A DNA stretch of 64,000 nt from Saccharospirillum sp. Its GTDB lineage: Bacteria; Pseudomonadota; Gammaproteobacteria; Pseudomonadales; Natronospirillaceae. Shown piece by piece: positions 1 through 64,000 of the stretch. The stretch spans positions 868,001 to 932,000 of the forward strand of contig JAGYIL010000001.1 of NCBI GenBank assembly GCA_018402545.1, written 5' to 3'. Every line of letters starts with the position of its first letter. Position 1 is the stretch's first letter. Made by a program: the position numbers and the translations under genes. A model generated the notes under the pieces. It saw nothing but the letters and a program-made list of their open reading frames with translations. It did not search any database and had not been told where the DNA came from.

Positions 1-788
1 CTGCGGCCATCATGCCGGTCTCCTGGACGCGTCTGCAGCAGCCCCATGTACCGGTCGACATGCCGTCGATGAGTATCCTGAAATTGTTTGATGCTGCGCC
101 GGTTGCGGTGACTGGCGTCGTGGTGTCTGGCCTGGTCATGGGGCCTTTTTGGGGGCTAACACCCTTGTTCGTGGCGGGCCTCGATTATACTGAAAACCAG
201 TTGGCGGCCTTTATTTCCCTGTCGATTCTCGGTGGCGCGCTGATTCAATACCCGGTCGGACGCTGGTCGGACCGGATGGACCGGCGCCGTGTCATTCTGG
301 TGACCTTCGTGCTCGGTACTCTGCTGGCACTGGCGATGGCGCTGAGTGCCTGGTATTTTCCGGTTGAACGTACCCTGATGACGATTCTGTCGATTCTGTT
401 CTGCGGGCTGGTGCTGGCAGTCTACCCGATATCGGTGGCCCACCTGGTCGACCGGATTCACAAGGACCACCTGGTTGCAGGCTCCAGTGGCTTGCTGATG
501 CTCTATGGTCTCGGGTCGTTCATTGGGCCTGCGGCGGCGGGGTTGGCGCTCGAATACCTGGGCGCCGGTGGCTTGCCGGCCTATTATCTGATTACCCTGG
601 CGCTGTTCAGCCTGGTTTTGAGCGTACAACTGATTCGTTCGCGCATCATCGAACGTCCGGAAGACCACGAAAGCCAGTACGTGGCCATGGTGCGCACCTC
701 GCCCAACGTACTGCCACTGCACCCCGAGTCTGAAGAGGATGTCGGCGCGCCCGAAGAGCGCCGCAGCGAGGACCGGGAGTCAGCCTAG
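1..788 (+). CDS. MFS transporter, C-terminal half (partial at window edge)
   Basis: The frame is open to the left edge, so the true start lies outside the window and the first Met seen (position 12) is internal. The visible 258 residues hold about six membrane segments, the second half of a 12-TM major facilitator protein. A cytoplasmic loop reads GRWSDRMDRRRV, the GxxSDrxdRR signature that follows TM8 in MFS drug/sugar transporters. The tail after the last helix is charged and hydrophilic (about 45 residues rich in E, D and R). The substrate cannot be told. It is followed 3 bp later by a convergent patatin-like gene, so it ends its transcription unit. Confidence 0.8.
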   Translation, partial: AAIMPVSWTRLQQPHVPVDMPSMSILKLFDAAPVAVTGVVVSGLVMGPFWGLTPLFVAGLDYTENQLAAFISLSILGGALIQYPVGRWSDRMDRRRVILVTFVLGTLLALAMALSAWYFPVERTLMTILSILFCGLVLAVYPISVAHLVDRIHKDHLVAGSSGLLMLYGLGSFIGPAAAGLALEYLGAGGLPAYYLITLALFSLVLSVQLIRSRIIERPEDHESQYVAMVRTSPNVLPLHPESEEDVGAPEERRSEDRESA

Positions 789-791
789 GCG

Positions 792-1754
792 CTATAGCTC
801 GTCGGTGCCGACTTCAATCTCTTCGTCAGTCAGGTCGGCAAAGCCTTGCTTGGCCTCGTAGCGGTCCAGTGCGGCGTCACACAGCTGGTAGCCATCCTCG
901 ATCATCTCGCTCGCCAGGTGATAGTCAAACAGGCCTCCCACGCCTCGTGGAATTTCGATCAGAACATCGGGCTGGTGCGCGGCCAGTTTCATATGAGCAA
1001 TGGTGTTTTGCATGGTATCGATGGAGCGGTTCATCAGTTCCAGCATGCTCCATTGATTCTGTGGTTCCGTGGTGTCGTTTTTTTCCGACCACCAGCGGTC
1101 AATAAAACGATTGATGGCGCGATGCACCGTATTCTGGGCCTCCTCGGAGAGTCTGACCGGTTTCTTGTGTTTCGCCTTTTCCATTCTGCCCAGCATGTCA
1201 GCGCGGCCGTTGAGGTTGACCGCTATGGTCATGTCGGTCTGGGTGCGCAGGGTGGGGGCGATCGGCACCGGGTTCAGTACGCCGCCGTCGACCAGCATCA
1301 TGCCCCGGTAGGGGTGCGGCTTGAATACAGAGGGGATAGCGATGGAACCTCTGATGGCTTCAAACAGCGAGCCGTCGTTTAGCCAGATCTCCCGCTGGCG
1401 TTCGATATCGACCGCAACGGCGGTAAATTCGATGGGCAGGTTCTCGATTTGCGCATCGCCGACCTGGCGTTTTAGAACCTCCATGATCTTGTAGCCCTTG
1501 AACAGGCCACCGCCGTTGAAGGAGAGGTCGAGCAGGCGCAGAACGTCGGTGCGTTCCAGAGCGCAGACCCAGCGTTCGTACTGGTCCAGTTTGCCGGCCG
1601 CGTAAAATCCGCCGACCAGGGCGCCGATACTGGCACCAGCGATGTTGGTTATCTTGTAATTGCGGTCTTCGAGGCAGCGGATAATGCCAATATGAGCCAT
1701 ACCCCGGGCGCCGCCACTTCCAAGTACCAGCGATACGGTTTTTTGTGACTTCAC
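792..1754 (-). CDS. Patatin-like phospholipase family protein (RssA-like)
   Basis: A 320-residue protein with the patatin hydrolase fold: a glycine-rich oxyanion loop near residues 12-18 (GSGGARG), the GxSxG nucleophile elbow GASIG with Ser42, and the second dyad residue Asp156 in the DGG motif. The family hydrolyses acyl esters of phospholipids with a Ser-Asp dyad; RssA-type members are cytosolic and have no signal peptide, as here. The C-terminal 120 residues are charged and variable. The start is GTG, with a GGAGC ribosome site about 6 bases upstream. It converges on the MFS gene. The physiological substrate is unknown. Confidence 0.85.
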   Translation of the reverse strand: MKSQKTVSLVLGSGGARGMAHIGIIRCLEDRNYKITNIAGASIGALVGGFYAAGKLDQYERWVCALERTDVLRLLDLSFNGGGLFKGYKIMEVLKRQVGDAQIENLPIEFTAVAVDIERQREIWLNDGSLFEAIRGSIAIPSVFKPHPYRGMMLVDGGVLNPVPIAPTLRTQTDMTIAVNLNGRADMLGRMEKAKHKKPVRLSEEAQNTVHRAINRFIDRWWSEKNDTTEPQNQWSMLELMNRSIDTMQNTIAHMKLAAHQPDVLIEIPRGVGGLFDYHLASEMIEDGYQLCDAALDRYEAKQGFADLTDEEIEVGTDEL

Positions 1755-1992
1755 GAGAGTGCTCCTTTGGTTCCCATGTTCTGAATAAGGCGGGAAGCCT
1801 GTTCGGGGTAAAGTATGAAGCCAAATTGTTGAATTGCTACCCTCCGAGGCCTCCGGTGATAGTCGTTATCCCAGACCAGCGCTACACTGTTAGGCTATGC
1901 TGAATGAGCTGCCGGCACTGAGGCTGAACCGTTGAAAAATGAAGGTCAGTTCATAGTTGCTTGCCCTGAAACACCCCGTTGAGGAGTCCTGA

Positions 1993-2904
1993 GTGTTAGA
2001 TTCAGTCCAGATTGCTTTCGATCCTTCCAGTCTCGATATGTTGAACTTCATGCTGGCCATCATGATGTTTGGCGCGGCATTGTCGGTCAAAATGAGTGAT
2101 TTCCGTTATGTGCTGAAGTCGCCCAAAGCACCGGTGATTGGCCTGGTCTGTCAGTTTGTCCTGTTGCCGGCCGCTACTTATGCCCTCACCCGTGCATTGT
2201 CTCTGGATCCCTCACTGGCACTGGGCATGATTCTGGTCGCAGCCTGTCCGGGCGGTAGTTTCTCGAACATCATCACCTTTCTCAGCCGTGGTCATGTTGC
2301 CACCTCGGTGAGCATGACCGGCATTTCTTCGTTAGCGGCGATCGTCATGACGCCTTTGAACTTCACCTTCTACGCCTCCCTGGCACCGGAAACCCGGGCC
2401 ATCGTACAGGCTATCAACGTCGAGCCGCTGGCCATGGTGCAGTTGATTGGCTGGGTTCTGGGGGTGCCGCTGGCACTGGGCATGCTGGTGGGTCACAAGT
2501 TCCCGGGGTTTGCGGCCCGCGCCGACAAGCCGGCGCGCTGGGTCTCGCTGCTGATCTTCCTGGTATTCGTCGGTATTGCCTTTTCGCGCAACGGCGGGCT
2601 CTTTATCGAACATGCCACGGCCTTCGCCGGTCTGGTCATATTGCACAATGCCCTGGCGCTTGGCCTTGGCTGGGCGGCAGCCACCTGGGCCCGACTGCCT
2701 GAAGATCAGCGACGTGCGGTCATTCTCGAAGTCGGCATTCAGAACTCGGGTCTTGGGCTCATTATCCTGTTTTCGTTCTATCCGAATCTCGGTGGCATGA
2801 TGCTGATTACCGCGTTCTGGGGTGTCTGGCACCTGGTCAGCGGTCTGTTATTGTCGGCATTCTGGTCGCGACGCCCCCCTCAACTCGGTATTGGGTTGGT
2901 TTAA
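1993..2904 (+). CDS. Bile acid:sodium symporter (BASS) family transporter
   Basis: A 303-residue, almost wholly hydrophobic protein with about nine to ten membrane segments and the BASS hallmark ACPGGSFSNIITFLSRG near residues 80-96, in the region that binds sodium and substrate. The second conserved region GIQNSGLGLIIL lies near residues 248-259. BASS proteins import organic anions (pantoate, pyruvate, sulphonated or steroidal acids) with Na+. The GTG start is preceded by GAGGAG at 1981-1986 with 6-base spacing, which decides the start. The stop overlaps the stop of the convergent acyltransferase gene by 4 bp. Substrate not predictable. Confidence 0.85.
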   Translation: MLDSVQIAFDPSSLDMLNFMLAIMMFGAALSVKMSDFRYVLKSPKAPVIGLVCQFVLLPAATYALTRALSLDPSLALGMILVAACPGGSFSNIITFLSRGHVATSVSMTGISSLAAIVMTPLNFTFYASLAPETRAIVQAINVEPLAMVQLIGWVLGVPLALGMLVGHKFPGFAARADKPARWVSLLIFLVFVGIAFSRNGGLFIEHATAFAGLVILHNALALGLGWAAATWARLPEDQRRAVILEVGIQNSGLGLIILFSFYPNLGGMMLITAFWGVWHLVSGLLLSAFWSRRPPQLGIGLV

Positions 2905-3674
2905 CTGGTCTGTTGGGCCAGTTGCAACCGGTTTTGCAACCAGAGTGCCTGGTCTGCCAGGCTGCGCTCTGACGGCAGGTCACTGACCGCTATTACCTCA
3001 ACAACCCGCATATGAATGCGTTGGTGTCGGCCCAGCCGGTATGCCCAAACCTGCACAACGGCGCGCAGTACCGGGTGAATGCGATGCAACAGCTGGCGCA
3101 CGGGCGCGCGTGGCATTTGCACATCGACCAGCACGATGGGGCGGTTGGTCTCGCGCGCCAGCCGAATGATGCCGGTGCGCCAGGCAGGATCTGTCGCGTT
3201 CTGCCAGAAAGGCCGTGCCTGGCTTAGTCCGCCGGCCGGCGTAATGACCAGCCGGCCCTCTTCCTGCAACCATTGGCTGGCGGCCGCCAGTGTTTTGCTG
3301 CCTCCCAGAGAGCGTCGCTCACTGTCCAGGTTGACCGACAGAAACACTTTACGCAGCGGGCCAAACACATTCAGAAAATTACGCGCCATGATGCGCGTCG
3401 GCACCCGGGTTCGACTGGCAAGCCAGGCCAGGCCCAGGCCGTCAAACAAGCCATGCGGATGATTACCGGCAACAATGCAACTGCCCAGCTCATCGAGCAG
3501 GTCGGTGTTCTCAGCAGTCAGCGAAAATTGGTTGCGGCGCAACAGGGTGTCGAGCATGCCGTGCAGGTCGCCATCGCCAGTTTGCCAAGCATCGTTCAAT
3601 AGTTGCTCGGCCCAGTTAACACCGACCAGTTTAAACAAGGTGCGGCGCACGGGGGCGGGCCAGTGATCTAGCAT
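2901..3674 (-). CDS. Lysophospholipid acyltransferase family protein (PlsC-like)
   Basis: The motif NHPHGLFDG is the NHPxGxxDG form of the acyltransferase catalytic block used by hemolysin-type PlsC relatives. A later ITPAGGLSQAR segment corresponds to the glycine/proline substrate-binding block (FPEG-like). Such enzymes acylate lysophospholipids or related acceptors at the inner membrane. I place the start at ATG 3674 (257 residues); an in-frame TTG at 3734 would add 20 residues (277 in all), and neither has a good ribosome site. It overlaps the BASS gene tail to tail by 4 bp. Exact acceptor and donor unknown. Confidence 0.7.
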   Translation of the reverse strand: MLDHWPAPVRRTLFKLVGVNWAEQLLNDAWQTGDGDLHGMLDTLLRRNQFSLTAENTDLLDELGSCIVAGNHPHGLFDGLGLAWLASRTRVPTRIMARNFLNVFGPLRKVFLSVNLDSERRSLGGSKTLAAASQWLQEEGRLVITPAGGLSQARPFWQNATDPAWRTGIIRLARETNRPIVLVDVQMPRAPVRQLLHRIHPVLRAVVQVWAYRLGRHQRIHMRVVEVIAVSDLPSERSLADQALWLQNRLQLAQQTS

Positions 3675-3807
3675 CGTTGTGTATCCAGCTGGATCATCCC
3701 TGACATTAATAGTAACGGGTCGGTCTAACGCCAACCTGAGTAAAGGAAGAGGATAAGTTGGTTACAGCAGTGATACAAGCTTGGCGCCGATACCTGTGAA
3801 AGGCTCC

Positions 3808-6561
3808 CTAGCCTGGCTGGTACGCCGCTTTTACACTGCGTTCAAACTCTGGCAACGGCACTGGGTGGCCAAAGTAGTAGCCCTGATAGGCCTGGCAGCC
3901 AAACTGTTTCAGTAACTGCGCTTGCTCGTCGGTTTCGACACCCTCGGCAATGGCGTTGATCGACAGACTTGAGGCCAGCGAAATGATGGTTCTGGCGATG
4001 TCGGAATCGTCGGGATTGGTAGTCAGGTCATTGACGAAGGTACGGTCGATTTTCAATTGATCCAGAGGCAGTTGTTTCAGGTAGGACAGCGACGAATAGC
4101 CGGTGCCAAAATCATCGAGAGAAAACCCGATGCCCTGCAAACGTAACCGGTGCATCTTGGCGATGGTGTCCTGTACATCTTCCAGCAACATGCTTTCCGT
4201 CAGTTCGAGTTTCAGCAGCGCAGCGGGTGCGCGAGTGTGTTGAACAATGCGCACTACCTCGGCGACGAAATCGGGCTGATGCAACTGCCGTGCACTGATA
4301 TTGACCGAGAGGGTCAGCCGCGACAGAACCGGATCCTTTGCCCAGCCGGCCAGTATCTCGCAAGAGCGTTCGAGTACCCAGTTCCCCAGGGGGTTGATCA
4401 GGCCGGTCTGTTCTGCCACCTGTATCACTTCGGTCGGAGGCAGCAGGCCGCGGCTGGGATGATGCCAGCGCAGTAGGCTTTCGGCGCCAATGACGGTGTG
4501 GTCGAAGTCGACCTGGGGCTGTAAAAAGAGTTCGAATTGCTGTTCCTTGATGGCCGTGCGAATTTCGTTGGCCATCTCCAGGTGTTCCAGCACCCGGGCC
4601 TGCATGTCGGGGGTAAAAAACCGGGCGGTGTTCTTGCCCGCATCCTTTGCCTGGTACATCGCCAGATCAGCTTGTTTGAGCAATTCATCAACACTGTGCG
4701 AGTGGTTGCTGAACAGGGTAATACCGATACTCAGGGTACTGAAGTGTTCCAGGTTGGGCATAAAAAAAGGTTGCCTGAAGGCTTCCAGTACATTGGCAGC
4801 CAATGCTCCGGCAAATTCGCTGGCCTTGCTGACATCCGCCGCGAGACTTTCCAGCAGAATGATGAATTCGTCACCACCGATGCGTGCCACGGTGTCGGTA
4901 TGGCGAATGCAACCGACAAGGCGTTCGGCAACCTGTTGCAGAAACAGATCGCCGGTATCGTGTCCCTGGGTGTCGTTCAGGGTTTTGAAATCATCCAGAT
5001 CGATGTAGAGCAATGCGCCATATTGCTCGCTGCGGGTAGCGGCTGCCAGTGCCTTGTTAAGGCGGTCCATCAACATGCGTCGGTTGGGCAGGCTGGTGAG
5101 CTGGTCATAAAAGGCGAGTTGCTCAATGCGTTGTTCGGCGGCTTTACGCTCCGTGGTGTCGATGATGGTCACGACAAAGTTCTGCACGTTATCGCCGTCA
5201 TCCGACAACACGGCGGTAATGTGCATCCACTGCAGGTAATGCTCCCCGTTCTTGCGTTGCCCCCAGGCTTCGCCCTGCCAGCTGCCCGTGCTGGCCAGGC
5301 TTTGTTCAATGATCTGATTGATGTCTTCGTCATGCCGGTCAGGGTCTATCAGGCTCATGAGCGAGCCAGCAATATCTTCCTGGCGGTAACCGGTCATCCG
5401 GGTGAAGGCTTCGTTGACTTTTAAAACACGGGTTTCTCCGTCGGTGACCAGCATGCCCTGTGCCGATTCAAACACGTTGGCGGCAATGTTGAGTTCGTAC
5501 ACCATGCGCTGCATGGCGAGCCCAACCTGATTATGCTCGTAAATACCGCCGGTTTTAAAGGGCGCCACCCGGGTACCTTGTCGGGTGTTTGCAATGTACT
5601 GCAACAGATTGCTGATGCTGCGATTGTGGTTCAGATGAACCAGCCAGGTGGCGAACGCAAACAGCAGAATAAACCCGGCCGACAGGACAAAGAAGGTTCT
5701 CTGGTAGGTTTCGGCCACGGGCGGAAACTGGTCCGCCGACAGACCGAGCTCAATCCAGACGTCATCGCGGTTGCTGGCAATGTTCAATAGCCGTGTTTTC
5801 AGATAGACGTTGTCTTTTTGTTCGACGACGCCAAACGGCTGCGTATAGGAAGCGGCGCCGCTATAGTCCAGGTCGGTCTGGCGGATCAGTTCCCGGTCAC
5901 CCAGGCCGATCTTGATGACATCCGCATCCGCCAGTTCGGCAATATCGTTTAATAGCGTGCGATTCTGGCCAATGGCCAGGCCAATATAGAGATAGCCGCG
6001 AAGTCTGAGCGAGGCAGGGTCAAAAAGCGGTGCTGCTTTCAAAACCACCGTCAGCGGTTCGGTATGTTCGATCAGCCAGCGATGGGTGTAGTGCACGGGC
6101 GAACGCAATTGGCCCAGCATGGGGTTGATGTCGTACAGGGGCAGGCTGGCATCGAACAGTAACTGGCCCGAGGCGTCGGTGATGAACAGGACGTCAATGT
6201 TGTTGCCCAGTGCCGAGTCCTGAAACATGAAAGCTATGTCGTCGTTCGCCGAATCGAGACTGGTTGTACCACTGGCGATCGACGTAAAAACGCGGTTGGC
6301 CGCCGCACTTTGCAAATAGGCATCGAGCAGGTCGAGCCGGTTGGTATAGAGGTTGGCGGCCGTCCGATGGTGTTGGCGCAAGGCGTTTTGAATTTCACTG
6401 TCGAGGCTGTCCTGCGCGGTCTGGACAGCGTAAAGCATGGAGAAAAAGAGCGTTATCAGCCCCAGTGCACCAAAGACGAGGGCGATGCGGGTAATGAATT
6501 TCAGTTCAAGGAATCGCCTTCTCACTGAGCCATTGGCGCTAAGCGTCGAATGCTTTGGCAT
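3808..6561 (-). CDS. Membrane-anchored PAS-GGDEF-EAL cyclic-di-GMP signalling protein
   Basis: A 917-residue protein: TM1 near residues 22-45, a periplasmic sensor of about 250 residues resembling CHASE4, TM2 near 295-315, a PAS domain at about 355-480, then GGDEF and EAL domains. The cyclase site is intact (RIGGDEF), with an inhibitory I-site RxxD (RHTD) exactly five residues before GGDEF. The EAL signature reads ESL, but the other phosphodiesterase motifs are intact: LTES, DDFGTGYSS, KIDRTFV and EGVET. Both activities are therefore possible. It makes or degrades c-di-GMP, which is relevant because the MSHA assembly ATPase encoded 2.4 kb away carries a c-di-GMP-binding MshEN domain. The input signal is unknown. 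Confidence 0.9.
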   Translation of the reverse strand: MPKHSTLSANGSVRRRFLELKFITRIALVFGALGLITLFFSMLYAVQTAQDSLDSEIQNALRQHHRTAANLYTNRLDLLDAYLQSAAANRVFTSIASGTTSLDSANDDIAFMFQDSALGNNIDVLFITDASGQLLFDASLPLYDINPMLGQLRSPVHYTHRWLIEHTEPLTVVLKAAPLFDPASLRLRGYLYIGLAIGQNRTLLNDIAELADADVIKIGLGDRELIRQTDLDYSGAASYTQPFGVVEQKDNVYLKTRLLNIASNRDDVWIELGLSADQFPPVAETYQRTFFVLSAGFILLFAFATWLVHLNHNRSISNLLQYIANTRQGTRVAPFKTGGIYEHNQVGLAMQRMVYELNIAANVFESAQGMLVTDGETRVLKVNEAFTRMTGYRQEDIAGSLMSLIDPDRHDEDINQIIEQSLASTGSWQGEAWGQRKNGEHYLQWMHITAVLSDDGDNVQNFVVTIIDTTERKAAEQRIEQLAFYDQLTSLPNRRMLMDRLNKALAAATRSEQYGALLYIDLDDFKTLNDTQGHDTGDLFLQQVAERLVGCIRHTDTVARIGGDEFIILLESLAADVSKASEFAGALAANVLEAFRQPFFMPNLEHFSTLSIGITLFSNHSHSVDELLKQADLAMYQAKDAGKNTARFFTPDMQARVLEHLEMANEIRTAIKEQQFELFLQPQVDFDHTVIGAESLLRWHHPSRGLLPPTEVIQVAEQTGLINPLGNWVLERSCEILAGWAKDPVLSRLTLSVNISARQLHQPDFVAEVVRIVQHTRAPAALLKLELTESMLLEDVQDTIAKMHRLRLQGIGFSLDDFGTGYSSLSYLKQLPLDQLKIDRTFVNDLTTNPDDSDIARTIISLASSLSINAIAEGVETDEQAQLLKQFGCQAYQGYYFGHPVPLPEFERSVKAAYQPG

Positions 6562-6593
6562 TCATACCCCGGTTGACGTGTGAGTTGGGTTGT

Positions 6594-7622
6594 TCAATTT
6601 TCATCGGCTTCACCATACTCCTGAATCAGCCAGCGATAGTTATCAACCTGCTGTTCAAAGTAGGACTGCAACCGAGGCTCATCCCAGAAGGTGATGGGCA
6701 GGCGAACCCGTTCGGTGGCCTGAATAAAACGGGGGTCTTGCGTGGCCTTGGACAGGGCGGCGGACAGAACGCTGACCTGGTCGTCCGGCGTATCGGCGGG
6801 TACCACCACCACCCGTGGGTTCTGCATCGATACATCGTAGCCGAGCTCGCCGATGGCGGGTGCATCCGGATAGCCAATCAGCCGCTCATCGACCAGGCCC
6901 ATCAGCACGACCATCTCGCCCGATTCGGTGTACTGGGTGTGCGTTCCGCCACTGAACGCAAAGTCAACGTCGCCCGCCAGTACCATGGGTGCCATGCCCG
7001 CCCCGCCCGTGGTGGGCACGATGCGCAGTGGAATACCCTCACGACGGGAGATCATATTGATGACAAAGCGATCCTGTGAGGTCTGGGAGGCGACCGTCAG
7101 TTCATCTTTTCCGCGGGCGTAGTCAAGTAACTCTGCCCAGGTGCGGTACGGCTTGTTACCACCGGTGACCAGCGCCGACTGATCCAGTGCCAGTGCCGAC
7201 ACATAGCGAAAACTGTTCAGATCGAAGGAAGCGTCGGTTACCAGGGGGGTAAAGGTATAGGGTAGCGATGAGCCAAACATCATCAGGTAACCCTGGTCGG
7301 TACTGCTCGCCACCAGGGCAGCCGCAACACCACCGCCGGCGCCCGGCAGGTAGAGTCGCTCTACCGGTTGTCCAAGCTCGTCTTCCAGCACTTCGGCCAG
7401 GGCCTGGGCCTGAATGTCGGTGCTGCCGCCCGGGTTGAAACCAATAACCATAGTAAGCGGGCGGTTGGGAAAGTCGCTTGCGCCGACACCTGGCAATGCA
7501 CTGAGAATCAGCAGGCTGGCAATCAGACTCAGGTGCGCTGGCGCCAGGCCTCTTAATAACCGGGAGGTTGTGCGGCGCCTGGCTGGGGATACCCGGGTGC
7601 AATTGGAATCAAGCTCACTCAT
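6594..7622 (-). CDS. Tripartite tricarboxylate transporter-type (Bug/TctC) periplasmic binding protein
   Basis: A 342-residue secreted protein whose start is rich in Arg, followed by a hydrophobic stretch ending near GVGASDFPNRPL, then the TctC/Bug signature: MVIGFNPGGSTD near residues 58-69 and a glycine-rich LPGAGGGVAAA segment. Bug proteins bind carboxylates and deliver them to TctAB permeases or act as sensors. No tctA or tctB gene lies in the window, so this is an orphan binding protein. It sits 32 bp downstream of the GGDEF-EAL start and just after the MSHA operon. Ligand unknown. Confidence 0.82.
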   Translation of the reverse strand: MSELDSNCTRVSPARRRTTSRLLRGLAPAHLSLIASLLILSALPGVGASDFPNRPLTMVIGFNPGGSTDIQAQALAEVLEDELGQPVERLYLPGAGGGVAAALVASSTDQGYLMMFGSSLPYTFTPLVTDASFDLNSFRYVSALALDQSALVTGGNKPYRTWAELLDYARGKDELTVASQTSQDRFVINMISRREGIPLRIVPTTGGAGMAPMVLAGDVDFAFSGGTHTQYTESGEMVVLMGLVDERLIGYPDAPAIGELGYDVSMQNPRVVVVPADTPDDQVSVLSAALSKATQDPRFIQATERVRLPITFWDEPRLQSYFEQQVDNYRWLIQEYGEADEN

Positions 7623-7701
7623 ACATCAATCCCCGTCTATCCCTAAGTCGTGTCGGGTACATCCCCGGTTATGTCAGTCTAGGAGTGAGCCCTCTGTTTG
7701 T

Positions 7702-7727
7702 CTAGGGAGCGCGGTGCTGCTCCCTAG
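7702..7727 (-). terminator. Hairpin at the end of the MSHA operon
   Basis: A perfect 9-bp stem (CTAGGGAGC at 7702-7710 pairing with 7719-7727, 8-base loop) overlaps the stop codon of mshG. In the direction of transcription it is followed by ACAAACAG, not a U tract, so it is a candidate RNA 3'-end stabiliser or weak terminator rather than a clear intrinsic terminator. Confidence 0.45.
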
Positions 7728-8959
7728 CCGAAGGCGGCACCCAGATCCCACATCGGCAAAAACACGCCCAGAGCTAGCACCAGCACCATCATGCCCATAA
7801 ACAGCAACAGGATCGGTTCAATCGCCTCGGCCAGTCGCTTCAGATCGTATTCGACTTCCTGGTCGTAAAAATCGGCAATGTCGACCAGCAAACCACCGAC
7901 ATTACCGGTTTCTTCGCCAACGGCGATCATTTGCAGAATCAGCGGGTTGAACAAGCCACTGGCCGAAGCGGTAGCCTGCAGCGATTCGCCCCGTTCAATG
8001 CCCGACATCATGCCTTCTATGCCTTTGCCAATGTACTTGTTGCCTACGGTCCGGCTGGCCACGCTCAGTGCTTGCAACAGCGGTACCCCGGCTTCCAGCA
8101 TCATGGCGAAGGGGCGGGCAAACCGGCCCAGTGCAATGCGTTCATAAATACCGCCCATCAGCGGAAACCGCAGTATCTGACGGTCCCATGAAAGCGCGCC
8201 CTGAGGTGTTTTTTTCCAGCGTTTGAAGGCGTATATCCCCAGTACAATCAGACCGAGCAGGTAGGGCCAGGTGCTGATCATGATGTCGGAGCTGGTGATC
8301 AGAATGCGGGTTGGCACGGGCAGGTCGGCGCCCAGTTTGGCAAATACCCCGGCGAAGGCCGGAATCACCATAAAGTTGATGACTACCATCGCCAGGGATA
8401 TGGCAGCAACGACGATGATGGGGTATCGGGTTGCCGAGGCGATGCGTTTGCGCGTGTCTTTTTCCAGTTCGAGGTGGCTGACCAGTTGTTGAAAGGCGGT
8501 ATCGAGCCGGCCGGTTGACTCGCCCATGCGAATCATCGCGATGAACAGGTCGTTGAATACGTCCGGGTGGCTGCGAAACGCCGTCGACAGGGGAGAGCCC
8601 TGGGTCAGAATGCGGGCCACATCGCCGAGTACCTCGCCCAGACGAGGCGAGCGAGTGGCATCGGCGAGACCATTGATGGCGCGCATCAGCGGAATGCCCG
8701 AACGCGACAGTGCGTACATCTGACGGCAAAACATGATCAGTTCGTCGATGCTGACCTTGGCCTTGCGCTGGGTATAGCGGCCAAGCAGGGCCGAGACATC
8801 AATGTTTTTGGACGAGGGTTTTGCCACCGGTTCAATGCGGGTGGCGATGATGCTCTGGCGTTTCAGCAGTTGCAGCAGGGCGCTTTGCGACGCTGCCTCC
8901 AGCTGCCCCTCCACCTGGCGTCCCTCGGCATTGCGGCCCTGGTAAAAATACTCAGCCAT
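7724..8959 (-). CDS. mshG: MSHA pilus inner-membrane platform protein MshG (GspF/PilC family)
   Basis: A 411-residue polytopic protein of the type II secretion/type IV pilus platform family. It has two repeated T2SSF domains, roughly residues 70-195 and 275-400, each ending in membrane helices. The N-terminal MAEYFYQGRNAEGRQVEGQLEA is the usual GspF/PilC cytoplasmic opening. It couples the assembly ATPase to pilin extraction from the inner membrane. Its start overlaps the end of mshE by 8 bp, indicating translational coupling. It is the last gene of the operon here; the mshF and pilin genes that normally follow are absent. Confidence 0.9.
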   Translation of the reverse strand: MAEYFYQGRNAEGRQVEGQLEAASQSALLQLLKRQSIIATRIEPVAKPSSKNIDVSALLGRYTQRKAKVSIDELIMFCRQMYALSRSGIPLMRAINGLADATRSPRLGEVLGDVARILTQGSPLSTAFRSHPDVFNDLFIAMIRMGESTGRLDTAFQQLVSHLELEKDTRKRIASATRYPIIVVAAISLAMVVINFMVIPAFAGVFAKLGADLPVPTRILITSSDIMISTWPYLLGLIVLGIYAFKRWKKTPQGALSWDRQILRFPLMGGIYERIALGRFARPFAMMLEAGVPLLQALSVASRTVGNKYIGKGIEGMMSGIERGESLQATASASGLFNPLILQMIAVGEETGNVGGLLVDIADFYDQEVEYDLKRLAEAIEPILLLFMGMMVLVLALGVFLPMWDLGAAFG

Positions 8960-10703
8960 GGTCGGCCACCAGATCGTTCAGGTCGATGGTGATCTTGAAC
9001 ACTTCAGACAGGTCTGTAATGCCGTCTACCGCGTACTCAAGCGCCCATTCCTCCATCGGCTTGAACTGGGCGTTGGCGCGCGCGGCAGCGACAAAGGCAT
9101 TGTGATCCTGATCGCGCAGTGCAATCAGCATGGCTTCATCCAGCTCCAGCCACTCGTAAACACCCACTCGCCCGCGGTATCCCGTATTGTTGCAGTGATA
9201 ACAGCCGGTTCCCCGGAAGAAGGTCTGTTGCGAGAAACGGCCATCCGCCAGATTATTGAGCCAGAGTTGCTCGCGGACTTCCGGCTGGTAGGGCTGGCGA
9301 CACTCTTCACAAACCTTGCGCAGCAACCGCTGCGCCATGATGCCGCGCAGGGCCGAGGCCACCAGATAGGATTCAACGCCCATATCGGCCAGGCGCATGG
9401 CGCTGGAGACGGCATCGTTGGTGTGCAGGGTGCTCATCACCAGGTGGCCGGTAAGGGCCGCTCTGACGCCGATGGAGACCGTCTCCTGGTCGCGCATTTC
9501 GCCGACCAGAATGACATCCGGATCCTGACGCAGGGCCGACCGCAGTATGCTGGCAAAATCGAGATTGATGCGCGGATTTACCTGCACCTGGTTAATGCGT
9601 GACATCCGGTATTCGATCGGGTCTTCAGCGGTGATGATTTTCCGGTTGGGCTGGTTCAGCAAATTCAGCGCGGAATACAGCGTCGTCGTTTTACCGCTGC
9701 CGGTCGGGCCGGTGACCAGAATCAAACCATGGGGCCGTTCGACCATCAGTTCGAATCGCCGGCGAATGGCCTCGGGCATGCCCAGCGCTTCAAGCGATTG
9801 CAGGCCGGACGACTGGTCGAGCAAACGCATCACCACCGATTCGCCATACTGTACCGGCATGGTGGACAAGCGCACGTCGATTGATTTGCTGTTAACGCGA
9901 ATGTTGAAGCGACCGTCCTGTGGCATGCGCCGCTCGGAAATATCGAGGTTTGACATGATCTTAAGCCGCATCACCAGCGCCGAGGCAACCCGCTTTTCCT
10001 TGATGACCTGTTCCTGCAATACGCCATCGACGCGCATGCGAATGCGAAATACGGATTCATCGGGTTCAATGTGCACATCGGAGGCGTTAACCGCGACGGC
10101 GTCTTCAAGCAAACTTTGCAGCAAACGCACAACCGGCGCGTCTTGCAGGTCGCTGTCGTCGGCCAGGTTGGCCAGGTCGAAATCACTTTCACGCAGTTCA
10201 CCTTCCAGCTCAACCGCGATGGATTCGATTTCACCGGTACGCCGATACACCGAATCCAGAGTGGCCAGCAGTTCAGCTTCGCGCACAATGGCGGGTTTGA
10301 CGTTTTTCTTCAGCCGTTTTTCGACTTCATCGATGGCCATCAGATCCAGTGGGTCGGCCATGCCCAGCAGCAAGCCGTCGGCATTGTCGGCGAGCAGCAG
10401 GCAGCGAAAGCGCCGTGCCACGGATTCATCCAGCCGCTGCATCACATCCTGCTTGAGCTGGAACTGGCGCATTTCGATGAAGGGAATATCCAGGTGCTTC
10501 GACAGAGTGGTGAGCAGTTTGTTTTCCGGCACCAGCCCCATGTCGACCAGCACGCGGCCAATTTTCTTGCCCGTGTGTTTTTGTTCCTGAAGCGCCAGGC
10601 CAAGCTGACCTTCGGAGATCAGTCCGGCTTCGACCAGCAAATCACCCAGGCGAATTTTCTTGCGGCTTTGCGGTGTGGTGTCCAGGGTTCGGGATTCAGT
10701 CAT
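8952..10703 (-). CDS. mshE: MSHA pilus assembly ATPase MshE (GspE/PilB family) with c-di-GMP-binding MshEN domain
   Basis: A 583-residue secretion ATPase. Residues about 17-40 (RLGDLLVEAGLISEGQL) and 49-68 (GRVLVDMGLVPENKLL) form the paired MshEN motifs known to bind c-di-GMP in Vibrio MshE. Walker A is GPTGSGKTTTL (residues 332-342), the Walker B region is DVILVGEMRDQE (396-407), and two CxxC pairs (CEEC near 465, CYHC near 497) make the zinc motif. It powers pilus extension in the cytoplasm. Its start abuts the stop of the TPR gene before it. The domain offers direct control by the nearby GGDEF-EAL protein, which is an inference. Confidence 0.93.
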   Translation of the reverse strand: MTESRTLDTTPQSRKKIRLGDLLVEAGLISEGQLGLALQEQKHTGKKIGRVLVDMGLVPENKLLTTLSKHLDIPFIEMRQFQLKQDVMQRLDESVARRFRCLLLADNADGLLLGMADPLDLMAIDEVEKRLKKNVKPAIVREAELLATLDSVYRRTGEIESIAVELEGELRESDFDLANLADDSDLQDAPVVRLLQSLLEDAVAVNASDVHIEPDESVFRIRMRVDGVLQEQVIKEKRVASALVMRLKIMSNLDISERRMPQDGRFNIRVNSKSIDVRLSTMPVQYGESVVMRLLDQSSGLQSLEALGMPEAIRRRFELMVERPHGLILVTGPTGSGKTTTLYSALNLLNQPNRKIITAEDPIEYRMSRINQVQVNPRINLDFASILRSALRQDPDVILVGEMRDQETVSIGVRAALTGHLVMSTLHTNDAVSSAMRLADMGVESYLVASALRGIMAQRLLRKVCEECRQPYQPEVREQLWLNNLADGRFSQQTFFRGTGCYHCNNTGYRGRVGVYEWLELDEAMLIALRDQDHNAFVAAARANAQFKPMEEWALEYAVDGITDLSEVFKITIDLNDLVADHG

Positions 10704-11537
10704 TTAACCAGCCAGTATCGTTGAGCGTTGTTGGGCGAATTGCTGCAATTCGGGGTCGGTGTTCAGTGCGAGAAACGTCTGATAGTTCTGTCTGGCGTCC
10801 ATGCTCAGCCGGGCCCGTTCCAGCGACAAGGCCAGCTGCATGTACCAGATGGGTTTCACCCGGGGCAGGCAGGCGAGCTTCTGAAAATGATTGATGGCCA
10901 GCAAGTGTTTACCCAGTGCCTGTTCGGCAATGGCCATGTATTCCACCAGCGGAAACACCGACGGGTTAAGCTTGAGCCCGGCCTGGCAGCACAGAATGGC
11001 GTCTTTGAAATGCTGGCATCGGCAATAATGCCAGGCCAGCAAAACGAAGATGCGCATCGATTTCGGGAATTCCTCCTGCGCATCGATCATGAACATCTCG
11101 GCTTCCTGAACCTGGTTCATCTGCGCCAGTTCAAAGGCCATGTCTGCCACTTGTTTTTCATCGGTACTGGTATCGCGAAACGACTTGAGATTGGGCGTCG
11201 GTATGGGCAGGTTGACGCCAATCTCGATCAGCTCGATCTGGTCGACCGGCACATCGTCTTCGCTGACCCGGTAGCGGGTGGTGTGGGCCTTGGGTTTGAT
11301 CACCTGGTGGCGCTGGCGTGCTTCGGCCAGACGTCGCAGCACCGAATCGGCTTTTGGGAAGAGGTCGTGCCGCAGGGCAATCTCCATAATGCCGGAAAGT
11401 TTGATCAGCCCGGCCTGAATAAGCCTTCTGCCCAGTTCCCGTTCATCGTCTTCGTTGTCCAGGGCGAGGTAGTGTTGCTCCAGAACCTCGAGGTTCAGGT
11501 TTGAATGGTCTTTTAACAGTTCATATAACCGGTTCAT
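10704..11537 (-). CDS. TPR-repeat protein of the MSHA operon, with a possible degenerate MshEN-like motif
   Basis: A 277-residue cytoplasmic protein with no signal peptide. Residues about 130-270 look like a helical TPR array (LAWHYCRCQHFKDAILCCQA, then AEQALGKHLLAINHFQKLA). The N-terminal part carries RELGRRLIQAGLIKLSGI, which resembles one half of the MshEN c-di-GMP motif in its neighbour mshE, though a second half is not evident. It lies between mshN (7 bp upstream) and mshE (directly abutting), a position where I know of no standard msh gene. It is probably an accessory assembly or regulatory protein; the function is not established. Confidence 0.75.
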   Translation of the reverse strand: MNRLYELLKDHSNLNLEVLEQHYLALDNEDDERELGRRLIQAGLIKLSGIMEIALRHDLFPKADSVLRRLAEARQRHQVIKPKAHTTRYRVSEDDVPVDQIELIEIGVNLPIPTPNLKSFRDTSTDEKQVADMAFELAQMNQVQEAEMFMIDAQEEFPKSMRIFVLLAWHYCRCQHFKDAILCCQAGLKLNPSVFPLVEYMAIAEQALGKHLLAINHFQKLACLPRVKPIWYMQLALSLERARLSMDARQNYQTFLALNTDPELQQFAQQRSTILAG

Positions 11538-11543
11538 GCTGTG

Positions 11544-12677
11544 TTACCCCGCCAACGCCCGATAACGCTCTGTCGCAAAGGCCGTGAGCCGTGCGTTATG
11601 TGCGGAAAACTGCTCCAGATAAGTCTGGTACAGAAGCCTGGCTTCCGCCAGCCTGCCGCTGTTTTCCAGGTTAATGGCCCAGTGCAGCCACCACTGTGGG
11701 TTGCTGGCTTCTTCCCGTGTCAGGGCTTCGAATACCCGGGCAGCGTCAGCGTAGCGCCCGCTTTGCTCCAGAATGAGGCCACGCAGACCCAGGGCTTCGT
11801 TGCTGTGCAAGCCGATCAGCAGGGCTTCGGCCTGGTCGGCAACCCCCTGGTTCAAATGCAGCTTGGCCAGCCAGATGCGTGGTTCTTCCAACTGCGGTTC
11901 GCGGTTGATCCAGGCACGCAGCCGTTGTTGCGCCTGTTCCAGATCACCCTGGCCAATGGCCGTTTGCACAGCCTGGCGCTCGCCAGCGTGTTGTGGAACC
12001 GCCGAGGCGATGCTACTGTTCGCCTGCCTGGGCGTCGCTTCCGGGCTGGCCTGGGCTGTAGCAGCGGGCTTAATCGGTTTATCGGCGGGTTCAGGTAAAG
12101 CTTCAACTCTCGCCGGTGCTGGAGCAGGTGCCGGGGGGGCCGGAACCGGCGGAGCGACGGCCACCTGCTCGGGCGTTGGCTGGCGGACCACTGCCTCGGG
12201 TTCAGCCACTGTGGCTGGCGCCGCAAGTGTTTCCCGCGGGCTGTCGGTGTTTGTTGTGGGTAGGGAGGGCGCCCTGTCAGCTTCAGCAGGGTCAGCTTCA
12301 GGTGCCGGTGCTGGCTGCGGTACTGGCACCTTGTCAGCCGGTCGTAGGTTGCTCGCTTCCGGTAAGGCCGTTGTTGCGGGTTGCACTGGCTCAGTCGCTT
12401 GCTCAGCCGCAGCCAGACTGGGTGTATTTGCTGTCGCTGCCAGGTTAGCCTGCAGGGGCTCCTCGCCTTGGACCGCCTGAGACGGTTGCAATAACGCGGG
12501 TGTCGAACGCCAGTGTGGCCAGGCAAGCACAGCCAGTGCCATCAGCAGCGCAACGAGTGCGATGATCCACCAGAAGGCTCCGCTGCGTTCTGTGCTCCGT
12601 TGCAACGGGTTGTAACCGCTGCGTCGGCTCTGGCCCGGTGCAGCCGATTGGTCGAGCGCCTGATGCATCAGACTCAT
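11544..12677 (-). CDS. mshN: MshN-like TPR protein of the MSHA pilus system
   Basis: A 377-residue bitopic protein: a short cytoplasmic N terminus, one membrane helix (FWWIIALVALLMALAVLAW, about residues 36-54), a long low-complexity stretch rich in Pro, Ala and Glu (about 70-215), and a C-terminal TPR-like region (LEQAQQRLRAWINREPQLEE onward). This layout and its place between mshM and mshE match MshN, a periplasmic TPR protein of unclear exact role in pilus biogenesis. Its ATG overlaps the end of mshM by 4 bp. The Pro/Ala linker presumably spans periplasm or peptidoglycan. Confidence 0.75.
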   Translation of the reverse strand: MSLMHQALDQSAAPGQSRRSGYNPLQRSTERSGAFWWIIALVALLMALAVLAWPHWRSTPALLQPSQAVQGEEPLQANLAATANTPSLAAAEQATEPVQPATTALPEASNLRPADKVPVPQPAPAPEADPAEADRAPSLPTTNTDSPRETLAAPATVAEPEAVVRQPTPEQVAVAPPVPAPPAPAPAPARVEALPEPADKPIKPAATAQASPEATPRQANSSIASAVPQHAGERQAVQTAIGQGDLEQAQQRLRAWINREPQLEEPRIWLAKLHLNQGVADQAEALLIGLHSNEALGLRGLILEQSGRYADAARVFEALTREEASNPQWWLHWAINLENSGRLAEARLLYQTYLEQFSAHNARLTAFATERYRALAG

Positions 12678-13588
12678 AGCAGGCTCCAGACCGAAACGAC
12701 GGCGAGCAGCAGCACGGCGGCCATGGCGGCCAGCGGTGCCACCCGGGCTGTCAGCCGGGGTGTTTCCGGCTTGCTGTCACGCCAGGCCCGGTCAAAGTCA
12801 GCCGGGTTAAGCTGACGTCGCTGATCGGCATAGGCCGATAGCAAGGCCTTGTGCGTCAGCACATTGATCATGCGTGGAATACCGCCCGAGAGCTGGTGCA
12901 GGCGTTTGATGGCCCGGTCGCTGACCAGCGCCGGCCCGTTGTAGCCACTCTGGGTCAGGCGGAAGTCGAGGTACTGGCGAATGGCCGTGCGCGACAGGGG
13001 TTTCAGATAGTGGGCGAAGGTAATGCGCTGACGCAATTGCCGGAACCGGGTTTGATCGAGCAGTTCATCGAGTTCGGGCTGGCCGAACAGGATCACCTGC
13101 ACCAGTTTCTGCCGTTCGGTTTCGAGGTTGGTAATCAGCCGCAGGGCTTCGAGCGTGGCCGGTGGCAGCGACTGAGCTTCGTCCACCACAATCACCACGC
13201 CGCGTTGTTGCTGCGCCAGATTCAGGATTTTCTGGTTGATGTGTTCCAGCAGAGCCGCGTTGTCGGCTTGTAGCGGCGTCTCCAGCCCCAGCTCCTGGCC
13301 AACGGCGCGGTACAGCCCCACGGGTGAGAGCATGGGGTTGGGGATGTAGACGCTGTGAAAGCGCTCCCGCGCCGCTTCGTCGTCACTGAGAAAACGCAGC
13401 AGCCGCCGGCACAGAATGGTCTTGCCGGTGCCCACATCGCCGACGACTTTCAGAAAGCCTTCGCCGGTGTCGAGCACGTGTGTCAGCAGTTGGTAACAGG
13501 CCTCATGATCGTCCAGGCGCACGAACAGGGCCGTATCGGGAGACAGGCTGAACGGCGGCTGATTGAGTCCAAAGTGGGCTTCGTACAT
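12674..13588 (-). CDS. mshM: MSHA biogenesis AAA ATPase MshM (ExeA/GspA-like)
   Basis: A 304-residue protein opening with MYEAHFGLNQPPFSLSPD, the typical start of ExeA-type ATPases. Walker A is GDVGTGKTIL near residues 50-59 and Walker B is VVIVVDEAQ near 129-137. A sensor-type QRITFAHYLKPLS segment follows. A C-terminal hydrophobic helix (about 283-303) suggests a membrane anchor. ExeA relatives, with a partner, help place the secretin in the peptidoglycan/outer membrane, which fits its location next to mshL (15 bp). Role by analogy. Confidence 0.88.
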   Translation of the reverse strand: MYEAHFGLNQPPFSLSPDTALFVRLDDHEACYQLLTHVLDTGEGFLKVVGDVGTGKTILCRRLLRFLSDDEAARERFHSVYIPNPMLSPVGLYRAVGQELGLETPLQADNAALLEHINQKILNLAQQQRGVVIVVDEAQSLPPATLEALRLITNLETERQKLVQVILFGQPELDELLDQTRFRQLRQRITFAHYLKPLSRTAIRQYLDFRLTQSGYNGPALVSDRAIKRLHQLSGGIPRMINVLTHKALLSAYADQRRQLNPADFDRAWRDSKPETPRLTARVAPLAAMAAVLLLAVVSVWSLL

Positions 13589-13603
13589 GGCCGTTGGCTG
13601 CCT

Positions 13604-15223
13604 TTACATCCGGTTCAGGACGCGGTCGAGATCATTGCGGGTGGTTTCTTCATCGTACACCACCGGTTTCAGCAGGATGACCAGTTCGCTCTTTTCCTGG
13701 GATTCCCGGTTCTGTCCGAACAGGAAGCGCATGCCGGGCAGTCGCGACAGACCGGGCAGTCCGGTTGCCGACGCGCCCTGACGCTGGGACAGCAGACCGC
13801 CGATGACGACAATCTGGCCGCTGGAGGCGCGGATGATGCTGTCGGTTTCGCGAATGCTGGAAAACGCCAGTGGCAGATCGAACTCGGTTCCGCCCACGGT
13901 AATGACCTTGGTGCGCTCAACCACCTCGGTTACCGAGGGACGCACATGCAGAATGACGTTGTTTTCAGCACTGATCTGCGGGGTGACATCCAGCGCGATA
14001 CCGGAGAAGAACGGCGACAGGGTGAATTCAGGAGAACTGGAGCTGGTATCGTCGTCGTCATTGTCGCGCGAGCTGACTTCAGTCACAAAATACTCGTCGG
14101 TGCCGACCTTGATGACCGCCTTCTGATTGTTCACGGTCGAAACCCTAGGGCTGGACAGTACCTGAACATCGCCCTGGTTTTGCAGCAGCTGCAACATGGA
14201 ATTGAAGTTGCCGTCGCCCACGCTCAGACTGAACACACCACCGATATCCCCGATGCCACTGAGAGGGTTGGCACTGAGCCCGGCGCTCGAATCGGTACCC
14301 ACCGCGATCAGGTCGTTGGCGAAGGTATTCCAGTTGATGCCTGAGCGAAATTCGTTGTTAAGCGTTACCTCAACCACCTTGGCTTCAATAACCACCTGGC
14401 GCTGCAGGCTCAGTTGCGCATCATCCAGGAACCCGGCAACGACCTCGTGTTCACGCGGTGTGGCGCGCACGACCAGCAGCCCGGACTGGGCATTGACCAC
14501 AACCTGACGATCATCCGTCTGGTCCAGCAGCCCCATGATGGTCGTTTCCATGCCCTGCCAGAAATCGGCACTGGTTTCAGTTGCGACGCTGCTGCTCTGG
14601 TTGTTAGCGCTGTCCTGCTGGCTGATTTGCCCGCCGCTGACGGTAGTGTCGGAACGGCCCGACCGGGCGACGTTCAGGTAGTTGAGACGGTAGATGCGAG
14701 TGGCAATCTGGTTGGGCAGCACCCGGTAGCCGTAGTCGGTGCGCTGATAGTCGTATCCGTAGATGTCGCGCACGGCTGACATGACCTGATCGAGCGTAAC
14801 GGAGGTCATGTTCAGCGTCAGCGTGCCGGTAATGCCCGGGTCGACCAGAATGTTCACGCCCTGGGTGGTGCCCAGGTCGGAAAAGAAGCGGGTCAGCGGT
14901 ACATCGGTTGCCTGAACATCGAATCGCTGACGGGTGCGCGGCGCCTGGCTGAAGTCGAGCAGGTCGCTGCTCAGTTCCGGCGGTGCCGTGACCGGGCTGC
15001 GCTCCGGTGCGGGCTCAGAAGCCTCGCTGAGCTCCTGTTCCAGCACGGAACGGTTGTCCAGCTCCGGTGCACTGGCCGGTTCCCGCGGCTCCGACATCGA
15101 CGCACAGCCGGCTAGCCCCAGAGCGACGACCAGTGCAGCGAGGCGTGTGCTGAAGGTAGCGGCGCTCACCGGGTGTTTGGCAAACCAGTTAGGAAGCGGG
15201 TAGGGCACTGGGTTATTCCTCAT
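13604..15223 (-). CDS. mshL: MSHA outer-membrane secretin MshL (lipoprotein)
   Basis: A 539-residue GspD/PilQ-family secretin. An export signal ends in the lipobox LAGC (Cys near residue 40), so the protein is probably lipidated. A short secretin N domain (about residues 100-190) and a Ser/Asn-rich segment precede the C-terminal secretin domain (about 235-530), recognised by EAKVVEVTLNNEFRSGINW and VIGGLLSQRQ. It forms the outer-membrane ring through which the MSHA pilus passes. Its first codons overlap the end of mshK by 11 bp. Confidence 0.92.
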   Translation of the reverse strand: MRNNPVPYPLPNWFAKHPVSAATFSTRLAALVVALGLAGCASMSEPREPASAPELDNRSVLEQELSEASEPAPERSPVTAPPELSSDLLDFSQAPRTRQRFDVQATDVPLTRFFSDLGTTQGVNILVDPGITGTLTLNMTSVTLDQVMSAVRDIYGYDYQRTDYGYRVLPNQIATRIYRLNYLNVARSGRSDTTVSGGQISQQDSANNQSSSVATETSADFWQGMETTIMGLLDQTDDRQVVVNAQSGLLVVRATPREHEVVAGFLDDAQLSLQRQVVIEAKVVEVTLNNEFRSGINWNTFANDLIAVGTDSSAGLSANPLSGIGDIGGVFSLSVGDGNFNSMLQLLQNQGDVQVLSSPRVSTVNNQKAVIKVGTDEYFVTEVSSRDNDDDDTSSSSPEFTLSPFFSGIALDVTPQISAENNVILHVRPSVTEVVERTKVITVGGTEFDLPLAFSSIRETDSIIRASSGQIVVIGGLLSQRQGASATGLPGLSRLPGMRFLFGQNRESQEKSELVILLKPVVYDEETTRNDLDRVLNRM

Positions 15224-15560
15224 CGGTCGGGGTGATGGCCAGGGTGCCGGCCTGCGGTAATGTCAGGGTTCGGGTGCGGTTGCCGCGCTGCAGCACGACC
15301 CGGTCGCTGCTGATGGCCATCAGCTGGTATTGGTTAAGGGTGTCGTTGACCGTTAGCCACTGGCCGTTGATGACGGCGTAGGCTTGCTGATCCAGCCGGT
15401 AGATAGAGCTCAGCCTGAAGGTCGGCTCAGGCTGGGGTGCCGGTACCGACTGTGGCTGGGGCCGGGCGGTGTCCGGGCGCATTGGGTCTGCCTGGGTGCT
15501 GGTGGCGGTGAGCAGCAAGGTCAGGAAAAGCGATATGAAACCCCAGGTTACACTAGACAT
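15213..15560 (-). CDS. mshK: MshK-like small periplasmic pilus biogenesis protein
   Basis: A 115-residue protein with a signal peptide (hydrophobic GFISLFLTLLLTATS, cleavage near TQA-DP), a Pro/Gln-rich linker, and a short beta-rich domain (YAVINGQWLTVNDTLNQYQL). The domain resembles PilP/GspC-type homology regions that contact the secretin. Size, signal and position between mshJ and mshL fit MshK. It overlaps mshJ by 8 bp and mshL by 11 bp. Assignment rests mainly on synteny. Confidence 0.7.
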   Translation of the reverse strand: MSSVTWGFISLFLTLLLTATSTQADPMRPDTARPQPQSVPAPQPEPTFRLSSIYRLDQQAYAVINGQWLTVNDTLNQYQLMAISSDRVVLQRGNRTRTLTLPQAGTLAITPTDEE

Positions 15561-16194
15561 TCAACCAGGCCTCCTGATCACTCAGCGTATGGACTTTCAG
15601 CCGAATTCGCAGTTGCGGGTACTGTTCGGTTTCGACACTGAGCTCATCCCAGAACAGGCGCCAGGGCAGCGCTTCGATGGTGGTCAGATAGCTGGTCAGG
15701 GCGTCAAAATCGCCGGTCAGCTCAATGTCGAGCTGGTGTCTGAACAACTGGGCTTCGCCGCTGTCGTCCTCGGCCAGAGGCTGGGCTGGCAGGGCCCCAA
15801 ACCGAACCAGGGTCAGATCGCTGCTGCCCAGCAGTTCGCGCAATAAAGTGGCCATGGTGTTGGGCGGAATCAACACCTCGGTGATGCCGCTGATGCGATC
15901 GTTGAGTTGCTGTACTTCCCGGCGCAGGCGTTCATTCTGGTTGCTCAGGGTTTGCAGTTGCGGGTTGTTGCGGGCTTGCTCCAACGCCAGCAGGGCATTC
16001 TGGTTGTCGGTGCTCTGAACCTGCAGCCGGCTGATCTGGTTGCGCACGGCGCTCTGGTCTGTCCAGCCCAGATACCATTGAATGCCATAGCTGATGCTGG
16101 CGAACAGCATCACCATGCATACCAGCAGGATGGCCCGCTCCCGGATCGTCAGCCGGTCGATAAGCAGTCGCAATTGAAACAGGGTGGCGTTCAT
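15553..16194 (-). CDS. mshJ: MshJ-like (PilO/GspM-type) pilus assembly protein
   Basis: A 213-residue protein with one N-terminal membrane helix (ILLVCMVMLFASISYGIQWY, about residues 20-39), then a coiled coil (LALEQARNNPQLQTLSNQNE onward, about 70-105), then a ferredoxin-like periplasmic domain. This is the PilO/GspM layout of the inner-membrane alignment complex that links the platform to the secretin. It overlaps mshI2 upstream by 4 bp and mshK downstream by 8 bp. Confidence 0.75.
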   Translation of the reverse strand: MNATLFQLRLLIDRLTIRERAILLVCMVMLFASISYGIQWYLGWTDQSAVRNQISRLQVQSTDNQNALLALEQARNNPQLQTLSNQNERLRREVQQLNDRISGITEVLIPPNTMATLLRELLGSSDLTLVRFGALPAQPLAEDDSGEAQLFRHQLDIELTGDFDALTSYLTTIEALPWRLFWDELSVETEQYPQLRIRLKVHTLSDQEAWLNV

Positions 16195-16820
16195 CGGCCT
16201 GGCTCCTGGTTATTCAGAGCAGCATCCACACTGGCCGAATCGGCCAGGGTAAAGCGCCACAGGGTGTCGTCTTCGGAGGCCTGTTCGATGTTCAGATTTT
16301 GAATGCTGATGCCGCGAAACACCGAGCCTTCAAGCTGGCTCAGATAACGGGGCACCAGACCTGGCTGACGGGCATAGCCGGCCAGTCCCAGGCTTTGCTG
16401 GCTATTACGCAGTTCGATGCGGTTGAGCCAGAGGCCGTCGAAATCGATAGCCGACAGCTGCGTCAGCGGCGTCGAGAACCCGCGTGCCGATGCGTCCAAC
16501 TGGGTCGCCAGGCCGCTGTAGGCGGTTTCGCGCGCGTTTTTTTCCCGGGTTAGTTCGGCGTTTTCCTGAATCAGGGCCGCTTCGGTATCGAGTTGCGGGT
16601 TTACTGATCGTGCCTGTTGCAACGCCTGTTCACTGCGCGCGGCCCGCTGTTGCCAGTCGGCGAGTTCTGACTGCAAGCTGTTTTGCTGCTGCCAGCTTAG
16701 GGCGACCCAACCGGCCGAACCAACCAGCGCCAACAACAACACAGCGGCAAAGGCGGGTAATTGCAGGCGGCCGTGGCCGGGCAGCATGTCTGCCTGCATC
16801 AGGTTGATATAACGGGTCAT
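16191..16820 (-). CDS. MshI2-like (PilN-type) pilus assembly protein
   Basis: A 209-residue protein opening MTRYINLMQADMLP, the PilN-type short cytoplasmic start carrying the IN(L)M/Y peptide that docks into PilM. One membrane helix follows (AAVLLLALVGSAGWVALSW), then a coiled coil (about 45-100) and a periplasmic domain. With the PilM-like protein encoded just upstream it would form the cytoplasm-to-periplasm link of the MSHA machine. It overlaps both neighbours by 4 bp. In Vibrio the equivalent gene is often called mshI2 or included in mshI. Confidence 0.75.
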   Translation of the reverse strand: MTRYINLMQADMLPGHGRLQLPAFAAVLLLALVGSAGWVALSWQQQNSLQSELADWQQRAARSEQALQQARSVNPQLDTEAALIQENAELTREKNARETAYSGLATQLDASARGFSTPLTQLSAIDFDGLWLNRIELRNSQQSLGLAGYARQPGLVPRYLSQLEGSVFRGISIQNLNIEQASEDDTLWRFTLADSASVDAALNNQEPGR

Positions 16821-17752
16821 GCGGTGGTCTCCCGAAAGGCGGCACCCAGCGCCGGTGTCAGCTCGACCGGCCAGTCGCTGTCGGCGGGCGTCATGATGAA
16901 ATCTTCCGGATGCAATAAGCTGAATCGGGTATCGAGTTTGGCGCCGAGTGTTTCGCCAATGGCCGGATCACCAGGCCAGCCCAGCAAGGCCACATCGCTG
17001 ATGGACCCCAAGCCCAGTTGCGCCTCGTAATAATCAAAGGAGCGGCGGATTTCGAGCGACAATGAATCGAGCTGTATGTCGCTGTTGCCTTCCAGCTCGA
17101 GCCCTTGTTCGCCGTCGGCGGCCAGGCCCAGATCGGCATAGCCGATTTCGAACTGGCGACTGAGCACCATTTCCTGGTTGAACAGCAAAATGAGACGGCA
17201 GCGGTCTGCTTCCATAAACAACAGGCCACTCTGGTTCCGCTCCAGCGTTCGAATGGCGGTATTGCGCAAGGCGAGCTGATCGATGTCGATGCATTCAATG
17301 CGCAGGCCACGCCGGGCCATGGCCATGGCCCAGTCGGCCAGCGGTTTCTTTTCGGCGGCGATCACAAACGCCATGCGCAGTCGACCGCGATAGGCTTCGT
17401 TGGGCAGTAGAATAACGTCAATGCTGGCGTCATCGAGGTCGTAGCTGATCAGTTCGGCGGTTTTGAACCGCAGGGCGGCGTCCATTTCGGCGGCGGGCAC
17501 GTCCGGCACGTCGACCAGCAGCATCTGGTAAGCCGGGTCGCTGAGCAGCAGGTTAAGCTGGCCGCGGCTGTGTTTGGCCACCCAGTCGGCCAGCTGTTCG
17601 GCTTGCAATAAGGGCGTGTCTTCTTCTCGCCACAGGCTGGTCTTTACCTGGGCGATGCCCTGGCGGGAGCGCTCAAGGACCAGCAGGCCGATGCCTGTCT
17701 CGGTAAGGTAAACCCAGGTTTGCTGGCGCGCAGGCCGTTTTCGCCGTTTCAT
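16817..17752 (-). CDS. mshI: MshI (PilM-like, actin-fold) pilus assembly protein
   Basis: A soluble actin-like ASKHA-fold protein of the PilM/GspL family with no membrane helix. The N-terminal TWVYLTETGIGLLVLER is the first beta hairpin of the fold, and LLLSDPAYQMLLVDVPDVP resembles the PilM segment that precedes the nucleotide site. It is the first gene of the operon. I choose ATG 17752 (311 residues); an in-frame TTG at 17761 would add three residues. It presumably recruits the PilN-like protein encoded next. Confidence 0.82.
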   Translation of the reverse strand: MKRRKRPARQQTWVYLTETGIGLLVLERSRQGIAQVKTSLWREEDTPLLQAEQLADWVAKHSRGQLNLLLSDPAYQMLLVDVPDVPAAEMDAALRFKTAELISYDLDDASIDVILLPNEAYRGRLRMAFVIAAEKKPLADWAMAMARRGLRIECIDIDQLALRNTAIRTLERNQSGLLFMEADRCRLILLFNQEMVLSRQFEIGYADLGLAADGEQGLELEGNSDIQLDSLSLEIRRSFDYYEAQLGLGSISDVALLGWPGDPAIGETLGAKLDTRFSLLHPEDFIMTPADSDWPVELTPALGAAFRETTA

Positions 17753-18128
17753 TTCACCCAAAAGATGGCATCTCCGCTCGTTCGCTGTTTGAGTCTAGCA
17801 ATAACCGTGCGCATAGTTCTGTCACATTGAACATCTTGTTTTTGATTTGCAGCGTCGTTGTTGAAGTCGGTGTCCCTGAGCAGAGCACTCTGGCCTCTGA
17901 AATCGTCAACCATCCACGTGGCCGTCTGGCAAGATGATACAGGCTGTAGTTTGCTGTTCATGGTCTGAATTTGATGATTGCGTCACATTCTAGGGGAACA
18001 GAAGTCAAATGTAACGACAGTCCGTTGAATGAAAGGGGGCTGTCGTCAATTTCGCGGCGGGTGAAAGTTCGGTAGGTGACGTAAAGTGTCAATTATTTGC
18101 TGCGCGGGTCGCTGCCGCGCGCAGCAGG
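17753..18128. other. Intergenic region upstream of the MSHA operon
   Basis: About 375 bp with no convincing gene; a 70-codon reading frame over 17749-17961 has no ribosome site or recognisable protein. It must hold the msh promoter, reading leftward, but no clear -35/-10 pair stands out. A 7-bp inverted repeat (ACGACAG at 18014-18020 with 18040-18046) and the trmL hairpin at its right end are the only structures seen. Confidence 0.5.
18099..18125 (-). terminator. Candidate hairpin downstream of trmL
   Basis: An 8-bp perfect GC-rich stem (GCTGCGCG at 18099-18106 with 18118-18125) lies 4 bp beyond the trmL stop. In the transcribed direction it is followed by AAATAATTG, so there is no proper U tract. 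It is a weak terminator candidate. Confidence 0.35.
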
Positions 18129-18593
18129 TCATCGACCCCCCGCAAACCCCTGCTGACGCCAGGCTTCATAACTGACCAGAGCCACGGCGTTGGACAGGTT
18201 CATGCTCCGGTTGTTGGGCAGCATGGGAATGCGCAAGCAGTGCTCGGCAGGCAGCGCCTCGCGAATACTGGCGGGCAGTCCGGCCGTCTCGGAGCCAAAC
18301 AGTAATACGTCGCCCGGTTCAAAGCGGACGTCGGCGTAGTTGCGATGGCCCTTGGTGGTGAAAGCGTAGAGGCGTCGCTCACCCATGGCTTCAACAAAGG
18401 CGGCATAATCGGGGTAGCGGAACAGGCGGGCCAGATCCTGATAATCGAGCCCGGCCCGGCGCAGCTTCTTCTCCTCGAAATCAAACCCCAGGGGTTCAAT
18501 TAAATGCAACTGGCAACCGTTGTTGGCAACCAGGCGCATGATGTTGCCGGTGTTGGGGGCGATCTGGGGTTCGTGCAGGGCGATGTGAAACAC
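18129..18593 (-). CDS. trmL: tRNA (cytidine(34)-2'-O)-methyltransferase TrmL
   Basis: A 154-residue SPOUT-family methyltransferase matching TrmL along its length: an N-terminal [18 protein letters not shown], the HLIEPLGF and RRAGLDY segments, then the knotted SAM-binding C terminus with [10 protein letters not shown] and [18 protein letters not shown]. It methylates the wobble ribose of tRNA-Leu isoacceptors with SAM, acting as a dimer in the cytoplasm. The start is GTG after GGATG. It follows ubiI by 27 bp and may be cotranscribed with ubiH-ubiI. Confidence 0.95.
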
Positions 18594-18620
18594 GGTGCAT
18601 CCTGTTAGGTTGGGAGAGAA

Positions 18621-19835
18621 CTACTGTGGTTTTGCTCGACCCAGAGCGGTACTGATCAGCGGGCGTTTTGCCAGGGGGAGCCGGTCTAACTGGCTCATGC
18701 CCCAGTTGCGGCTCAGGACCGCCAGCGGATGGTCGCTGCCGAACAGTCGCTTGAACCCTTCCATAGCCGCCATGGCGGCCAGGTTGTGACCCTGGCGCTG
18801 GCGCTGATAGCGGCGCAGTGTGCGCTCACTGCCCGGGTCTTCGCCACGCTGATGCGCCCGGTGCCATTCGGCGGCCAGCGTTGCGGCATCCTGAAAACCC
18901 AGGTTGACCCCTTGGCCTGCCAGTGGGTGCAACGCATGAGCCGCATCACCAACCAGAACCAGCCTCGGGGCAATGTACGCTTTACTGTGCATCTGCTGCA
19001 GCGGAAAGCTGAACCGCGGATCGCAGTCGGTCAGTTCGCCCAGGGTGTGTTCGAAAGCGCGGTTCAGGGCTGTTAGAAAGTCGGCCTTGGGCAGGTCGAG
19101 CAGCGCCTGAACAGCCTTGTTGTCGACCGACCAGACAATGGAGCTGGCCTGCTGGTCGCCGGTTTCATCCTGCAACGGCAAGAACGCCAGTGGCCCGGTG
19201 TCCAGAAACACCTGGTGGGCCACCCCGCGATGCGGTTGCTGGTGGCGCACTGTGGTTACGATGGCCTGTTGCTGGTAGTCCCATTCCCGGGTTGCCATGC
19301 CGGCGTCGCGCCGTATCTTCGAGAAGCGACCGTCACAGGCCGCGAGCACCGAGGCTGTGACGGTACTGTCATCGCTCAGTGTCGCCAGAACCTGGTGCGT
19401 CTGTTGACTCCAGTGTTGCACCGTCCGACCCGCGACGAGAGTCAGGCCCGGGGTGTTCTCTGCCTGGTGCCACAAGGCACTGACCAGCCAGCGGTTTTCA
19501 ACGATGTGACCCAGATCGTCGGCCTGAACTTCATCGGCATGAAAGCCAATGCGACCCTGCCCCTGGCCATCCCAGACCTTCATTTCCCGGTAGGGGCAGG
19601 CGCGGCCAGCCGGCAGGTGCTGCCAGACGCCCAGGCCGGTCAGCCAGTCCTGACTTTGCCGGCTGATGGCGCTGACCCGGGGTGAATACACCCCCGCGAT
19701 CGCGGTTTCGGGGTCGGGCAGGTCCTGCTCCACCACCAGAACGCTCAGGCCCCGGCGGGCACTGTCGATCGCCAATGCCAGGCCGACCATGCCGCCGCCG
19801 ACAATCAACAGGTCGTGCGAAGCTTGGGTGATCAT
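18621..19835 (-). CDS. ubiI: Ubiquinone biosynthesis FAD hydroxylase UbiI (VisC)
   Basis: A 404-residue class A flavin monooxygenase. The FAD dinucleotide fold is DLLIVGGGMVGLALA (residues 8-22), the conserved RVSAISRQSQDWLTGLGVWQ and DDLGHIVENRWLVSALW segments are typical of UbiI, and the second FAD motif is LVGDAAHALHPLAGQGVN near residues 295-312. It hydroxylates C5 of the ubiquinone ring precursor. ATG/TGA overlap with ubiH upstream shows translational coupling. Assignment as UbiI rather than UbiF rests on gene order and these segments. Confidence 0.9.
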   Translation of the reverse strand: MITQASHDLLIVGGGMVGLALAIDSARRGLSVLVVEQDLPDPETAIAGVYSPRVSAISRQSQDWLTGLGVWQHLPAGRACPYREMKVWDGQGQGRIGFHADEVQADDLGHIVENRWLVSALWHQAENTPGLTLVAGRTVQHWSQQTHQVLATLSDDSTVTASVLAACDGRFSKIRRDAGMATREWDYQQQAIVTTVRHQQPHRGVAHQVFLDTGPLAFLPLQDETGDQQASSIVWSVDNKAVQALLDLPKADFLTALNRAFEHTLGELTDCDPRFSFPLQQMHSKAYIAPRLVLVGDAAHALHPLAGQGVNLGFQDAATLAAEWHRAHQRGEDPGSERTLRRYQRQRQGHNLAAMAAMEGFKRLFGSDHPLAVLSRNWGMSQLDRLPLAKRPLISTALGRAKPQ

Positions 19836-21076
19836 CAGTTCAGTCCTTCTGTGGACGGGTTCAAGTCAGGGCGGGGCAGGGGCGCGCCTTGTAACAAACC
19901 CATGCTGGCGAGTGCGAAGCTACGTCCAAGCCTGGGGTGGCGATCCAGTGTATTCAGGCCGAGTGAGCGACCGAGCTGTAACCAGGGTCGCTCTGACCCG
20001 AAGCTACGTACCAGGGTATCGGAAAATCCGGCGGTGATGGCCTGATCGGCCTGAATCGACGCTGCCAGGGTGCGCAGCGGAGTGATGGCCCCGGCGTCTT
20101 CGCCCTGTATCAGTTGCTGGTTGAGTAAGGTGGCGGTGCGCATAACGCTGCGTAAGGCGAGGTTGAAGCCCTGACCGGCAACCGGATGCAGCGTTGCGGC
20201 GGCATTGCCCAGTACCAGCAACCGGTGCCGGACCAGCTCGGTGGCGGTGCGCCGTTGCAGCGGGTAGCCAGTCAGTGGGCCGAGTTCCGTAATGCGCCCG
20301 AGTCGTTGCCCGAAGCGCTGGTTGAGCAGCGCCAGTCTTTCACGCTCAGTCAGTGCCTGAAACCGCTTTTCCAGCCGTGATGGCACGGTCCAGACCAGGG
20401 CTGAGTAGTCACCGAAGGGCAGCATTGCTATCGGGCCGGTATCGGTGAAGCGCTCGAAGGCCCGGCCCGCGTGAGGCTGCTCGGTTCGGGCGGTGGCAAT
20501 CACGGCGCGCGCCTGATAGTCACGCACTTCGTGCCCAATGCCCAGTTGCCCGGTCAACGGCGAGCGTCCGCCATCGCACAGGATAACCAGGCGAGCTGCC
20601 AGGCTGTCGCCGTTGTCGAGATGCAGGCTGCTTTCAGCCTGCCCCGGTATCAGGGACTGCACCCGGGTGCCAAAACGCCAGTCGATGCCAGGCAGGGACT
20701 GAACCCCCTGCCACAGTATTTGCCCCAGGGCGACATTGCCGATCACCTGGCCGAACGCGCCTTCGGGGTGATCGGCAGCGTCCATTACCTGATATCCGGC
20801 ATGGCCTTTGTCGCTGACTTCAATCCAGCGAATGGCGCTGGCGTAACGGTCAAGTGGCTCACCCAGGCCCAGTCGATGCAAGGCCAGGCAGGAATAGGCG
20901 GCCAGTGCGGTGGCGCGGTCGTCGAAGCTGGGGGATTGCGGCGCCTGGTCGGTCGGGGTGGGGGCGGGGTCGATCACCACCAGGCGGGCACCGGCATCGA
21001 GTGCCGGTTGCAACGCACGTACCAGGGTCAGGCCGACCAGGCCACCACCGACGATTGCGATATCAAAGGGTTTCAT
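19835..21076 (-). CDS. ubiH: 2-octaprenyl-6-methoxyphenol hydroxylase UbiH
   Basis: A 413-residue flavin monooxygenase of ubiquinone synthesis. The FAD motif is IAIVGGGLVGLTLV (residues 6-19), followed by DDRATALAAYSCLALHRLG, VSDKGHAG, and GRAFERFTDTGPIAMLP, which match UbiH specifically. The second FAD motif is GNAAATLHPVAGQGFNLA. It hydroxylates C1 of the 2-octaprenyl-6-methoxyphenol ring. It is the first gene of the ubiH-ubiI pair; the pepP gene often found upstream is replaced here by the end of a sugar ABC operon on the same strand, 77 bp away. Confidence 0.93.
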   Translation of the reverse strand: MKPFDIAIVGGGLVGLTLVRALQPALDAGARLVVIDPAPTPTDQAPQSPSFDDRATALAAYSCLALHRLGLGEPLDRYASAIRWIEVSDKGHAGYQVMDAADHPEGAFGQVIGNVALGQILWQGVQSLPGIDWRFGTRVQSLIPGQAESSLHLDNGDSLAARLVILCDGGRSPLTGQLGIGHEVRDYQARAVIATARTEQPHAGRAFERFTDTGPIAMLPFGDYSALVWTVPSRLEKRFQALTERERLALLNQRFGQRLGRITELGPLTGYPLQRRTATELVRHRLLVLGNAAATLHPVAGQGFNLALRSVMRTATLLNQQLIQGEDAGAITPLRTLAASIQADQAITAGFSDTLVRSFGSERPWLQLGRSLGLNTLDRHPRLGRSFALASMGLLQGAPLPRPDLNPSTEGLN

Positions 21077-21153
21077 AGCGAAGCGGCCTTACAACAGAGG
21101 CCGCTGATAATAACAGGGGTGATCGGGCCGGTCATCGGTCACCTTGCGGGAAT

Positions 21154-21999
21154 CTACTTCACGGCCCCAGATGTTAGCCCGCTGATCAACTGCTGCGAGA
21201 AGAAGACATAGAGCACTAGAATCGGCAGCACCGCCAGCGACAGCGCCGCGAGCACTGAATTCCAGTCGGTTGCATACTGGCCAATGAATTGTTGCACGCC
21301 CAGTTGAATCGTTTTGGTGGCATCACCCGGTGCCAGAATCAGCGGGAACCAGAGGTCATTCCACATCGGTACCATGGTGAAGACTGCCACCGTGGCCACG
21401 GCGGGTCGTACCAGCGGCAGAATGATCTGAAAAAACAGACGAATCTCGGTGATGCCGTCGCACCGCGCTGCCTCTTTCAGTTCGTTGGGCACCTGGCCGA
21501 TGAACTCGGTCAGGATGAAAATCGCCAGCGGCAAGCCCATGGCGGTGTAGACCAGTATCAGCGCCAGGTGGGTGTTCACCAGGTTCAGGCTCACCATGGT
21601 CTCCAGAATGCTGACCGTCCCGAGCCGAATCGGCACCATGATGCCCATGGCTAGAAACAGTGCCAGCAGCCGGTTGCCCCGGAACCGATATTCGCTCAGG
21701 GCCCAGGCGGCCATGGCACCGAACAGCAGTACCAGAAACAGCGGAATCACCGTCACCAGCAAGCTGTTACCGAAGTACAGCAGGATGTCCGACTCCTGCA
21801 AAACCTTGGCATAGCCGACCAGGGTAAAACTGCCGGTATCTGGCAGTGAGAGCGGGTCGTTGAAAATCGCGGATCTTGATTTAAAAGAGTTGATGATGAC
21901 CAGCACAATGGGAAACAGCGCAATCAGCGTGTAGCCCAGCAGAGCCAGATGAACCAGGCCCATCCGGGCCTTTTGCTGATACTGAAATGAGGGTGTCAT
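21154..21999 (-). CDS. Carbohydrate ABC transporter permease (MalG family)
   Basis: A 281-residue inner-membrane permease with six helices and the EAA loop EAARCDGITEIRLFFQIILP near residues 186-205, the contact site for the ATPase. The final segment (FFSQQLISGLTSGAVK) is the usual MalG-family C terminus. It lies 10 bp after the MalF-type partner gene. No ATP-binding subunit gene is present in the window, so the importer must use an ATPase encoded elsewhere, as is known for some CUT1 sugar importers. Sugar unknown. Confidence 0.92.
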   Translation of the reverse strand: MTPSFQYQQKARMGLVHLALLGYTLIALFPIVLVIINSFKSRSAIFNDPLSLPDTGSFTLVGYAKVLQESDILLYFGNSLLVTVIPLFLVLLFGAMAAWALSEYRFRGNRLLALFLAMGIMVPIRLGTVSILETMVSLNLVNTHLALILVYTAMGLPLAIFILTEFIGQVPNELKEAARCDGITEIRLFFQIILPLVRPAVATVAVFTMVPMWNDLWFPLILAPGDATKTIQLGVQQFIGQYATDWNSVLAALSLAVLPILVLYVFFSQQLISGLTSGAVK

Positions 22000-22009
22000 G
22001 CGCGGTTCC

Positions 22010-22924
22010 TTATAACTGATAGCGTGTCAGGCGGCGTTGAACGAGGTAAAAATAAGCCATCACTCCGGTCAAAATAACCAGGAACATCATGGTGGCAACG
22101 GTCGCCCCCATGGTGGCGCTGCCCAGTTGCGACTGGTAGCCGAAGAAGGTTCGATAGAAAAAGGTACCCATGATGTCGGTGGAATAATCCGGCCCTGCCA
22201 GAGCGCCTTTAACGGCATAGACCAGCTCGAAGGTATTGAAGTTCCCGACAAAGGTCAGAATGGTGACCAGGCCCAGGGTGGGCAGAATAAGCGGCACTTT
22301 GATGCGCCAGAAAATTCGAAAGGGTGAGGCCCCGTCGACTTTGGCGGCTTCCAGTAATTCATCCGGAATTGATAACAGGCTGGCGTAAATCAGCATCATG
22401 GGAATGCCAATGAATTGCCAGACCGAGATTAATGACAGGGTAATCAGTGCGGAGCTTTCCTTGCCGAGCCAGGCATCAAAGTACTGTCCCAGGCCGAGCG
22501 CGTATAAAAAGTTCTCCGAAACACCCCACAAAGGGCTCAGAATCAATTGCCAGATAAACCCGATAATGACGACGGACAGCAGTGTCGGCAGGAAAATCAG
22601 TGTGCGGTAGGTGCGGGCACCGCGCAGACCTTTCAGACTCAGCAGCGCGGCCAGACCCAGGCCAATGGGGTTCTGAACCAGCAAGTGAATCAGGAAGAAC
22701 TGGGTGTTGTTCCACATGGCATTCCAGAATGCCTCTGACCAGACCGCGTTGCCCAGCAACGTTACGAAGTTACTGAGACCGGCGAAACTGCGTTCACCGC
22801 TCTCGCTGTCGGTAAAGAAACTCAGTCGAAGCGTGTCGAGCAGCGGGTAGGCACTGAAGACGGTATAGATGATGACCGCCGGTGCCAGAAAGAAAATCAG
22901 GTGCCAGGGAAATGCGCGTTGCAT
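22010..22924 (-). CDS. Carbohydrate ABC transporter permease (MalF family)
   Basis: A 304-residue permease with about six helices and the EAA motif EAAKVDGASPFRIFWRIKVP near residues 203-222. The short N terminus, without MalF's large periplasmic insert, is typical of oligosaccharide CUT1 systems. It is separated from the upstream binding-protein gene by 129 bp containing a terminator-like hairpin. The substrate is presumably a sugar, given its binding protein and the glycosidases elsewhere in the window. Confidence 0.92.
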   Translation of the reverse strand: MQRAFPWHLIFFLAPAVIIYTVFSAYPLLDTLRLSFFTDSESGERSFAGLSNFVTLLGNAVWSEAFWNAMWNNTQFFLIHLLVQNPIGLGLAALLSLKGLRGARTYRTLIFLPTLLSVVIIGFIWQLILSPLWGVSENFLYALGLGQYFDAWLGKESSALITLSLISVWQFIGIPMMLIYASLLSIPDELLEAAKVDGASPFRIFWRIKVPLILPTLGLVTILTFVGNFNTFELVYAVKGALAGPDYSTDIMGTFFYRTFFGYQSQLGSATMGATVATMMFLVILTGVMAYFYLVQRRLTRYQL

Positions 22925-23004
22925 GAGTGCTAACCTCGGTGTGTATCATGAACCCTATCGAAGACGTAGGCCGGTGCCGGACCGGTGAAGTCAGAGCGGT
23001 TTTT

Positions 23005-23041
23005 AAAAAAGGAGAGCGCCCCTGATGAACAGGGCGCCCTC
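23005..23041 (-). terminator. Intra-operon hairpin between the sugar-binding protein and permease genes
   Basis: In the transcribed direction a GC-rich stem (about 9-11 bp, one bulge; 23031-23041 pairing with 23014-23024) is followed by CTCC and six T (23010-23005). It lies 13 bp beyond the stop of the binding-protein gene and 80 bp before the permease start. It is a good intrinsic terminator/attenuator that would let most transcripts stop after the binding-protein gene, giving excess binding protein over permease. Confidence 0.75.
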
Positions 23042-23053
23042 AAAACAGCCCGA

Positions 23054-24307
23054 TTACTCGGACTTAGGTTCATACCATTGGGCAAAGCCACTCTGGATGC
23101 GCTGTGCCGCTTCTTCCGGTGTGATGTCACCGTTCAGAACCTGGCTGCTGACAATCCACAGTTCCTGTTCCATGTTGGGCGTACCGCGATTCATGACCTG
23201 GGCATTCAGTCGAATGGTTGAGTCGCACTCGTCGCGCCAGCTGATCATTTCAGCGGCCACCGGATCATTGACCTCAACCGGATGGGTCGACAGCGAGAAG
23301 AACCCGGTTACCTCGTTGGTGAACAGGTCGGCAAAGTCAGCACTGGCGACCCAGTTCAGAAAGGTTTTCGCCGCTTCCGGGTTGGCGGAAGCCGGGTTGA
23401 TGCCTATGCCCATGTCGGTGTGATCGGAGATATGGCACTGGTCGCCGGCCTCGGCCACGGGCGGTTTGAAGGCACCGAATTCGAAGCTCGCCTGATCGTT
23501 AAAATAGGAGGTGTCCCAACTGCCGGTGGGGTAAATGGCGGCTCGCCCGAGTGCGAACAGATTCTGTGAATCACCATAGGTCTGCGACGGGTAACCGCGT
23601 CCCATGTAGTCGCTCCAGCGTGCCATTTCTTCCCAGGCGGCTACGTAGGGTGCATCGGTGAAAGCTGCCTCGCCGTTGATCAGCGCCAGTCGCCCTGCTT
23701 CACCTTGCCAGAAGTTGGGGCCAATGTTGGTAAAGACGATCTGGTTGGCTTCCCACTGATCGTTGGTGCCCAGAGCGAGGGGGGTGTAACGGGATTCTGA
23801 CTTGACGGTCTCCAGTACGGCGTGGAACTCATCGAGCGTTTCTGGCGGGTCAAGATTCAACTCGCTGAAAATTTCTTTGTTGTAGAAAAAGCCATGAATT
23901 ACAGACGCCATCGGCAGGCAAAAGGCCGTGGCGCCGTCATCGGTACTCCAGGCGCGTTTGGCAAAGTCCTGATAATGATCCAGCCCCGGCAGATCGTCGA
24001 GCGCCATTAAATGCCCCTGGCGGTACAGGTTCAGAGAAACATCAAAGGGGCGACAGGTGACCAGATCACCAGCGGTGCCAGCTTGCATGCGAGCGTTCAG
24101 TGATGAGTCGTACTCGGTGGGCGATGTCGGGTTGAACCGGACCTCGATATCCGGATGTTGCTGGTTGAACGCCGGTATCAGTATGTTTTGCCAAAGGTCC
24201 TTGTCGTCGACTCGCCAGCTTTCGATGGTCAGCGTCTGGGCTTCGACGGCAAGGCTTGCAGTCATTAGCGCCGCGGTCAGCGACAGGGTGGGTTTTAACG
24301 ACAGCAT
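23054..24307 (-). CDS. Sugar ABC transporter substrate-binding protein
   Basis: A 417-residue family 1 solute-binding protein with a signal peptide (cleavage near VEAQT, residue 23). LTIESWRVDDKDLWQ starts the mature fold, and AIYPTGSWDTSYFND near residues 253-267 is the conserved region of CUT1 sugar-binding proteins. It captures an oligosaccharide in the periplasm for the two permeases encoded downstream. AGAGGAAG lies just before ATG 24307. The gene is transcribed away from the binding protein/two-component operon. A beta-glucoside or malto-oligosaccharide ligand is only a guess. Confidence 0.92.
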   Translation of the reverse strand: MLSLKPTLSLTAALMTASLAVEAQTLTIESWRVDDKDLWQNILIPAFNQQHPDIEVRFNPTSPTEYDSSLNARMQAGTAGDLVTCRPFDVSLNLYRQGHLMALDDLPGLDHYQDFAKRAWSTDDGATAFCLPMASVIHGFFYNKEIFSELNLDPPETLDEFHAVLETVKSESRYTPLALGTNDQWEANQIVFTNIGPNFWQGEAGRLALINGEAAFTDAPYVAAWEEMARWSDYMGRGYPSQTYGDSQNLFALGRAAIYPTGSWDTSYFNDQASFEFGAFKPPVAEAGDQCHISDHTDMGIGINPASANPEAAKTFLNWVASADFADLFTNEVTGFFSLSTHPVEVNDPVAAEMISWRDECDSTIRLNAQVMNRGTPNMEQELWIVSSQVLNGDITPEEAAQRIQSGFAQWYEPKSE

Positions 24308-24591
24308 GGTGCTTCCTCTTCTTGTTGGAATTGAGCGGTTCGCTGGAGTACTGAATCCAGTAACACGACCTTATGACGAAAGGGCGTCTTACCGGAAACC
24401 GGCCTCTGACTGTCGGGTAAGGTTCGCAGGCGCAGACTAACGAATTGATTTACAGGTGGTTTTTAACAAAGGTATGCAAACAGCTGTCCTTTCCGAAGCT
24501 TGCAATGCAGCCCGAATGGCAGAATGTGAAAGGTGCAGGTAAGAATTTGATAGAAAAAATGGCAGCAGAGTAAGGTAAGATTCAGTCGGGT
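24308..24591. promoter_or_regulatory. Divergent regulatory region of the sugar transporter and sensor operons
   Basis: A 284-bp gap between divergent transcription units that must hold both promoters. Three similar direct motifs GGTAAG followed by A/G and T-rich bases occur at 24416-24424, 24538-24546 and 24574-24582; the last two are 36 bp apart. CTTACC at 24388-24393 is an inverted copy facing the first. They are candidate sites for the response regulator encoded at 25860, but no experimental consensus is known to me. Confidence 0.4.
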
Positions 24592-25863
24592 TTGAACAGA
24601 ATAATAATGATGACTGATCCCAGGGTAACTCTGGCGCCTGCTGTGATGTGGATAACCTTGATCGCCATGCCGACCTGCGCATACGCGATGCAATCCCTGG
24701 AAGTTCTGCACTGGTGGACATCCAGCGGTGAACAGCAATCGGCGGCGGTGCTTAAAGAACGGCTGGCAGACCGCAATCTGCGCTGGGTCGATTACCCGGT
24801 ACGCGGAGGCGGGGGTGATTCAGCCATGGCGGTATTGAAAGCCCGGGTGATTGACCGCTCGCCACCCGGTGCTGCCCAGATCATAGGGCCGGATATCCAG
24901 CATTGGGCGCAGCTGGGTTTTCTGAGCCCGCTGCACCATGCGCAACTGGAAGACAGGTCGTTGTTTTATCCGGTCGTCAATGAATTGATTCGGGTGCAGG
25001 GGCAGACCGTGGCCATTCCATTGAGCATTCATCGCATAAACTGGATGTGGCTGAACCCCTCGGTGTTCGAACAACTCGACATTCCATTACCAACCACCTG
25101 GAGTCAGCTGGAATCGTCAGCACCGGTATTGCGTGCTGCGGGCATCATTCCCCTGGCGCATGGCAATGAACCCTGGCAGAACGCTACGCTGTTCGAAATC
25201 GTGTTGCTGAGCCAGGCGGGCGCGAGTTTTTATCGTCAGTATTTTATCGACCGGGATGAGTCTGCGCTGACCGATCCCTCGGTCGTTGCCGCCTTTGAGC
25301 AGTTGCGCACTCTGAAATCGCTGATGGACCCGCACATCAATCAGCGTGAATGGCAGCAAGCCAGTCGACTGGTTGCAGACGGGGAGGCCGCTGTGCAGAT
25401 TATGGGCGATTGGGTAAAGGGCGAATTCAGCGCCTGGGGTCTGGTTCCGGGAGAGGACTATTTGTGCCTGCCGGTTCCCGGCACCAATGAACAGCACCTG
25501 TACAGCATCGATACCTTTGTGATGTTTCTCGATGAACCCAATGCCGTGCCGATGCCCACCTTTATCGATACGCTGTTGTCTCCCGACTTGCAGCGTGACT
25601 TCAGCCTTGCCAAGGGAACCATCCCGGCCCGAAAAGACTTGCCGGTAACCGCCTTCGATGATTGTTCGCGGGCCTCTCATCATGTGTTTGGCCAGGCCAG
25701 TCAAAGCGGCATGCTGGCACCCAGCATTGCCCATTCAATGGCGATGTCTCCGGAGTCGGAAGATGCCGTTTTCGAGATTGTGCATCGCTTTTTTAACGAC
25801 GAGCGGATGACGCCCGAGTTGGCGGCAATTCAACTGGCTCAGACGCTGAGAGCACTGAAATGA
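24592..25863 (+). CDS. Sugar-binding-protein-like sensor component, coupled to a two-component system
   Basis: A family 1 solute-binding protein (423 residues if TTG 24592 is the start; 418 from ATG 24607) with a signal peptide ending near CAYAMQ. The mature start LEVLHWWTSSGEQQ, and later GDWVKGEFSAWGLVPGEDY, match glucose/mannose-type binding proteins. No permease follows it. Instead its TGA overlaps the ATG of a response regulator, which overlaps a histidine kinase, giving a three-gene coupled operon. I infer that it presents a bound sugar to the kinase sensor domain rather than serving transport. It could alternatively supply the divergent permeases. Confidence 0.85.
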   Translation: MNRIIMMTDPRVTLAPAVMWITLIAMPTCAYAMQSLEVLHWWTSSGEQQSAAVLKERLADRNLRWVDYPVRGGGGDSAMAVLKARVIDRSPPGAAQIIGPDIQHWAQLGFLSPLHHAQLEDRSLFYPVVNELIRVQGQTVAIPLSIHRINWMWLNPSVFEQLDIPLPTTWSQLESSAPVLRAAGIIPLAHGNEPWQNATLFEIVLLSQAGASFYRQYFIDRDESALTDPSVVAAFEQLRTLKSLMDPHINQREWQQASRLVADGEAAVQIMGDWVKGEFSAWGLVPGEDYLCLPVPGTNEQHLYSIDTFVMFLDEPNAVPMPTFIDTLLSPDLQRDFSLAKGTIPARKDLPVTAFDDCSRASHHVFGQASQSGMLAPSIAHSMAMSPESEDAVFEIVHRFFNDERMTPELAAIQLAQTLRALK

Positions 25864-26612
25864 AAACACCCAAACACATTTACGTGGTGGATGACGACCA
25901 CAAGATTCGCGAGTTGCTGAAGACCTATCTCGAAAAGAACAATTATCAGGTCTACGCCGCTGCCGACGGCGAAACCTTTCTGGCTGAATTCGAATCCCGA
26001 AGCCGGGAGGTTTCTCTGGTAGTGCTCGATATCATGCTGCCGGGGCAGGATGGATTCAGCGTTTGCCAGAAGCTGCGAGCTGTGTCCGATGTGCCGATCA
26101 TCATGCTGACGGCCAATGCGGAGGAAACCGACCGCGTGGTTGGCCTTGAAATGGGCGCGGACGATTACATTGCCAAGCCCTTCAGCCCGCGAGAATTGCT
26201 GGCGCGAATCAAGGCGATTCACCGGCGCTACGAGCCGGCCCAGCCAGTCGGTGATGGCGGGCGTTTTTACCGGTTTCGCCACTATCTGCTGGATTCGCTC
26301 GAACGCACCTTGCAACTGCCTACTGGACACACCATCACGCTCGGTGCGGCTGAATACCAGATGCTTGTTCTGTTTCTGGACCAGGCCGGTAATGTCTTGT
26401 CGCGCAGCTTTCTGATGAAAGCGACCCGGGGGCGAGACCTTGGCCCGCTGGATCGCTATCTGGATGTCCAGATCAGCCGGCTGCGAACCTGCCTGGGCGA
26501 TACCGGCCGGAGCGGTCAGCTTATTCAAACGGTGCGCAACCAGGGCTATGTGTTCACCGCTGAAGTTGAACGATTGAACCAGCGGCCGCAAGAACCGGAG
26601 GTTTCACAGTGA
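25860..26612 (+). CDS. OmpR-family response regulator
   Basis: A 250-residue regulator. The receiver domain (about 5-122) has the acidic pair DDD at 11-13, phosphoacceptor Asp57 in VLDIMLPGQDG, a conserved Thr in IIMLTANAEE and Lys in YIAKPF. The DNA-binding winged helix (about 140-238) ends with RTCLGDTGRSGQLIQTVRNQ and GYVF, typical of OmpR/PhoB. It overlaps its neighbours by 4 bp on both sides (ATGA before, GTGA after). It resembles GltR-type regulators that control glucose uptake in Pseudomonas, and the divergent ABC operon is the natural target. Confidence 0.93.
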   Translation: MKTPKHIYVVDDDHKIRELLKTYLEKNNYQVYAAADGETFLAEFESRSREVSLVVLDIMLPGQDGFSVCQKLRAVSDVPIIMLTANAEETDRVVGLEMGADDYIAKPFSPRELLARIKAIHRRYEPAQPVGDGGRFYRFRHYLLDSLERTLQLPTGHTITLGAAEYQMLVLFLDQAGNVLSRSFLMKATRGRDLGPLDRYLDVQISRLRTCLGDTGRSGQLIQTVRNQGYVFTAEVERLNQRPQEPEVSQ

Positions 26613-28078
26613 GCCCGACCCGGCGCTGGTTGCCCCGATCTCTCTTCGCTCGTCTGTTACTGGTGATGCTGTCGGGTGTCGGAGTTGCCCAGATCATGAC
26701 CAGTCTGATCTGGGCGGGTCAGCTGGACAGCGACAGCCGAAACCGGGTGTCGGAAAACGCCCAGTACCTGGCCATTACGCTGGCGGCCACCATTCGCTAC
26801 TTTCAGGCGCTGCCCGATAACGTGCGTCCGATTGTTATTGATCAGCAACGCGAAGTAGGCGGCAGCCGGTTGTTTATGAGCGTCAATCAGCACCGGCTCG
26901 CCAGTGAGAGTACCTTCACGGCGCCGCTGAAAGACGCGTTTCTGGCAGCCATTGATGACCAGCTCAGTGCCGACCTGGGGCAGCGTGGCGTTCACTTGGC
27001 CCTGGCATTGCCGCAGGATGTGCGGGTCTACGATCAGCAGGTGCCGATTGCCGACATCCCGATTCGCTGGATTCGCCAGAGCCTTATCCTTGAGCCGGAA
27101 CCGGCCCCCATTCTCACCGTGCAGGTGCCGATGCCCAGTGGCGACTGGTTGTACCTGGCCACCCTGCTGCCCGACCCCTATATTCTCGATAAAAACCGGG
27201 TGCTCACGCGCGAACGCTGGTGGTCTCTGGGGGTGACGTTGATGGCCGTCGGCGTGCTCGGCTTCTGGTTTGTTCGCTGGCAAACCCGACCGCTACGGCG
27301 ACTGGCCGACGCCGCCGATTCGTTTGGCCGGGGCGTGGCTCATGAACCGCTTATTGAATCGGGCATGCGCGAGCTCGACGCCACGGCCGAGGCATTCTCG
27401 GCCATGGAACTGCGCATTCAGCGTTACCTTGATGACCGTGAGCGCCTGTTTGCCGCCATTTCGCACGACCTGCGCACGCCCATCACCCGGCTGCGGCTGC
27501 AAACGGAAATGATTGAGGATGAGGCATTGCGGCTGTCTCTGGAAGAAGACCTCGAAGAGCTGGATCTCATGGTTAAGGGCGCCCTGCAAACTGTGCGTGA
27601 TGCGGATATTCACGAAGACCCGAAACCCCTTGAGCTGGGCACACTGATTAACAAGATTGCCAGCGAAAAACAGCTCGGTGGTCACCGGGTTATCGTGCAA
27701 CAGCAACAACCGGTCGAAGTGATGGGCAAACCCCTGGCGCTGAAGCGCTGCCTGACCAATCTGATCGACAATGCCGTTTTCTATGGAGATCAGGCCGTCG
27801 TTAGCCTGACAACAGAGCAAGGGCAGGCCGTTGTGCGCATCAGAGACAGCGGGCCGGGGCTGGGTACAACGGACCCCGGGCATCTATTCAAGCCCTATAC
27901 CCGTTTGGCGCACGGCCAGGCACGCAATGCCGGTGGTATGGGCCTTGGGCTCGGCATAGCGCAAAGCATTGTGCATGGTCATGGTGGCGAACTGAACCTG
28001 CGAGATCATCCGCAGGGTGGCCTTGAAGTCACGGTGCAGCTGCCCTGCGACTATACTGTGAGACCAAGGTTTGATTGA
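26609..28078 (+). CDS. Membrane sensor histidine kinase
   Basis: A 489-residue kinase: TM1 about 13-36, a periplasmic sensor domain of about 165 residues, TM2 about 203-223 (WWSLGVTLMAVGVLGFWFV), HAMP about 224-275, a dimerisation/phosphoacceptor domain with His286 in FAAISHDLRTPI, and an HATPase domain with N-box NLIDNA, G1 RDSGPGLG and G2 GGMGLGLGIA. The GTG start overlaps the response-regulator stop. The layout matches GtrS-type glucose sensors, whose periplasmic domain senses ligand; here a binding protein is encoded in the same coupled operon. Confidence 0.93.
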   Translation: MSPTRRWLPRSLFARLLLVMLSGVGVAQIMTSLIWAGQLDSDSRNRVSENAQYLAITLAATIRYFQALPDNVRPIVIDQQREVGGSRLFMSVNQHRLASESTFTAPLKDAFLAAIDDQLSADLGQRGVHLALALPQDVRVYDQQVPIADIPIRWIRQSLILEPEPAPILTVQVPMPSGDWLYLATLLPDPYILDKNRVLTRERWWSLGVTLMAVGVLGFWFVRWQTRPLRRLADAADSFGRGVAHEPLIESGMRELDATAEAFSAMELRIQRYLDDRERLFAAISHDLRTPITRLRLQTEMIEDEALRLSLEEDLEELDLMVKGALQTVRDADIHEDPKPLELGTLINKIASEKQLGGHRVIVQQQQPVEVMGKPLALKRCLTNLIDNAVFYGDQAVVSLTTEQGQAVVRIRDSGPGLGTTDPGHLFKPYTRLAHGQARNAGGMGLGLGIAQSIVHGHGGELNLRDHPQGGLEVTVQLPCDYTVRPRFD

Positions 28079-28164
28079 CCTCGGGGCTTCTGATTTGCAA
28101 GGGTAGCCCGTGGTCCACGCAGAAAAGTCTGTGTCTGTTCACTTCAATATTTGGAGGATTTCCT

Positions 28165-28647
28165 ATGCCGTTCGCATTGTCACCCATGACTGTAAGCAGT
28201 CGTGATTTTCCAGCCGATGGTGTCATTCCCCGCGACTGCACCGGTGAAGGGGAAGATCGCTCACCCGCGCTGAGTTGGGACAAGGTACCGGAAGGCACCG
28301 AGTCGTTCGCCGTTATTTGCCACGATCCGGATGCGCCACTGGTGTCATCCAATGGCAATTACGGTTTCGTGCACTGGGTGCTATACAACCTGCCGGGATC
28401 GGTGACCGAACTGGCGGCAGGCACTGACCTGGGAACGGCCGGGCAAAACAATTTCGGCCATTCCGGTTACGGTGGCCCCATGCCCCCGGAGGGGCACGGC
28501 ACGCACCGGTATTATTTCTGGGTGCTGGCGCTGGACAGCAACGAACGCTATGCACCGGACCTGACTTTGTGGCAGCTGCTGGAAAAAATAGAACCCAACA
28601 TTATTGGCATGAATCGGCTGGTGGGAACCTACCGGCGCGAAGGCTGA
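28165..28647 (+). CDS. YbhB/YbcL-type PEBP (Raf kinase inhibitor-like) protein
   Basis: A 160-residue protein of the phosphatidylethanolamine-binding family in its bacterial YbhB/YbcL form. The two anion-site blocks are DPDAPLVSSNGNYGFVHWV and GHSGYGGPMPPEGHGTHRY. It has no signal peptide, so it is cytosolic. ATG 28165 is chosen because GGAGG at 28153-28157 sits 7 bases upstream; a longer reading frame from 28075 lacks such a site. The physiological role of this bacterial family is not settled. It lies 86 bp after the kinase gene with its own ribosome site. Confidence 0.9.
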   Translation: MPFALSPMTVSSRDFPADGVIPRDCTGEGEDRSPALSWDKVPEGTESFAVICHDPDAPLVSSNGNYGFVHWVLYNLPGSVTELAAGTDLGTAGQNNFGHSGYGGPMPPEGHGTHRYYFWVLALDSNERYAPDLTLWQLLEKIEPNIIGMNRLVGTYRREG

Positions 28648-29018
28648 CAGTCGCCTGAGTTAATCTCTGTCAGGCGTATACAAATGTTCCGGTCAGGTTG
28701 GATACATGGATCATTTTTAAACAGCTTTGCACTCTGTCAGCAGCTGAAAAACAGAGCACAGTAAACCAGTGTTTTACTGGTTATTTATTTAAAAACAATC
28801 ACTTGGCAATGTTGATTAAGGTTTGGCACACCGTTTGCCATCGTTATGTTAAGGGCACCGGTGCTGCCTGTTGGAAGGCATCGGGTTGACGCTCTGAGTA
28901 AGGCGTGTGGTGCTGTAGGAACAGCGACCTGTGGGTCGGTTTCCGGTTTCGGTTCCACGCTGCCGACACAAACGAACTGCGATGGGTGACCTCGCACGAG
29001 GATCGAGTGGAGGTAATT
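28648..29018. other. Intergenic region with hairpins, upstream of a small lipoprotein gene
   Basis: 371 bp with no convincing gene. Just after the PEBP gene, two mutually exclusive inverted repeats occur (CTGACAG at 28644-28650 with 28667-28673, and CGCCTGA at 28652-28658 with 28670-28676). A 7-bp hairpin AACCAGT at 28764-28770 / 28776-28782 is followed by ATTTATTT and could terminate rightward transcription. The remainder presumably contains the promoter of the lipoprotein gene. Confidence 0.4.
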
Positions 29019-29159
29019 ATGAAGACGATGCTGAACCTCTTTGCAATCGCGTTTTTCGCGCTGGTTATGGCGGCGTGCAGTGAATACGAAGAAGGCGATT
29101 TGCCAGAGCAGCCAGACCCGCCGGCACAACCGATGGATCAAAGCTCAAGCGGCTACTGA
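29019..29159 (+). CDS. Small lipoprotein of unknown function
   Basis: A 46-residue reading frame supported by a near-ideal ribosome site (GGAGG at 29009-29013, 5 bases before ATG). The hydrophobic N-terminal stretch MLNLFAIAFFALVMAAC ends in a cysteine that fits a lipobox (MAAC). The remainder (SEYEEGDLPEQPDPPAQP and SSSGY) is acidic and Pro/Gln-rich, so the mature peptide would be about 28 residues. It is followed by a strong terminator. Similar tiny lipoproteins beside unrelated genes are common and often unannotated. Function unknown. Confidence 0.6.
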   Translation: MKTMLNLFAIAFFALVMAACSEYEEGDLPEQPDPPAQPMDQSSSGY

Positions 29160-29183
29160 CCTGTCTAAATCTGGCGGCATTGG

Positions 29184-29214
29184 AGCGGTGGCCGATATGA
29201 TCGGCCACCGCTTT
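29184..29214 (+). terminator. Strong terminator after the small lipoprotein gene
   Basis: A perfect 13-bp stem (29184-29196 pairing with 29200-29212) with a 3-base loop, beginning AGCGGTGGCC and followed by TT. It lies between the convergent lipoprotein and GH3 genes and could serve both directions, though the U tract is short. Confidence 0.7.
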
Positions 29215-29223
29215 AGGCCGGGT

Positions 29224-31443
29224 TCACTGCCCGGCCGACAGTGCGGTCCACTGACGCTCCAGCGATTGTTTAACGTCTGTCCCGTCTTGTTCGCTGTACC
29301 CCATATGGGGAATAAACTGAATGAGCTGAGGAATCGGGAAGCCGAGCGCAATGCCGTACATCGGGTGCGATTCGGTAAACTGCAGACGATCCAGCTCGCT
29401 TTGCAAAATGGGGGCGGTGCGGCTGTCTGACAGCCAGTCCTGAACCGTATCGCCCAGGGTCGGTAGTATCCGGACGTCGGTGTCGGATTCGACCGTAACC
29501 CAGCGCGTCTGACGAATGTCTCTTGACGAAAACCCAAGGCGAAGCTCAAACCGGCCGGTCTCTTCCGCGAATTTCTTCAGGTGGGGCACGTAATAGGCAA
29601 AGGCGTGGGCATCGAGCTGCAGGGTAACCGTACGTTTTTCTCCGGGAACCAGCCTGACTTTCCGAAATGCCTTCAGTTCATGCACCGGTCGACGGTAGGT
29701 GCTGGCTTCATCGTGAATGTACAGCTGCACCACTTCAGCACCCTCGGCCGGGCCCTGATTGGTGATATTGAAACTGACCTGGCGTGCTTCGGGGTGGTAG
29801 GTTAAATCACCCAGGGTGAACTGACTGTAACTGAGCCCGTGACCGAAAGGGTACTGCACCGGCAGAGCCTTGGTGTCGTAGTAGCGATAGCCGGTGAACA
29901 AACCTTCCTGATAGGCAACGGTGGCTTTGGTGCCGGGGAAGGTCTCGAATGTCGGGTTGTGTTCCAGACGCACCGGAAAGGTTTCACTGAGCTTGCCGCT
30001 GGGGTTCGCTTCGCCAAACAAGACCCGGGCCAGTGCTTCACCGCCGCCTTCCCCGCTGAGCCAGGCTTGCAACATAGCCGGTATCTGGTGCTCGAACTGG
30101 CGAGTCTCGATGGCCGAGCCGGTGTGCAGTACCAGGGTAACGTTGGGGTTGGCGTCGGCGATGGCGCTGATCAGCATCAGGTGATCAGGCGCGAGTTTCA
30201 TATCGGCACGGTCGAAGCCTTCGCTTTCCATGGAATCGGTGGTGCCGGTCAACAGAACCACCCGGTCTGCCCCGGTGGCGGCGCTAACGGCGGCGTCCAG
30301 TTGTTCCTGCGTGACCTGGGTTTCGGTGTACCCCTCGGCGAAAATCACTTCGGCACGCTGCTTTATGGCACCCAGCGCCGTACTCAGCTGGTGCGGTGTC
30401 ATGTGCGAGCTGCCGCCGCCCTGAAAACGCGGATGACGGGCAAAGTCGCCAATGACGGCAATGCGTTGTTGCGGTATCAGGGGTAATTGGCTGGCTTCGT
30501 TTTTCAGCAACACCATCGATTCGACCGCCAGTTGCGTGGCCAGTTCATGGTGGGCTGGCCATTCGACGGTAACGGTTCGGTTATTGTCCAGCACCTGCTT
30601 GATCAGTGTCAGCACCCGCGTGACCCGCTGGTCGAGTTCGGCTTCGCTGAGACGGCCATCGGCCAGGGCGGTGTGGAGTTCGGCATCGCGCTCACCGGGG
30701 CCGGGCATTTCCAGATCGAGCCCGTTGATGTGGGAGGCAGCCTTGTCTTTAACCGCTACCCAGTCAGACATGACCAGGCCATCGTAGCCCAACTGATCAC
30801 GCAAAATGCGTTGCAACAGGTCAGCCGACTGACAGGCGTGCACGCCGTTGACCGCGTTATAGGCACCCATCATGGTCCAGGGCGGGTTCTCGCGAATGAC
30901 TTTGGCAAAAGGCTCTATGTAGAGCTCCTGCAGGGTGCGTTCGTCGATCTCGGCATTCACCAGAAAACGCCGGGTTTCCTGCTCATTGCCGGCAAAGTGC
31001 TTCAGGCAGGCGCCCACCCCGCGCGACTGAATGCCGCGCACAAAGGCGCTGGCCATGGCGCCCGAAAGAAACGGATCTTCCGAAAAATACTCGAAGTTGC
31101 GACCGCCCAGCGGCGTGCGTTTTCCATTCACGCCCGGGCCAAGCAGGATGCCCACATCCATCGACTGGCATTCCTCGCCAATGGCTGCCGCCACCTGCTC
31201 CAGCAACTCCGGGTTCCAGCTGGCAGCCATGGCTGCCTCGACCGGGAACACGGTGGCGGGCAGGGCGGAATCATCCAGCGCCTGGGATTCGCTGAGCCGC
31301 ACACCATGCGGACCGTCGGTGAGCGTTATGGCCGGAATGCCCAGCCGCTCTTTGCCGTGCAGGTGCCAGGCGTCTTTGCCGCACAACAACCTGACTTTTT
31401 CCTCGGTACTGAGCTGGGCCAGGGTGGTGGCTACATCGAACAC
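29224..31443 (-). CDS. Beta-glucosidase, glycoside hydrolase family 3
   Basis: A 739-residue GH3 enzyme. The N-terminal TIM-barrel domain (about 1-300) contains LTDGPHGVR, KHFAGNEQE and the nucleophile Asp227 in GLVMSDWVAV. The (alpha/beta)6 sandwich domain (about 310-540) follows, then a fibronectin type III-like domain (about 590-660) starting EGAEVVQLYIHD. There is no signal peptide, so it acts inside the cell on imported beta-linked oligosaccharides and releases terminal glucose. It follows the phytanoyl-CoA dioxygenase-like gene by 24 bp, likely as one operon. Exact linkage specificity cannot be read. Confidence 0.92.
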   Translation of the reverse strand: MFDVATTLAQLSTEEKVRLLCGKDAWHLHGKERLGIPAITLTDGPHGVRLSESQALDDSALPATVFPVEAAMAASWNPELLEQVAAAIGEECQSMDVGILLGPGVNGKRTPLGGRNFEYFSEDPFLSGAMASAFVRGIQSRGVGACLKHFAGNEQETRRFLVNAEIDERTLQELYIEPFAKVIRENPPWTMMGAYNAVNGVHACQSADLLQRILRDQLGYDGLVMSDWVAVKDKAASHINGLDLEMPGPGERDAELHTALADGRLSEAELDQRVTRVLTLIKQVLDNNRTVTVEWPAHHELATQLAVESMVLLKNEASQLPLIPQQRIAVIGDFARHPRFQGGGSSHMTPHQLSTALGAIKQRAEVIFAEGYTETQVTQEQLDAAVSAATGADRVVLLTGTTDSMESEGFDRADMKLAPDHLMLISAIADANPNVTLVLHTGSAIETRQFEHQIPAMLQAWLSGEGGGEALARVLFGEANPSGKLSETFPVRLEHNPTFETFPGTKATVAYQEGLFTGYRYYDTKALPVQYPFGHGLSYSQFTLGDLTYHPEARQVSFNITNQGPAEGAEVVQLYIHDEASTYRRPVHELKAFRKVRLVPGEKRTVTLQLDAHAFAYYVPHLKKFAEETGRFELRLGFSSRDIRQTRWVTVESDTDVRILPTLGDTVQDWLSDSRTAPILQSELDRLQFTESHPMYGIALGFPIPQLIQFIPHMGYSEQDGTDVKQSLERQWTALSAGQ

Positions 31444-31467
31444 GAGCGACTCCTCATTCTACGGCGG

Positions 31468-32340
31468 TTACAGCGGAATGGTGCCCAGGGTCGGGCGCTG
31501 CAACCAGTTTTCGGGTGCATAGGTTATTTGGCCATCGACCACGTGAAAGGTGAGGGCCAGTCGGGATTTATCTGAGCGGTTGGAGGCGCTGTAGTGCGGC
31601 AAGTGGCCGTGGAATACCAGCAAACTGCCCGCCTTGACGGGCATGGGCGTGCCCGAGGTGTCATCGGGCCAGGGGGTGTCGTCCAGCGGTTCCATGCGCA
31701 GGTCGCGGTCTTCGCGGAAATAGCGTTCACGCAAGGGACCGGTGTGACCGCCTGGCTCGACCCAAAGGCAGCCGTTTTCGAGGGTGGCATCTTCCAGCGC
31801 GAACCAGTAGGTGATGACGCTGGTGGGGTCGGTGTAAAAGAAGGTTGCATCCTGATGCCAGGTGACTTCGCCACCAATACGGGGCTGTTTAAAAATCACC
31901 ATGGTCTGGTACAGGTGCGGGGCCTGCAGACCCAGGTCGCGTGCCAGGGCACCGAATTCCGGACGCCGGGCGAAGGCCTGATACACGTCATCGAGATCGT
32001 GCAGGGCGTGACCGATTTTGTTGATGCTTTGTGCCCGCGGCTGGGTAAGCTCGCCGGCTTCATCGAAGGCTTTTTCTTCAAAGAAACAGCGAACGGTTTC
32101 GGCCGATTCCAGAAAGAAATCGTTGTTGATCTGCGCCCGGTCGGTGGTGGAGAACCGGTTGTGCTCGGTCAGGTCGGCCTGCTCGATCAGCTGATAGGCG
32201 CGATCAATCAGTTGCTTTCTCAGGTCATCCGATACCCAGTCTTCCAGCAACAGAAACCCGTCTTCCTGGTATTGCTTCAATTGTTCGGTGGTCAGCACGG
32301 CCGGTGTGCTGTCAGGCATGGTGTGGTCAAGACTCGACAT
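31468..32340 (-). CDS. Phytanoyl-CoA dioxygenase (PhyH) family protein
   Basis: A 290-residue Fe(II)/2-oxoglutarate-dependent dioxygenase. The iron triad is visible as HQD (HQDATFFYTDP, about residues 162-172) with the distal His in LLVFHGHLPHYSASN (about 240-254), and the 2-oxoglutarate-binding Arg in SRLALTFHV. Bacterial PhyH relatives hydroxylate diverse small molecules, including osmolytes and phosphonates, so the substrate is open. It lies 24 bp upstream of the GH3 gene and 20 bp downstream of the GST gene on the same strand, suggesting cotranscription. Confidence 0.87.
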   Translation of the reverse strand: MSSLDHTMPDSTPAVLTTEQLKQYQEDGFLLLEDWVSDDLRKQLIDRAYQLIEQADLTEHNRFSTTDRAQINNDFFLESAETVRCFFEEKAFDEAGELTQPRAQSINKIGHALHDLDDVYQAFARRPEFGALARDLGLQAPHLYQTMVIFKQPRIGGEVTWHQDATFFYTDPTSVITYWFALEDATLENGCLWVEPGGHTGPLRERYFREDRDLRMEPLDDTPWPDDTSGTPMPVKAGSLLVFHGHLPHYSASNRSDKSRLALTFHVVDGQITYAPENWLQRPTLGTIPL

Positions 32341-32360
32341 CAGGTGAGCTCCCGTTCTCG

Positions 32361-33020
32361 TCAGCCCTGGTCAGGGACTTCTTCGGCGTCTATGGTTTCG
32401 GTTTCATCGCGGGCGCTATCGAGCCAGGCCTGCAGCGACGGTAATTCAAGTATACGGTCGACCCAGGCGGTGACAGCCTCGGGCGATTCAATGCCATAAC
32501 CATGCAGGCGAATGGCGACGGGCGCAAAGAAGGCGTCGGCAATGGAGAAGCGACCCAGCAGGAAAGGCCCGTCGGATTGCTTCAGGCAATCGCTGAGCAG
32601 GGTGTGCATCCGGTCAATATCGGCGCGGGTGGCGGCGTCTGGCGTGAAGCCCTTGACCACACGCCGGCAGTTCATCGGCATGGCGTGTCGCAAGGCGGCA
32701 AATGAACTGTGCATTTCGGCACAGGCCGATCGGCCAAGGGCCCGCAAGTCCGGGTTTGACGGCCAGCCAGCGCCCTGCAGAAACCGTTCATTGACGGTTT
32801 CGCAAATAGCCAGTGAATCCCAGACGCTGAGCTTGCCGATTTTCAGCACGGGCACGCGGCGATTCGGACTGTGCTGATCCATCAGGGCTGGTGTTTCGGG
32901 CGTATCGAGCGGGATGCGAACTTCCTGAAAGTTGACTTTGAACTGAGTCATCAGCAGCCAGGCGCGCAGCGACCAGCTGGAGTAGTTTTTGTTGGCGATC
33001 ACGAGCGTAAGGTTATTCAT
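32361..33020 (-). CDS. Glutathione S-transferase family protein
   Basis: A 219-residue two-domain GST. The thioredoxin-like N domain opens TLVIANKNYSSWSLRAW, with a Ser pair at the usual catalytic position, and has the glutathione-binding cis-proline and Asp-Ser signatures RRVPVLKIG and VWDSLAI (the ES-type SNAIL motif, here DSLAI). An all-helical C domain follows. It conjugates or reduces with glutathione in the cytosol. Its start overlaps the 3' end of the YjbR-like gene by 8 bp. Confidence 0.88.
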   Translation of the reverse strand: MNNLTLVIANKNYSSWSLRAWLLMTQFKVNFQEVRIPLDTPETPALMDQHSPNRRVPVLKIGKLSVWDSLAICETVNERFLQGAGWPSNPDLRALGRSACAEMHSSFAALRHAMPMNCRRVVKGFTPDAATRADIDRMHTLLSDCLKQSDGPFLLGRFSIADAFFAPVAIRLHGYGIESPEAVTAWVDRILELPSLQAWLDSARDETETIDAEEVPDQG

Positions 33021-33396
33021 CCCTGGTCTCCGGCTGAGTCGGGCTCAGCAGTTGGGCTTGCTGCTTTTTGGGTAGGGAGCGAACGACAAGTTGGTAGGAG
33101 TCGTCGATCCATTCGCTGATCAGGTCCGGATCCAAGCCGGCGGTCAGATCAATCGTGTTCCAGTGTTGCTTGTTCATATGATAGCCGGGTGTGACCGCAG
33201 TGAAAGCCTCTCTGAGTATCAGGGCATCCTGAGGGTCGCATTTCAGATTCATGGTCAGCCTATCGCCAAGACCAATCAGGCCATACATTTTGCCACCTAC
33301 TTTATACACCAGGGCATCGGGGCCGAAAGGGGTTTCTTCCTGGCTGCCAGGCTTGGACTGCATGACCGTGCGCCAGAAATCCAGTGTCTGTGGCAT
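33013..33396 (-). CDS. MmcQ/YjbR family protein
   Basis: A 127-residue protein with the YjbR fold: ALVYKVGGKMYGLIGLGD, then LTMNLKCDPQDALILRE, then GYHMNKQHWNTIDLT, and a helical end with SYQLVVRSLPKK. These are the characteristic blocks of the MmcQ/YjbR double-wing family, which may bind DNA or nucleotides, but no activity is established. It overlaps the GST gene downstream and is preceded by a 428-bp gap containing two palindromic repeats. Confidence 0.88.
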   Translation of the reverse strand: MPQTLDFWRTVMQSKPGSQEETPFGPDALVYKVGGKMYGLIGLGDRLTMNLKCDPQDALILREAFTAVTPGYHMNKQHWNTIDLTAGLDPDLISEWIDDSYQLVVRSLPKKQQAQLLSPTQPETRDE

Positions 33397-33446
33397 GGTA
33401 TTCTCCCTGTTGATGGCTGGCTACTTTTCATCTGTGCCAGTGGACC

Positions 33447-33559
33447 GTGCCAGCTACCGGGTAGGGCCATCCGGGGTCGGCGTAAACCCGTCCATGGGGC
33501 CTAGGCTTCGGCATCCATGCCTCAGACTACCCCGGATGGCCCTACCCGGCAGCTGACAC
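33447..33559 (-). repeat. Structured palindromic element, copy A
   Basis: 31-base arms (33447-33477 and 33529-33559) pair with only two mismatches. Read on the minus strand, the 51-base centre is homologous to copies B and C: it carries GGCATGGATGCC (a small hairpin with loop TGGA), then CCTAGGCCCC, then a segment ending TTTACGCCG. On that strand both mismatches are G-U wobbles. It lies between dxs and the YjbR-like gene, in the sense direction for a transcript running out of dxs. Confidence 0.8.
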
Positions 33560-33618
33560 TTGGTTCGTGGTTTACCCTAAACATGCCAGTACATTTTTTT
33601 GGTGAACAAACCTCAATT

Positions 33619-33831
33619 TTCATAACTCAAGTTTCGGAGTTCGCTCAGAAGACTAGCACTGGGTGTCGGGTATGCCTCTGTGGGGTAGTCCGCAGCAAGG
33701 ATGCTGCGGTCTAGGCCCGAGCCGTCGGACCGCCATTGACGGATCTACGCCGACCCCACGGAGGCATACCCGGCATCCGGTGCGGGCCAATGCCCTTGAG
33801 TTGAACCGAACTCCGAAACTTGAGTTATGAA
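33619..33831. repeat. 25-bp perfect inverted repeat enclosing palindromic element B at the dxs 3' end
   Basis: 33619-33643 is the exact reverse complement of 33807-33831 (25 of 25 bases; it starts TTCATAACTCAAGTTTCGG). The right arm includes the final sense codon bases and TAA stop of dxs. The 163 bases between contain palindromic element B and little else. This looks like an inverted duplication of the dxs end, or terminal inverted repeats of a small non-autonomous element. No clear target-site duplication is seen. Confidence 0.8.
33657..33786 (+). repeat. Structured palindromic element, copy B
   Basis: 30-base arms (33657-33686 and 33753-33782) pair with four mismatches, all G-U wobbles on the plus strand. 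The centre has a perfect 8-bp hairpin CCGCAGCA / TGCTGCGG with loop AGGA, then TCTAGGCCC, then a 5-bp hairpin CCGTC / GACGG, then ATCTACGCCG. It is homologous to copies A (inverted) and C (same orientation) but with a different variable arm segment. It is antisense to dxs. Confidence 0.8.
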
Positions 33832-35711
33832 CTACTCAAGCGACGCTCAATCGCTGCCTGAATTCCCGGCGCATTAAGGCCGACACTGGCCAGTAAATCC
33901 TGGGGTTTGCCGTGGTCGATGTAGGTGTCTGGCAAACCCAGCTGCAATACGGGGGTGGTCAGGCCTGCCTGGTGCAGGCATTCGGTGACGGCTGAACCAG
34001 CGCCGCCGCAAATGGCATTTTCTTCAACGGTCACGATGAGGTCGTGGCTGCGGGCCATGTCCAGAACCCGCTCATTATCCAAAGGTTTGATGAAGCGCAT
34101 GTTGACCAGGCTGGCGTCCAGTGCGTCGGCGGCGACCTGGGCCGGGGCGACCATGCTGCCGAAGGCCAGGATGGCAACTTTTTTGCCCTGGCGCAGTGTT
34201 TCGGCTTCACCCAGGGGCAATACCGTTAGCGCTGTTTCGATGGTAGCGCCCGGCCCGGTGCCGCGGGGGTAACGCACGGCGGCAGGCCCGGGGTGGTGAT
34301 AGGCGGTGCTGAGCATCTGGCGGCATTCGTTTTCGTCTTTGGGCGCCATGATCACCAGGTTGGGAATGCAGCGCAAAAAGCTCAGATCGAAGCTGCCAGC
34401 GTGGGTTGGGCCGTCTTCGCCGACCAGGCCTGCGCGGTCGATGGCGAAGGTGACATCGAGGTTTTGAATGGCGATGTCGTGAATCAGTTGATCGTAGGCG
34501 CGTTGCAGAAACGTCGAATAGATGGCGACGACCGGCTTGGCACCCTGGCAGGCCATGCCTGCGGCCAGGGTGACGGCGTGCTGTTCGGCAATGGCGACGT
34601 CGAAATAGCGGTTCGGGAACTGATCGGCGAAGGCGACCAGGTCTGAGCCTTCACGCATGGCCGGGGTAATGCCCATCAGGCGGTCATCGCTGCCGGCCAT
34701 GTCGCACAGCCACTGGCCAAAGACGTTGGAGTATTTGGGGCCTGCCGGAGGTTTGGCGGCCGGTTCCACGTCTTTCTTTTCCAGCTTGGTGATGGCGTGG
34801 TATTTGATCGGCTCGTTCTCGGCCGGGGTGAAACCCTTGCCCTTCTGAGTGGCTACGTGCAGAAATTGCGGTCCGTTGAAGGTTTTCAGGTTGCGCAGCG
34901 TATGCACCAGCTCGATCACATCGTGACCATCTACCGGGCCGACGTAGTTGAACCCCAGCTCTTCAAACAGGGTACCGGGCGAGACCATGCCTTTAACGTG
35001 CTCCTCGGCCTTGCGCGCGAATTCGAGAATGGGCGGCAGGTTCTGGAGGACTTTCTTGCTGTTCTCGCGCATGTGCGAGTAGGTCTTGGAGGAAAAGACC
35101 CGGGAAAAGGTTTTCGACAATGCACCGACGTTTTCCGAGATCGACATGTCGTTGTCGTTCAGCACCACCAGCATGTCGGCACCGTCGTGCCCGGCGTGGT
35201 TAAGGGCTTCGAACGCCATGCCGGCGGTCAGGGCGCCATCACCGATGACCGCAACGCTCTGGCGCGGAGTGCCAAGCAGCCGATCGGCGATCGACATGCC
35301 CAGGGCCGCCGATATCGAGGTGCTGGAATGGCCAACACCAAAGGTGTCGTAGTCGCTTTCGTCGCGCTTCGGAAAGGCAGCCAGCCCCTCGGCCTGGCGA
35401 ATGCTGTGCATGCGCTCGCGACGCCCGGTCAGAATTTTATGGGGGTAGGCCTGGTGGCCGACGTCCCAGACCAGTGAGGCCTTGGGCGTTTCATAGACGT
35501 AATGCAGGGCGATGGTCAGTTCCACAACGCCAAGCCCGGCGCCAAAGTGACCGCCGGTCTGGCCGACACTGTAGAGCAGGAATTCGCGCAATTCATCCGC
35601 CAGGCGGGGCAGCTCGTCCAGCGTCAGCAGACGCAGCTCTGCCGGAGTGTCGATGGTATCGAGCAGGGGCGTGACCGGTCTTGCTTTGGGGATGTGAGTA
35701 AAAACCTTCAT
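33825..35711 (-). CDS. dxs: 1-deoxy-D-xylulose-5-phosphate synthase Dxs
   Basis: A 628-residue thiamine-diphosphate enzyme that condenses pyruvate and glyceraldehyde 3-phosphate in the first step of the MEP isoprenoid pathway. Visible blocks include [20 protein letters not shown], the ThDP/Mg motif [18 protein letters not shown] and [12 protein letters not shown], and the transketolase pyrimidine domain with [15 protein letters not shown] and GEDGPTHAG. Length is normal. It follows ispA by 124 bp on the same strand, completing the common xseB-ispA-dxs cluster. Its stop codon lies inside a 25-bp inverted repeat. Confidence 0.97.
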
Positions 35712-35835
35712 GAAAATGCGCTTTCCTGCCTTCGAGCCTGTCCCTGCAACGGAACCTGTGATGATCGTTATAGTGTGGGTCGTCCCGGTCTGTGACGGCC
35801 GGGGATCGCATTGTAACGGAAAGCCCAGTCAGTCC

Positions 35836-36720
35836 CTAGTAGTCCCTGCTGAGCACATAGTCCGTCAGTGATCTCAGGGGAGAGGCCGGATCGATGCCCA
35901 GTTGGTCGAGCGCGGCCAGGGCGGCGTCGGTGTGCCGGTGCGCTTCGTGTCGGGCGCCGTCCAGACCAAGCAATTGCACATAGGTGGATTTGTTCAGCGC
36001 CGCATCACTGCCCTGGGGTTTGCCCAGGGTAGCGGTGTCGGCGGTGACATCGAGCATGTCGTCGGTGATCTGAAACGCAAGGCCGAGGGCCTGGCCGAAG
36101 GTGGCCAGCGCTGCCCGGGTAGCATCGGGCAGGGGGGCGTTAGTGCACAGGGCCCCCAGATGCAGGGCCGATTCGATCAGTGCGCCGGTTTTAAGGCGGT
36201 GAATTCGAGCCAGGTCGTCCAGTCCCAATTGTTGCCCTTCGGCCTGCAGATCCAGCATCTGGCCGCCTGCCATGCCGGCGTGTCCGGCCTGCCGGGCCAG
36301 AATGCCGACCATGGCCAGACGGGTGTCTGCGTCCAGGCCTGGTGCCTGACTGAGGTGTTCAAAGGCCAGGCTTTGCAGGGCGTCGCCGGCCAGTATGGCG
36401 GTGGCTTCGTCGAAGGCTCGGTGGTTGGTCGCTTTGCCGCGGCGCAAATCGTCATCGTCCATGGCGGGCAGGTCATCGTGAATCAGGCTGTAGACGTGCA
36501 CCATTTCCAGTGCGGCGGCTGGGTACAACCAGGTGTCGGGCCCGGCGCTCAGGCTTTCTGCGGCGGCACGCACCAGGGTTGGGCGCAGGCGCTTGCCGCC
36601 ATCTAGCAGCGAATAACGCATGGCTTCGGCCAGCCGGCTTGCGACCGGCTGTTGCAACAGTTGATTGAGGTGCTGCTCAAGACGCTGGCGGGTATCGTTC
36701 TGAAAAGACGCAAAGGTCAT
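35836..36720 (-). CDS. ispA: Farnesyl diphosphate synthase IspA
   Basis: A 294-residue prenyltransferase. The first Asp-rich motif is HDDLPAMDDDDLRRG (about residues 83-97, the long DDx4D form), the second is FQITDDMLDV (about 215-224), and GGKRLRPTLV binds isopentenyl diphosphate. It makes C15 farnesyl diphosphate for ubiquinone and undecaprenol. It starts 12 bp after xseB. Length and motifs are normal. Confidence 0.96.
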   Translation of the reverse strand: MTFASFQNDTRQRLEQHLNQLLQQPVASRLAEAMRYSLLDGGKRLRPTLVRAAAESLSAGPDTWLYPAAALEMVHVYSLIHDDLPAMDDDDLRRGKATNHRAFDEATAILAGDALQSLAFEHLSQAPGLDADTRLAMVGILARQAGHAGMAGGQMLDLQAEGQQLGLDDLARIHRLKTGALIESALHLGALCTNAPLPDATRAALATFGQALGLAFQITDDMLDVTADTATLGKPQGSDAALNKSTYVQLLGLDGARHEAHRHTDAALAALDQLGIDPASPLRSLTDYVLSRDY

Positions 36721-36732
36721 TGGGGCTTGGGC

Positions 36733-36966
36733 TCACTCGGAATCGGTTAACGGGGACAGCTGTTCCTGACCGGGTTCGCCGAGCAGCACCTGCACGGTTT
36801 GTTCGGCCTGGTCGAGCGCAGACTGGCACTCTCGCGTCAGCTTGATGCCCTGTTCAAAGGTTTTCATGGCATCGTCCAGCGACAGGTCACCGGACTCCAG
36901 CTGGCTGACCAGCGTTTCCAGCTGGCCCATTTTGGCTTCAAATGTATCGGTTTTGGGGTCGGTCAT
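36733..36966 (-). CDS. xseB: Exodeoxyribonuclease VII small subunit XseB
   Basis: A 77-residue protein with the complete XseB signature: FEAKMGQLETLVSQLESGDL, then LDDAMKTFEQGIKLTREC, forming a helical hairpin. It joins XseA to make the single-strand-specific exonuclease VII. It is the first gene of xseB-ispA-dxs, divergent from pomA. The 283-bp gap to pomA holds both promoters; no unambiguous -35/-10 pair was identified apart from a possible extended -10 (TAGAAT near 37198) for pomA. Confidence 0.95.
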   Translation of the reverse strand: MTDPKTDTFEAKMGQLETLVSQLESGDLSLDDAMKTFEQGIKLTRECQSALDQAEQTVQVLLGEPGQEQLSPLTDSE

Positions 36967-37249
36967 GTCGGGGTCCTGGGCTGAGGTGGTCGCGTAAGGT
37001 ACGAAGGCAGGCCAGAAGGGTCAACCATTTGGCGCCAGCCGATACTTTACACTCTGCTGATATTCTTTTCCCGAAACGGGCGTTTTTCAGTCAAACAATG
37101 ATCATGCCTGCCGATACACCGGTTAAGATGGACGGAGCGTCCTTGATAGCCGGAGTTGAAACAGGCCCGTACAACACACGGTTCTGCCAGACTCTTGCTA
37201 GAATAACAGGATAGACGATTCAACGGGACCAGACCGGGAAGCTTACACT

Positions 37250-38002
37250 GTGGATTTAGCGATGATCATTGGCCTCATCGGGGCCTTTGCGATGGTTTTG
37301 ATGTCGATGTTGCTGGGTGGCAACATGGGCATGTTCATCAACGTACCCTCTGTGCTGATTGTGTTTGTCGGCTCCATTTTCGTTTCCATGTCGAAGCTGA
37401 CGCTGGAAAAATTTCTGGGTGTCGGCAGCGTCGTGGGCAAGGCGTTTTCATTCAAGATGGTGACGCCGGATGACATGATCGACGAAATTGTCGAACTGGC
37501 CGACGCCGCTCGCAAGGGCGGTTTGTTGTCTCTGGAGGGGCGTGAAACCAGCCATGAATTCCTGTCCAAGGGCATTCAGTTGCTGGTCGACGGCCACGAC
37601 CCGGAAGTGGTCAAGCAATTGCTTACCAAAGACATGAAAATGACCTCGGCCCGCCACGAAGAAGGCACCACGTTTTTTACCGCCCTGGGCGATGTGGCGC
37701 CAGCCATGGGCATGATCGGTACACTGATCGGCCTGGTGGCCATGCTGGCCAACATGGACGACCCCAAGGCCATCGGGCCAGCCATGGCCGTCGCCCTGCT
37801 CACCACCCTTTACGGCACGCTGATGGCGACCGTGGTTGCCATTCCCATCGCCGACAAGCTCAAATTTCGCGCCATGGAAGAGGAGCGCATCCAGAAAATG
37901 GTGGTCGACGGACTGCTGTCCATTCAGGCCGGGCAAAACCCACGCATCATCGAGTCCATGCTGAAGAGCTACTTGCCTACGTCCAAGCGCGGAGCGGAAT
38001 AA
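37250..38002 (+). CDS. pomA: Sodium-type flagellar motor stator protein PomA (MotA family)
   Basis: A 250-residue stator subunit with four membrane helices: two at the N terminus (AMIIGLIGAFAMVLMSML and a second near 28-48) and two near 150-200 (GDVAPAMGMIGTLIGLVAML, then LLTTLYGTLMATVVAIPIA). The large cytoplasmic loop between helices 2 and 3 contacts FliG. GTG start, with GGGAAG about 9 bases upstream. Placement next to pomB and divergent from xseB-ispA-dxs is the arrangement found in Vibrio and relatives, where PomAB is Na+-driven. The coupling ion is inferred from family and synteny. Confidence 0.93.
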   Translation: MDLAMIIGLIGAFAMVLMSMLLGGNMGMFINVPSVLIVFVGSIFVSMSKLTLEKFLGVGSVVGKAFSFKMVTPDDMIDEIVELADAARKGGLLSLEGRETSHEFLSKGIQLLVDGHDPEVVKQLLTKDMKMTSARHEEGTTFFTALGDVAPAMGMIGTLIGLVAMLANMDDPKAIGPAMAVALLTTLYGTLMATVVAIPIADKLKFRAMEEERIQKMVVDGLLSIQAGQNPRIIESMLKSYLPTSKRGAE

Positions 38003-38020
38003 CAAGGTGATGTTGCACTC

Positions 38021-38986
38021 ATGAGTGACGAATTCGAAGACGACTGTCCCGAATGCAAGAAAGGGTTGCCCTCGTGGCTGGCCACCTTTGCCGACCTGAT
38101 GGCGCTGCTGATGTGCTTTTTCGTGCTGTTGCTGTCGTTCTCGGAAATGGATGCGCTCAAGTTCAAACGCCTGGCCGGCTCGTTACGCAACGCCTTTGGT
38201 GTTCAGGCCGAACTGCAGTTTAACGAAGTGCCCAAGGGTACCAGCATCATTGCCCAGGAATTCAGCCCGGGCCGCCCGGACCCGACGCCCCTGAACGTTA
38301 TTCGCCAGGATACCGTCGACGACTTGCGCGACTCGCTGGAGGTGCTTTGCCAGGATACGACCCTGATGCAAGAAGAGGCTGAAGGTGAATCTGGCTTGCA
38401 GTCTCGCCAGGTGCGAGTGTCGGACGCCGAAGCACAACGTCAGGTGGAAGAGCAGGCAGAGCGGATAGCGGAGGCCCTGGCTGATGTCATTGCCGACGGC
38501 ATGCTCGATATCGAAACGGTTAATCAGACGATTATCATTCGGGTGCGCGAACAGTCGTTCGGCGCGGGAACCGACTTTGTTGCCGATGAATATTTGCCCA
38601 TTCTTGACCGCGTTCGGGATTTGCTGGTGACCGTGCCCGGCACCCTGTCAATTGAAGGCCATACCGACGATATACCCATAGCGACGGCCCGGTTTCGAAG
38701 TAACTGGTTGCTCAGCTCAGCCCGGGCCTTATCGGTTGCCGAATACCTCTGGGCGGCTCCGGAAATGAGTGAAGACCGCTTTACCATCGTCGGGCATGGG
38801 TCGACCAAGCCTATTGCCAGTAACGATACACCGGAAGGTCGTGCTACCAACCGCCGGGTAGAGATTATTGTGCGCCAGGACAATCCGGATTTTGAAGGCG
38901 AAGTGACACCGGAAGACGAGCAGGGTGAGAGCGTCGACCCAGGCGATCCATCATTGTTCGGTCTGGACCCGGCCGACATTTTCTAA
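38021..38986 (+). CDS. pomB: Sodium-type flagellar motor stator protein PomB (MotB family)
   Basis: A 321-residue partner of PomA. The single helix PSWLATFADLMALLMCFFVL contains the ion-binding Asp of the FADLM motif (about residue 24-26). A periplasmic linker/plug is followed by an OmpA-like peptidoglycan-binding domain (about 150-290) with LSIEGHTDDIPI and ATNRRVEIIV. The acidic C-terminal tail (EDEQGESVDPGD) is typical of PomB-type proteins. It lies 18 bp after pomA. Confidence 0.93.
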   Translation: MSDEFEDDCPECKKGLPSWLATFADLMALLMCFFVLLLSFSEMDALKFKRLAGSLRNAFGVQAELQFNEVPKGTSIIAQEFSPGRPDPTPLNVIRQDTVDDLRDSLEVLCQDTTLMQEEAEGESGLQSRQVRVSDAEAQRQVEEQAERIAEALADVIADGMLDIETVNQTIIIRVREQSFGAGTDFVADEYLPILDRVRDLLVTVPGTLSIEGHTDDIPIATARFRSNWLLSSARALSVAEYLWAAPEMSEDRFTIVGHGSTKPIASNDTPEGRATNRRVEIIVRQDNPDFEGEVTPEDEQGESVDPGDPSLFGLDPADIF

Positions 38987-39409
38987 CCCGCCCGCCCCGG
39001 TTTGGTGCGCATTCAGGTTATACGCCTCTACTCCCGTGAGGCGAGTTCGACTGCCAGTGATTTGACTTTTCATGGCTGTTTTTTCGCGGTTCAACGCGTC
39101 AAATAGATGCCGGTTCGCTTTTCATCGATGAACACCGGTAGATAATGTGACCCACCTCTCGATTCTGCCATGGAACGCTGCGTCCATGAGCGGGCTCGTC
39201 GTACCCTGTCAAGGGTCACGGTAACCTCCAGAGGGGTTGAGAATCAGTGCCAGTTGGCCGAGGTCTCATGCCCACCCTTTTGTCAGAATCTGTTGCCATC
39301 CGGGCTCCGCCTTGGAGGCACTGGTCACCTCAAACAACAACGATTACGACTGAGTCATTCTTCAGCCCGGGCTGTCGATGGCCTGTCTGCTGTAAGGAGC
39401 GTTCATACT
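38987..39409. other. Intergenic region between pomB and the TRAP binding-protein gene
   Basis: 423 bp. A 6-bp hairpin CGCCTC / GAGGCG (39023-39028 with 39038-39043) could end the pomAB transcript but lacks a U tract. A reading frame in phase with the TRAP gene is open from 39170, but it lacks a ribosome site and a sensible N terminus, so I treat it as non-coding. The promoter of the TRAP gene must lie here; none is obvious. Confidence 0.4.
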
Positions 39410-40483
39410 ATGAAGGATAGCAACCACCGGTTAGCTGTGAAGCCGGTTAAACGCCTGTCTCTGATATGCCTGGTCGTAACCAGCCTGGTTAGCCTGGTAA
39501 GCACGGCTCAGGCGGAGGAGTTCCAGTTTCGGTTGCATCACTTTTTAGGCCCGGATTCTCCGGCTCAGAAAGTTTTGCTGGAGCCGTGGGCCGAGCGAAT
39601 TCGCGAGCAAAGCAACGGCCGCATCGATATCAGCATTCACCCGGCAATGTCGCTGGGCGGCGCGCCCCCAACGCTGGTGAATCAGGTTGAATCCGGTGAA
39701 GTCGACATGGTGTGGACGCTGGCCGGCTATACACCGGGTCGCTTTCCCCGTACCGAAGTCTTCGAGCTGCCTGCGGTGCATTTTCGCAGCGCCTATGCCA
39801 CCAACCGGGCCATTTTTGCCAATTTTGATCTGATTGAGGCCGACTATCAGGGGTTGAAGCCACTGCTGGTGCACGTGCACGCTGGCAACGCGATTCAGAT
39901 GGCCAATCAGAATGTGACCGGCCCCTCTGATTTGCGCGGTCTGACCATTCGAACCCCCTCACGCACCGGTGGCTGGCTGATTGACGCCTGGCAGGCCGAG
40001 CAGGCCGCCATGCCAGCTCCCCGCATTCGGGATGCCCTGGCTGATGGCAGTATCGATGGCGCTTTGATCCCGTTCGAGGTGTTTTCCTCAATCGGTCTTG
40101 AAGGGCTGGTGGGTCATTCGACAATAGGGTCCGACGGCAGCCGCTTCGGCACCTCGGTGTTCCTGTTTCTGATGAATCAAAGCCAGTTCGATGCCCTGCC
40201 TGCTGACCTGCAGCAGGTTATCGACGACAATATCGGCATTGATTTCGTGAAGGAGATGGGTCTGGCCTGGGATGATCTGGAGGTGCCCGGCCGGATGGTT
40301 CAATATGAAAATCTAACCAAGTTGCCGGTCGACGAGATCTACGCCTTTGAAGACCTCAGCGAGCAGGTCGTGCAACGCTGGATCGAAGACGTCTCGACGC
40401 AGGGTATCGATGGTCGTCAGCTGGTGGATGAAGCGCGACGCTACATTGCCCGCTATTCTCGCATTATCACCACGCTCGATTAA
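39410..40483 (+). CDS. TRAP transporter substrate-binding protein (DctP family), orphan
   Basis: A 357-residue periplasmic binding protein. ATG 39410 follows AAGGAG (39393-39398) and opens a clear signal peptide (KRLSLICLVVTSLVSLVSTAQA, cut near residue 35). The mature fold has FRLHHFLGPDSPAQKVLLEP, the DctP block VDMVWTLAGYTPGRFP, and the ligand-Arg region DLRGLTIRTPSRTGG. DctP proteins capture carboxylates for the DctQM sodium-coupled permease. No dctQ or dctM gene is in the window, so it is an orphan. It converges on pfkA. Confidence 0.88.
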   Translation: MKDSNHRLAVKPVKRLSLICLVVTSLVSLVSTAQAEEFQFRLHHFLGPDSPAQKVLLEPWAERIREQSNGRIDISIHPAMSLGGAPPTLVNQVESGEVDMVWTLAGYTPGRFPRTEVFELPAVHFRSAYATNRAIFANFDLIEADYQGLKPLLVHVHAGNAIQMANQNVTGPSDLRGLTIRTPSRTGGWLIDAWQAEQAAMPAPRIRDALADGSIDGALIPFEVFSSIGLEGLVGHSTIGSDGSRFGTSVFLFLMNQSQFDALPADLQQVIDDNIGIDFVKEMGLAWDDLEVPGRMVQYENLTKLPVDEIYAFEDLSEQVVQRWIEDVSTQGIDGRQLVDEARRYIARYSRIITTLD

Positions 40484-40529
40484 CCACCCCGCATGGGTAA
40501 GCCCCGGGGTGGATACTTTCCCCCGGGGC
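40484..40529. terminator. Overlapping hairpins between convergent TRAP and pfkA genes
   Basis: Two mutually exclusive GC-rich stems: CCACCCCG at 40484-40491 with 40505-40512, and GCCCCGGGG at 40501-40509 with 40521-40529. They fill the short gap between converging genes and probably end both transcripts. No clean U tract follows either stem. Confidence 0.55.
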
Positions 40530-40538
40530 AGCAGTCTC

Positions 40539-41501
40539 TCAGGCCAGCAATTTGGTCAGGTCGTACAGGTCCTGTTTGAACGGGCGGGGCATGTTTTCAA
40601 TGGCATCGATGATGTCATGATGCACCAGACGGTTGCTTTGCAGCCCGACGCAACGGCCACCGTGGCCCTCCATCAGTAACTCCACCGCATAGGCACCCAT
40701 TTGGCTCGCCATTACCCGGTCGAACGCGCAGGGTACGCCGCCGCGCTGAATATGCCCCAGAATGGTAGCCCGGGTTTCGAGACCGGTTCGTGCTTCGATA
40801 CGCTTGGCCAGCGCACTGACGTCAGTCACGTGCTCGGTGATGGCGATAATGGAGTGCTTCTTGCCGGTGATGACGTTGTTGGCAACGGTCTTGATCAGCG
40901 ATGCCTCGTCAAAGCCTTTTTCGGGCACGATGGTGTACTCGGCCCCGCCCCCGATAGACGCCATGATGGTCAGGTCACCGCAGTACCGGCCCATAATTTC
41001 GACGATGGATATGCGATTGTGCGACGAGCAGGTATCGCGTAACCGGTCGATGGCGTCGAGCACGGTATTCAGCGCCGTGTGAAAGCCGATGGTGTAGTCG
41101 GTACCGGCAACGTCGTTGTCGATGGTCCCCGGCAGGCCAACACAGGGAAATCCCATTTCGGTCAGCCGCTTGGCGCCCATGTAGGAACCATCGCCGCCGA
41201 TCACGACCAGGGCGTCGATGTCGTGTTTGCGCAGGTTGTCGATGCACTCGCGCCGCACCGATTCTTCCTTGAATTCCGGAAAGCGGGCAGACCCCAAAAA
41301 GGTGCCGCCGCGATTGATCATGTCTGACACGTCCTGGCGTTTCAGCGGTTTGATCCGGTCGAGATGCAGGCCAAGATAGCCATCCCGAATACCATAAACC
41401 TCCAGATCCTTAACGATGGCATTGCGTACCACGGCCCTGATCGCCGCGTTCATGCCAGGCGCGTCGCCACCGCTGGTTAACACTCCGATTTTTTTAATCA
41501 T
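40539..41501 (-). CDS. pfkA: ATP-dependent 6-phosphofructokinase PfkA
   Basis: A 320-residue bacterial PFK-1 of standard length. It opens [19 protein letters not shown], with the phosphate-binding glycines; ATP-site GGDGSYMGA near residues 102-110; catalytic [17 protein letters not shown] with the Asp of DND; substrate-binding [11 protein letters not shown]; and the allosteric region near 185-215. GGDGS has Gly at the position that makes the enzyme ATP- rather than PPi-dependent. It phosphorylates fructose 6-phosphate in glycolysis, consistent with the sugar uptake and glucosidase genes here. Confidence 0.96.
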
Positions 41502-41690
41502 GGCTGCACAACCTATACAGGCTCCAGCTCACCGGGTTTGTAAAATGAATTAAGCCAGTGAGTCGGGCAATAGAAGAGAGTTCACTCAGCAGAATGTAAC
41601 AAAATTACAGGTTCGGTGGCGAGTTTTTCCCGAAGCGTGTTTTTTATCCGACTGGGTAATGCTGATTTTGGGTGGGCCAGCGATATGAGT

Positions 41691-41813
41691 GGCGGCTGCC
41701 GGGTAGGCTCATACAGGGAAGTCCGCAGCATGGATGCTGCGGTCTAGGCCCCATGGATGGGTTGAGTGGGCGGCATTCCGCCCGACCCTGTATGAGCCTA
41801 CCCGGTGGCCGTC
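41691..41813 (+). repeat. Structured palindromic element, copy C
   Basis: 28-base arms (41691-41718 and 41786-41813) pair with three mismatches, all G-U wobbles on the plus strand; the inner 20 bp (41699-41718 with 41786-41805) are perfect. The centre has a perfect 8-bp hairpin CCGCAGCA / TGCTGCGG with loop TGGA (41722-41741), then TCTAGGCCCC, then a perfect 6-bp hairpin GGGCGG / CCGCCC with loop CATT. It lies between pfkA and the SDR gene; the rest of this 364-bp gap shows no gene. Confidence 0.8.
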
Positions 41814-41865
41814 ACGGGCCCCTGGCAACAACTGGAACTCGGCGCGATTGGCTGTAAGTACACCT

Positions 41866-42570
41866 CTACCAAGGTAGTAAACTTCCATCCCAGCTTAAAA
41901 AAGCGCCACTGTCTTTAGGCTGGGCGTTGTCGATTAGCTGAGCCAACCGCTGCCCGGTGTAAGCCGGGCTGTGTAGCTGGCCTTCGGGAAGGCGCTTTTG
42001 AAACGGGGCCGACAGCCCTGAATCGGTGGTGCCGGGGTGGAGGGTCAGCAGGGTGCTTTGCGGCAGGCGGTGGCGCCATTCGATAGCGGTGGTGCGTACC
42101 AGCATGTTGAGGGCGGCCTTGCTGGCCCGGTAGCTGTACCAGCCGCCGAGCTTGTTGTCGCTGATGGACCCTACCTTGGCTGATATCACCGCCAGGGTAA
42201 CCGCCTGATCCCGCCGGGCACGGGTGGTGACGGCGGCGGCCAGTTCGCCAAAGGGTTGGGTGTTGGTGGCGATGGAGCGGGCAAACCAGTCGCGGTCGAA
42301 GCGGGTGATGCTTTTTTCGGGCTGATGATCCGCATCGTGCAGAATGCCGGTGCAGAGCACGATGGCCTCGGGCAGGTCGGGCCCTACGGCATCGAGCAGG
42401 TCATCGGCCCAGCCCGGCTGCAGCACATTGCAGGGCAGCCAGCGCAGGTGGCTCTGCCCAGTTGGCTCTGAAGGGTGGTGCTGGTGGTAGGTTCCTACCC
42501 GCTCGCTCTGCTCCCAGGCCGCTAACAGGCCCTGGCCAACACCGCCGCTGGCACCGATGATCAGTTTCAT
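41866..42570 (-). CDS. SDR-family short-chain dehydrogenase (CsgA/YciK-like)
   Basis: A 234-residue classical-type SDR with a shortened N terminus. MKLIIGASGGVGQGLLAAWE carries the GxxGxG NAD(P) motif (GASGGVG), and the catalytic YSYRASKAALN has YxxxK near residues 151-155 with a Ser upstream (VISAKVG). The ligand is unknown. ATG 42570 is chosen because its ATGA overlaps the stop of the DUF3429 gene; a longer frame from 42696 has no homologous N terminus. It is the last gene of a three-gene minus-strand operon. Confidence 0.85.
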   Translation of the reverse strand: MKLIIGASGGVGQGLLAAWEQSERVGTYHQHHPSEPTGQSHLRWLPCNVLQPGWADDLLDAVGPDLPEAIVLCTGILHDADHQPEKSITRFDRDWFARSIATNTQPFGELAAAVTTRARRDQAVTLAVISAKVGSISDNKLGGWYSYRASKAALNMLVRTTAIEWRHRLPQSTLLTLHPGTTDSGLSAPFQKRLPEGQLHSPAYTGQRLAQLIDNAQPKDSGAFLSWDGSLLPW

Positions 42571-42992
42571 GAAGACACTCCAATCAGAGCGGCGGCCGCA
42601 GGCACATGGCTGGCGGCAACACCCCAGCTTAACAAGGTGCGAAGCCGCCGGTAGTCGGGTGTGTAGATGGGGAAAAAGCGGTCTTTTTCCTGCCACCAGA
42701 GTACCGGGTAGGCAATGCCCAGTAATACCAGAGCGATGGCGGCTGGCAGAAACAGAGCCAGCCAGGCCAGCAGAAAGTAGCCCATGGTGAGGTTGAGTGT
42801 GCGCCGGTTCCGCCGGGTATCCTGGCTGGCACTCTGCACCCAGAGGCTGCCTGACAGAAAACTCAGAATCAGGGCGCTGAAACTGATGTACACCTCAACC
42901 CAGTTTGGGTTGATAAACAGCAACAGGGCACCCGCCCAGAAGAACAGCAGGCCACCGAGAGACCAGAACAGCAGGGTTTGGGTGGGTGTCAT
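42567..42992 (-). CDS. DUF3429 family membrane protein
   Basis: A 141-residue integral membrane protein with about four helices: LLFWSLGGLLFFWAGALLLF, SFSALILSFLSGSLWV, MGYFLLAWLALFLPAAIALV and a fourth near the C terminus. The segment ILSFLSGSLW and the DYRRLRTLLSWGVAASH tail fit the DUF3429 family. It is coupled to the SDR gene by 4 bp and overlaps the gene upstream by 4 bp. No function is known for this family. Confidence 0.7.
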   Translation of the reverse strand: MTPTQTLLFWSLGGLLFFWAGALLLFINPNWVEVYISFSALILSFLSGSLWVQSASQDTRRNRRTLNLTMGYFLLAWLALFLPAAIALVLLGIAYPVLWWQEKDRFFPIYTPDYRRLRTLLSWGVAASHVPAAAALIGVSS

Positions 42993-43321
42993 AAGCCAGC
43001 CTCCGGGTTGTCGGGTTGGTGCAGGCGCAGCGGCACACGGAGTGTGTTGTCGGTGTCGTCCAGGCCTATCATTTCGCCAAACGCCGATCGGTGAACCAGT
43101 TCTGCCTGGTCCAGCGGCAATTGTTGCAGCAGGCTGCGCACGCCAGGCAGTGATTTCAGCTGCACCGGCCGACCTGTGTCGTCAGTCAGCAGGTGCCCGC
43201 GCTTATTGTCAAAGAGGTGAATCTGGTAAAAAGTGCCCATCAATGCTTCCACTTCCGCCATGTGAAAGCGGGTGTTGTGCTGCCGGGCCTGTTTCAGTGT
43301 GAGTGACATTACGGGTTCCAT
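42989..43321 (-). CDS. Small uncharacterised protein (DUF6482-like)
   Basis: A 110-residue soluble protein (106 if Met5, at 43309, is the start). A beta-rich core TFYQIHLFDNKRGHLLTDD is followed by VQLKSLPGVRSLLQQLP and ELVHRSAFGEMIGLDD, and then LRVPLRL. The pattern of an IY/QxxLxD strand, an R-x-HLL step and a VHxSAxxEMIG block resembles DUF6482 proteins of marine gammaproteobacteria. That is recognition by eye only. It is the first gene of the DUF3429-SDR operon, divergent from the parA-like gene. Confidence 0.55.
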   Translation of the reverse strand: MEPVMSLTLKQARQHNTRFHMAEVEALMGTFYQIHLFDNKRGHLLTDDTGRPVQLKSLPGVRSLLQQLPLDQAELVHRSAFGEMIGLDDTDNTLRVPLRLHQPDNPEAGL

Positions 43322-43425
43322 TAAAGCGTTTTCCTTATCTACGAATATCTGTCGACTTCGGCTTACTCTGGAGCCTTTGGGGTTATCGTGGTGTAATCAG
43401 GGTTCGGTAGTCTGGAGCCAGAGTT

Positions 43426-44175
43426 ATGAAGGTTGTTGCGGTTCACAGCCAAAAGGGCGGAGTGGGGAAGACGTCGATCACGCTGAATCTGGCTCATGAA
43501 GCCATGACCTATGGTTTTGAGACCCTGGTCATCGATCTGGATGCACAGGGGTCAGCCACTTTTCTGCTTGGTCAGGGCAATGCACCCAAGCTGCGCGCCA
43601 AAGACTGGCTCAATGATCAAATCGACTGGAATCAGTTCATCGAAGCCACCCCCTATGACGGCGTTTTCATTCTTCCGGCGCGCAAGGGGTTGCGCAAACT
43701 CGACCGCCTGATGAGCGAGGCCGTCTCCGACAAACACCTGAAACAGCTGCTTAAATCGCTTAAATCGCAGTTTGATCTGGTGTTGCTCGATTGCCCGCCG
43801 GGCATCAATACCGTTACCGAACAGGCCTACCGCGCCGCCAACCTGGTGCTGGTGCCACTGACCCCGACGCCGCTGTGTTTGCAAAGTTATACTGATCTGG
43901 CCGACTTTACTCGCGACATAAAAACAGACCCGAGCAGAATTGCGCCCTTCTTTAATCGGGTTAATCAACGACTGGCGTTGCATCGCCAGTGTCTGAAAAG
44001 TTTCGCAGCCGGCCAGGATTCACCCCCACTGGGCTGGGTGCGCTCGACTACACTGATGGAGCAGATGGCCGTGAACAAACGTGCTGTAACCGACAGTCAT
44101 CCTGAGCACCCGGTCTCCAGAGATCTCAGTGAACTGTGGAAAGCCATCGTCCGCCGGCTGGACCTGCACCACTAA
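43426..44175 (+). CDS. Orphan ParA/Soj family ATPase
   Basis: A 249-residue deviant-Walker ATPase: Walker A' KGGVGKTS (about residues 11-18), A'-type Asp in VIDLDAQGSATFLLG, and Walker B LVLLDCPPG near residues 122-130. No parB or parS-like centromere lies beside it, so it is not a standard chromosome partition pair. Orphan ParA proteins position other cargoes, such as flagella, chemoreceptor arrays or pili. The neighbours here (DUF6482-like gene upstream, ECF sigma downstream) do not reveal its cargo. Confidence 0.85.
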   Translation: MKVVAVHSQKGGVGKTSITLNLAHEAMTYGFETLVIDLDAQGSATFLLGQGNAPKLRAKDWLNDQIDWNQFIEATPYDGVFILPARKGLRKLDRLMSEAVSDKHLKQLLKSLKSQFDLVLLDCPPGINTVTEQAYRAANLVLVPLTPTPLCLQSYTDLADFTRDIKTDPSRIAPFFNRVNQRLALHRQCLKSFAAGQDSPPLGWVRSTTLMEQMAVNKRAVTDSHPEHPVSRDLSELWKAIVRRLDLHH

Positions 44176-44341
44176 CCAGTGGCTGACAACAACGTCGATT
44201 TTTTAACAGCAAACTGTAAGGAAAGTGTCGGTCGTACGACAAATACACATCATCCTTGTAGTCTTTGCTGTCTGAACCCTGAACCGTTCGTCGCCCGGCC
44301 GGTTACAGGCAAAAACACCAAAAACATCAGGGAACCGATCA

Positions 44342-44968
44342 ATGGGAGAGTCCGTGCTGCCCGGGGAGGCGCCGGTTGAACAGTCAGCCGCGAGCCACTT
44401 AACCGACCCCGTGTTTCTCGAAGACTTGCGCCGGCAAATGCTCAAGTTTGCTGTCCTGCAACTCGACAATGAGGCCCAGGCCGAAGATGCGGTACAGGAG
44501 GCACTGATAGGTGCCCTGAAAAACGTGGCTTCGTTTGAGCGAAAGGCTGCATTGAAAACCTGGGTGTTCGCCATTCTGAAACACAAGATTACAGATCTGT
44601 TGCGCTACCAGCAGCGCTGGGTGGATGTGGAAAAGCAGTCAGATTTAGCCGACGACGAAGCCCTTCCATCGGTGTTCGACACCCGGGGCTTCTGGCATCA
44701 GGAAGATCGCCCCAATCGCTGGGCACAGCCGGTTGAAGCGATCGACGACGCTCATTTCTGGCGGGTGTTTGAGGTATGCCTTGAAGACCTGCCACCAGCG
44801 CAGGGCAGGGTGTTTATGATGCGTGAGTTTATTGAACTCGACAGTGATGAGATTTGTCAGTCGGTTGATATCAGCGCCAGCAACCTGCATGTATTGTTAC
44901 ACAGGGCCCGGTTACGCCTGCGCCGATGTCTTGAAGAGCACTGGTTTTGTGAGGAAGTAGCGTCATGA
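44342..44968 (+). CDS. ECF-type RNA polymerase sigma factor
   Basis: A 208-residue sigma-70 family factor with only regions 2 and 4. Region 2 (about 30-105) has QAEDAVQEALIGALKNVASF and LKTWVFAILKHKITDLLR; region 4 (about 145-200) has LEDLPPAQGRVFMMREFIEL and the helix-turn-helix SNLHVLLHRARLRLRRCL. A linker of about 50 residues is longer than usual. The start ATG at 44342 is preceded by no strong ribosome site. Its 3' end overlaps a zinc-finger anti-sigma gene by 4 bp. Upstream, a perfect palindrome GTCGTACGAC at 44231-44240 is a possible operator. Confidence 0.9.
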   Translation: MGESVLPGEAPVEQSAASHLTDPVFLEDLRRQMLKFAVLQLDNEAQAEDAVQEALIGALKNVASFERKAALKTWVFAILKHKITDLLRYQQRWVDVEKQSDLADDEALPSVFDTRGFWHQEDRPNRWAQPVEAIDDAHFWRVFEVCLEDLPPAQGRVFMMREFIELDSDEICQSVDISASNLHVLLHRARLRLRRCLEEHWFCEEVAS

Positions 44969-45195
44969 TGAATTGTGAACAAGCTACCCGGTTAATGTCG
45001 GATGGTCGCGAACGAGATCTGTCGTTGCGCGAGCGTGCAGCCATAAAAATACATACCCTTATGTGTGATGGATGCAGTAATTTCAATGCCCAGATACATG
45101 ATATTAGCCAGATTTCGCGCCGGTACGCTAAGGAAAGGGAGGGGCAGGAAGACCAGGCGAACACTGGCCCGAAAGGTGACGGAACACCGGGCTGA
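44965..45195 (+). CDS. Zinc-finger (zf-HC2) anti-sigma factor
   Basis: A 76-residue soluble protein with the zinc-binding anti-sigma motif: Cys4 (MMNCEQATRLMSDG), then His30-x3-Cys34-x2-Cys37 (HTLMCDGC). There is no membrane helix, so this is the cytosolic form, which usually responds to redox or metal stress by losing zinc. It is translationally coupled to the ECF sigma gene (ATGATG start overlapping its stop region). Its C-terminal 30 residues are polar and unstructured-looking. Confidence 0.85.
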   Translation: MMNCEQATRLMSDGRERDLSLRERAAIKIHTLMCDGCSNFNAQIHDISQISRRYAKEREGQEDQANTGPKGDGTPG

Positions 45196-45414
45196 TCATA
45201 TGGATTGATGTGGTTTTTTCAAACGGGAACGGTGGTTTTTCCAGGCGCTGTACCAGGCCACGCAAAATGGCACGGCATAGTTCATCATCAGATGAGCAAT
45301 GCTGACAGTGCCATCTCCCCACAGGGCATCACCCTGATTAATCAGATTCAACAATGTACCTACGAACAGGGCGATTTTTAGCGAATTGCTTAGCCGCTCC
45401 CGATTAATATCCAT
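45196..45414 (-). CDS. NrtS-like nitrate/nitrite transport membrane protein
   Basis: A 72-residue membrane protein from the ATG at 45414 (MDINRERLSN); a longer frame to 45534 lacks a sensible N terminus. Two helices: LKIALFVGTLLNLINQGDAL and the segment starting HLMMNYAVPFCVAWYSAW. The NLINQGDALxxG and YxVPFCVxxY blocks match the NrtS family, small proteins linked to nitrate/nitrite uptake in marine bacteria and fungi. It converges on the anti-sigma gene, with the two stops abutting. Confidence 0.75.
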   Translation of the reverse strand: MDINRERLSNSLKIALFVGTLLNLINQGDALWGDGTVSIAHLMMNYAVPFCVAWYSAWKNHRSRLKKPHQSI

Positions 45415-45576
45415 ACGTCCATCCGAGTGATGTGCCGCCACAGTTCGAAGTATCGACTGTTTTCTCGTGTTGCGTAAATAAGCCGTCGAGCAATAGTCAG
45501 GTATTAGAAAGCGCGAATTGATGCAAGCGATCAACTCGCACCAGATAGGACCACCCTTGGCATGATGGCCGTCATC

Positions 45577-46164
45577 TTATGACGCAGACGGTGGTGCCCA
45601 GGCAAAGGATTCCAGCTCCGGATTAAGGGCTGGTTGTGTCAAATGGTTGCTGTAGTTCGATAGGGTCTTCAGAGCGACGGCGGTAAGTACATCGAAGACG
45701 GAAGCCTTGCTGAATCCGGCGTCGATAAAGGCCTGAACATCGGCATCTCTTACCCAACCGCGTTCACGAACCAGTGTTTGGGTGAAGGTAATCAGGGCGG
45801 AAAATGTATCGTCTGCTGGTTTTTTGCCGGCCCTGACCGCTTCTATTATCGCCGGGTCGACCTTGGCTTTAGTGCTGCCGGCACTGTGTGCGGCCACACA
45901 GAAGCGGCACTGGTTTTCAACACTGGTCGCGAGCAGGGCGATCTGCACCTGTTGCGGCGTCAGGCTCGAATCTCCCAGCAGTGAGTTGAGCTCATTATAA
46001 GCCTGGATGGCCGTCGGCGATTCGGCGATGTAGCTGTACAATGCCGGCACAAAGCCCATCTTCTCTTTCACGCCTTTCAATAACCGGGCACTGGCCTCCG
46101 GTGCGGTTTGTTCAGTATGTTCAGTAAACACAGCGGTGTCTCCTGTTGTGAGTGTACTGTCCAT
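45577..46164 (-). CDS. Carboxymuconolactone decarboxylase/AhpD-like protein
   Basis: A 195-residue all-helical protein of the CMD/AhpD family. The redox motif is CRFCVAAHS (CxxC-x3-H), near residues 89-97, preceded by the ATSVEN helix. Members with CxxC act as alkylhydroperoxidase or peroxidase-type thiol enzymes. It is divergent from the AraC-type regulator gene, 63 bp away, which probably controls it. A second, different family member lies at 53147. Confidence 0.88.
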   Translation of the reverse strand: MDSTLTTGDTAVFTEHTEQTAPEASARLLKGVKEKMGFVPALYSYIAESPTAIQAYNELNSLLGDSSLTPQQVQIALLATSVENQCRFCVAAHSAGSTKAKVDPAIIEAVRAGKKPADDTFSALITFTQTLVRERGWVRDADVQAFIDAGFSKASVFDVLTAVALKTLSNYSNHLTQPALNPELESFAWAPPSAS

Positions 46165-46174
46165 ACTAAGTCGT

Positions 46175-46230
46175 CATTTGATCTGATACAGTGCATTTTG
46201 TATAAATAAGATGCTTAGGCGTATCAAATG
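46175..46230. promoter_or_regulatory. Inverted repeat in the CMD-araC divergent promoter
   Basis: CATTTGAT at 46175-46182 is the reverse complement of ATCAAATG at 46223-46230, whose last bases are the ATG of the araC-type gene. Between them lies the AT-rich TTTTGTATAAATAAG, a candidate -10 region. The placement suits autoregulation by the AraC-type protein. Binding is inferred. Confidence 0.4.
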
Positions 46231-47097
46231 TCTCCGTTTGACGATTATTTCCGACTGCTTCAGCTCAGTTGCACCGTTTACCACAATCAGCAAGTCTGTG
46301 GTGACTGGGTGCTGACTGAACACCGTATTGGTCAAACCTGCTTCCATCTGGTTACCTTTGGTCAGTGCAACCTTGAGGTTAATGGCCAACAAGAGTTGCT
46401 GGAAGCCGGTGATATTGTTTTGTTTCCGCGTGAATTACCGCACCGGCTTCGACCGGCTCGACCTTCTGCCGCCCATATGCAACAGCAGCCGGTTACCGCC
46501 GCGCGTTTGCCTGAAAGCACTGGCCTGCTCTGTGCTGAAATTCAGTTTGAACATGCAGCGTCGACCACCTTGCTCGATACCATGCAGGATTATCTGATCA
46601 TAAGAGCCGATTCGACCGAGGCTGGCGATGTTAGGCCCGTACTGACTGAGTTGCTGCGCCACAGCCTGGTCAGTGGCCCGGGTGGTGCAGTGATTGTCGA
46701 CCGCTTGGGTGAAGTGGTATTCATGCTGATGGTCCGCCAGGCGCTGGAACAGACACAGACCGATGTCTTTGCAGCCTACTTACACCCGGTGCTCGGACCG
46801 GCCCTGTACGCCTTTCATCAGTCACCCGACCAGGCCTGGACACTCGCAGAGATTGCTACCCAGGCTCACGTTAGCAGGGCAAGTTATGCGCGCTTGTTCA
46901 AACGCATCAGCGGGAAAACCTGGAACGAGTATCAGCGCTGGTGGCGCATGCAACTGGCGTGGCTGTTGCTGATGAAAGGCGACTCAGTCATGTCGACGGC
47001 TTTGACCGTGGGGTATCAGTCGGAAGCGGCTTTTTCCAGAGCGTTCAAACACCAGTTTTCGATCAGCGCCGGAGAGATTCGTCGCCGCAGCAAATAG
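46228..47097 (+). CDS. AraC-family transcriptional regulator with cupin sensor domain
   Basis: A 289-residue regulator. The N-terminal cupin-like domain (about 5-165) has CHLVTFGQCNLEVNGQQ-type strands (seen as FHLVTFGQCNLEVNG) and VLFPRELPHRLRP. The C-terminal AraC helix-turn-helix pair (about 190-285) has IATQAHVSRASYARLFKRIS and VGYQSEAAFSRAFKHQF. Cupin-AraC proteins of this kind often control adjacent oxidoreductase or CMD genes in answer to reactive small molecules. It is divergent from the CMD gene. Confidence 0.9.
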   Translation: MSPFDDYFRLLQLSCTVYHNQQVCGDWVLTEHRIGQTCFHLVTFGQCNLEVNGQQELLEAGDIVLFPRELPHRLRPARPSAAHMQQQPVTAARLPESTGLLCAEIQFEHAASTTLLDTMQDYLIIRADSTEAGDVRPVLTELLRHSLVSGPGGAVIVDRLGEVVFMLMVRQALEQTQTDVFAAYLHPVLGPALYAFHQSPDQAWTLAEIATQAHVSRASYARLFKRISGKTWNEYQRWWRMQLAWLLLMKGDSVMSTALTVGYQSEAAFSRAFKHQFSISAGEIRRRSK

Positions 47098-47269
47098 GCG
47101 GCCAGTGACATTATGCTTCAAATAATCCGAGTAATTTTTTCGGACCATTGTAATGAATTCCTCCTGTGCACGACTGAACAGTACGAGAACCCGATGTCAC
47201 TTTTGGCTCGGTTGCCGTCCGACTAACCCGAACGACGGGTATTGATAAAACAGCCAGGGGGAAAGACCA

Positions 47270-47635
47270 ATGAAATATTCAACTTCTATTACCACCGCAC
47301 TGCTTGCCGGTTCAGTTATGGCTATGTCTGGCCATTCAATGGCGAAACCGAATGATGGGTTGTCGATTGAATCAAACGCACCGGCAAACGTTCAGGAGAG
47401 CTTTCAAAAGTGGATGGCCGGTGACCGGGTTGCTGGCCGGAATGACAAGTGTTTTGGCATCGCACTGGCGGGAGAAAATGACTGTGCCGCTGGTCCGGGT
47501 ACCAGCTGCGAAGGGACGGCGACCCTCGACTATCAGGGTAATTCCTGGACCTATGTACCACGCGGTACCTGTGAATACATAGTTACGCCCGATGGTGCAG
47601 CAGCGTTGTCTGCACTGGATCGTAATATACCCTGA
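47270..47635 (+). CDS. bufA: Bufferin-type copper-binding RiPP precursor BufA1 (DUF2282)
   Basis: A 121-residue secreted precursor with a signal peptide (cut near SMA-KP, residue 25) and four conserved cysteines, Cys61, Cys72, Cys80 and Cys101, in the DUF2282 pattern [17 protein letters not shown], then [13 protein letters not shown], then [12 protein letters not shown]. In characterised bufferins an MNIO enzyme (BufB) with its partner BufC modifies core cysteines to sulphur heterocycles that bind copper in the periplasm, protecting against copper excess. Those two partner genes follow directly here. AGGGGGAAAG precedes the ATG. Modification and metal are inferred from the family. Confidence 0.9.
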
Positions 47636-47709
47636 GCGCCTTGCAACGGGCTGGCTGGGAAAAAAACCGGTCAGTCCATTGCAGCGTTTAAACATCACAG
47701 GTAGTTACT

Positions 47710-48576
47710 ATGTCTGCTCCTGAACCACAACCTGTTTTCCGCGACGAAGTGGCGGCTGGTGTCAGTCTCAAACCCCAGCATTTCGAGCAGGCGATGGCCA
47801 GTCGCGCGCACGAAATCTGGTTTGAGGTGCATCCGGAAAATTACTTGATGCAGGGCGGACCCCGACGTCGCGGTTTGCGGCAAATAGCCGCTGACCGCGA
47901 CATCAGTTTTCACGGCGTAGGTGCTTCACTCGGTGGCCCGGATTTACCGGACACCGATCATCTGAAAGCTATTCGTCAACTGGTTGACGACATCAAACCG
48001 GTTCGGTTGTCGGAGCATGCCGTTTGGTCTTCGATCGATCACACCTATCTTGCGGAGCTGTTGCCACTGCCCCGAACCCAATCAGTATTGTCCAATCTGG
48101 TCGCCGGTGTAGATGCCTATCAGTCTGCCATGGGGCGAACCATCCTGATTGAGAATCCAACGAATTATCTGACGGTTCACAGCGATATGGATGAAGCCGA
48201 CTTCCTGTTGGACGTGTCGGACCGGACCGGTTGCGGGCTCTTGTTGGACATCAATAATCTGTATCTTTCAGCGCACAACATAGGCATTGATCCAAAGGCT
48301 TACATTGATGCACTGCCACCGGGAAAAGTCGGGGAGATTCATATTGCCGGTTTTGATGCCGATCCGCAGTTTGGCAACCGCTTGTTGATCGACACCCACG
48401 CGTCTGCCGTGGCTGACCCGGTCTGGTCGTTACTCGACTATGCGCTGGCGCACCTCGGGCCCAAACCCATACTGATTGAGCGTGATGCCAACCTTCCGGA
48501 GTTTTCGACGCTTGAGCAGGAAGTGCTCAGAGCGCAACGAATGCTCGACCGCCTCAGGGAGCCTGACCATGCATGA
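47710..48576 (+). CDS. bufB: MNIO-family (DUF692) RiPP-modifying enzyme BufB
   Basis: A 288-residue multinuclear non-haem iron oxidase with a TIM-barrel fold. Conserved metal-ligand blocks seen: FEVHPENYL, ISFHGVGASLGG, RLSEHAVWSS, ILIENPTNYL, GLLLDINNLYLSAHN, EIHIAGFD and LLIDTHASAV. All expected His, Glu, Asp and Asn ligand positions are present. It would oxidise cysteines of the BufA precursor in the cytoplasm before export, using O2. It lies 74 bp after bufA and overlaps bufC by 8 bp. Confidence 0.93.
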   Translation: MSAPEPQPVFRDEVAAGVSLKPQHFEQAMASRAHEIWFEVHPENYLMQGGPRRRGLRQIAADRDISFHGVGASLGGPDLPDTDHLKAIRQLVDDIKPVRLSEHAVWSSIDHTYLAELLPLPRTQSVLSNLVAGVDAYQSAMGRTILIENPTNYLTVHSDMDEADFLLDVSDRTGCGLLLDINNLYLSAHNIGIDPKAYIDALPPGKVGEIHIAGFDADPQFGNRLLIDTHASAVADPVWSLLDYALAHLGPKPILIERDANLPEFSTLEQEVLRAQRMLDRLREPDHA

Positions 48577-49336
48577 CCCTTATCGCGGGTTGAGTGACTT
48601 TGTGCTGAATGGCCAGGCGAGTGGATTGCATCATGTATTTTCTGGCCCGCAGCCAGAACAGATCGCCATCCTGTATCGCAATGGCTATTTACGTGCCTGC
48701 CGCGAAGCACTGGAGGCTCGCTTTCCGGCAGTCGCGTCGGCGATGGGGGAGGTCGAGTTTCGCAAAGTCTGTACTGCCTATGTGCAAACGTCGCCGCCCA
48801 GGCAGCGAACCCTGACTGGCTATGGCGCCGACTTTCCTGACTGGCTTTCCACTGAAGTGTGCTCACTAATGAACCCGGGTTTGGTTGATCTGGCGCGGCT
48901 CGACGGTGCCTGGCTCGATTGCCTGTTTGGCCTGGATGAAAACCCCCTGACCGCGCTGCAATTGAACCAGCGTATTCAATCGGGTGATGGTTTGCCGGTG
49001 TCCTTGCGCCTGCCGCGCAATGCGCGTGTGGTCGCACTGGATCATTCGGTGTTTGATGTCTGGTTGTCCATTCGACAGGGAGAAAGCGGTGCATGGGTAC
49101 CGACTCAACCTGAGGCCAGCCACGCCTTGCTCTGGCGTCCGGACATGACGGTACTCAGCCGCCAGCTGGACGCCTGGGAAGCGCGTTTTTACCTGAGTTT
49201 TCAGGCGACCGATAGCCTGGAAGAAGCGGCTGAACATTTCCTGCCGGCAACAACTAACGATCATGATCTGCCGATAACCCTGGAACAGTATTTCGCCCGG
49301 CTGATTGAGTCCGGGTTACTGATAGCTGGAGACTAA
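48569..49336 (+). CDS. bufC: DUF2063 RiPP-recognition partner BufC
   Basis: A 255-residue protein of the HvfC/BufC (DUF2063) family. The N-terminal domain has the typical IAILYRNGYLRACREALEAR and FPAVASAMGEVEFRKVCTAY, followed by FPDWLSTE. The C-terminal half resembles an RRE-like winged helix used by MNIO partners to hold the precursor. ATG 48569 overlaps the bufB stop by 8 bp, so the two are translationally coupled, as expected for subunits of one complex. Confidence 0.9.
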   Translation: MHDPYRGLSDFVLNGQASGLHHVFSGPQPEQIAILYRNGYLRACREALEARFPAVASAMGEVEFRKVCTAYVQTSPPRQRTLTGYGADFPDWLSTEVCSLMNPGLVDLARLDGAWLDCLFGLDENPLTALQLNQRIQSGDGLPVSLRLPRNARVVALDHSVFDVWLSIRQGESGAWVPTQPEASHALLWRPDMTVLSRQLDAWEARFYLSFQATDSLEEAAEHFLPATTNDHDLPITLEQYFARLIESGLLIAGD

Positions 49337-49340
49337 AACG

Positions 49341-49880
49341 ATGAGCATTGTAGTGCGGGTTCAACAGGGGTATCAACGTGGCTCCCGGCTGCTGTCAACC
49401 TATCTGGAGCCCCTGGGTTTGTTGTTGATGCGGTTGCTGGTGGCGCGTGTCTTTTTGCAGTCCGGCCTGTCGAAATGGCATGGCTGGTTTGACTTTAACG
49501 AAACAAAATACGATTTGTTTCTCTACGAATTCTTCTGCCCGGATCCGGTTCGGCCCGGTGCCTTGCTGCTGTGTGATCCGGTAACGCTCGATTACCAGAG
49601 CGGGTCTCTGACCGTGACGCTGATCGAGTCGCTGGCTTTAATTGCCGGTATTGCTGAAGTGGTTTTACCCGTGTTGCTGATAGTCGGTCTGCTTACACGA
49701 CCGGCCGCGCTTGGGTTGATCGTGATGACGCTCTTTATCCAACTGGCGGTATTTCCAACCTGGGGTCATTGGTGGAACCCGGCTGCCTGGTGGTTTGTTG
49801 TGTTGCTTGGTGTGTTCGCCGTTGGGCCCGGTGCGTTATCGCTCGACCGGGTATTCAAGCTGGAGAATCGGCGGGCGTGA
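49341..49880 (+). CDS. DoxX family membrane protein of the bufferin operon
   Basis: A 179-residue protein with four to five helices. LLMRLLVARVFLQSGLSKW, then IESLALIAGIAEVVLPVLLIVG, then LIVMTLFIQLAVFPTWGHWW are the DoxX/DoxD blocks. It ends the bufA-bufB-bufC operon, 4 bp after bufC, with a GGAGA ribosome site. DoxX proteins commonly accompany bufferin genes, possibly handling thiol or quinone redox at the membrane; the exact role is unproven. Its last 26 bp overlap the 3' end of the convergent amidotransferase gene. Confidence 0.85.
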   Translation: MSIVVRVQQGYQRGSRLLSTYLEPLGLLLMRLLVARVFLQSGLSKWHGWFDFNETKYDLFLYEFFCPDPVRPGALLLCDPVTLDYQSGSLTVTLIESLALIAGIAEVVLPVLLIVGLLTRPAALGLIVMTLFIQLAVFPTWGHWWNPAAWWFVVLLGVFAVGPGALSLDRVFKLENRRA

Positions 49881-50652
49881 TTTGCTTGCCGCGTTCAACC
49901 ACTTCGCCCTTGCGCCACATCCGCCACTCATGAGGCTCATAACGTTCCCAGCGTTCATCCACCGTCAGGGGTTCGGTGACGATCACGCTGACCACGTCGG
50001 AGGGTGTGGTGACGGTGCCGAAATCGACCGTTAAGTCGGCGTCCTGCAGTCGGGCGGGGCCAAAGGGGGAGCGCCGGGTAATGGCTGCCATTTTCGTGGT
50101 GCAGTAGGTGAACAGCCAATCGCCATTACTGAGCAGCAGGTTAAATATACCTTGCTTGGCATAGGCATCGCTGTGCTTTACCAGAAACCGGGTAAGGGTT
50201 TTCAGGTCCACATCTCGGTCCAGCGAAGAGCGGATGGCGTTCATCAGATCGCAGAACAGAGCCTCGCTGTCGGTGGTTCCCACCGGTTCGTAAAAACCCG
50301 GGCGCGGATCGAACTGGTTGATCTGGCCATTGTGCGCGAAGGTCCAGTAGCGGCCCCAGAGTTCGCGCTGAAACGGATGGGTGTTGGCCAGGCAGACCTC
50401 TCCAACATTCGCCTGGCGTATGTGGCAAATGGCGATCTCGCTTTTGATCGGGTGGGTTTGCACCATACGTGCGATGTCTGACTGGGCACTGGCCCGGCTC
50501 TCATGAAACGCCTGTACACCCTTGCCTTCATAGAAGGCCACGCCCCAGCCATCCTTGTGCGGTCCGGAGCCGCCACCGCGACGGGTTAATTCGGTAAAAC
50601 TGAAGCAGAGATCGGTAGGGGTATTGGCGCTCATACCCAGCAGTTCACACAT
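49855..50652 (-). CDS. Class II glutamine amidotransferase (YafJ-like)
   Basis: A 265-residue N-terminal-nucleophile amidohydrolase-like protein. The ATG at 50652 places Cys at position 2 (MCELLGMSANT), as the family requires after Met removal; a longer frame from 50688 would bury this residue. Glutamine-site blocks follow: GGGSGPHKDGWGVAFYEG, ICHIRQANVG, and FAHNGQI. YafJ relatives release ammonia from glutamine, but the acceptor is unknown. It overlaps the bufferin-operon DoxX gene tail to tail. Confidence 0.9.
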   Translation of the reverse strand: MCELLGMSANTPTDLCFSFTELTRRGGGSGPHKDGWGVAFYEGKGVQAFHESRASAQSDIARMVQTHPIKSEIAICHIRQANVGEVCLANTHPFQRELWGRYWTFAHNGQINQFDPRPGFYEPVGTTDSEALFCDLMNAIRSSLDRDVDLKTLTRFLVKHSDAYAKQGIFNLLLSNGDWLFTYCTTKMAAITRRSPFGPARLQDADLTVDFGTVTTPSDVVSVIVTEPLTVDERWERYEPHEWRMWRKGEVVERGKQITPADSPA

Positions 50653-50741
50653 GATGGAAGCCTTCCAGCCAATAGACAACGTGTCCAAAGTGTATCAGCT
50701 GGCCGTTGATCCGTCTTCGTCACCTTCCGGAGCTTCGGGCT

Positions 50742-51128
50742 CTATATAGCTGCTACCACTTTACCGAGCAAGTCTCGCACTTCGCCCGCTACGTTTTTCA
50801 GTGCGTCGTTGTCAATAATGCTCATAGAGGCAACGGGGTCAATGGCACTGACTTCTACGCCGCCATCAACGGCCCTGAGTATGACATTGCACGGAAGTAA
50901 GGCGCCAACCCGAGGTTCCATCCCAATGGCCTCATAGGCCATGGTCGGGTTACAGGCGCCCAGGATTCGATGGGGTGGCAGGTCTTTGTCGAGTTTCTTC
51001 TTCATGGTGGCCTGAACATCGATTTCGGTCAGAACACCAAAGCCGTGATCGGCCAGCGCCTGCCGGGTGCGGGCGTCGATGTCTTCAAAATCAGCGCCTT
51101 CAATCACTTTGTTAATTGTGTAGCTCAT
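50742..51128 (-). CDS. DUF302 family protein
   Basis: A 128-residue soluble protein from ATG 51128 (MSYTINKVIEG). The DUF302 blocks are DFEDIDARTRQALADHGFGV, EIDVQATMKKKLD, ILGACNPTMAYEAI and GALLPCNVILR. DUF302 proteins are small alpha/beta proteins, often near thiol or sulphur genes, with no defined activity. It follows the amidotransferase gene by 89 bp on the same strand. Confidence 0.88.
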   Translation of the reverse strand: MSYTINKVIEGADFEDIDARTRQALADHGFGVLTEIDVQATMKKKLDKDLPPHRILGACNPTMAYEAIGMEPRVGALLPCNVILRAVDGGVEVSAIDPVASMSIIDNDALKNVAGEVRDLLGKVVAAI

Positions 51129-51199
51129 GGTGTATACCCAGTTAGTGTGATCCGTGAGTGTCACACCATAGTCAGTTCTGCCGACTTCCGAAAGCCGAT

Positions 51200-51300
51200 T
51201 TACCGGGTTTTAAGTAAGTTATACATCCCATGCAGCGCGACCGGGCCATACATGACCCAGGCTGGCCAGAATTCATACAGGAGGTTGGTTTGTCGCCCGA
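51200..51300 (-). pseudogene. Possible remnant of a membrane-anchored ATP-grasp-type protein
   Basis: On the minus strand the frame ending at a TAA (51200-51202) reads LLYEFWPAWVMYGPVALH, then GMYNLLKTR. That resembles the N-terminal membrane segment of large ATP-grasp/'D-alanine ligase-like' proteins (xxEFWPxWxxYxPV). No start codon is in frame after the preceding stop, and nothing homologous continues, so it looks like decayed debris in the 363-bp gap between the DUF302 and DUF547 genes. The assignment rests on one short motif. Confidence 0.25.
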
Positions 51301-51491
51301 TGCGGATGAGGTTTTACGAAGTGTGTCTGTAGCCATGATTACTGCTCCGGCAAGGCGAGCTGCGGTCAGTGGTGGTTGTAATATCTTTGTCGTTGCAGCC
51401 AGGGCGTTCTTACCACATCAATTTAAAGCCGGCTGTAAGGTTTTGGCTCACCGGTCGACAGTTCAGCATGCTTACAAAACAGTTGAAGGTT

Positions 51492-52316
51492 ATGACCCGA
51501 ACCACGACCGCGCTACAACAAGGCCAGGCACTGCTTCTATTTATCATTTTGATGTTGGCGCTGGCTCCGGCAATGGCCAGCACCTTTGAGCACCATCGGT
51601 TCGATCAGTTGTTGTCGGAACACGTCGTGCCGATTAACGAGGGTGTGTCCACAGAAGTGGATTACCACGCCCTGCTTGAAGTCAGGCCCGAGCTTCAGGC
51701 TTACCTCGATGAATTGGCCGGGGTATCCCGTGAACGTTTCGATCGCTGGCCGGAAGACGAGCAACTGGCGTTTCTGATTAACGCCTATAATGCCTGGACG
51801 CTGGAACTGATATTAACCGAGTATCCGGATCTCGATTCGATCCGTGATCTGGGCTGGTTGTTTCAGTCACCCTGGAAGCGCGATTTTGTCGACTTGTTGG
51901 GCGAAGAGCGCTCACTGGACAACATAGAACATGATCTGATTCGCGGTTCGGGCCGCTATAATGAACCGAGAATTCATTTTGCCGTGAACTGTGCCAGCAT
52001 CGGTTGCCCGGCGTTACGGGCCGAAGCCTATACCGCTGATCAGTTGAATGCTCAGCTTGAAGAGCAAACCCGATGGTTCCTGGCCGACCGCAGTCGCAAC
52101 CGGCTTGACGGATCTGACCTTGAGGTATCCTCTATTTTTGACTGGTACCGCGAAGACTTCGAGGCTGGCTGGCGTGGCGAAAGCACCCTGGCCGGTTTCC
52201 TGACCCTTTATGCCGACGATCTGGGGATGAGTGATGATGAGGTATCCCGACTGTCCGACGGTGATATCGATATTGAGTTTCTGGATTACGACTGGGCCCT
52301 GAACGACCTGAACTGA
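51492..52316 (+). CDS. DUF547 family secreted protein
   Basis: A protein of 274 residues from ATG 51492, chosen because it gives a compact signal peptide (LLLFIILMLALAPAMA, cut near AMA-STF). ATG 51468 is also possible. The DUF547 signature is present: QLAFLINAYNAWTLELIL (about residues 95-112), LDNIEHDLIR, and HFAVNCASIGCPALRAEAY with its CxxxxC pair. The family resembles papain-like folds but its activity is unknown. It is followed 45 bp later by a TVP38 membrane protein gene, a frequent pairing in gammaproteobacteria. Confidence 0.85.
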   Translation: MTRTTTALQQGQALLLFIILMLALAPAMASTFEHHRFDQLLSEHVVPINEGVSTEVDYHALLEVRPELQAYLDELAGVSRERFDRWPEDEQLAFLINAYNAWTLELILTEYPDLDSIRDLGWLFQSPWKRDFVDLLGEERSLDNIEHDLIRGSGRYNEPRIHFAVNCASIGCPALRAEAYTADQLNAQLEEQTRWFLADRSRNRLDGSDLEVSSIFDWYREDFEAGWRGESTLAGFLTLYADDLGMSDDEVSRLSDGDIDIEFLDYDWALNDLN

Positions 52317-52361
52317 ACCCAGTTTGTTCAAGCAAATACCTTAATTGGAGAAACGTGACTC

Positions 52362-53045
52362 GTGAAGAAAAAACTGTCGATTGTTGCCATTATTGCCATA
52401 GCCATCATAGCTTTTTTTGTATTCGACTTGCAGCAATGGCTGACGCTGGAAGGCCTGAACGCAGGCCAGGCTCAATTTGAAACCTGGTTGAACGAGCGCC
52501 CCGTTCTGGTCAGCGCCGCTTACTTCGGGCTTTATGTGATTGTGACTGCCTTGTCGTTGCCGGGTGCCACCATCATGACACTGGCCGGTGGTGCCCTGTT
52601 CGGGCTCGCCTGGGGTTTGTTGCTGGTGTCGTTTGCGAGCACTCTGGGAGCAACACTGGCGTTCCTGGTGGCACGCTATTTGTTGAAAGACGCGGTGCAG
52701 GCCAGGTTTGGTGAGCGCCTCTCAGCGATCAACCGGGGTGTTGAAGAAGAGGGCGGTTTTTACCTGTTTACACTGCGCCTGGTACCCGCCTTTCCGTTCT
52801 TTCTGATCAACTTGCTGATGGGCCTGACACCGATCAAGGCCTGGACTTTCTATTGGGTGAGCCAGGTGGGCATGCTGGCAGGCACACTGGTGTATGTTAA
52901 TGCAGGCACCCAGCTGGGCCAGCTGGAAAGTCTCTCGGGCATTTTGTCTCCCAGCCTGCTGATTTCCTTCACATTGCTGGGCCTGTTTCCGCTGGTGGCC
53001 AAGAAAGTCATGACTTTTATTCGGTCACGGCGAGCCGTGGCCTGA
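52362..53045 (+). CDS. TVP38/TMEM64 family (DedA-related) membrane protein
   Basis: A 227-residue polytopic protein with GTG start, GGAG at 52347-52350. The SNARE-associated/VTT block is visible: LPGATIMTLAGGALFGLAWG, then STLGATLAFLVARYLL, then FYLFTLRLVPAFPFFLINLL. VTT-domain proteins are lipid scramblase or flippase-like; the bacterial role of TVP38 members is unclear. It is cotranscribed with the DUF547 gene. Confidence 0.9.
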   Translation: MKKKLSIVAIIAIAIIAFFVFDLQQWLTLEGLNAGQAQFETWLNERPVLVSAAYFGLYVIVTALSLPGATIMTLAGGALFGLAWGLLLVSFASTLGATLAFLVARYLLKDAVQARFGERLSAINRGVEEEGGFYLFTLRLVPAFPFFLINLLMGLTPIKAWTFYWVSQVGMLAGTLVYVNAGTQLGQLESLSGILSPSLLISFTLLGLFPLVAKKVMTFIRSRRAVA

Positions 53046-53146
53046 AGCGGCGGTTATCATTTTAGCCTGCCGTCTCGTCTTGCGCAGTTAGCTCTGGCAT
53101 AGTACGCGTTCTCTGATGACCTTCGAACAACAATAAAGGACCTACC

Positions 53147-53737
53147 ATGCCACTGATTTCTCCGCTCGATGCCCATCACGATGATGATGTGGCAGAGCTG
53201 GCCCGATTCTTTAAGGAAACCCTCGGCTTTTGCCCGAACAGCGTGCTGACCATGCAGCGCCGCCCGGCCATTGCCAAAGCCTTTATCGAACTGAACAAGG
53301 CAGTGATGGATAACCAGGGCGCCGTGACGTCTGAACAGAAACGCCTGATCGCCTACCTGACCAGTGCCAACACTGGCTGCAATTATTGCCAGGCGCACAC
53401 TATTCTGGCGGCAGAACGGTATGGCGCCTCGCAAGAACGGATGGAAAATATCTGGTTGTTTCGGGACAGCGAATTGTTCAGCGCAGCTGAAAAAGCGGCC
53501 TTTGAATTCGCGCTGGCGGCGTCTTCCGTACCAAATGCCGTAAATGAAAAAATCAGCAGCGATTTGAAGGAACACTGGACCGAGGATGATATTGTCGAAA
53601 TTCTGGGTGTCGTTTCCCTGTTCGGGTTTCTGAACCGCTGGAATGACAGCATGGGCACCACGCTCGAACCCGGTGCGGTCGAAGCCGGCGAAACCTATCT
53701 GGGTGGCAGTGACTGGAAAGTTGGCAAGCACCAATAG
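53147..53737 (+). CDS. Peroxidase-related carboxymuconolactone decarboxylase family protein
   Basis: A 196-residue CMD-family protein opening with LDAHHDDDVAELARFFKETL and CPNSVLTMQRRP. The active CxxC-x3-H reads CNYCQAHT near residues 80-87. This matches the 'uncharacterised peroxidase-related' subfamily, probably a thiol-dependent peroxidase. It is distinct from the family member at 45577 (different N terminus and CxxC context). It ends in a strong bidirectional terminator. Confidence 0.88.
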   Translation: MPLISPLDAHHDDDVAELARFFKETLGFCPNSVLTMQRRPAIAKAFIELNKAVMDNQGAVTSEQKRLIAYLTSANTGCNYCQAHTILAAERYGASQERMENIWLFRDSELFSAAEKAAFEFALAASSVPNAVNEKISSDLKEHWTEDDIVEILGVVSLFGFLNRWNDSMGTTLEPGAVEAGETYLGGSDWKVGKHQ

Positions 53738-53758
53738 CCGGTAAGCACTGGTAAACTT

Positions 53759-53783
53759 AAAGGGGCGCAAGGCGCCCCTTTTT
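53759..53783. terminator. Bidirectional intrinsic terminator
   Basis: A perfect 7-bp GC stem (GGGGCGC at 53762-53768 with 53772-53778) with a 3-base loop, flanked by AAA before and TTTTT after. It is well formed for rightward transcription from the CMD-type gene and acceptable leftward for the convergent beta-amylase gene. Confidence 0.85.
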
Positions 53784-53807
53784 AATGGATAAGCTGGTTA
53801 ATGAAAA

Positions 53808-55787
53808 TCAGAAGTCTACGAACTGAGCGCTGTTGCTGTTCCGTTCGAATACATTTATTTTACCGCACTGCGCCATGTGGTTGCCCGAGCTGTAAGGGGT
53901 GCCACTCTGGTTGATGTTGCCTTCCCAGCCGGGCCCGTTTGAGATATAGCTTTTCAGTTCGAACCAGCCATTGACGGTGTTTGCGCAATCCATTTGCACG
54001 TCCAGCATCCAGTAGTGATCGCCGTAGCTGTTCAGCGCTGACTCGCCGTAGCCATCGACCGGTACGGTGCGCAGTGGCCCCCAGCTGGATGGCCAGTTGT
54101 TGGTGGTCCAGTCCATGGCGGTGCCTTCGGCACCGGCACCCTGGTTGGCTTCAAGGCCATACCAGTCGAGGTACAGGTCGCCACTTTTCCAGGAAGCCGT
54201 CGTACTGTTCAACAGGTTGTTGTGCTGAATGCGAATCGCACACTCGGTGTTCCAGGTCTGGCAATTACGGCCGAGGTTGGTGTTTGCATAGTTGTGATCG
54301 ATGCCACCGCGAATGAACATGTCTTGTCCGGCATCCGTAGGACCGTACATGAAGATCACCGTGCGCTGGAAGTCGCCGGATTCCTCCACCTGCAAGTAGT
54401 TATTGATAAATTGTTCATAGCGGTACTGGCCAGTGCCACCGGTAGCCACCTGATTGATGCGTAACACCGTCATGCCGCTGTAGCTGGCGTAGTCGAAGGC
54501 GTTCTCGATGTTGTCCCAGCCCGTGTCGGTGGTTGCACCGCCGGCCAGCGCATTTTCTCCCTTGATTGGTACGCCCTGCGCTTCGGCTTCTTCGGCCACC
54601 CAGAACACCAGCGTTTGCGCCAGCGACTGGCCGTTGCCGTTGGGGTCATCGTTCATTTCAAGGGCGGTAAAATGCAGCACGACACCGCGTGGTTCGTTCT
54701 GATAGCTCGCGACGACACCGACTATGTCGGCATAGCCATGGCCGGTTGCCGGGCTGGTGAGGTCGATGTCTGATGGAATAAGACCGGCCGCAATTTCTGC
54801 GCTGCGTCGGGTATTATCGGTGGCCGACATTTTCCAGTGAATGCCTGGAATTTTCATGCCCAGTTCAATGTCGGCGAAGGCGCCGTTGAAGCCGGTGAGG
54901 GCTGTGTCCATCATGTTGTAGCCATGGCCCATCAGGCTGTCGTGGTACCAGCGCACGAAATCCCGGCCGTATTGAGTGTTGAAGTGCTCGCCATTGGTGA
55001 CAAAGCTACCCGCGTTAGAGGGCGGGTTAATGTCGCTGACCTGGCCGAGTGAAAAGCCCCAGGCGTTGTTAACCCCAGAAAGACTGCCGTATTTATTGAT
55101 CGCCCAGTTGCGAAAGTCCGACTTGGCCGGCTCGCTGTAGGACTGAAAGCCACCGCGCGTTGGGTAGCCGGTGCCGGTGTCGTGACTGTTGTAGGAGGGG
55201 TAGCGCAGTTCGCCCGCTGGGCCCATCGAAATGTTGATTTCGTCAATGTCACTCGCCAGGTAACTATACCGCGCCTCGAAGGCTTCCATGAATTCCTGAT
55301 ATTCGCTGAGCACGTAACTGTCGGCCCATAATGAAACAGTTTCAACGGATTCGTTGCCTTGCTCGCTCTTGTAGCGCAAATCGGAGGCTGGTACCGGGTA
55401 GTGGTTCCAGATCCACCCCGGAATCGGGATATTGCAGGTATCGCCCACATTGCCGCCGCACTGGTGAAACGACATGATCGGCACGATATCCAGGCCCGCG
55501 TTGGTGATGCGGCTGAATAAATCGTCGTAGTAGCTCCAGTCAAATTGCTGGTCACCGGCGCCTTCGACCTTGCCCCACCAGACATCGACCGAAACGGCCG
55601 TAACCCCCATGGCGTTGGCCGTGGCCATCTGGTTTTCAAAGGCGCCGTAGTTGTCGACTTCCAGTGGCGCCATGACATTGGCGGATTGCGCCATATCGGC
55701 CAGTACCGGTGCGGAAACTGCGCACAAGGCGAGAGTAGCGCCCAGGGTACAGCTCAGGAGCGATCGGGAACGCTGCGTTGCATGCAT
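53808..55787 (-). CDS. Secreted beta-amylase, glycoside hydrolase family 14, with C-terminal extension
   Basis: 659 residues from ATG 55787 (AGAGG 8 bases upstream; a frame to 55889 would precede the signal peptide). Signal peptide cut near VLA-DM (residue 30). GH14 barrel about 35-480: SVDVWWGKVEG, GPAGELRYPSY with catalytic acid Glu193, and PIKGENALAGG with catalytic base Glu411. It removes maltose from starch non-reducing ends outside the cell. Residues about 480-659 form one or two extra modules (YGPTDAGQDMFIRGGIDHNY; then DHYWMLDVQMDC and GWFELKSYISNG) that are probably starch-binding, as in marine amylases; CBM family not assigned. Beta-amylase is uncommon in proteobacteria. Confidence 0.9.
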   Translation of the reverse strand: MHATQRSRSLLSCTLGATLALCAVSAPVLADMAQSANVMAPLEVDNYGAFENQMATANAMGVTAVSVDVWWGKVEGAGDQQFDWSYYDDLFSRITNAGLDIVPIMSFHQCGGNVGDTCNIPIPGWIWNHYPVPASDLRYKSEQGNESVETVSLWADSYVLSEYQEFMEAFEARYSYLASDIDEINISMGPAGELRYPSYNSHDTGTGYPTRGGFQSYSEPAKSDFRNWAINKYGSLSGVNNAWGFSLGQVSDINPPSNAGSFVTNGEHFNTQYGRDFVRWYHDSLMGHGYNMMDTALTGFNGAFADIELGMKIPGIHWKMSATDNTRRSAEIAAGLIPSDIDLTSPATGHGYADIVGVVASYQNEPRGVVLHFTALEMNDDPNGNGQSLAQTLVFWVAEEAEAQGVPIKGENALAGGATTDTGWDNIENAFDYASYSGMTVLRINQVATGGTGQYRYEQFINNYLQVEESGDFQRTVIFMYGPTDAGQDMFIRGGIDHNYANTNLGRNCQTWNTECAIRIQHNNLLNSTTASWKSGDLYLDWYGLEANQGAGAEGTAMDWTTNNWPSSWGPLRTVPVDGYGESALNSYGDHYWMLDVQMDCANTVNGWFELKSYISNGPGWEGNINQSGTPYSSGNHMAQCGKINVFERNSNSAQFVDF

Positions 55788-56016
55788 GATGATTACCTCT
55801 TTTTGTTGTTGTCGGTGAATGGATGAATGAGCCTTACTGCCGGATAAGCCAGCCTGAAGTATCCACATTGGGCGTGCGCTGTAATCCACTTGGGGGGCGT
55901 AATTTGAGGGGGGTTGGGTATTGGAGGGGTGGCCGGGCTCAGTGGACTCCCCGGCAGCGCCCGGTTATTGTGGCCGTCCGTTTTCGTTTCATCTGCCTGA
56001 TTGCGTTGAGGAAACC

Positions 56017-56922
56017 ATGCCGCTGTTGTATTTCCTGGCCCCGCTGGGGACTGTACTTATCTGGTCCGGCAACATGACCATTAACCAGTTGACGGTTGGC
56101 GCGATCGCACCCAGTAGTATCGCCTTTTTACGCTGGTTGCTTGCCTGGCTGATTCTGACGCCTCTGTTTCTGCCCCAGGCCTGGAAATACCGGGCGACGA
56201 TCCGTCGCGAATGGGCAAAGCTGGCCTTTCTGGGGTTGCTCGGCATGGCGCTCTGGCAGGGGCTGGCCTACGTGGCGGCCGAAACCACCTCGGCCACCAA
56301 CATGGGTATTCTGGCGGCCATGGTGCCCTTGCTGACCGTGCTGCTTAGCGCCCTTATTTTGCGTGAACCACCCACGCGGGGTGGCATTCTGGGCGGACTG
56401 GTTGCCCTGATCGGTGTGTCGGTGTTGCTGGGTCGGGGTAACCCGCTGGTGCTGTTTGACTTGAATGTAGCAGCGGGCGATGCGCTGATGGTCGTTGCCG
56501 CTACTTGCTACGCCCTCTACGGTGTGATGCTCAAGCGCTGGCCTTTTGATCTGCCCCCCTGGGTGTTGCTCTATGCCCAGGTCTGTTTCGCTGTGCTGTT
56601 TCTGTTGCCGGGTTATTTGCTGGGGCCGATGACGCCGGTTGATGGTAGCAACGTCTGGCTGATTCTCTATGCGGGGATTCCGGCGTCCATTATCACCACC
56701 TTCCTGTGGATGCGCGCCATACGCCAAATAGGCGCCAGCCAGGCCAGCATCTTCATCAACCTGATGCCGCTGTTCAGCGCATTGATTGCCATGGTGTTTC
56801 TGGGTGAGCGGGTTGCCCTGTTTCATCTGGTCGGCGGCGTTCTGGTGCTGGCCGGTGTGGTCATGGCCCAGACTCTGACTCAGCCGGTGAGAGCACCGGC
56901 TCGCCACGGTGATTCGTCTTAA
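56017..56922 (+). CDS. EamA/DMT-family transporter
   Basis: A 301-residue ten-helix drug/metabolite exporter with duplicated EamA domains (about 1-135 and 150-290). PSSIAFLRWLLAWLIL and NMGILAAMVPLLTVLLSALI mark the first, GASQASIFINLMPLFSALIA the second. ATG 56017 follows GAGGAAA; a longer frame from 55921 starts before any helix. Substrate unknown. It is convergent with mobR, whose stop lies 30 bp away. Confidence 0.9.
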   Translation: MPLLYFLAPLGTVLIWSGNMTINQLTVGAIAPSSIAFLRWLLAWLILTPLFLPQAWKYRATIRREWAKLAFLGLLGMALWQGLAYVAAETTSATNMGILAAMVPLLTVLLSALILREPPTRGGILGGLVALIGVSVLLGRGNPLVLFDLNVAAGDALMVVAATCYALYGVMLKRWPFDLPPWVLLYAQVCFAVLFLLPGYLLGPMTPVDGSNVWLILYAGIPASIITTFLWMRAIRQIGASQASIFINLMPLFSALIAMVFLGERVALFHLVGGVLVLAGVVMAQTLTQPVRAPARHGDSS

Positions 56923-56952
56923 CGCGCGCGTACCGATAGAACCTTGCCAATG

Positions 56953-57414
56953 CTAGTCGGCTTCTTTCAAGGGAGCCCGGCTCATCTGGTTAACCCCGGC
57001 TGTCGCTTTCTGCAGCAGCCTGACGAATTCCGCCTGCTCTCTCTCATCGAGGCCACTGAGCATTTGAAACTGTGCTTCCTCTACCACAGGCGCCAAGCGG
57101 TGCAAGGTGGTTACTCCCAACTCGGTCAACTTTAAGACCCGGGCTCGGCGGTCTGTAGCGCTGACTTCTCTGGCCAGATACTGCTTCTGTACCAGCCGGT
57201 CTACCACGCCACCGATGGTGGTTCGGTCATAGGCGATCAGGCCTGCCAGGGTCACCTGGTCGATGCCCGGCTGGGCTTCTATTTTTGCCAGGGCGGCATA
57301 CTGTACGGGTGTCAGGTCGTAGCCCAGCTCTGCGACCCGGGCGTGAAAGATGGCCACTGATGCCTGGTGGTAGCGGCGTATCAGGTGCCCGGGCATGGTG
57401 TTGACGTCGGTCAT
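56953..57414 (-). CDS. mobR: MarR-family regulator, MobR-like
   Basis: A 153-residue winged-helix regulator. The MarR core is visible as LTPVQYAALAKIEAQPGIDQ, the recognition helix region IAYDRTTIGGVVDRLVQKQY and wing DRRARVLKLTELG. It is divergent from a gene nearly identical in pattern to the 3-hydroxybenzoate 4-monooxygenase of Comamonas testosteroni, where MobR represses mobA and is released by 3-hydroxybenzoate. The same pairing supports this name; the effector here is inferred. Confidence 0.82.
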   Translation of the reverse strand: MTDVNTMPGHLIRRYHQASVAIFHARVAELGYDLTPVQYAALAKIEAQPGIDQVTLAGLIAYDRTTIGGVVDRLVQKQYLAREVSATDRRARVLKLTELGVTTLHRLAPVVEEAQFQMLSGLDEREQAEFVRLLQKATAGVNQMSRAPLKEAD

Positions 57415-57453
57415 TCAGGAACTCTCATTCAGGAACGCACATTAAGGCGATAA

Positions 57454-57490
57454 TTGACAAGTATACTGATGATCAGCATGCTGAGTACAT
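57454..57490. promoter_or_regulatory. Candidate MobR operator and mobA promoter
   Basis: Two overlapping perfect palindromes, CTGATGATCAG (57466-57476) and TCAGCATGCTGA (57473-57484), lie in the mobR-mobA gap. TTGACA at 57454-57459 is a candidate -35 for mobA, and TATACT on the opposite strand (57460-57465) is a candidate -10 for mobR. Such an overlap would let one repressor dimer block both promoters. Inference from position only. Confidence 0.45.
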
Positions 57491-57601
57491 TGTTTAACAG
57501 GTCAAAACACAGGGCGTCGCCGTCCGGTCAGTCTCGTTGTGAGGCTGAGCACGGGTCTAAAAAACCACAGAGACGCCGAGAATAGGCGTTGGGGAGAGGG
57601 T

Positions 57602-59527
57602 ATGCAATTTCATCTGAATGGGTTCAATGCCGGAGATCCGCGGGTTCAGGCGCCGTCAGAGATGGCGAAAACCAACCCTCAAACCGATTCCCTGCCCGAA
57701 CAGGTCGATGTGCTTATCGTCGGGTGCGGACCGGCCGGTTTGACGTTGGCCGCTCAACTGGCCGCTTTCCCGGATATTCGCACGCGCATCATCGAACAAA
57801 AAGAGGGCCCGCTGCAGTTGGGGCAGGCCGATGGCGTTGCCTGCCGCACGATGGAGATGTTCGAGGCTTTTGGCTTCAGCCGGCGCGTCATGGAAGAGGC
57901 CTACTGGGTTAACGAAGTGACCTTCTGGAAGCCGGATACAAAACGCCCGGAGCACATCGTCCGCAATGGCCGGGTGCAGGATACCGAAGACGGGTTGTCA
58001 GAATTCCCGCACGTGATACTGAACCAGGCGCGGGTGCATGATTTTTATCTGGAGGTCATGAAAAACAGCCCCAGCCGGTTGGTACCGGATTATTCACGTA
58101 GCCTGGTGGACGTTGAAGTTGACCGAACGGCAACGGATTACCCGGTAACCGTGCGCGTTGCCAGAACCGATGCGGCGCATCAGGGCCAGGAAGAAGTCGT
58201 ACGGGCACGCTATGTCGTCGGTTGTGATGGCGCCCGCAGTGCGGTGCGCAAGTCGATCGGACGCGAGCTGCGTGGCGATTCGGCGAATCAGGCCTGGGGC
58301 GTCATGGACGTTCTGGCCGTGACGGACTTCCCGGATATACGGCTCAAAGCAGCGATTCATTCGGCCACCGAAGGCAATGTGCTGATTATTCCGCGTGAAG
58401 GCGGTTATCTGGTGCGGCTTTATGTGGAACTCGACAAATTGAACGAGAACGAGCGGGTTGCCAGCCGGAACATTACTGTGGATCACCTTATTGCTGCGGC
58501 GCAGCGGGTGCTGCATCCCTACACGCTCGACGTAAAGGAGGTCGCCTGGTGGTCGGTCTATGAGATAGGGCAGCGCATCAGTGACCATTATGATGACGTG
58601 GCCGGACGCGGTGACGACGCAGCCTTGCCACACGTATTTATTGCCGGCGATGCCTGCCATACGCACAGCCCGAAAGCCGGGCAGGGCATGAATTTCTCGA
58701 TGCAGGATACGTTTAATCTGGGCTGGAAACTGGCTTCGGTACTGCGCGGCCAGTGTAACCCGGAACTGCTGCACAGCTATTCGGCCGAACGTCAGTCAGT
58801 GGCTCAGGAACTGATCGACTTCGACCGTACCTGGGCCAAAATGTTCAGCGACCGGCCGAGTGAAGGCGGAGCAGGAGGCGTTGATCCCAAGGCGTTTGAG
58901 CAGTACTTCGTCAAGCAGGGCCGGTTTACCGCTGGCACTGAAACGCATTACCAGCCATCGATGATTACGGGCGATTCGACGCATCAGGCACTGGCGGAAG
59001 GCCTCACCATTGGCAAGCGGTTTCATTCCGCCCCGGTCTTTCGCCTGGCAGATGCGCGCCCACTGCATCTTGGACACGTGGCCAGGGCTGATGGCCGCTG
59101 GCGCTTATACGCCTTTGCTGGCAAGCATGACAACGGCGGCGCTGAATCTGGTATAAGAGCGCTGTGCGAGTACCTGACCGACTCACCGGCTTCACCGCTG
59201 CGGCGGTTCACACCGGCGGGTTGTGATATTGATTCAGTCTTTGATGTGAGGGCTATATTTCAGCAGTCGCACCGTGATCTGGCGCTAGAATCGATGCCAG
59301 CCATGTTGTTACCGCGCAAGGGTCGCTACGGGCTGCAGGATTATGAAAAAGTATTCTTTGCAGGATTGAATAGCGGACAGGACATCTTCGATATGCGGGG
59401 GATCAACCGCACACTGGGCTGTCTGATCATCGTGCGCCCGGACCAATATGTCGCCCAGGTGTTGCCGCTGGCTGCCCGGCAGGAACTGGCAGACTTCTTT
59501 GATGGGTTCATGCAGCAACCCTCATGA
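57602..59527 (+). CDS. mobA: 3-hydroxybenzoate 4-monooxygenase MobA-like FAD hydroxylase
   Basis: 641 residues from ATG 57602 (GAGAGGGT just before; the in-frame GTG at 57539 lacks a ribosome site). It opens MQFHLNGFNAGDPRV, as does Comamonas MobA. FAD motifs: VLIVGCGPAGLTLAAQL (about 39-55) and FIAGDACHTHSPKAGQGMNF; also LSEFPHVILNQARVHD and the C-terminal thioredoxin-like domain ending near RPDQYVAQVLPL. It hydroxylates 3-hydroxybenzoate to protocatechuate with NADPH and O2. No protocatechuate ring-cleavage genes are in the window, so the pathway must continue elsewhere. Confidence 0.9.
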   Translation: MQFHLNGFNAGDPRVQAPSEMAKTNPQTDSLPEQVDVLIVGCGPAGLTLAAQLAAFPDIRTRIIEQKEGPLQLGQADGVACRTMEMFEAFGFSRRVMEEAYWVNEVTFWKPDTKRPEHIVRNGRVQDTEDGLSEFPHVILNQARVHDFYLEVMKNSPSRLVPDYSRSLVDVEVDRTATDYPVTVRVARTDAAHQGQEEVVRARYVVGCDGARSAVRKSIGRELRGDSANQAWGVMDVLAVTDFPDIRLKAAIHSATEGNVLIIPREGGYLVRLYVELDKLNENERVASRNITVDHLIAAAQRVLHPYTLDVKEVAWWSVYEIGQRISDHYDDVAGRGDDAALPHVFIAGDACHTHSPKAGQGMNFSMQDTFNLGWKLASVLRGQCNPELLHSYSAERQSVAQELIDFDRTWAKMFSDRPSEGGAGGVDPKAFEQYFVKQGRFTAGTETHYQPSMITGDSTHQALAEGLTIGKRFHSAPVFRLADARPLHLGHVARADGRWRLYAFAGKHDNGGAESGIRALCEYLTDSPASPLRRFTPAGCDIDSVFDVRAIFQQSHRDLALESMPAMLLPRKGRYGLQDYEKVFFAGLNSGQDIFDMRGINRTLGCLIIVRPDQYVAQVLPLAARQELADFFDGFMQQPS

Positions 59528-59546
59528 TCGATCAGACAGAATAGGC

Positions 59547-59579
59547 CCGGCGACCGCGGTATCGTATTGCGGTCGCCGG
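59547..59579 (+). terminator. Hairpin downstream of mobA
   Basis: A perfect 11-bp stem (CCGGCGACCGC at 59547-59557 with 59569-59579) with an 11-base loop, 20 bases beyond the mobA stop. There is no U tract immediately after it, but it is very stable and the next gene starts a new unit. Confidence 0.6.
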
Positions 59580-59606
59580 AGCAGAAAACCACTCAATAAT
59601 AAATAT

Positions 59607-59625
59607 AAAAATCATTCTCATTAGT
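59607..59625. promoter_or_regulatory. Fur-like box, left end of the iron island
   Basis: The 19-mer's reverse complement ACTAATGAGAATGATTTTT matches the Fur consensus (GATAATGATAATCATTATC) at 13 of 19 positions by hand count, in an AT-rich stretch 61 bp before the truncated siderophore-binding-protein gene. It probably makes 59686-60958 iron-repressed. Confidence 0.6.
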
Positions 59626-59685
59626 ATTTGCGTTTGGTATATTCCGGCGCACCTCGTCGTTTATTCACCCAAAGGGTAACCAAAC

Positions 59686-59976
59686 ATGAAGAAGCTGTTA
59701 GTTGCTGCTGGCCTCTCCCTGGTCACAGCCCCGGTATTTGCTCTGGAGTGCGAGGAAGGCATGCGTGCCTTCATTCACCTGCCTGGCGAAACCAGTATTC
59801 CGGAAGACCCCCGACGCATTGTGGCCACCCGCCAGGATAACCTGGCGACACCGCTGATCGAGCTTGGGGGCCCACTTGTCGACGTTGGTGTGGATTATGA
59901 TGCCAATACTGGAGAAGCCATTATTCGTCCGACTGCCCCGACTGTCGTCAGGGTAACCGCCGGCCAGCGACTCTAG
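59686..59976 (+). CDS. Truncated siderophore-binding-protein-like protein (N-terminal lobe only)
   Basis: A 96-residue secreted protein: signal peptide MKKLLVAAGLSLVTAPVFA, then FIHLPGETSIPEDPRRIVAT, then TPLIELGGPLVDVGVDYD. The segment from PEDPRRIVA to LIELG is the start of the first lobe of FecB/BtuF binding proteins (compare SPKRIVSLHD and PLLELG in the gene at 61048). The normal length is about 320 residues, so over two-thirds is missing; the tail RPTAPTVVRVTAGQRL matches nothing I recognise. It is either a remnant or a small protein of its own. It follows a Fur-like box and is 13 bp before a full-length binding-protein gene. Confidence 0.6.
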   Translation: MKKLLVAAGLSLVTAPVFALECEEGMRAFIHLPGETSIPEDPRRIVATRQDNLATPLIELGGPLVDVGVDYDANTGEAIIRPTAPTVVRVTAGQRL

Positions 59977-59989
59977 AAGGAAATCAACG

Positions 59990-60958
59990 ATGAATCGCAT
60001 TCTGCCAACTCTCGCCGCCAGTGTTGTGATTACCCTGCCGGTTGCTGCTCAACAATTTCCGATTACCATTGACCATAAATTTGGTACCACGGTGATCGAA
60101 TCAAAACCCGAGCGCGTGGCGACCGTCGACTACGCTGGGGCCGACAATTTGCTCGCCCTGGGTATTCAGCCGCTAACCGTTCGAAGCTGGTATGGCCCCT
60201 ATGAAAACGGGCTCTGGCCCTGGGCCCAGGAACTGTCGAAACAGGATCCGGAGCTACTGACCGGGCAACTAAATTTCGAACAAATTGCTGCCACCAGCCC
60301 CGACGTTATCGTCGCTATCCGTTCGGGCATTACCGAGCAGGAGTATGCTAGCCTCTCAGCCATTGCGCCGGTGGTTGCCGTACCTGCGGGTCAGGGCGAC
60401 TATGATCTGAACTGGGAAGAGCAGGCACTGTTGGCGGGCCAGGCGCTGGGTCGCGAAAACGATGCCGTTGCCCAGATCGAGGCGCTTAATAGCCGGATTG
60501 ATAACGTGGCGGAATCCCACCCTGAATGGGAGGATAAAACCTTTGTTATGTTGACGGTTTACAATGGCGACCTTGGTTTGTATACGAAGACGGATTCGTC
60601 TGTGAAAACCATTGAGGCTTTAGGGCTGGAGGTGCATCCCAGGGTGCGCGAACTGTCTGAAGACGGACAGTTTTACATGACTATTTCACAGGAAATCATG
60701 CCGGAGCTCGATGCGGATGTGGTTTTCTGGTGGGTATCTGCCGAGAATGCTTCCGACATAGAAAACCTGCCGTCGCGCAGTGCACTCAATGCCCGCGCAG
60801 AGGGTCGCGAGATTATGCTGGACGGTAATGGCATTGCCAGTGGTGCACTGGCCCACGGTTCACTGATCAGTCTGAATGCCGCCATCGATGTGCTGGTGCC
60901 GATGATTGAGGCAGCGGTTGATGGCGATCCGGAAACCGTGGTTACCGAAAAGAATTGA
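59990..60958 (+). CDS. Iron-siderophore ABC transporter substrate-binding protein (FepB-like)
   Basis: A 322-residue class III binding protein with a signal peptide (TLAASVVITLPVAAQQ, cut near residue 20). The two-lobe fold shows the first lobe start KPERVATVDYAGADNLLALG and LNFEQIAATSPDVIV, and the second lobe with VMLTVYNGDLGLYTKTD and PELDADVVFWWV. It captures a ferric siderophore in the periplasm. No permease, ATPase or TonB receptor is encoded in the window. It is in the same Fur-controlled unit as the truncated homologue. Confidence 0.88.
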   Translation: MNRILPTLAASVVITLPVAAQQFPITIDHKFGTTVIESKPERVATVDYAGADNLLALGIQPLTVRSWYGPYENGLWPWAQELSKQDPELLTGQLNFEQIAATSPDVIVAIRSGITEQEYASLSAIAPVVAVPAGQGDYDLNWEEQALLAGQALGRENDAVAQIEALNSRIDNVAESHPEWEDKTFVMLTVYNGDLGLYTKTDSSVKTIEALGLEVHPRVRELSEDGQFYMTISQEIMPELDADVVFWWVSAENASDIENLPSRSALNARAEGREIMLDGNGIASGALAHGSLISLNAAIDVLVPMIEAAVDGDPETVVTEKN

Positions 60959-61007
60959 TTCAACAGAGCCAGTTTTTTAAGAGGCTGTTGCGGTTCAATT
61001 GGAATAA

Positions 61008-61029
61008 TCAGGCCCGAATGCGGGCCTGA
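61008..61029. terminator. Bidirectional terminator between the convergent iron genes
   Basis: A perfect 9-bp stem TCAGGCCCG / CGGGCCTGA (61008-61016 with 61021-61029) with a 4-base loop AATG. It lies centrally between the stops of two convergent siderophore-binding-protein genes. U tracts are short on both sides. Confidence 0.65.
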
Positions 61030-61047
61030 ATGATTAGGGGTACCCGG

Positions 61048-62013
61048 TTATTCCGGCTGAAACTCGCGGCCACTGATCTGGCTGATCACGGTGTAGGCCA
61101 TGATACCGAGGGCATAGTACGAATTAGTGGATGCTTCTTCGCGTGGCATGATAGCCATTTGGTTGTTGCGGCAGGCGTACAGGAAGTCGCAGAAATTTGG
61201 TGCGACCTGCTCCAAGTGGGCAACGGCATCGGCGGGTGTTTCTTCGGTGTCGGTGCGATAGGTGACAAACAGAAAGTCGGCATCCAGCTCAGGGAAGGAT
61301 TCAGCGCTGAAGCGCGCGAAGTCACCCTCTGGAATGGCATCGACACGTTCGGGAAACTGAAAGCCCGCATCGCGTAAAACCTTGCCTAAATTTCCATAGG
61401 TGTGCCAGGAAAGTACCTCACCATTTACGCCCTGAATAACGTTGACGGTGATGTCTTCGGTATTGATCAGCCGGCGCACTTCTTCAATCTGCCCCTGGTA
61501 CCGGCGCTTTAACGTAGCCAGTTGCTCTTCGGCACCTACAATCTCGGCCAGCAAGTCATAGATTTCATAATCACTGCGAAGGCTGCCGTCGAGCACCACC
61601 GTTGGCGCGATTTGCTCCAGTTGTTCGACCGGTGCGGTTTGCCAGGCTGAGGTAATAATCAGGTCGGGTGAGACTGCCGCCACGCGCTCGATATCTGCCG
61701 GTAAGTTCCCCATAAATTCGATGCTGGAATTGTCGAAATCGATGCCGGTTAGCCCTTTGCCGGAGCGAATGAAAGGCTCCCCCTCACTCGTGGTTCGGCC
61801 ATGGCTACCGACCGGGTGGATACCCAGTTCGAGCAGGGGGATGGTGAAGCTGACATCATGCAGGCTGACAATTCGCTTGGGTGATATGGGAATGTCGACC
61901 GAGCGGCCGGCATCGTCTACAAAGGTTCTGACCTCTTCGGCCTGTGAAAAGCTGGCAAATACCGACATACCAATGGTTATTATCGCCAGCTTCAGACCCG
62001 TTGAGCGTTTCAT
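61048..62013 (-). CDS. Iron-siderophore ABC transporter substrate-binding protein (FecB-like)
   Basis: 321 residues from ATG 62013 (AAAAGGAG upstream; a frame to 62148 lacks a ribosome site). Signal peptide cut near SQA-EE (about residue 24). First lobe: VDIPISPKRIVSLHDVSF and IPLLELGIHPVGS; second lobe with SWHTYGNLGKVLRDAGFQFP and ELDADFLFVTY. It differs strongly from the protein encoded at 59990, suggesting another siderophore. It follows the FhuF-like gene by 64 bp on the same strand, probably in one iron-regulated operon. Two cysteines near the end (CDFLYAC) could form a disulphide. Confidence 0.88.
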   Translation of the reverse strand: MKRSTGLKLAIITIGMSVFASFSQAEEVRTFVDDAGRSVDIPISPKRIVSLHDVSFTIPLLELGIHPVGSHGRTTSEGEPFIRSGKGLTGIDFDNSSIEFMGNLPADIERVAAVSPDLIITSAWQTAPVEQLEQIAPTVVLDGSLRSDYEIYDLLAEIVGAEEQLATLKRRYQGQIEEVRRLINTEDITVNVIQGVNGEVLSWHTYGNLGKVLRDAGFQFPERVDAIPEGDFARFSAESFPELDADFLFVTYRTDTEETPADAVAHLEQVAPNFCDFLYACRNNQMAIMPREEASTNSYYALGIMAYTVISQISGREFQPE

Positions 62014-62077
62014 ACTTACTCCTTTTAGAGTGCTTGTGTGATGGAATACGCGGTTGAAAATCAGTCCTTTAAGCTGA

Positions 62078-62962
62078 CTAAGCGTTGTACTGTTGTTCCA
62101 GGTAATTGCCCAGGCGTTCGTCACGCTCTTCTTTTGGTAGCAGGACACAGGTTGAACAATAGGTAGCAGCGTCGCTGGTGTAATAACGGCAGCAACCGCC
62201 CCGGGCGCGAAAGTGCTGTCTTGCCAGAACGTTTTCCGGCGAGCGTTTGTCTTTTAGGGTGATTTCGAAAAAGCCGGTTTGCCGGTTGAACAGCGGGGAG
62301 CCCGGCTGCTTTATCAGTGCCAGGGCTTCTTCCCGGGCGTGTTCCTCCACACCAGACTGCCGACCGATATTCAGAAAAGCGACGGCCAGTGCATCGGCTA
62401 CCAGGCGCCATTGTGCCGCCTTGCTCAGGCGGTGGGTTTGATGGAGTCGGTCGATAAGCGGTTGAAAAAGGTGTTCTATTTGCTGGCGCAGCAGACCTCG
62501 AAGGTCAGCCTGGCTACTGACCGGGATGGCATGGCTAATTAAGGTACGGGGGGCGTAGGCCCAGCAGTCGGTACCGAGCAACCGGACTTCCAGTGATTTG
62601 TAGGTGCCGCTTTCTCCGTTTTCTTCCCAGTGAACCTCGTACTCCATTAATGCCAGATTATCGCTTGCCAGAGAGGGCACACTGCCTTCGCCCAGGTACA
62701 GTGCCGCGACGGCCGTCAGTAGGTAGTAAGCGGTGTCGCCAATCAGGAAGGCGACCTGGCCTTTGGCGTCAAGGCCGGGGCATCTTGCGGCTTCATAGCG
62801 CATCAGGGCAGTGCGCCATTCACTGGGTTCTGTGGTCAGTTTATCGAACCGGCAGCCATGTTCTGGCAGCGTGCCATAGCTTAACTTAAGGCCCTCGAAG
62901 CGGCTGCTGAGCGCATCGATACAGTCTGAGAAGGATGCAGGAGTGACGGTCGTTATGGTCAT
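62078..62962 (-). CDS. FhuF-like siderophore ferric reductase
   Basis: A 294-residue cytoplasmic protein from ATG 62962 (start not supported by a clear ribosome site). The C-terminal GGCCRYYT and CSTCVLLPKEERDERL supply the CC-x10-C-x2-C cluster that binds a 2Fe-2S centre in FhuF-type reductases. The central part has AFLIGDTAYYLLTAVAALYL. It would reduce ferric iron from imported siderophore, releasing Fe2+. It is first in the operon with the FecB-like gene and has a Fur-like box 75 bp upstream. Confidence 0.85.
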   Translation of the reverse strand: MTITTVTPASFSDCIDALSSRFEGLKLSYGTLPEHGCRFDKLTTEPSEWRTALMRYEAARCPGLDAKGQVAFLIGDTAYYLLTAVAALYLGEGSVPSLASDNLALMEYEVHWEENGESGTYKSLEVRLLGTDCWAYAPRTLISHAIPVSSQADLRGLLRQQIEHLFQPLIDRLHQTHRLSKAAQWRLVADALAVAFLNIGRQSGVEEHAREEALALIKQPGSPLFNRQTGFFEITLKDKRSPENVLARQHFRARGGCCRYYTSDAATYCSTCVLLPKEERDERLGNYLEQQYNA

Positions 62963-63036
62963 TGGGGTAACTGACGGTCCAAGAGGGATTCTGCGGCGGC
63001 CAATACAGGCGAACGCTGCTTTACGCAAACAGTAAT

Positions 63037-63055
63037 AAAAATGCAACTCATTATC
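63037..63055. promoter_or_regulatory. Fur-like box, right end of the iron island
   Basis: Read on the minus strand, GATAATGAGTTGCATTTTT agrees with the Fur consensus at 13 of 19 positions by hand count, with a perfect left half GATAATGA. It lies 75 bp upstream of the FhuF-like start, a normal repressor position. Confidence 0.55.
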
Positions 63056-63224
63056 AAGTGAAAAGGAATGACTGGAGGCTTAACGGCTGTTAGACGACGG
63101 AAGTAACTTTGGGAGTAGTTCGGAGGATTGCGACGTCTGCTGTAAGCAAGGCTTCCTGCCTTGCGGTGAACGACATTCCCTGTCGTTTATAAGTGGCGGC
63201 TAGTAAATGCCACGGCTATCGAGA

Positions 63225-64000
63225 TCAGGACGCTGGTGAGAGAAGCGCCCGGTTCTGGCTTAGCCATTCCTTCAGCGTTTGCGGTTCACCTCCGGTCAAT
63301 TGGCTAAAGTCACTGGTGACTTCCTCTACGCCGCCCTGGCGGGTGTTGGTATCGAAGCTTGCGAACGCTTTGGCCAATACCGGTGGTAAGCCCGCCTGTT
63401 CGAGCCCGGCAATCTTTTGCTCATCGGTGATGGGCACCACCACAACGGAACGTGCGCTAATATCGCTGAGCAGAGTAGCCATTTGCGCGGTGGTGAGGGC
63501 TTCTTTGCCAGTCAGGGTGTAGGTGCGGTTGCTGTAGTCATTTTTCGCCAGCGCTGCGGCGGCTGCTGCGGCCAGATCGGCACGGGCAATGTTTGCGACA
63601 CGACCGTCGCCGGCAGCAGTGAACCACTGGCCCGATTCCAGAATGTGCCCGGTTTCCATCAGCAGGTTTTCGAAGTACCAGGTGTTGCGCAAGATCGTCC
63701 AGCTCATGGAGCTCGCTGCAATAAAGTGTTCAGTTTTCAGGTGGTCTCCGGCAAAGGTAATGGCCGACCCTTCGGGCTTGGGCATGGAGGTGTACAGTAT
63801 ATGCCGCACCCCGGCCTGTTCTGCAGCGCTGACGGCCAGCTTGTGCTGAGCCAGGCGTTTGCCTGCTTCCGCCAGTTCGTCGGTGCTGATCAGCAGCAGG
63901 CGATTCACCCCTTCGAAGGCCGAGCTCAGTGTTGCCGGGTCGTCGAAATCTGCCTGGCGTACCTGAATACCCTGATCGGCCAGTTCTTTCAGGGATTCCG
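63225..64000 (-). CDS. NmrA/QorB-like NAD(P)H-binding oxidoreductase (partial at window edge)
   Basis: The frame is open to the right edge, so the true start, with the GxxGxxG nucleotide motif, lies beyond the window. The 258 visible residues include FEGVNRLLLIS, then QHKLAVSAAEQAGVRHILYT and RNTWYFENLL, the pattern of NmrA-like extended SDRs such as QorB (NAD(P)H:quinone oxidoreductase 2). The family senses or reduces with NADPH. It is downstream of a 262-bp non-coding gap with one small hairpin (GCAAGGC at about 63147-63153 with GCCTTGC, loop TTCCT). Confidence 0.82.
   Translation of the reverse strand, partial: ESLKELADQGIQVRQADFDDPATLSSAFEGVNRLLLISTDELAEAGKRLAQHKLAVSAAEQAGVRHILYTSMPKPEGSAITFAGDHLKTEHFIAASSMSWTILRNTWYFENLLMETGHILESGQWFTAAGDGRVANIARADLAAAAAAALAKNDYSNRTYTLTGKEALTTAQMATLLSDISARSVVVVPITDEQKIAGLEQAGLPPVLAKAFASFDTNTRQGGVEEVTSDFSQLTGGEPQTLKEWLSQNRALLSPAS

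Follow-up and report, generated by a model that had tools for sequence, protein, structure and literature searches.

A TwoAYGGAY-type structured repeat, dispersed in a Saccharospirillum genome, carries a paired candidate CsrA/RsmA site

A small number of sponge RNAs are considered the main determinants of the activity of the global regulator CsrA/RsmA (PMC4333381). According to the same source, these RNAs (CsrB, CsrC and RsmX/Y/Z) are single genes with many sites; like the element described here, they have A(N)GGAX-type GGA hairpins (for RsmZ, PMC4005645), and the high-affinity rule stated for CsrA/RsmE is an ANGGAX loop placed directly on a stem (PMC4005645). Another RNA already proposed to bind CsrA is TwoAYGGAY (RF01731, clan CL00106), which in the accessible text of PMC4333381 consists of a long outer stem, a junction and two AYGGAY-loop hairpins, with a tandem G-A in one stem. 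Its Rfam type is cis-regulatory.

REPINs and ERIC-like palindromes are dispersed intergenic hairpins that often occur as inverted pairs, and REP/BIME sequences are described in the same terms (PMC2817692). Pseudomonas fluorescens has the repeats R178 (101 bp, with internal inverted repeats) and R200 (320 bp; PMC2718517), and in P. putida KT2440 a 'long palindromic region' is bound by Rsm proteins, intergenic sites around ISPpu8 being among the targets of all three of them (PMC7937890). We liken R178, R200 and the KT2440 sites to the present element by their description.

The window (the whole 64-kb stretch of DNA that was analysed from the marine bacterium Saccharospirillum sp.) contains three copies of a palindromic element, A, B and C, which had been noticed in the first-pass annotation; covariance-model placements confirmed their positions and strands (Table 1), and the sequence blocks that they were said to share were found again. 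Copy A consists of a 30-bp stem, P1, a hairpin P2 with a tandem G-A/A-G mismatch and a hairpin P3. B follows the same plan with a P3 region that is 15 nt longer in the alignment, and C has an additional hairpin, GGGCGG-CAUU-CCGCCC. None of 200 shuffles equalled the fold energy of any real copy. The arm mismatches, two in A, four in B and three in C, are all G-U or U-G in the homologous orientation, as had been reported. We further observed that B is enclosed by a perfect 25-bp inverted repeat, which the earlier annotation does not include; the ORF at its right arm is, judging by its sequence, presumably dxs.

Table 1. Positions, in the window, of the three copies, their GGA loops and the outer repeat around B
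Feature	Position	Strand	Remarks
Copy A	33446..33561	-	covariance model R1, 126.9 bits; fold z -8.17
Copy A, P2 hexaloop AUGGAU (ANGGAN)	33513..33518	-	
Copy A, P3 hexaloop AUGGAC (ANGGAN)	33490..33495	-	
Copy B	33654..33784	+	covariance model R1, 103.9 bits; fold z -9.18
Copy B, P2 hexaloop AAGGAU (ANGGAN)	33697..33702	+	sole standard loop of B
Copy B, variant second GGA loop UCGGAC	33725..33730	+	lacks first A of CsrA consensus; by eye
Copy C	41687..41816	+	covariance model R1, 120.9 bits; fold z -9.28
Copy C, P2 hexaloop AUGGAU (ANGGAN)	41730..41735	+	
Copy C, P3 hexaloop AUGGAU (ANGGAN)	41753..41758	+	
Left arm, outer 25-bp inverted repeat around B	33619..33643	+	100% complementary
Right arm, outer 25-bp inverted repeat around B	33807..33831	+	overlaps end of ORF 33825-35711 (-)

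A, B and C belong to a set of no fewer than 197 copies, which are dispersed and lie essentially between genes. A covariance-model search bore out the reading as a dispersed repeat, with 197 distinct copies in the 609 kb examined of the 4.25-Mb genome, and the core pattern (up to three mismatches) had 83 + 88 matches in this genome versus 0 + 0 for the reversed pattern. In tandem gene settings 40 copies lie sense and 37 antisense, so that orientation to the neighbours is neutral, and the ratio of G-U to A-C is the same in either gene orientation (96:3 sense, 79:3 antisense); the constraint is therefore not exerted via host read-through RNA.

The constraint itself bears on the sense strand. In P1 of the 188 usable copies among the 197, G-U combinations number 428 versus 20 for A-C (177 versus 19 without positions 10-12), next to 203 other mismatches. 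In a 49-copy alignment (A2), 96.8% of the cells are paired, 32 of the 41 pairs have changed on both sides (20.6 in shuffles), and the both-side changes amount to 295, as against 78.6 in shuffled and 24-34 in slid controls. The same holds in other genomes, where 51 matches from 39 foreign loci display 782 both-side changes versus 225.6, with a weaker G-U bias (66 versus 15 A-C over all 41 pairs of the 51 copies). Both the bias and the covariation above shuffled and slid controls support selection on a folded sense strand, as had been suggested from three copies; uncompensated drift of the arms or abundant A-C in further copies would have spoken against it, and what we found was retained covariation and just 20 A-C against 428 G-U.

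The conserved hairpin loops follow the CsrA rule. With models R1 and R2 and the foreign loci all derived from loop-bearing seeds, two or more ANGGAN hexaloops closed by at least two pairs occur in the junction region of 163 of the 197 copies, the first two being 23 nt apart in 153; the remaining 34, B included, have a single standard loop there. Antisense sequences gave such loops in 0/197 cases, and shuffled ones gave one loop in 16/197. When hairpins were picked by their stem alone, the best P2 carried ANGGAN in 165 copies and the best P3 in 147 (of 197). Within the loop, A and GGA are retained, and variation falls on N and on the final base. Likewise, 12 foreign matches that lack the search pattern all keep GGA in both loops, and among these same 12 a P3 stem pair switches between C-G, A-U and U-A. 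The pair closing P2 is C-G in 48/49 own aligned copies and 51/51 foreign ones, and that closing P3 in 49/49 and 49/51, respectively. The family thus conforms to the CsrA/RsmA high-affinity sequence rule (an ANGGAX hexaloop on a C-G-closed stem), and B does so once.

The family had at first been proposed as an undescribed one, which our results do not support. Although Rfam at its gathering threshold returned no match in the 64-kb window, all four own loci tested match RF01731 at 26.7-31.4 bits (E 0.12-1.3), below the cutoff of 43 bits; A scores 28.7 bits and C 31.3 bits, B has no match at E 10, and in the three displayed alignments both loops fall into register. The same search gave an antisense match to Ysr224 with an E-value of 0.021, lower than those of RF01731. 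Separately, an own sequence outside the 197 (G000:C6:287664-287784) has an RF01731 score of 49.6. Two AYGGAY-loop hairpins within one outer stem are present in A and C, but not in B (AAGGAU, UCGGAC). The tandem G-A in one stem is found in A and nine other rows of alignment A2: pairs 39-54 and 40-53 are non-standard in these 10 of 49 copies and standard in the others, including B and C. The present family differs from TwoAYGGAY in its wider loop consensus, ANGGAN, in the sub-cutoff scores of the window copies and in its abundance, hundreds of copies per genome not being part of the accessible description of RF01731. The fold is already known; the novelty lies in how many copies there are, in selection on the sense strand, in the arrangement as inverted pairs and in how widely the family is distributed. 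We found no description of high-copy repeats of TwoAYGGAY/CsrA-type hairpins in the main text of openly readable journal articles.

The element is present in 70 of the 369 Gammaproteobacterial genomes searched. Its own genome has csrA once, and among genomes at least 90% complete 57 of the 58 with the element have csrA, versus 223 of the 256 without it (p=0.006, one-sided Fisher test), an association that is confounded by kinship. Y1_Tnp is associated as well (58/70 element genomes versus 183/299 others, p=0.0003).

The latter association bears on the way in which the element has spread. One possibility is an IS200/REPIN-like or attC-like DNA element that moves in the form of a single-stranded hairpin, the sense strand being the folded DNA strand, on which G-T is tolerated, and the loops being read by a recombinase instead of CsrA. 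One folded DNA strand would also account for the strand-specific tolerance, and the neutral orientation to genes, the excess of Y1_Tnp and the inverted (-)(+) arrangement of all 25 pairs of close copies in the own genome all fit, as does the fact that four sister species lack the element at the orthologous site. However, the loops obey the A-N-GGA-N rule of CsrA, including its free positions, the genome's one Y1_Tnp match is flanked by other, GTAG-type repeats (judged by eye), and a survey for Y1 found no match in 12 of the 70 element-bearing genomes. These include G128, G256, G293, G370 and G401 (97-100% complete); of the 27 repeat-rich genomes, which stand at the scoring limit, G128, G293, G370 and the less complete G124 are Y1-less, with G134 a fifth. 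We regard this DNA-level account, in which a single-stranded hairpin might also move by a route independent of Y1, as rather unlikely, and mobilisation by a RAYT as unlikely in view of the GTAG-type repeats and the Y1-less genomes. Of the earlier suggestion of a hairpin-mobilised REP/MITE type, the dispersed repeat is supported and REP/RAYT mobilisation is not; the element also has a much longer junction structure than REPs and REPINs, and different repeats flank the RAYT-like gene. As to the close copies, the (-)(+) rule is not universal, since genome G341 has at least seven (+)(-) pairs among the matches listed and Alteromonas L114 carries same-direction copies. Local duplication or gene conversion was rejected as their source, mates being less alike than random copies (ungapped identity 0.557 versus 0.646 in the arms and 0.561 versus 0.692 in the core). 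At the element-free dxs-locus sites, where sharp element boundaries were sought, the sister intergenic regions proved too diverged.

The repeat around B would have another meaning if the element were a classical IS-derived MITE that terminates in the outer AACTCAAGTTTCGGAGTTCG inverted repeat and carries the CsrA-like core along as a passenger. Relatives of the arms lie upstream of 65 and downstream of 59 of the 197 copies; 48 copies have them on either side, with the offsets nearly fixed, and shuffles gave no such case. Yet neither arm accompanies 121 copies at the stringency used, six of which have another outer repeat, and a target duplication signal is absent, the mean longest direct match being 3.33 versus 3.18 for swapped flanks (48 copies), which leaves this origin improbable. 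Even less credible, to the point of being nearly dismissed, are intrinsic terminators or passive mRNA-end hairpins whose common core reflects descent only. The copies are indeed mostly intergenic, with 48 convergent and 17 divergent settings among 142 (raw counts), and AAAA, a T-run on the antisense side, occurs within 20 nt upstream of 13/197. But no copy (0/197) has TTTT in the 20 nt that follow the sense stem, versus 18/197 in the stretch 100-120 nt away, and loop conservation and the sense-only G-U would be left unexplained.

We therefore favor, as the probable reading, an amplified TwoAYGGAY-type structured RNA element, also present in many other Gammaproteobacteria, with a paired CsrA/RsmA dimer site that most likely captures CsrA as a scattered buffer. 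The sense strand folds into a rod of about 30 bp, P1, leading to a junction that exposes the short hairpins P2 and P3. Both hairpins typically end in an ANGGAN hexaloop set directly on C-G, and the two loops, 23 nt apart, would form a paired high-affinity site for the CsrA/RsmA dimer. RNA produced by the element's own or neighbouring transcription would most likely capture CsrA, so that all copies jointly would buffer CsrA from scattered sites, and individual ones could bring adjacent transcripts under CsrA-dependent control or give them RNA protection. Unlike the sponge RNAs, each element has up to a few sites and there are many scattered copies, with no promoter-like word among the 40 commonest 8-mers of the 5' flanks of the 197 copies. 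More tentatively, a mobile RNA-shaped element may have spread a CsrA dimer site hundreds of times across several Gammaproteobacterial lineages, creating both a scattered CsrA sponge and a ready stock of UTR modules that respond to CsrA; the spread of the element would itself depend on the folded sense RNA and perhaps on CsrA.

As many related bacteria have repeats of a similar kind, some genomes may hold large hidden sets of CsrA-binding elements. If intergenic repeats do add 100-200 paired CsrA sites to some genomes, the arithmetic of Csr titration changes, and post-transcriptional control would have repeats as one of its sources. The family also offers hundreds of covarying CsrA-type hairpins as a naturally occurring collection, and it would give TwoAYGGAY, for which CsrA binding has been proposed (PMC4333381), a concrete, testable function.

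The three hairpin elements of the window, copies A, B and C, lie where the first-pass annotation had placed them, and its stem mismatches (2, 4 and 3, respectively), every one G-U or U-G, were found again. As RNA they fold with z-scores of -8.17 (A), -9.18 (B) and -9.28 (C), equally good shuffles numbering 0 of 200, and B is enclosed by a perfect 25-bp outer inverted repeat absent from that annotation. The search for further copies that it had proposed as a check revealed a dispersed family. The core pattern matched the own 4.25-Mb genome 83 times forward and 88 times in reverse (read backwards as a control: 0 + 0), and R1, a covariance model built from 49 own copies, matched all 150 candidates scored there, i.e. 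at least 150. The stretches around known copies, together with the window, hold at least 197 distinct copies (99 on the plus and 98 on the minus strand), a lower bound: further places lie outside these stretches, and R1 missed two own sequences found with RF01731, the Rfam model of TwoAYGGAY RNA. These two, both outside the 197, represent another TwoAYGGAY subfamily; one lies 80 nt from an R1 copy, again as a (-)(+) pair.

Coordinates of the elements and associated features (G000, own genome)
Feature	Position	Strand	Remark
Copy A	window 33446-33561	-	
Copy B	window 33654-33784	+	
Copy C	window 41687-41816	+	
Copies with different outer repeat	G000:C1:588468, 1169455, 1540541, 2438653; G000:C5:298594, 315316		around TGAGT-AGAAATTCG
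RF01731-only sequence	G000:C6:287664-287784	-	49.6 bits
RF01731-only sequence	G000:C6:298446-298567	-	42.9 bits
R1 copy beside the latter	G000:C6:298648	+	
RAYT-like Y1 transposase ORF	L061 1435-1878 (G000:C1 near 1871362)		147 aa

Mechanical ORF calls were overlapped by 54 of the 197 copies: 38 of these 54 ORFs are shorter than 200 aa, the other 16 copies lie across an ORF end or within 129 nt of one, and by these calls none of the 197 sits well inside a long ORF. The settings of the 142 copies without ORF overlap are tandem (77), convergent (48) or divergent (17), as raw counts without background. TTTT within 20 nt after the sense stem was found in none of the 197.

In the 49-copy alignment, the model comprises a 30-bp outer stem (P1) and two junction hairpins, P2 (8 bp) and P3 (3 bp), and 96.8% of cells pair. 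Both sides have changed at 32 of 41 pairs, in 295 cells vs 78.6 in shuffles and 24-34 with slid partners, cells not being independent events because related copies share descent. Selection on the folded strand, as the annotation had proposed, is borne out by the family: in the 188 of 197 own copies whose P1 is paired at 24 or more of its 30 positions, this stem contains 428 G-U/U-G vs 20 A-C/C-A, besides 203 other mismatches, with G-U exceeding A-C in 174 copies and the reverse in 2. Leaving out positions 10-12, where G-U is common, the counts are 177 vs 19. The G-U:A-C ratio is the same in copies lying sense (96:3) and antisense (79:3) to tandem neighbours; what is constrained is therefore the sense strand of the element itself and not read-through RNA of the host.

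A model-free scan looked for ANGGAN hexaloops with two or more closing pairs. The junction region carries two or three in 163 of 197 copies and a single one in the other 34, B included; the first two are 23 nt apart in 153 copies. Over the whole element, where some sit in P1 (one in C, for example), 174 copies have two or more and 23 have one. The antisense strand has none in any of the 197 copies, and 16 of 197 shuffled copies had one. When the best hairpin was picked by stem alone, ANGGAN was the loop of P2 in 165 of 197 copies and that of P3 in 147; N in P2 is U, G or A, and the last base in P3 mostly U, C or A. PMC4005645 gives the high-affinity Csr/Rsm site as a hexaloop, ANGGAX with N and X free, that sits directly on a stem; PMC4353343 uses the definition (A/U)CANGGANG(U/A).

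Rfam at its cutoff gave no match in the window. Under lax limits, RF01731 matched all four own loci given (L001, L013, L046 and L060; 26.7-31.4 bits, E 0.12-1.3, weak alone), including C in L001 and A in L046 and not B, also in L046; both loops are in register in the three alignments shown. In L001, Ysr224 matched the antisense strand with a lower E value (0.021). Among 57 genomes of the relatives set, RF01731 matched 13, 7 over cutoff (22 matches in G054, 11 in G014, 10 in G020), and R1 matched 22; when 18 foreign loci were run against Rfam, 4 passed the RF01731 cutoff, at 6 places. Because the layout is shared and copies elsewhere score over cutoff, we regard the element as kin to TwoAYGGAY, for which PMC4333381 proposes CsrA binding and notes tandem G-A. 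Tandem G-A/A-G replaces two P2 pairs in 10 of 49 own rows.

Close relatives occur in Saccharospirillum salsuginis records. A two-CATGGATG-loop pattern found at least 117 stretches, evident chance hits among them, in Pseudomonas, Stenotrophomonas, Xanthomonas, Luteimonas, Alteromonas, Marinobacter, Shewanella and others, and R1 on 100 pattern loci gave 89 rows, opposite-strand shadows included. Among 51 matches, which were taken from 39 loci (one or more of them Saccharospirillum) and aligned by fitting to the model, 40 of 41 pairs show both-side changes (782 cells vs 225.6 in the control), with a smaller G-U excess (66 vs 15 over all pairs). Most were picked by loop pattern, so that for the loops only 12 pattern-free matches count: by eye, GGA is kept in both loops in 12/12, with full ANGGAN in P2 in 11/12 and in P3 in 12/12. 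Across the 369 genomes of the class, R2, built from the 51, found matches in 70; at least 10 were counted in each of 27 genomes, one being the own, and deeper scoring gave at least 150 in G303 (150/150 scored), 42 in G144, 26 in G341 and 9 in G401. B was not matched in plasmid or phage collections; a Pseudomonas form was, in a single record of each. A contig titled Bacillus subtilis SK7B5 (L184) holds a copy (74.5 bits) resembling Stenotrophomonas ones and may be contamination.

All 25 own pairs less than 600 bp apart are (-)(+), with gaps of 35-143 nt and one of 526, and the members of a pair resemble each other less than random copies do. In G341, at least 7 pairs among the matches listed have the order (+)(-) and gaps of 204-206 nt; two of them (L317, L324) align as one unit including the spacer of about 205 nt; thus, inverted pairing recurs across genomes and its sense does not. 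L114 (Alteromonas) and L199 carry same-direction or mixed arrays within ~1 kb, unlike the own inverted pairs. An outer inverted repeat stands on both sides of 48 of 197 copies (0 in shuffles), and a search for target duplication at these gave no signal; six copies have a different outer repeat, as if forming a second subfamily. At the dxs-like locus, A and B are absent between the same two genes in G001, G002, G004 and G005 (G003 is unclear); a further copy lies past the neighbouring gene in G004. In L153 (Shewanella) and L206, a hairpin with a T-run is directly followed, by eye, by short tandem repeats with a CATGGATGTATTTATCC...CCATGGATGG double-loop layout. The single RAYT-like gene of the own genome is flanked, by eye, by GTAGGAAGCCAGTCCTCTGGG-type repeats, a separate repeat system.

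We consider it fairly probable that the element is a CsrA-site RNA element, the simplest reading being a predicted two-site CsrA platform under selection for that function. The main rival is an element acting as a single-stranded DNA hairpin. The Y1 transposase domain Y1_Tnp was found in 241 of 369 genomes and in 58 of 70 with the element (p=0.0003), with no match in 12 of the 70. As for csrA, it was found in 313 of 369 genomes and 65 of 70 element genomes (p=0.02), and, among genomes at least 90% complete, in 57/58 with the element vs 223/256 others (one-sided Fisher p=0.006); both associations are confounded by kinship and genome size.

If the element is a CsrA platform, its copies could benefit the host as a scattered CsrA sponge and UTR modules, or the two sites would serve the element's own spread; selection at the element level is favoured because orientation to genes is neutral. 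For Pseudomonas putida KT2440, PMC7937890 lists intergenic sites around ISPpu8 among targets of the three Rsm proteins and calls one a long palindromic region; as candidate copies of the element, these sites would be an independent hint of CsrA-type binding. The annotation had taken the family as unfamiliar; this holds for the high-copy form and not for the kind of RNA, already known in its TwoAYGGAY layout. What is new here is the high copy number that such an RNA attains, an observation that is real and striking.
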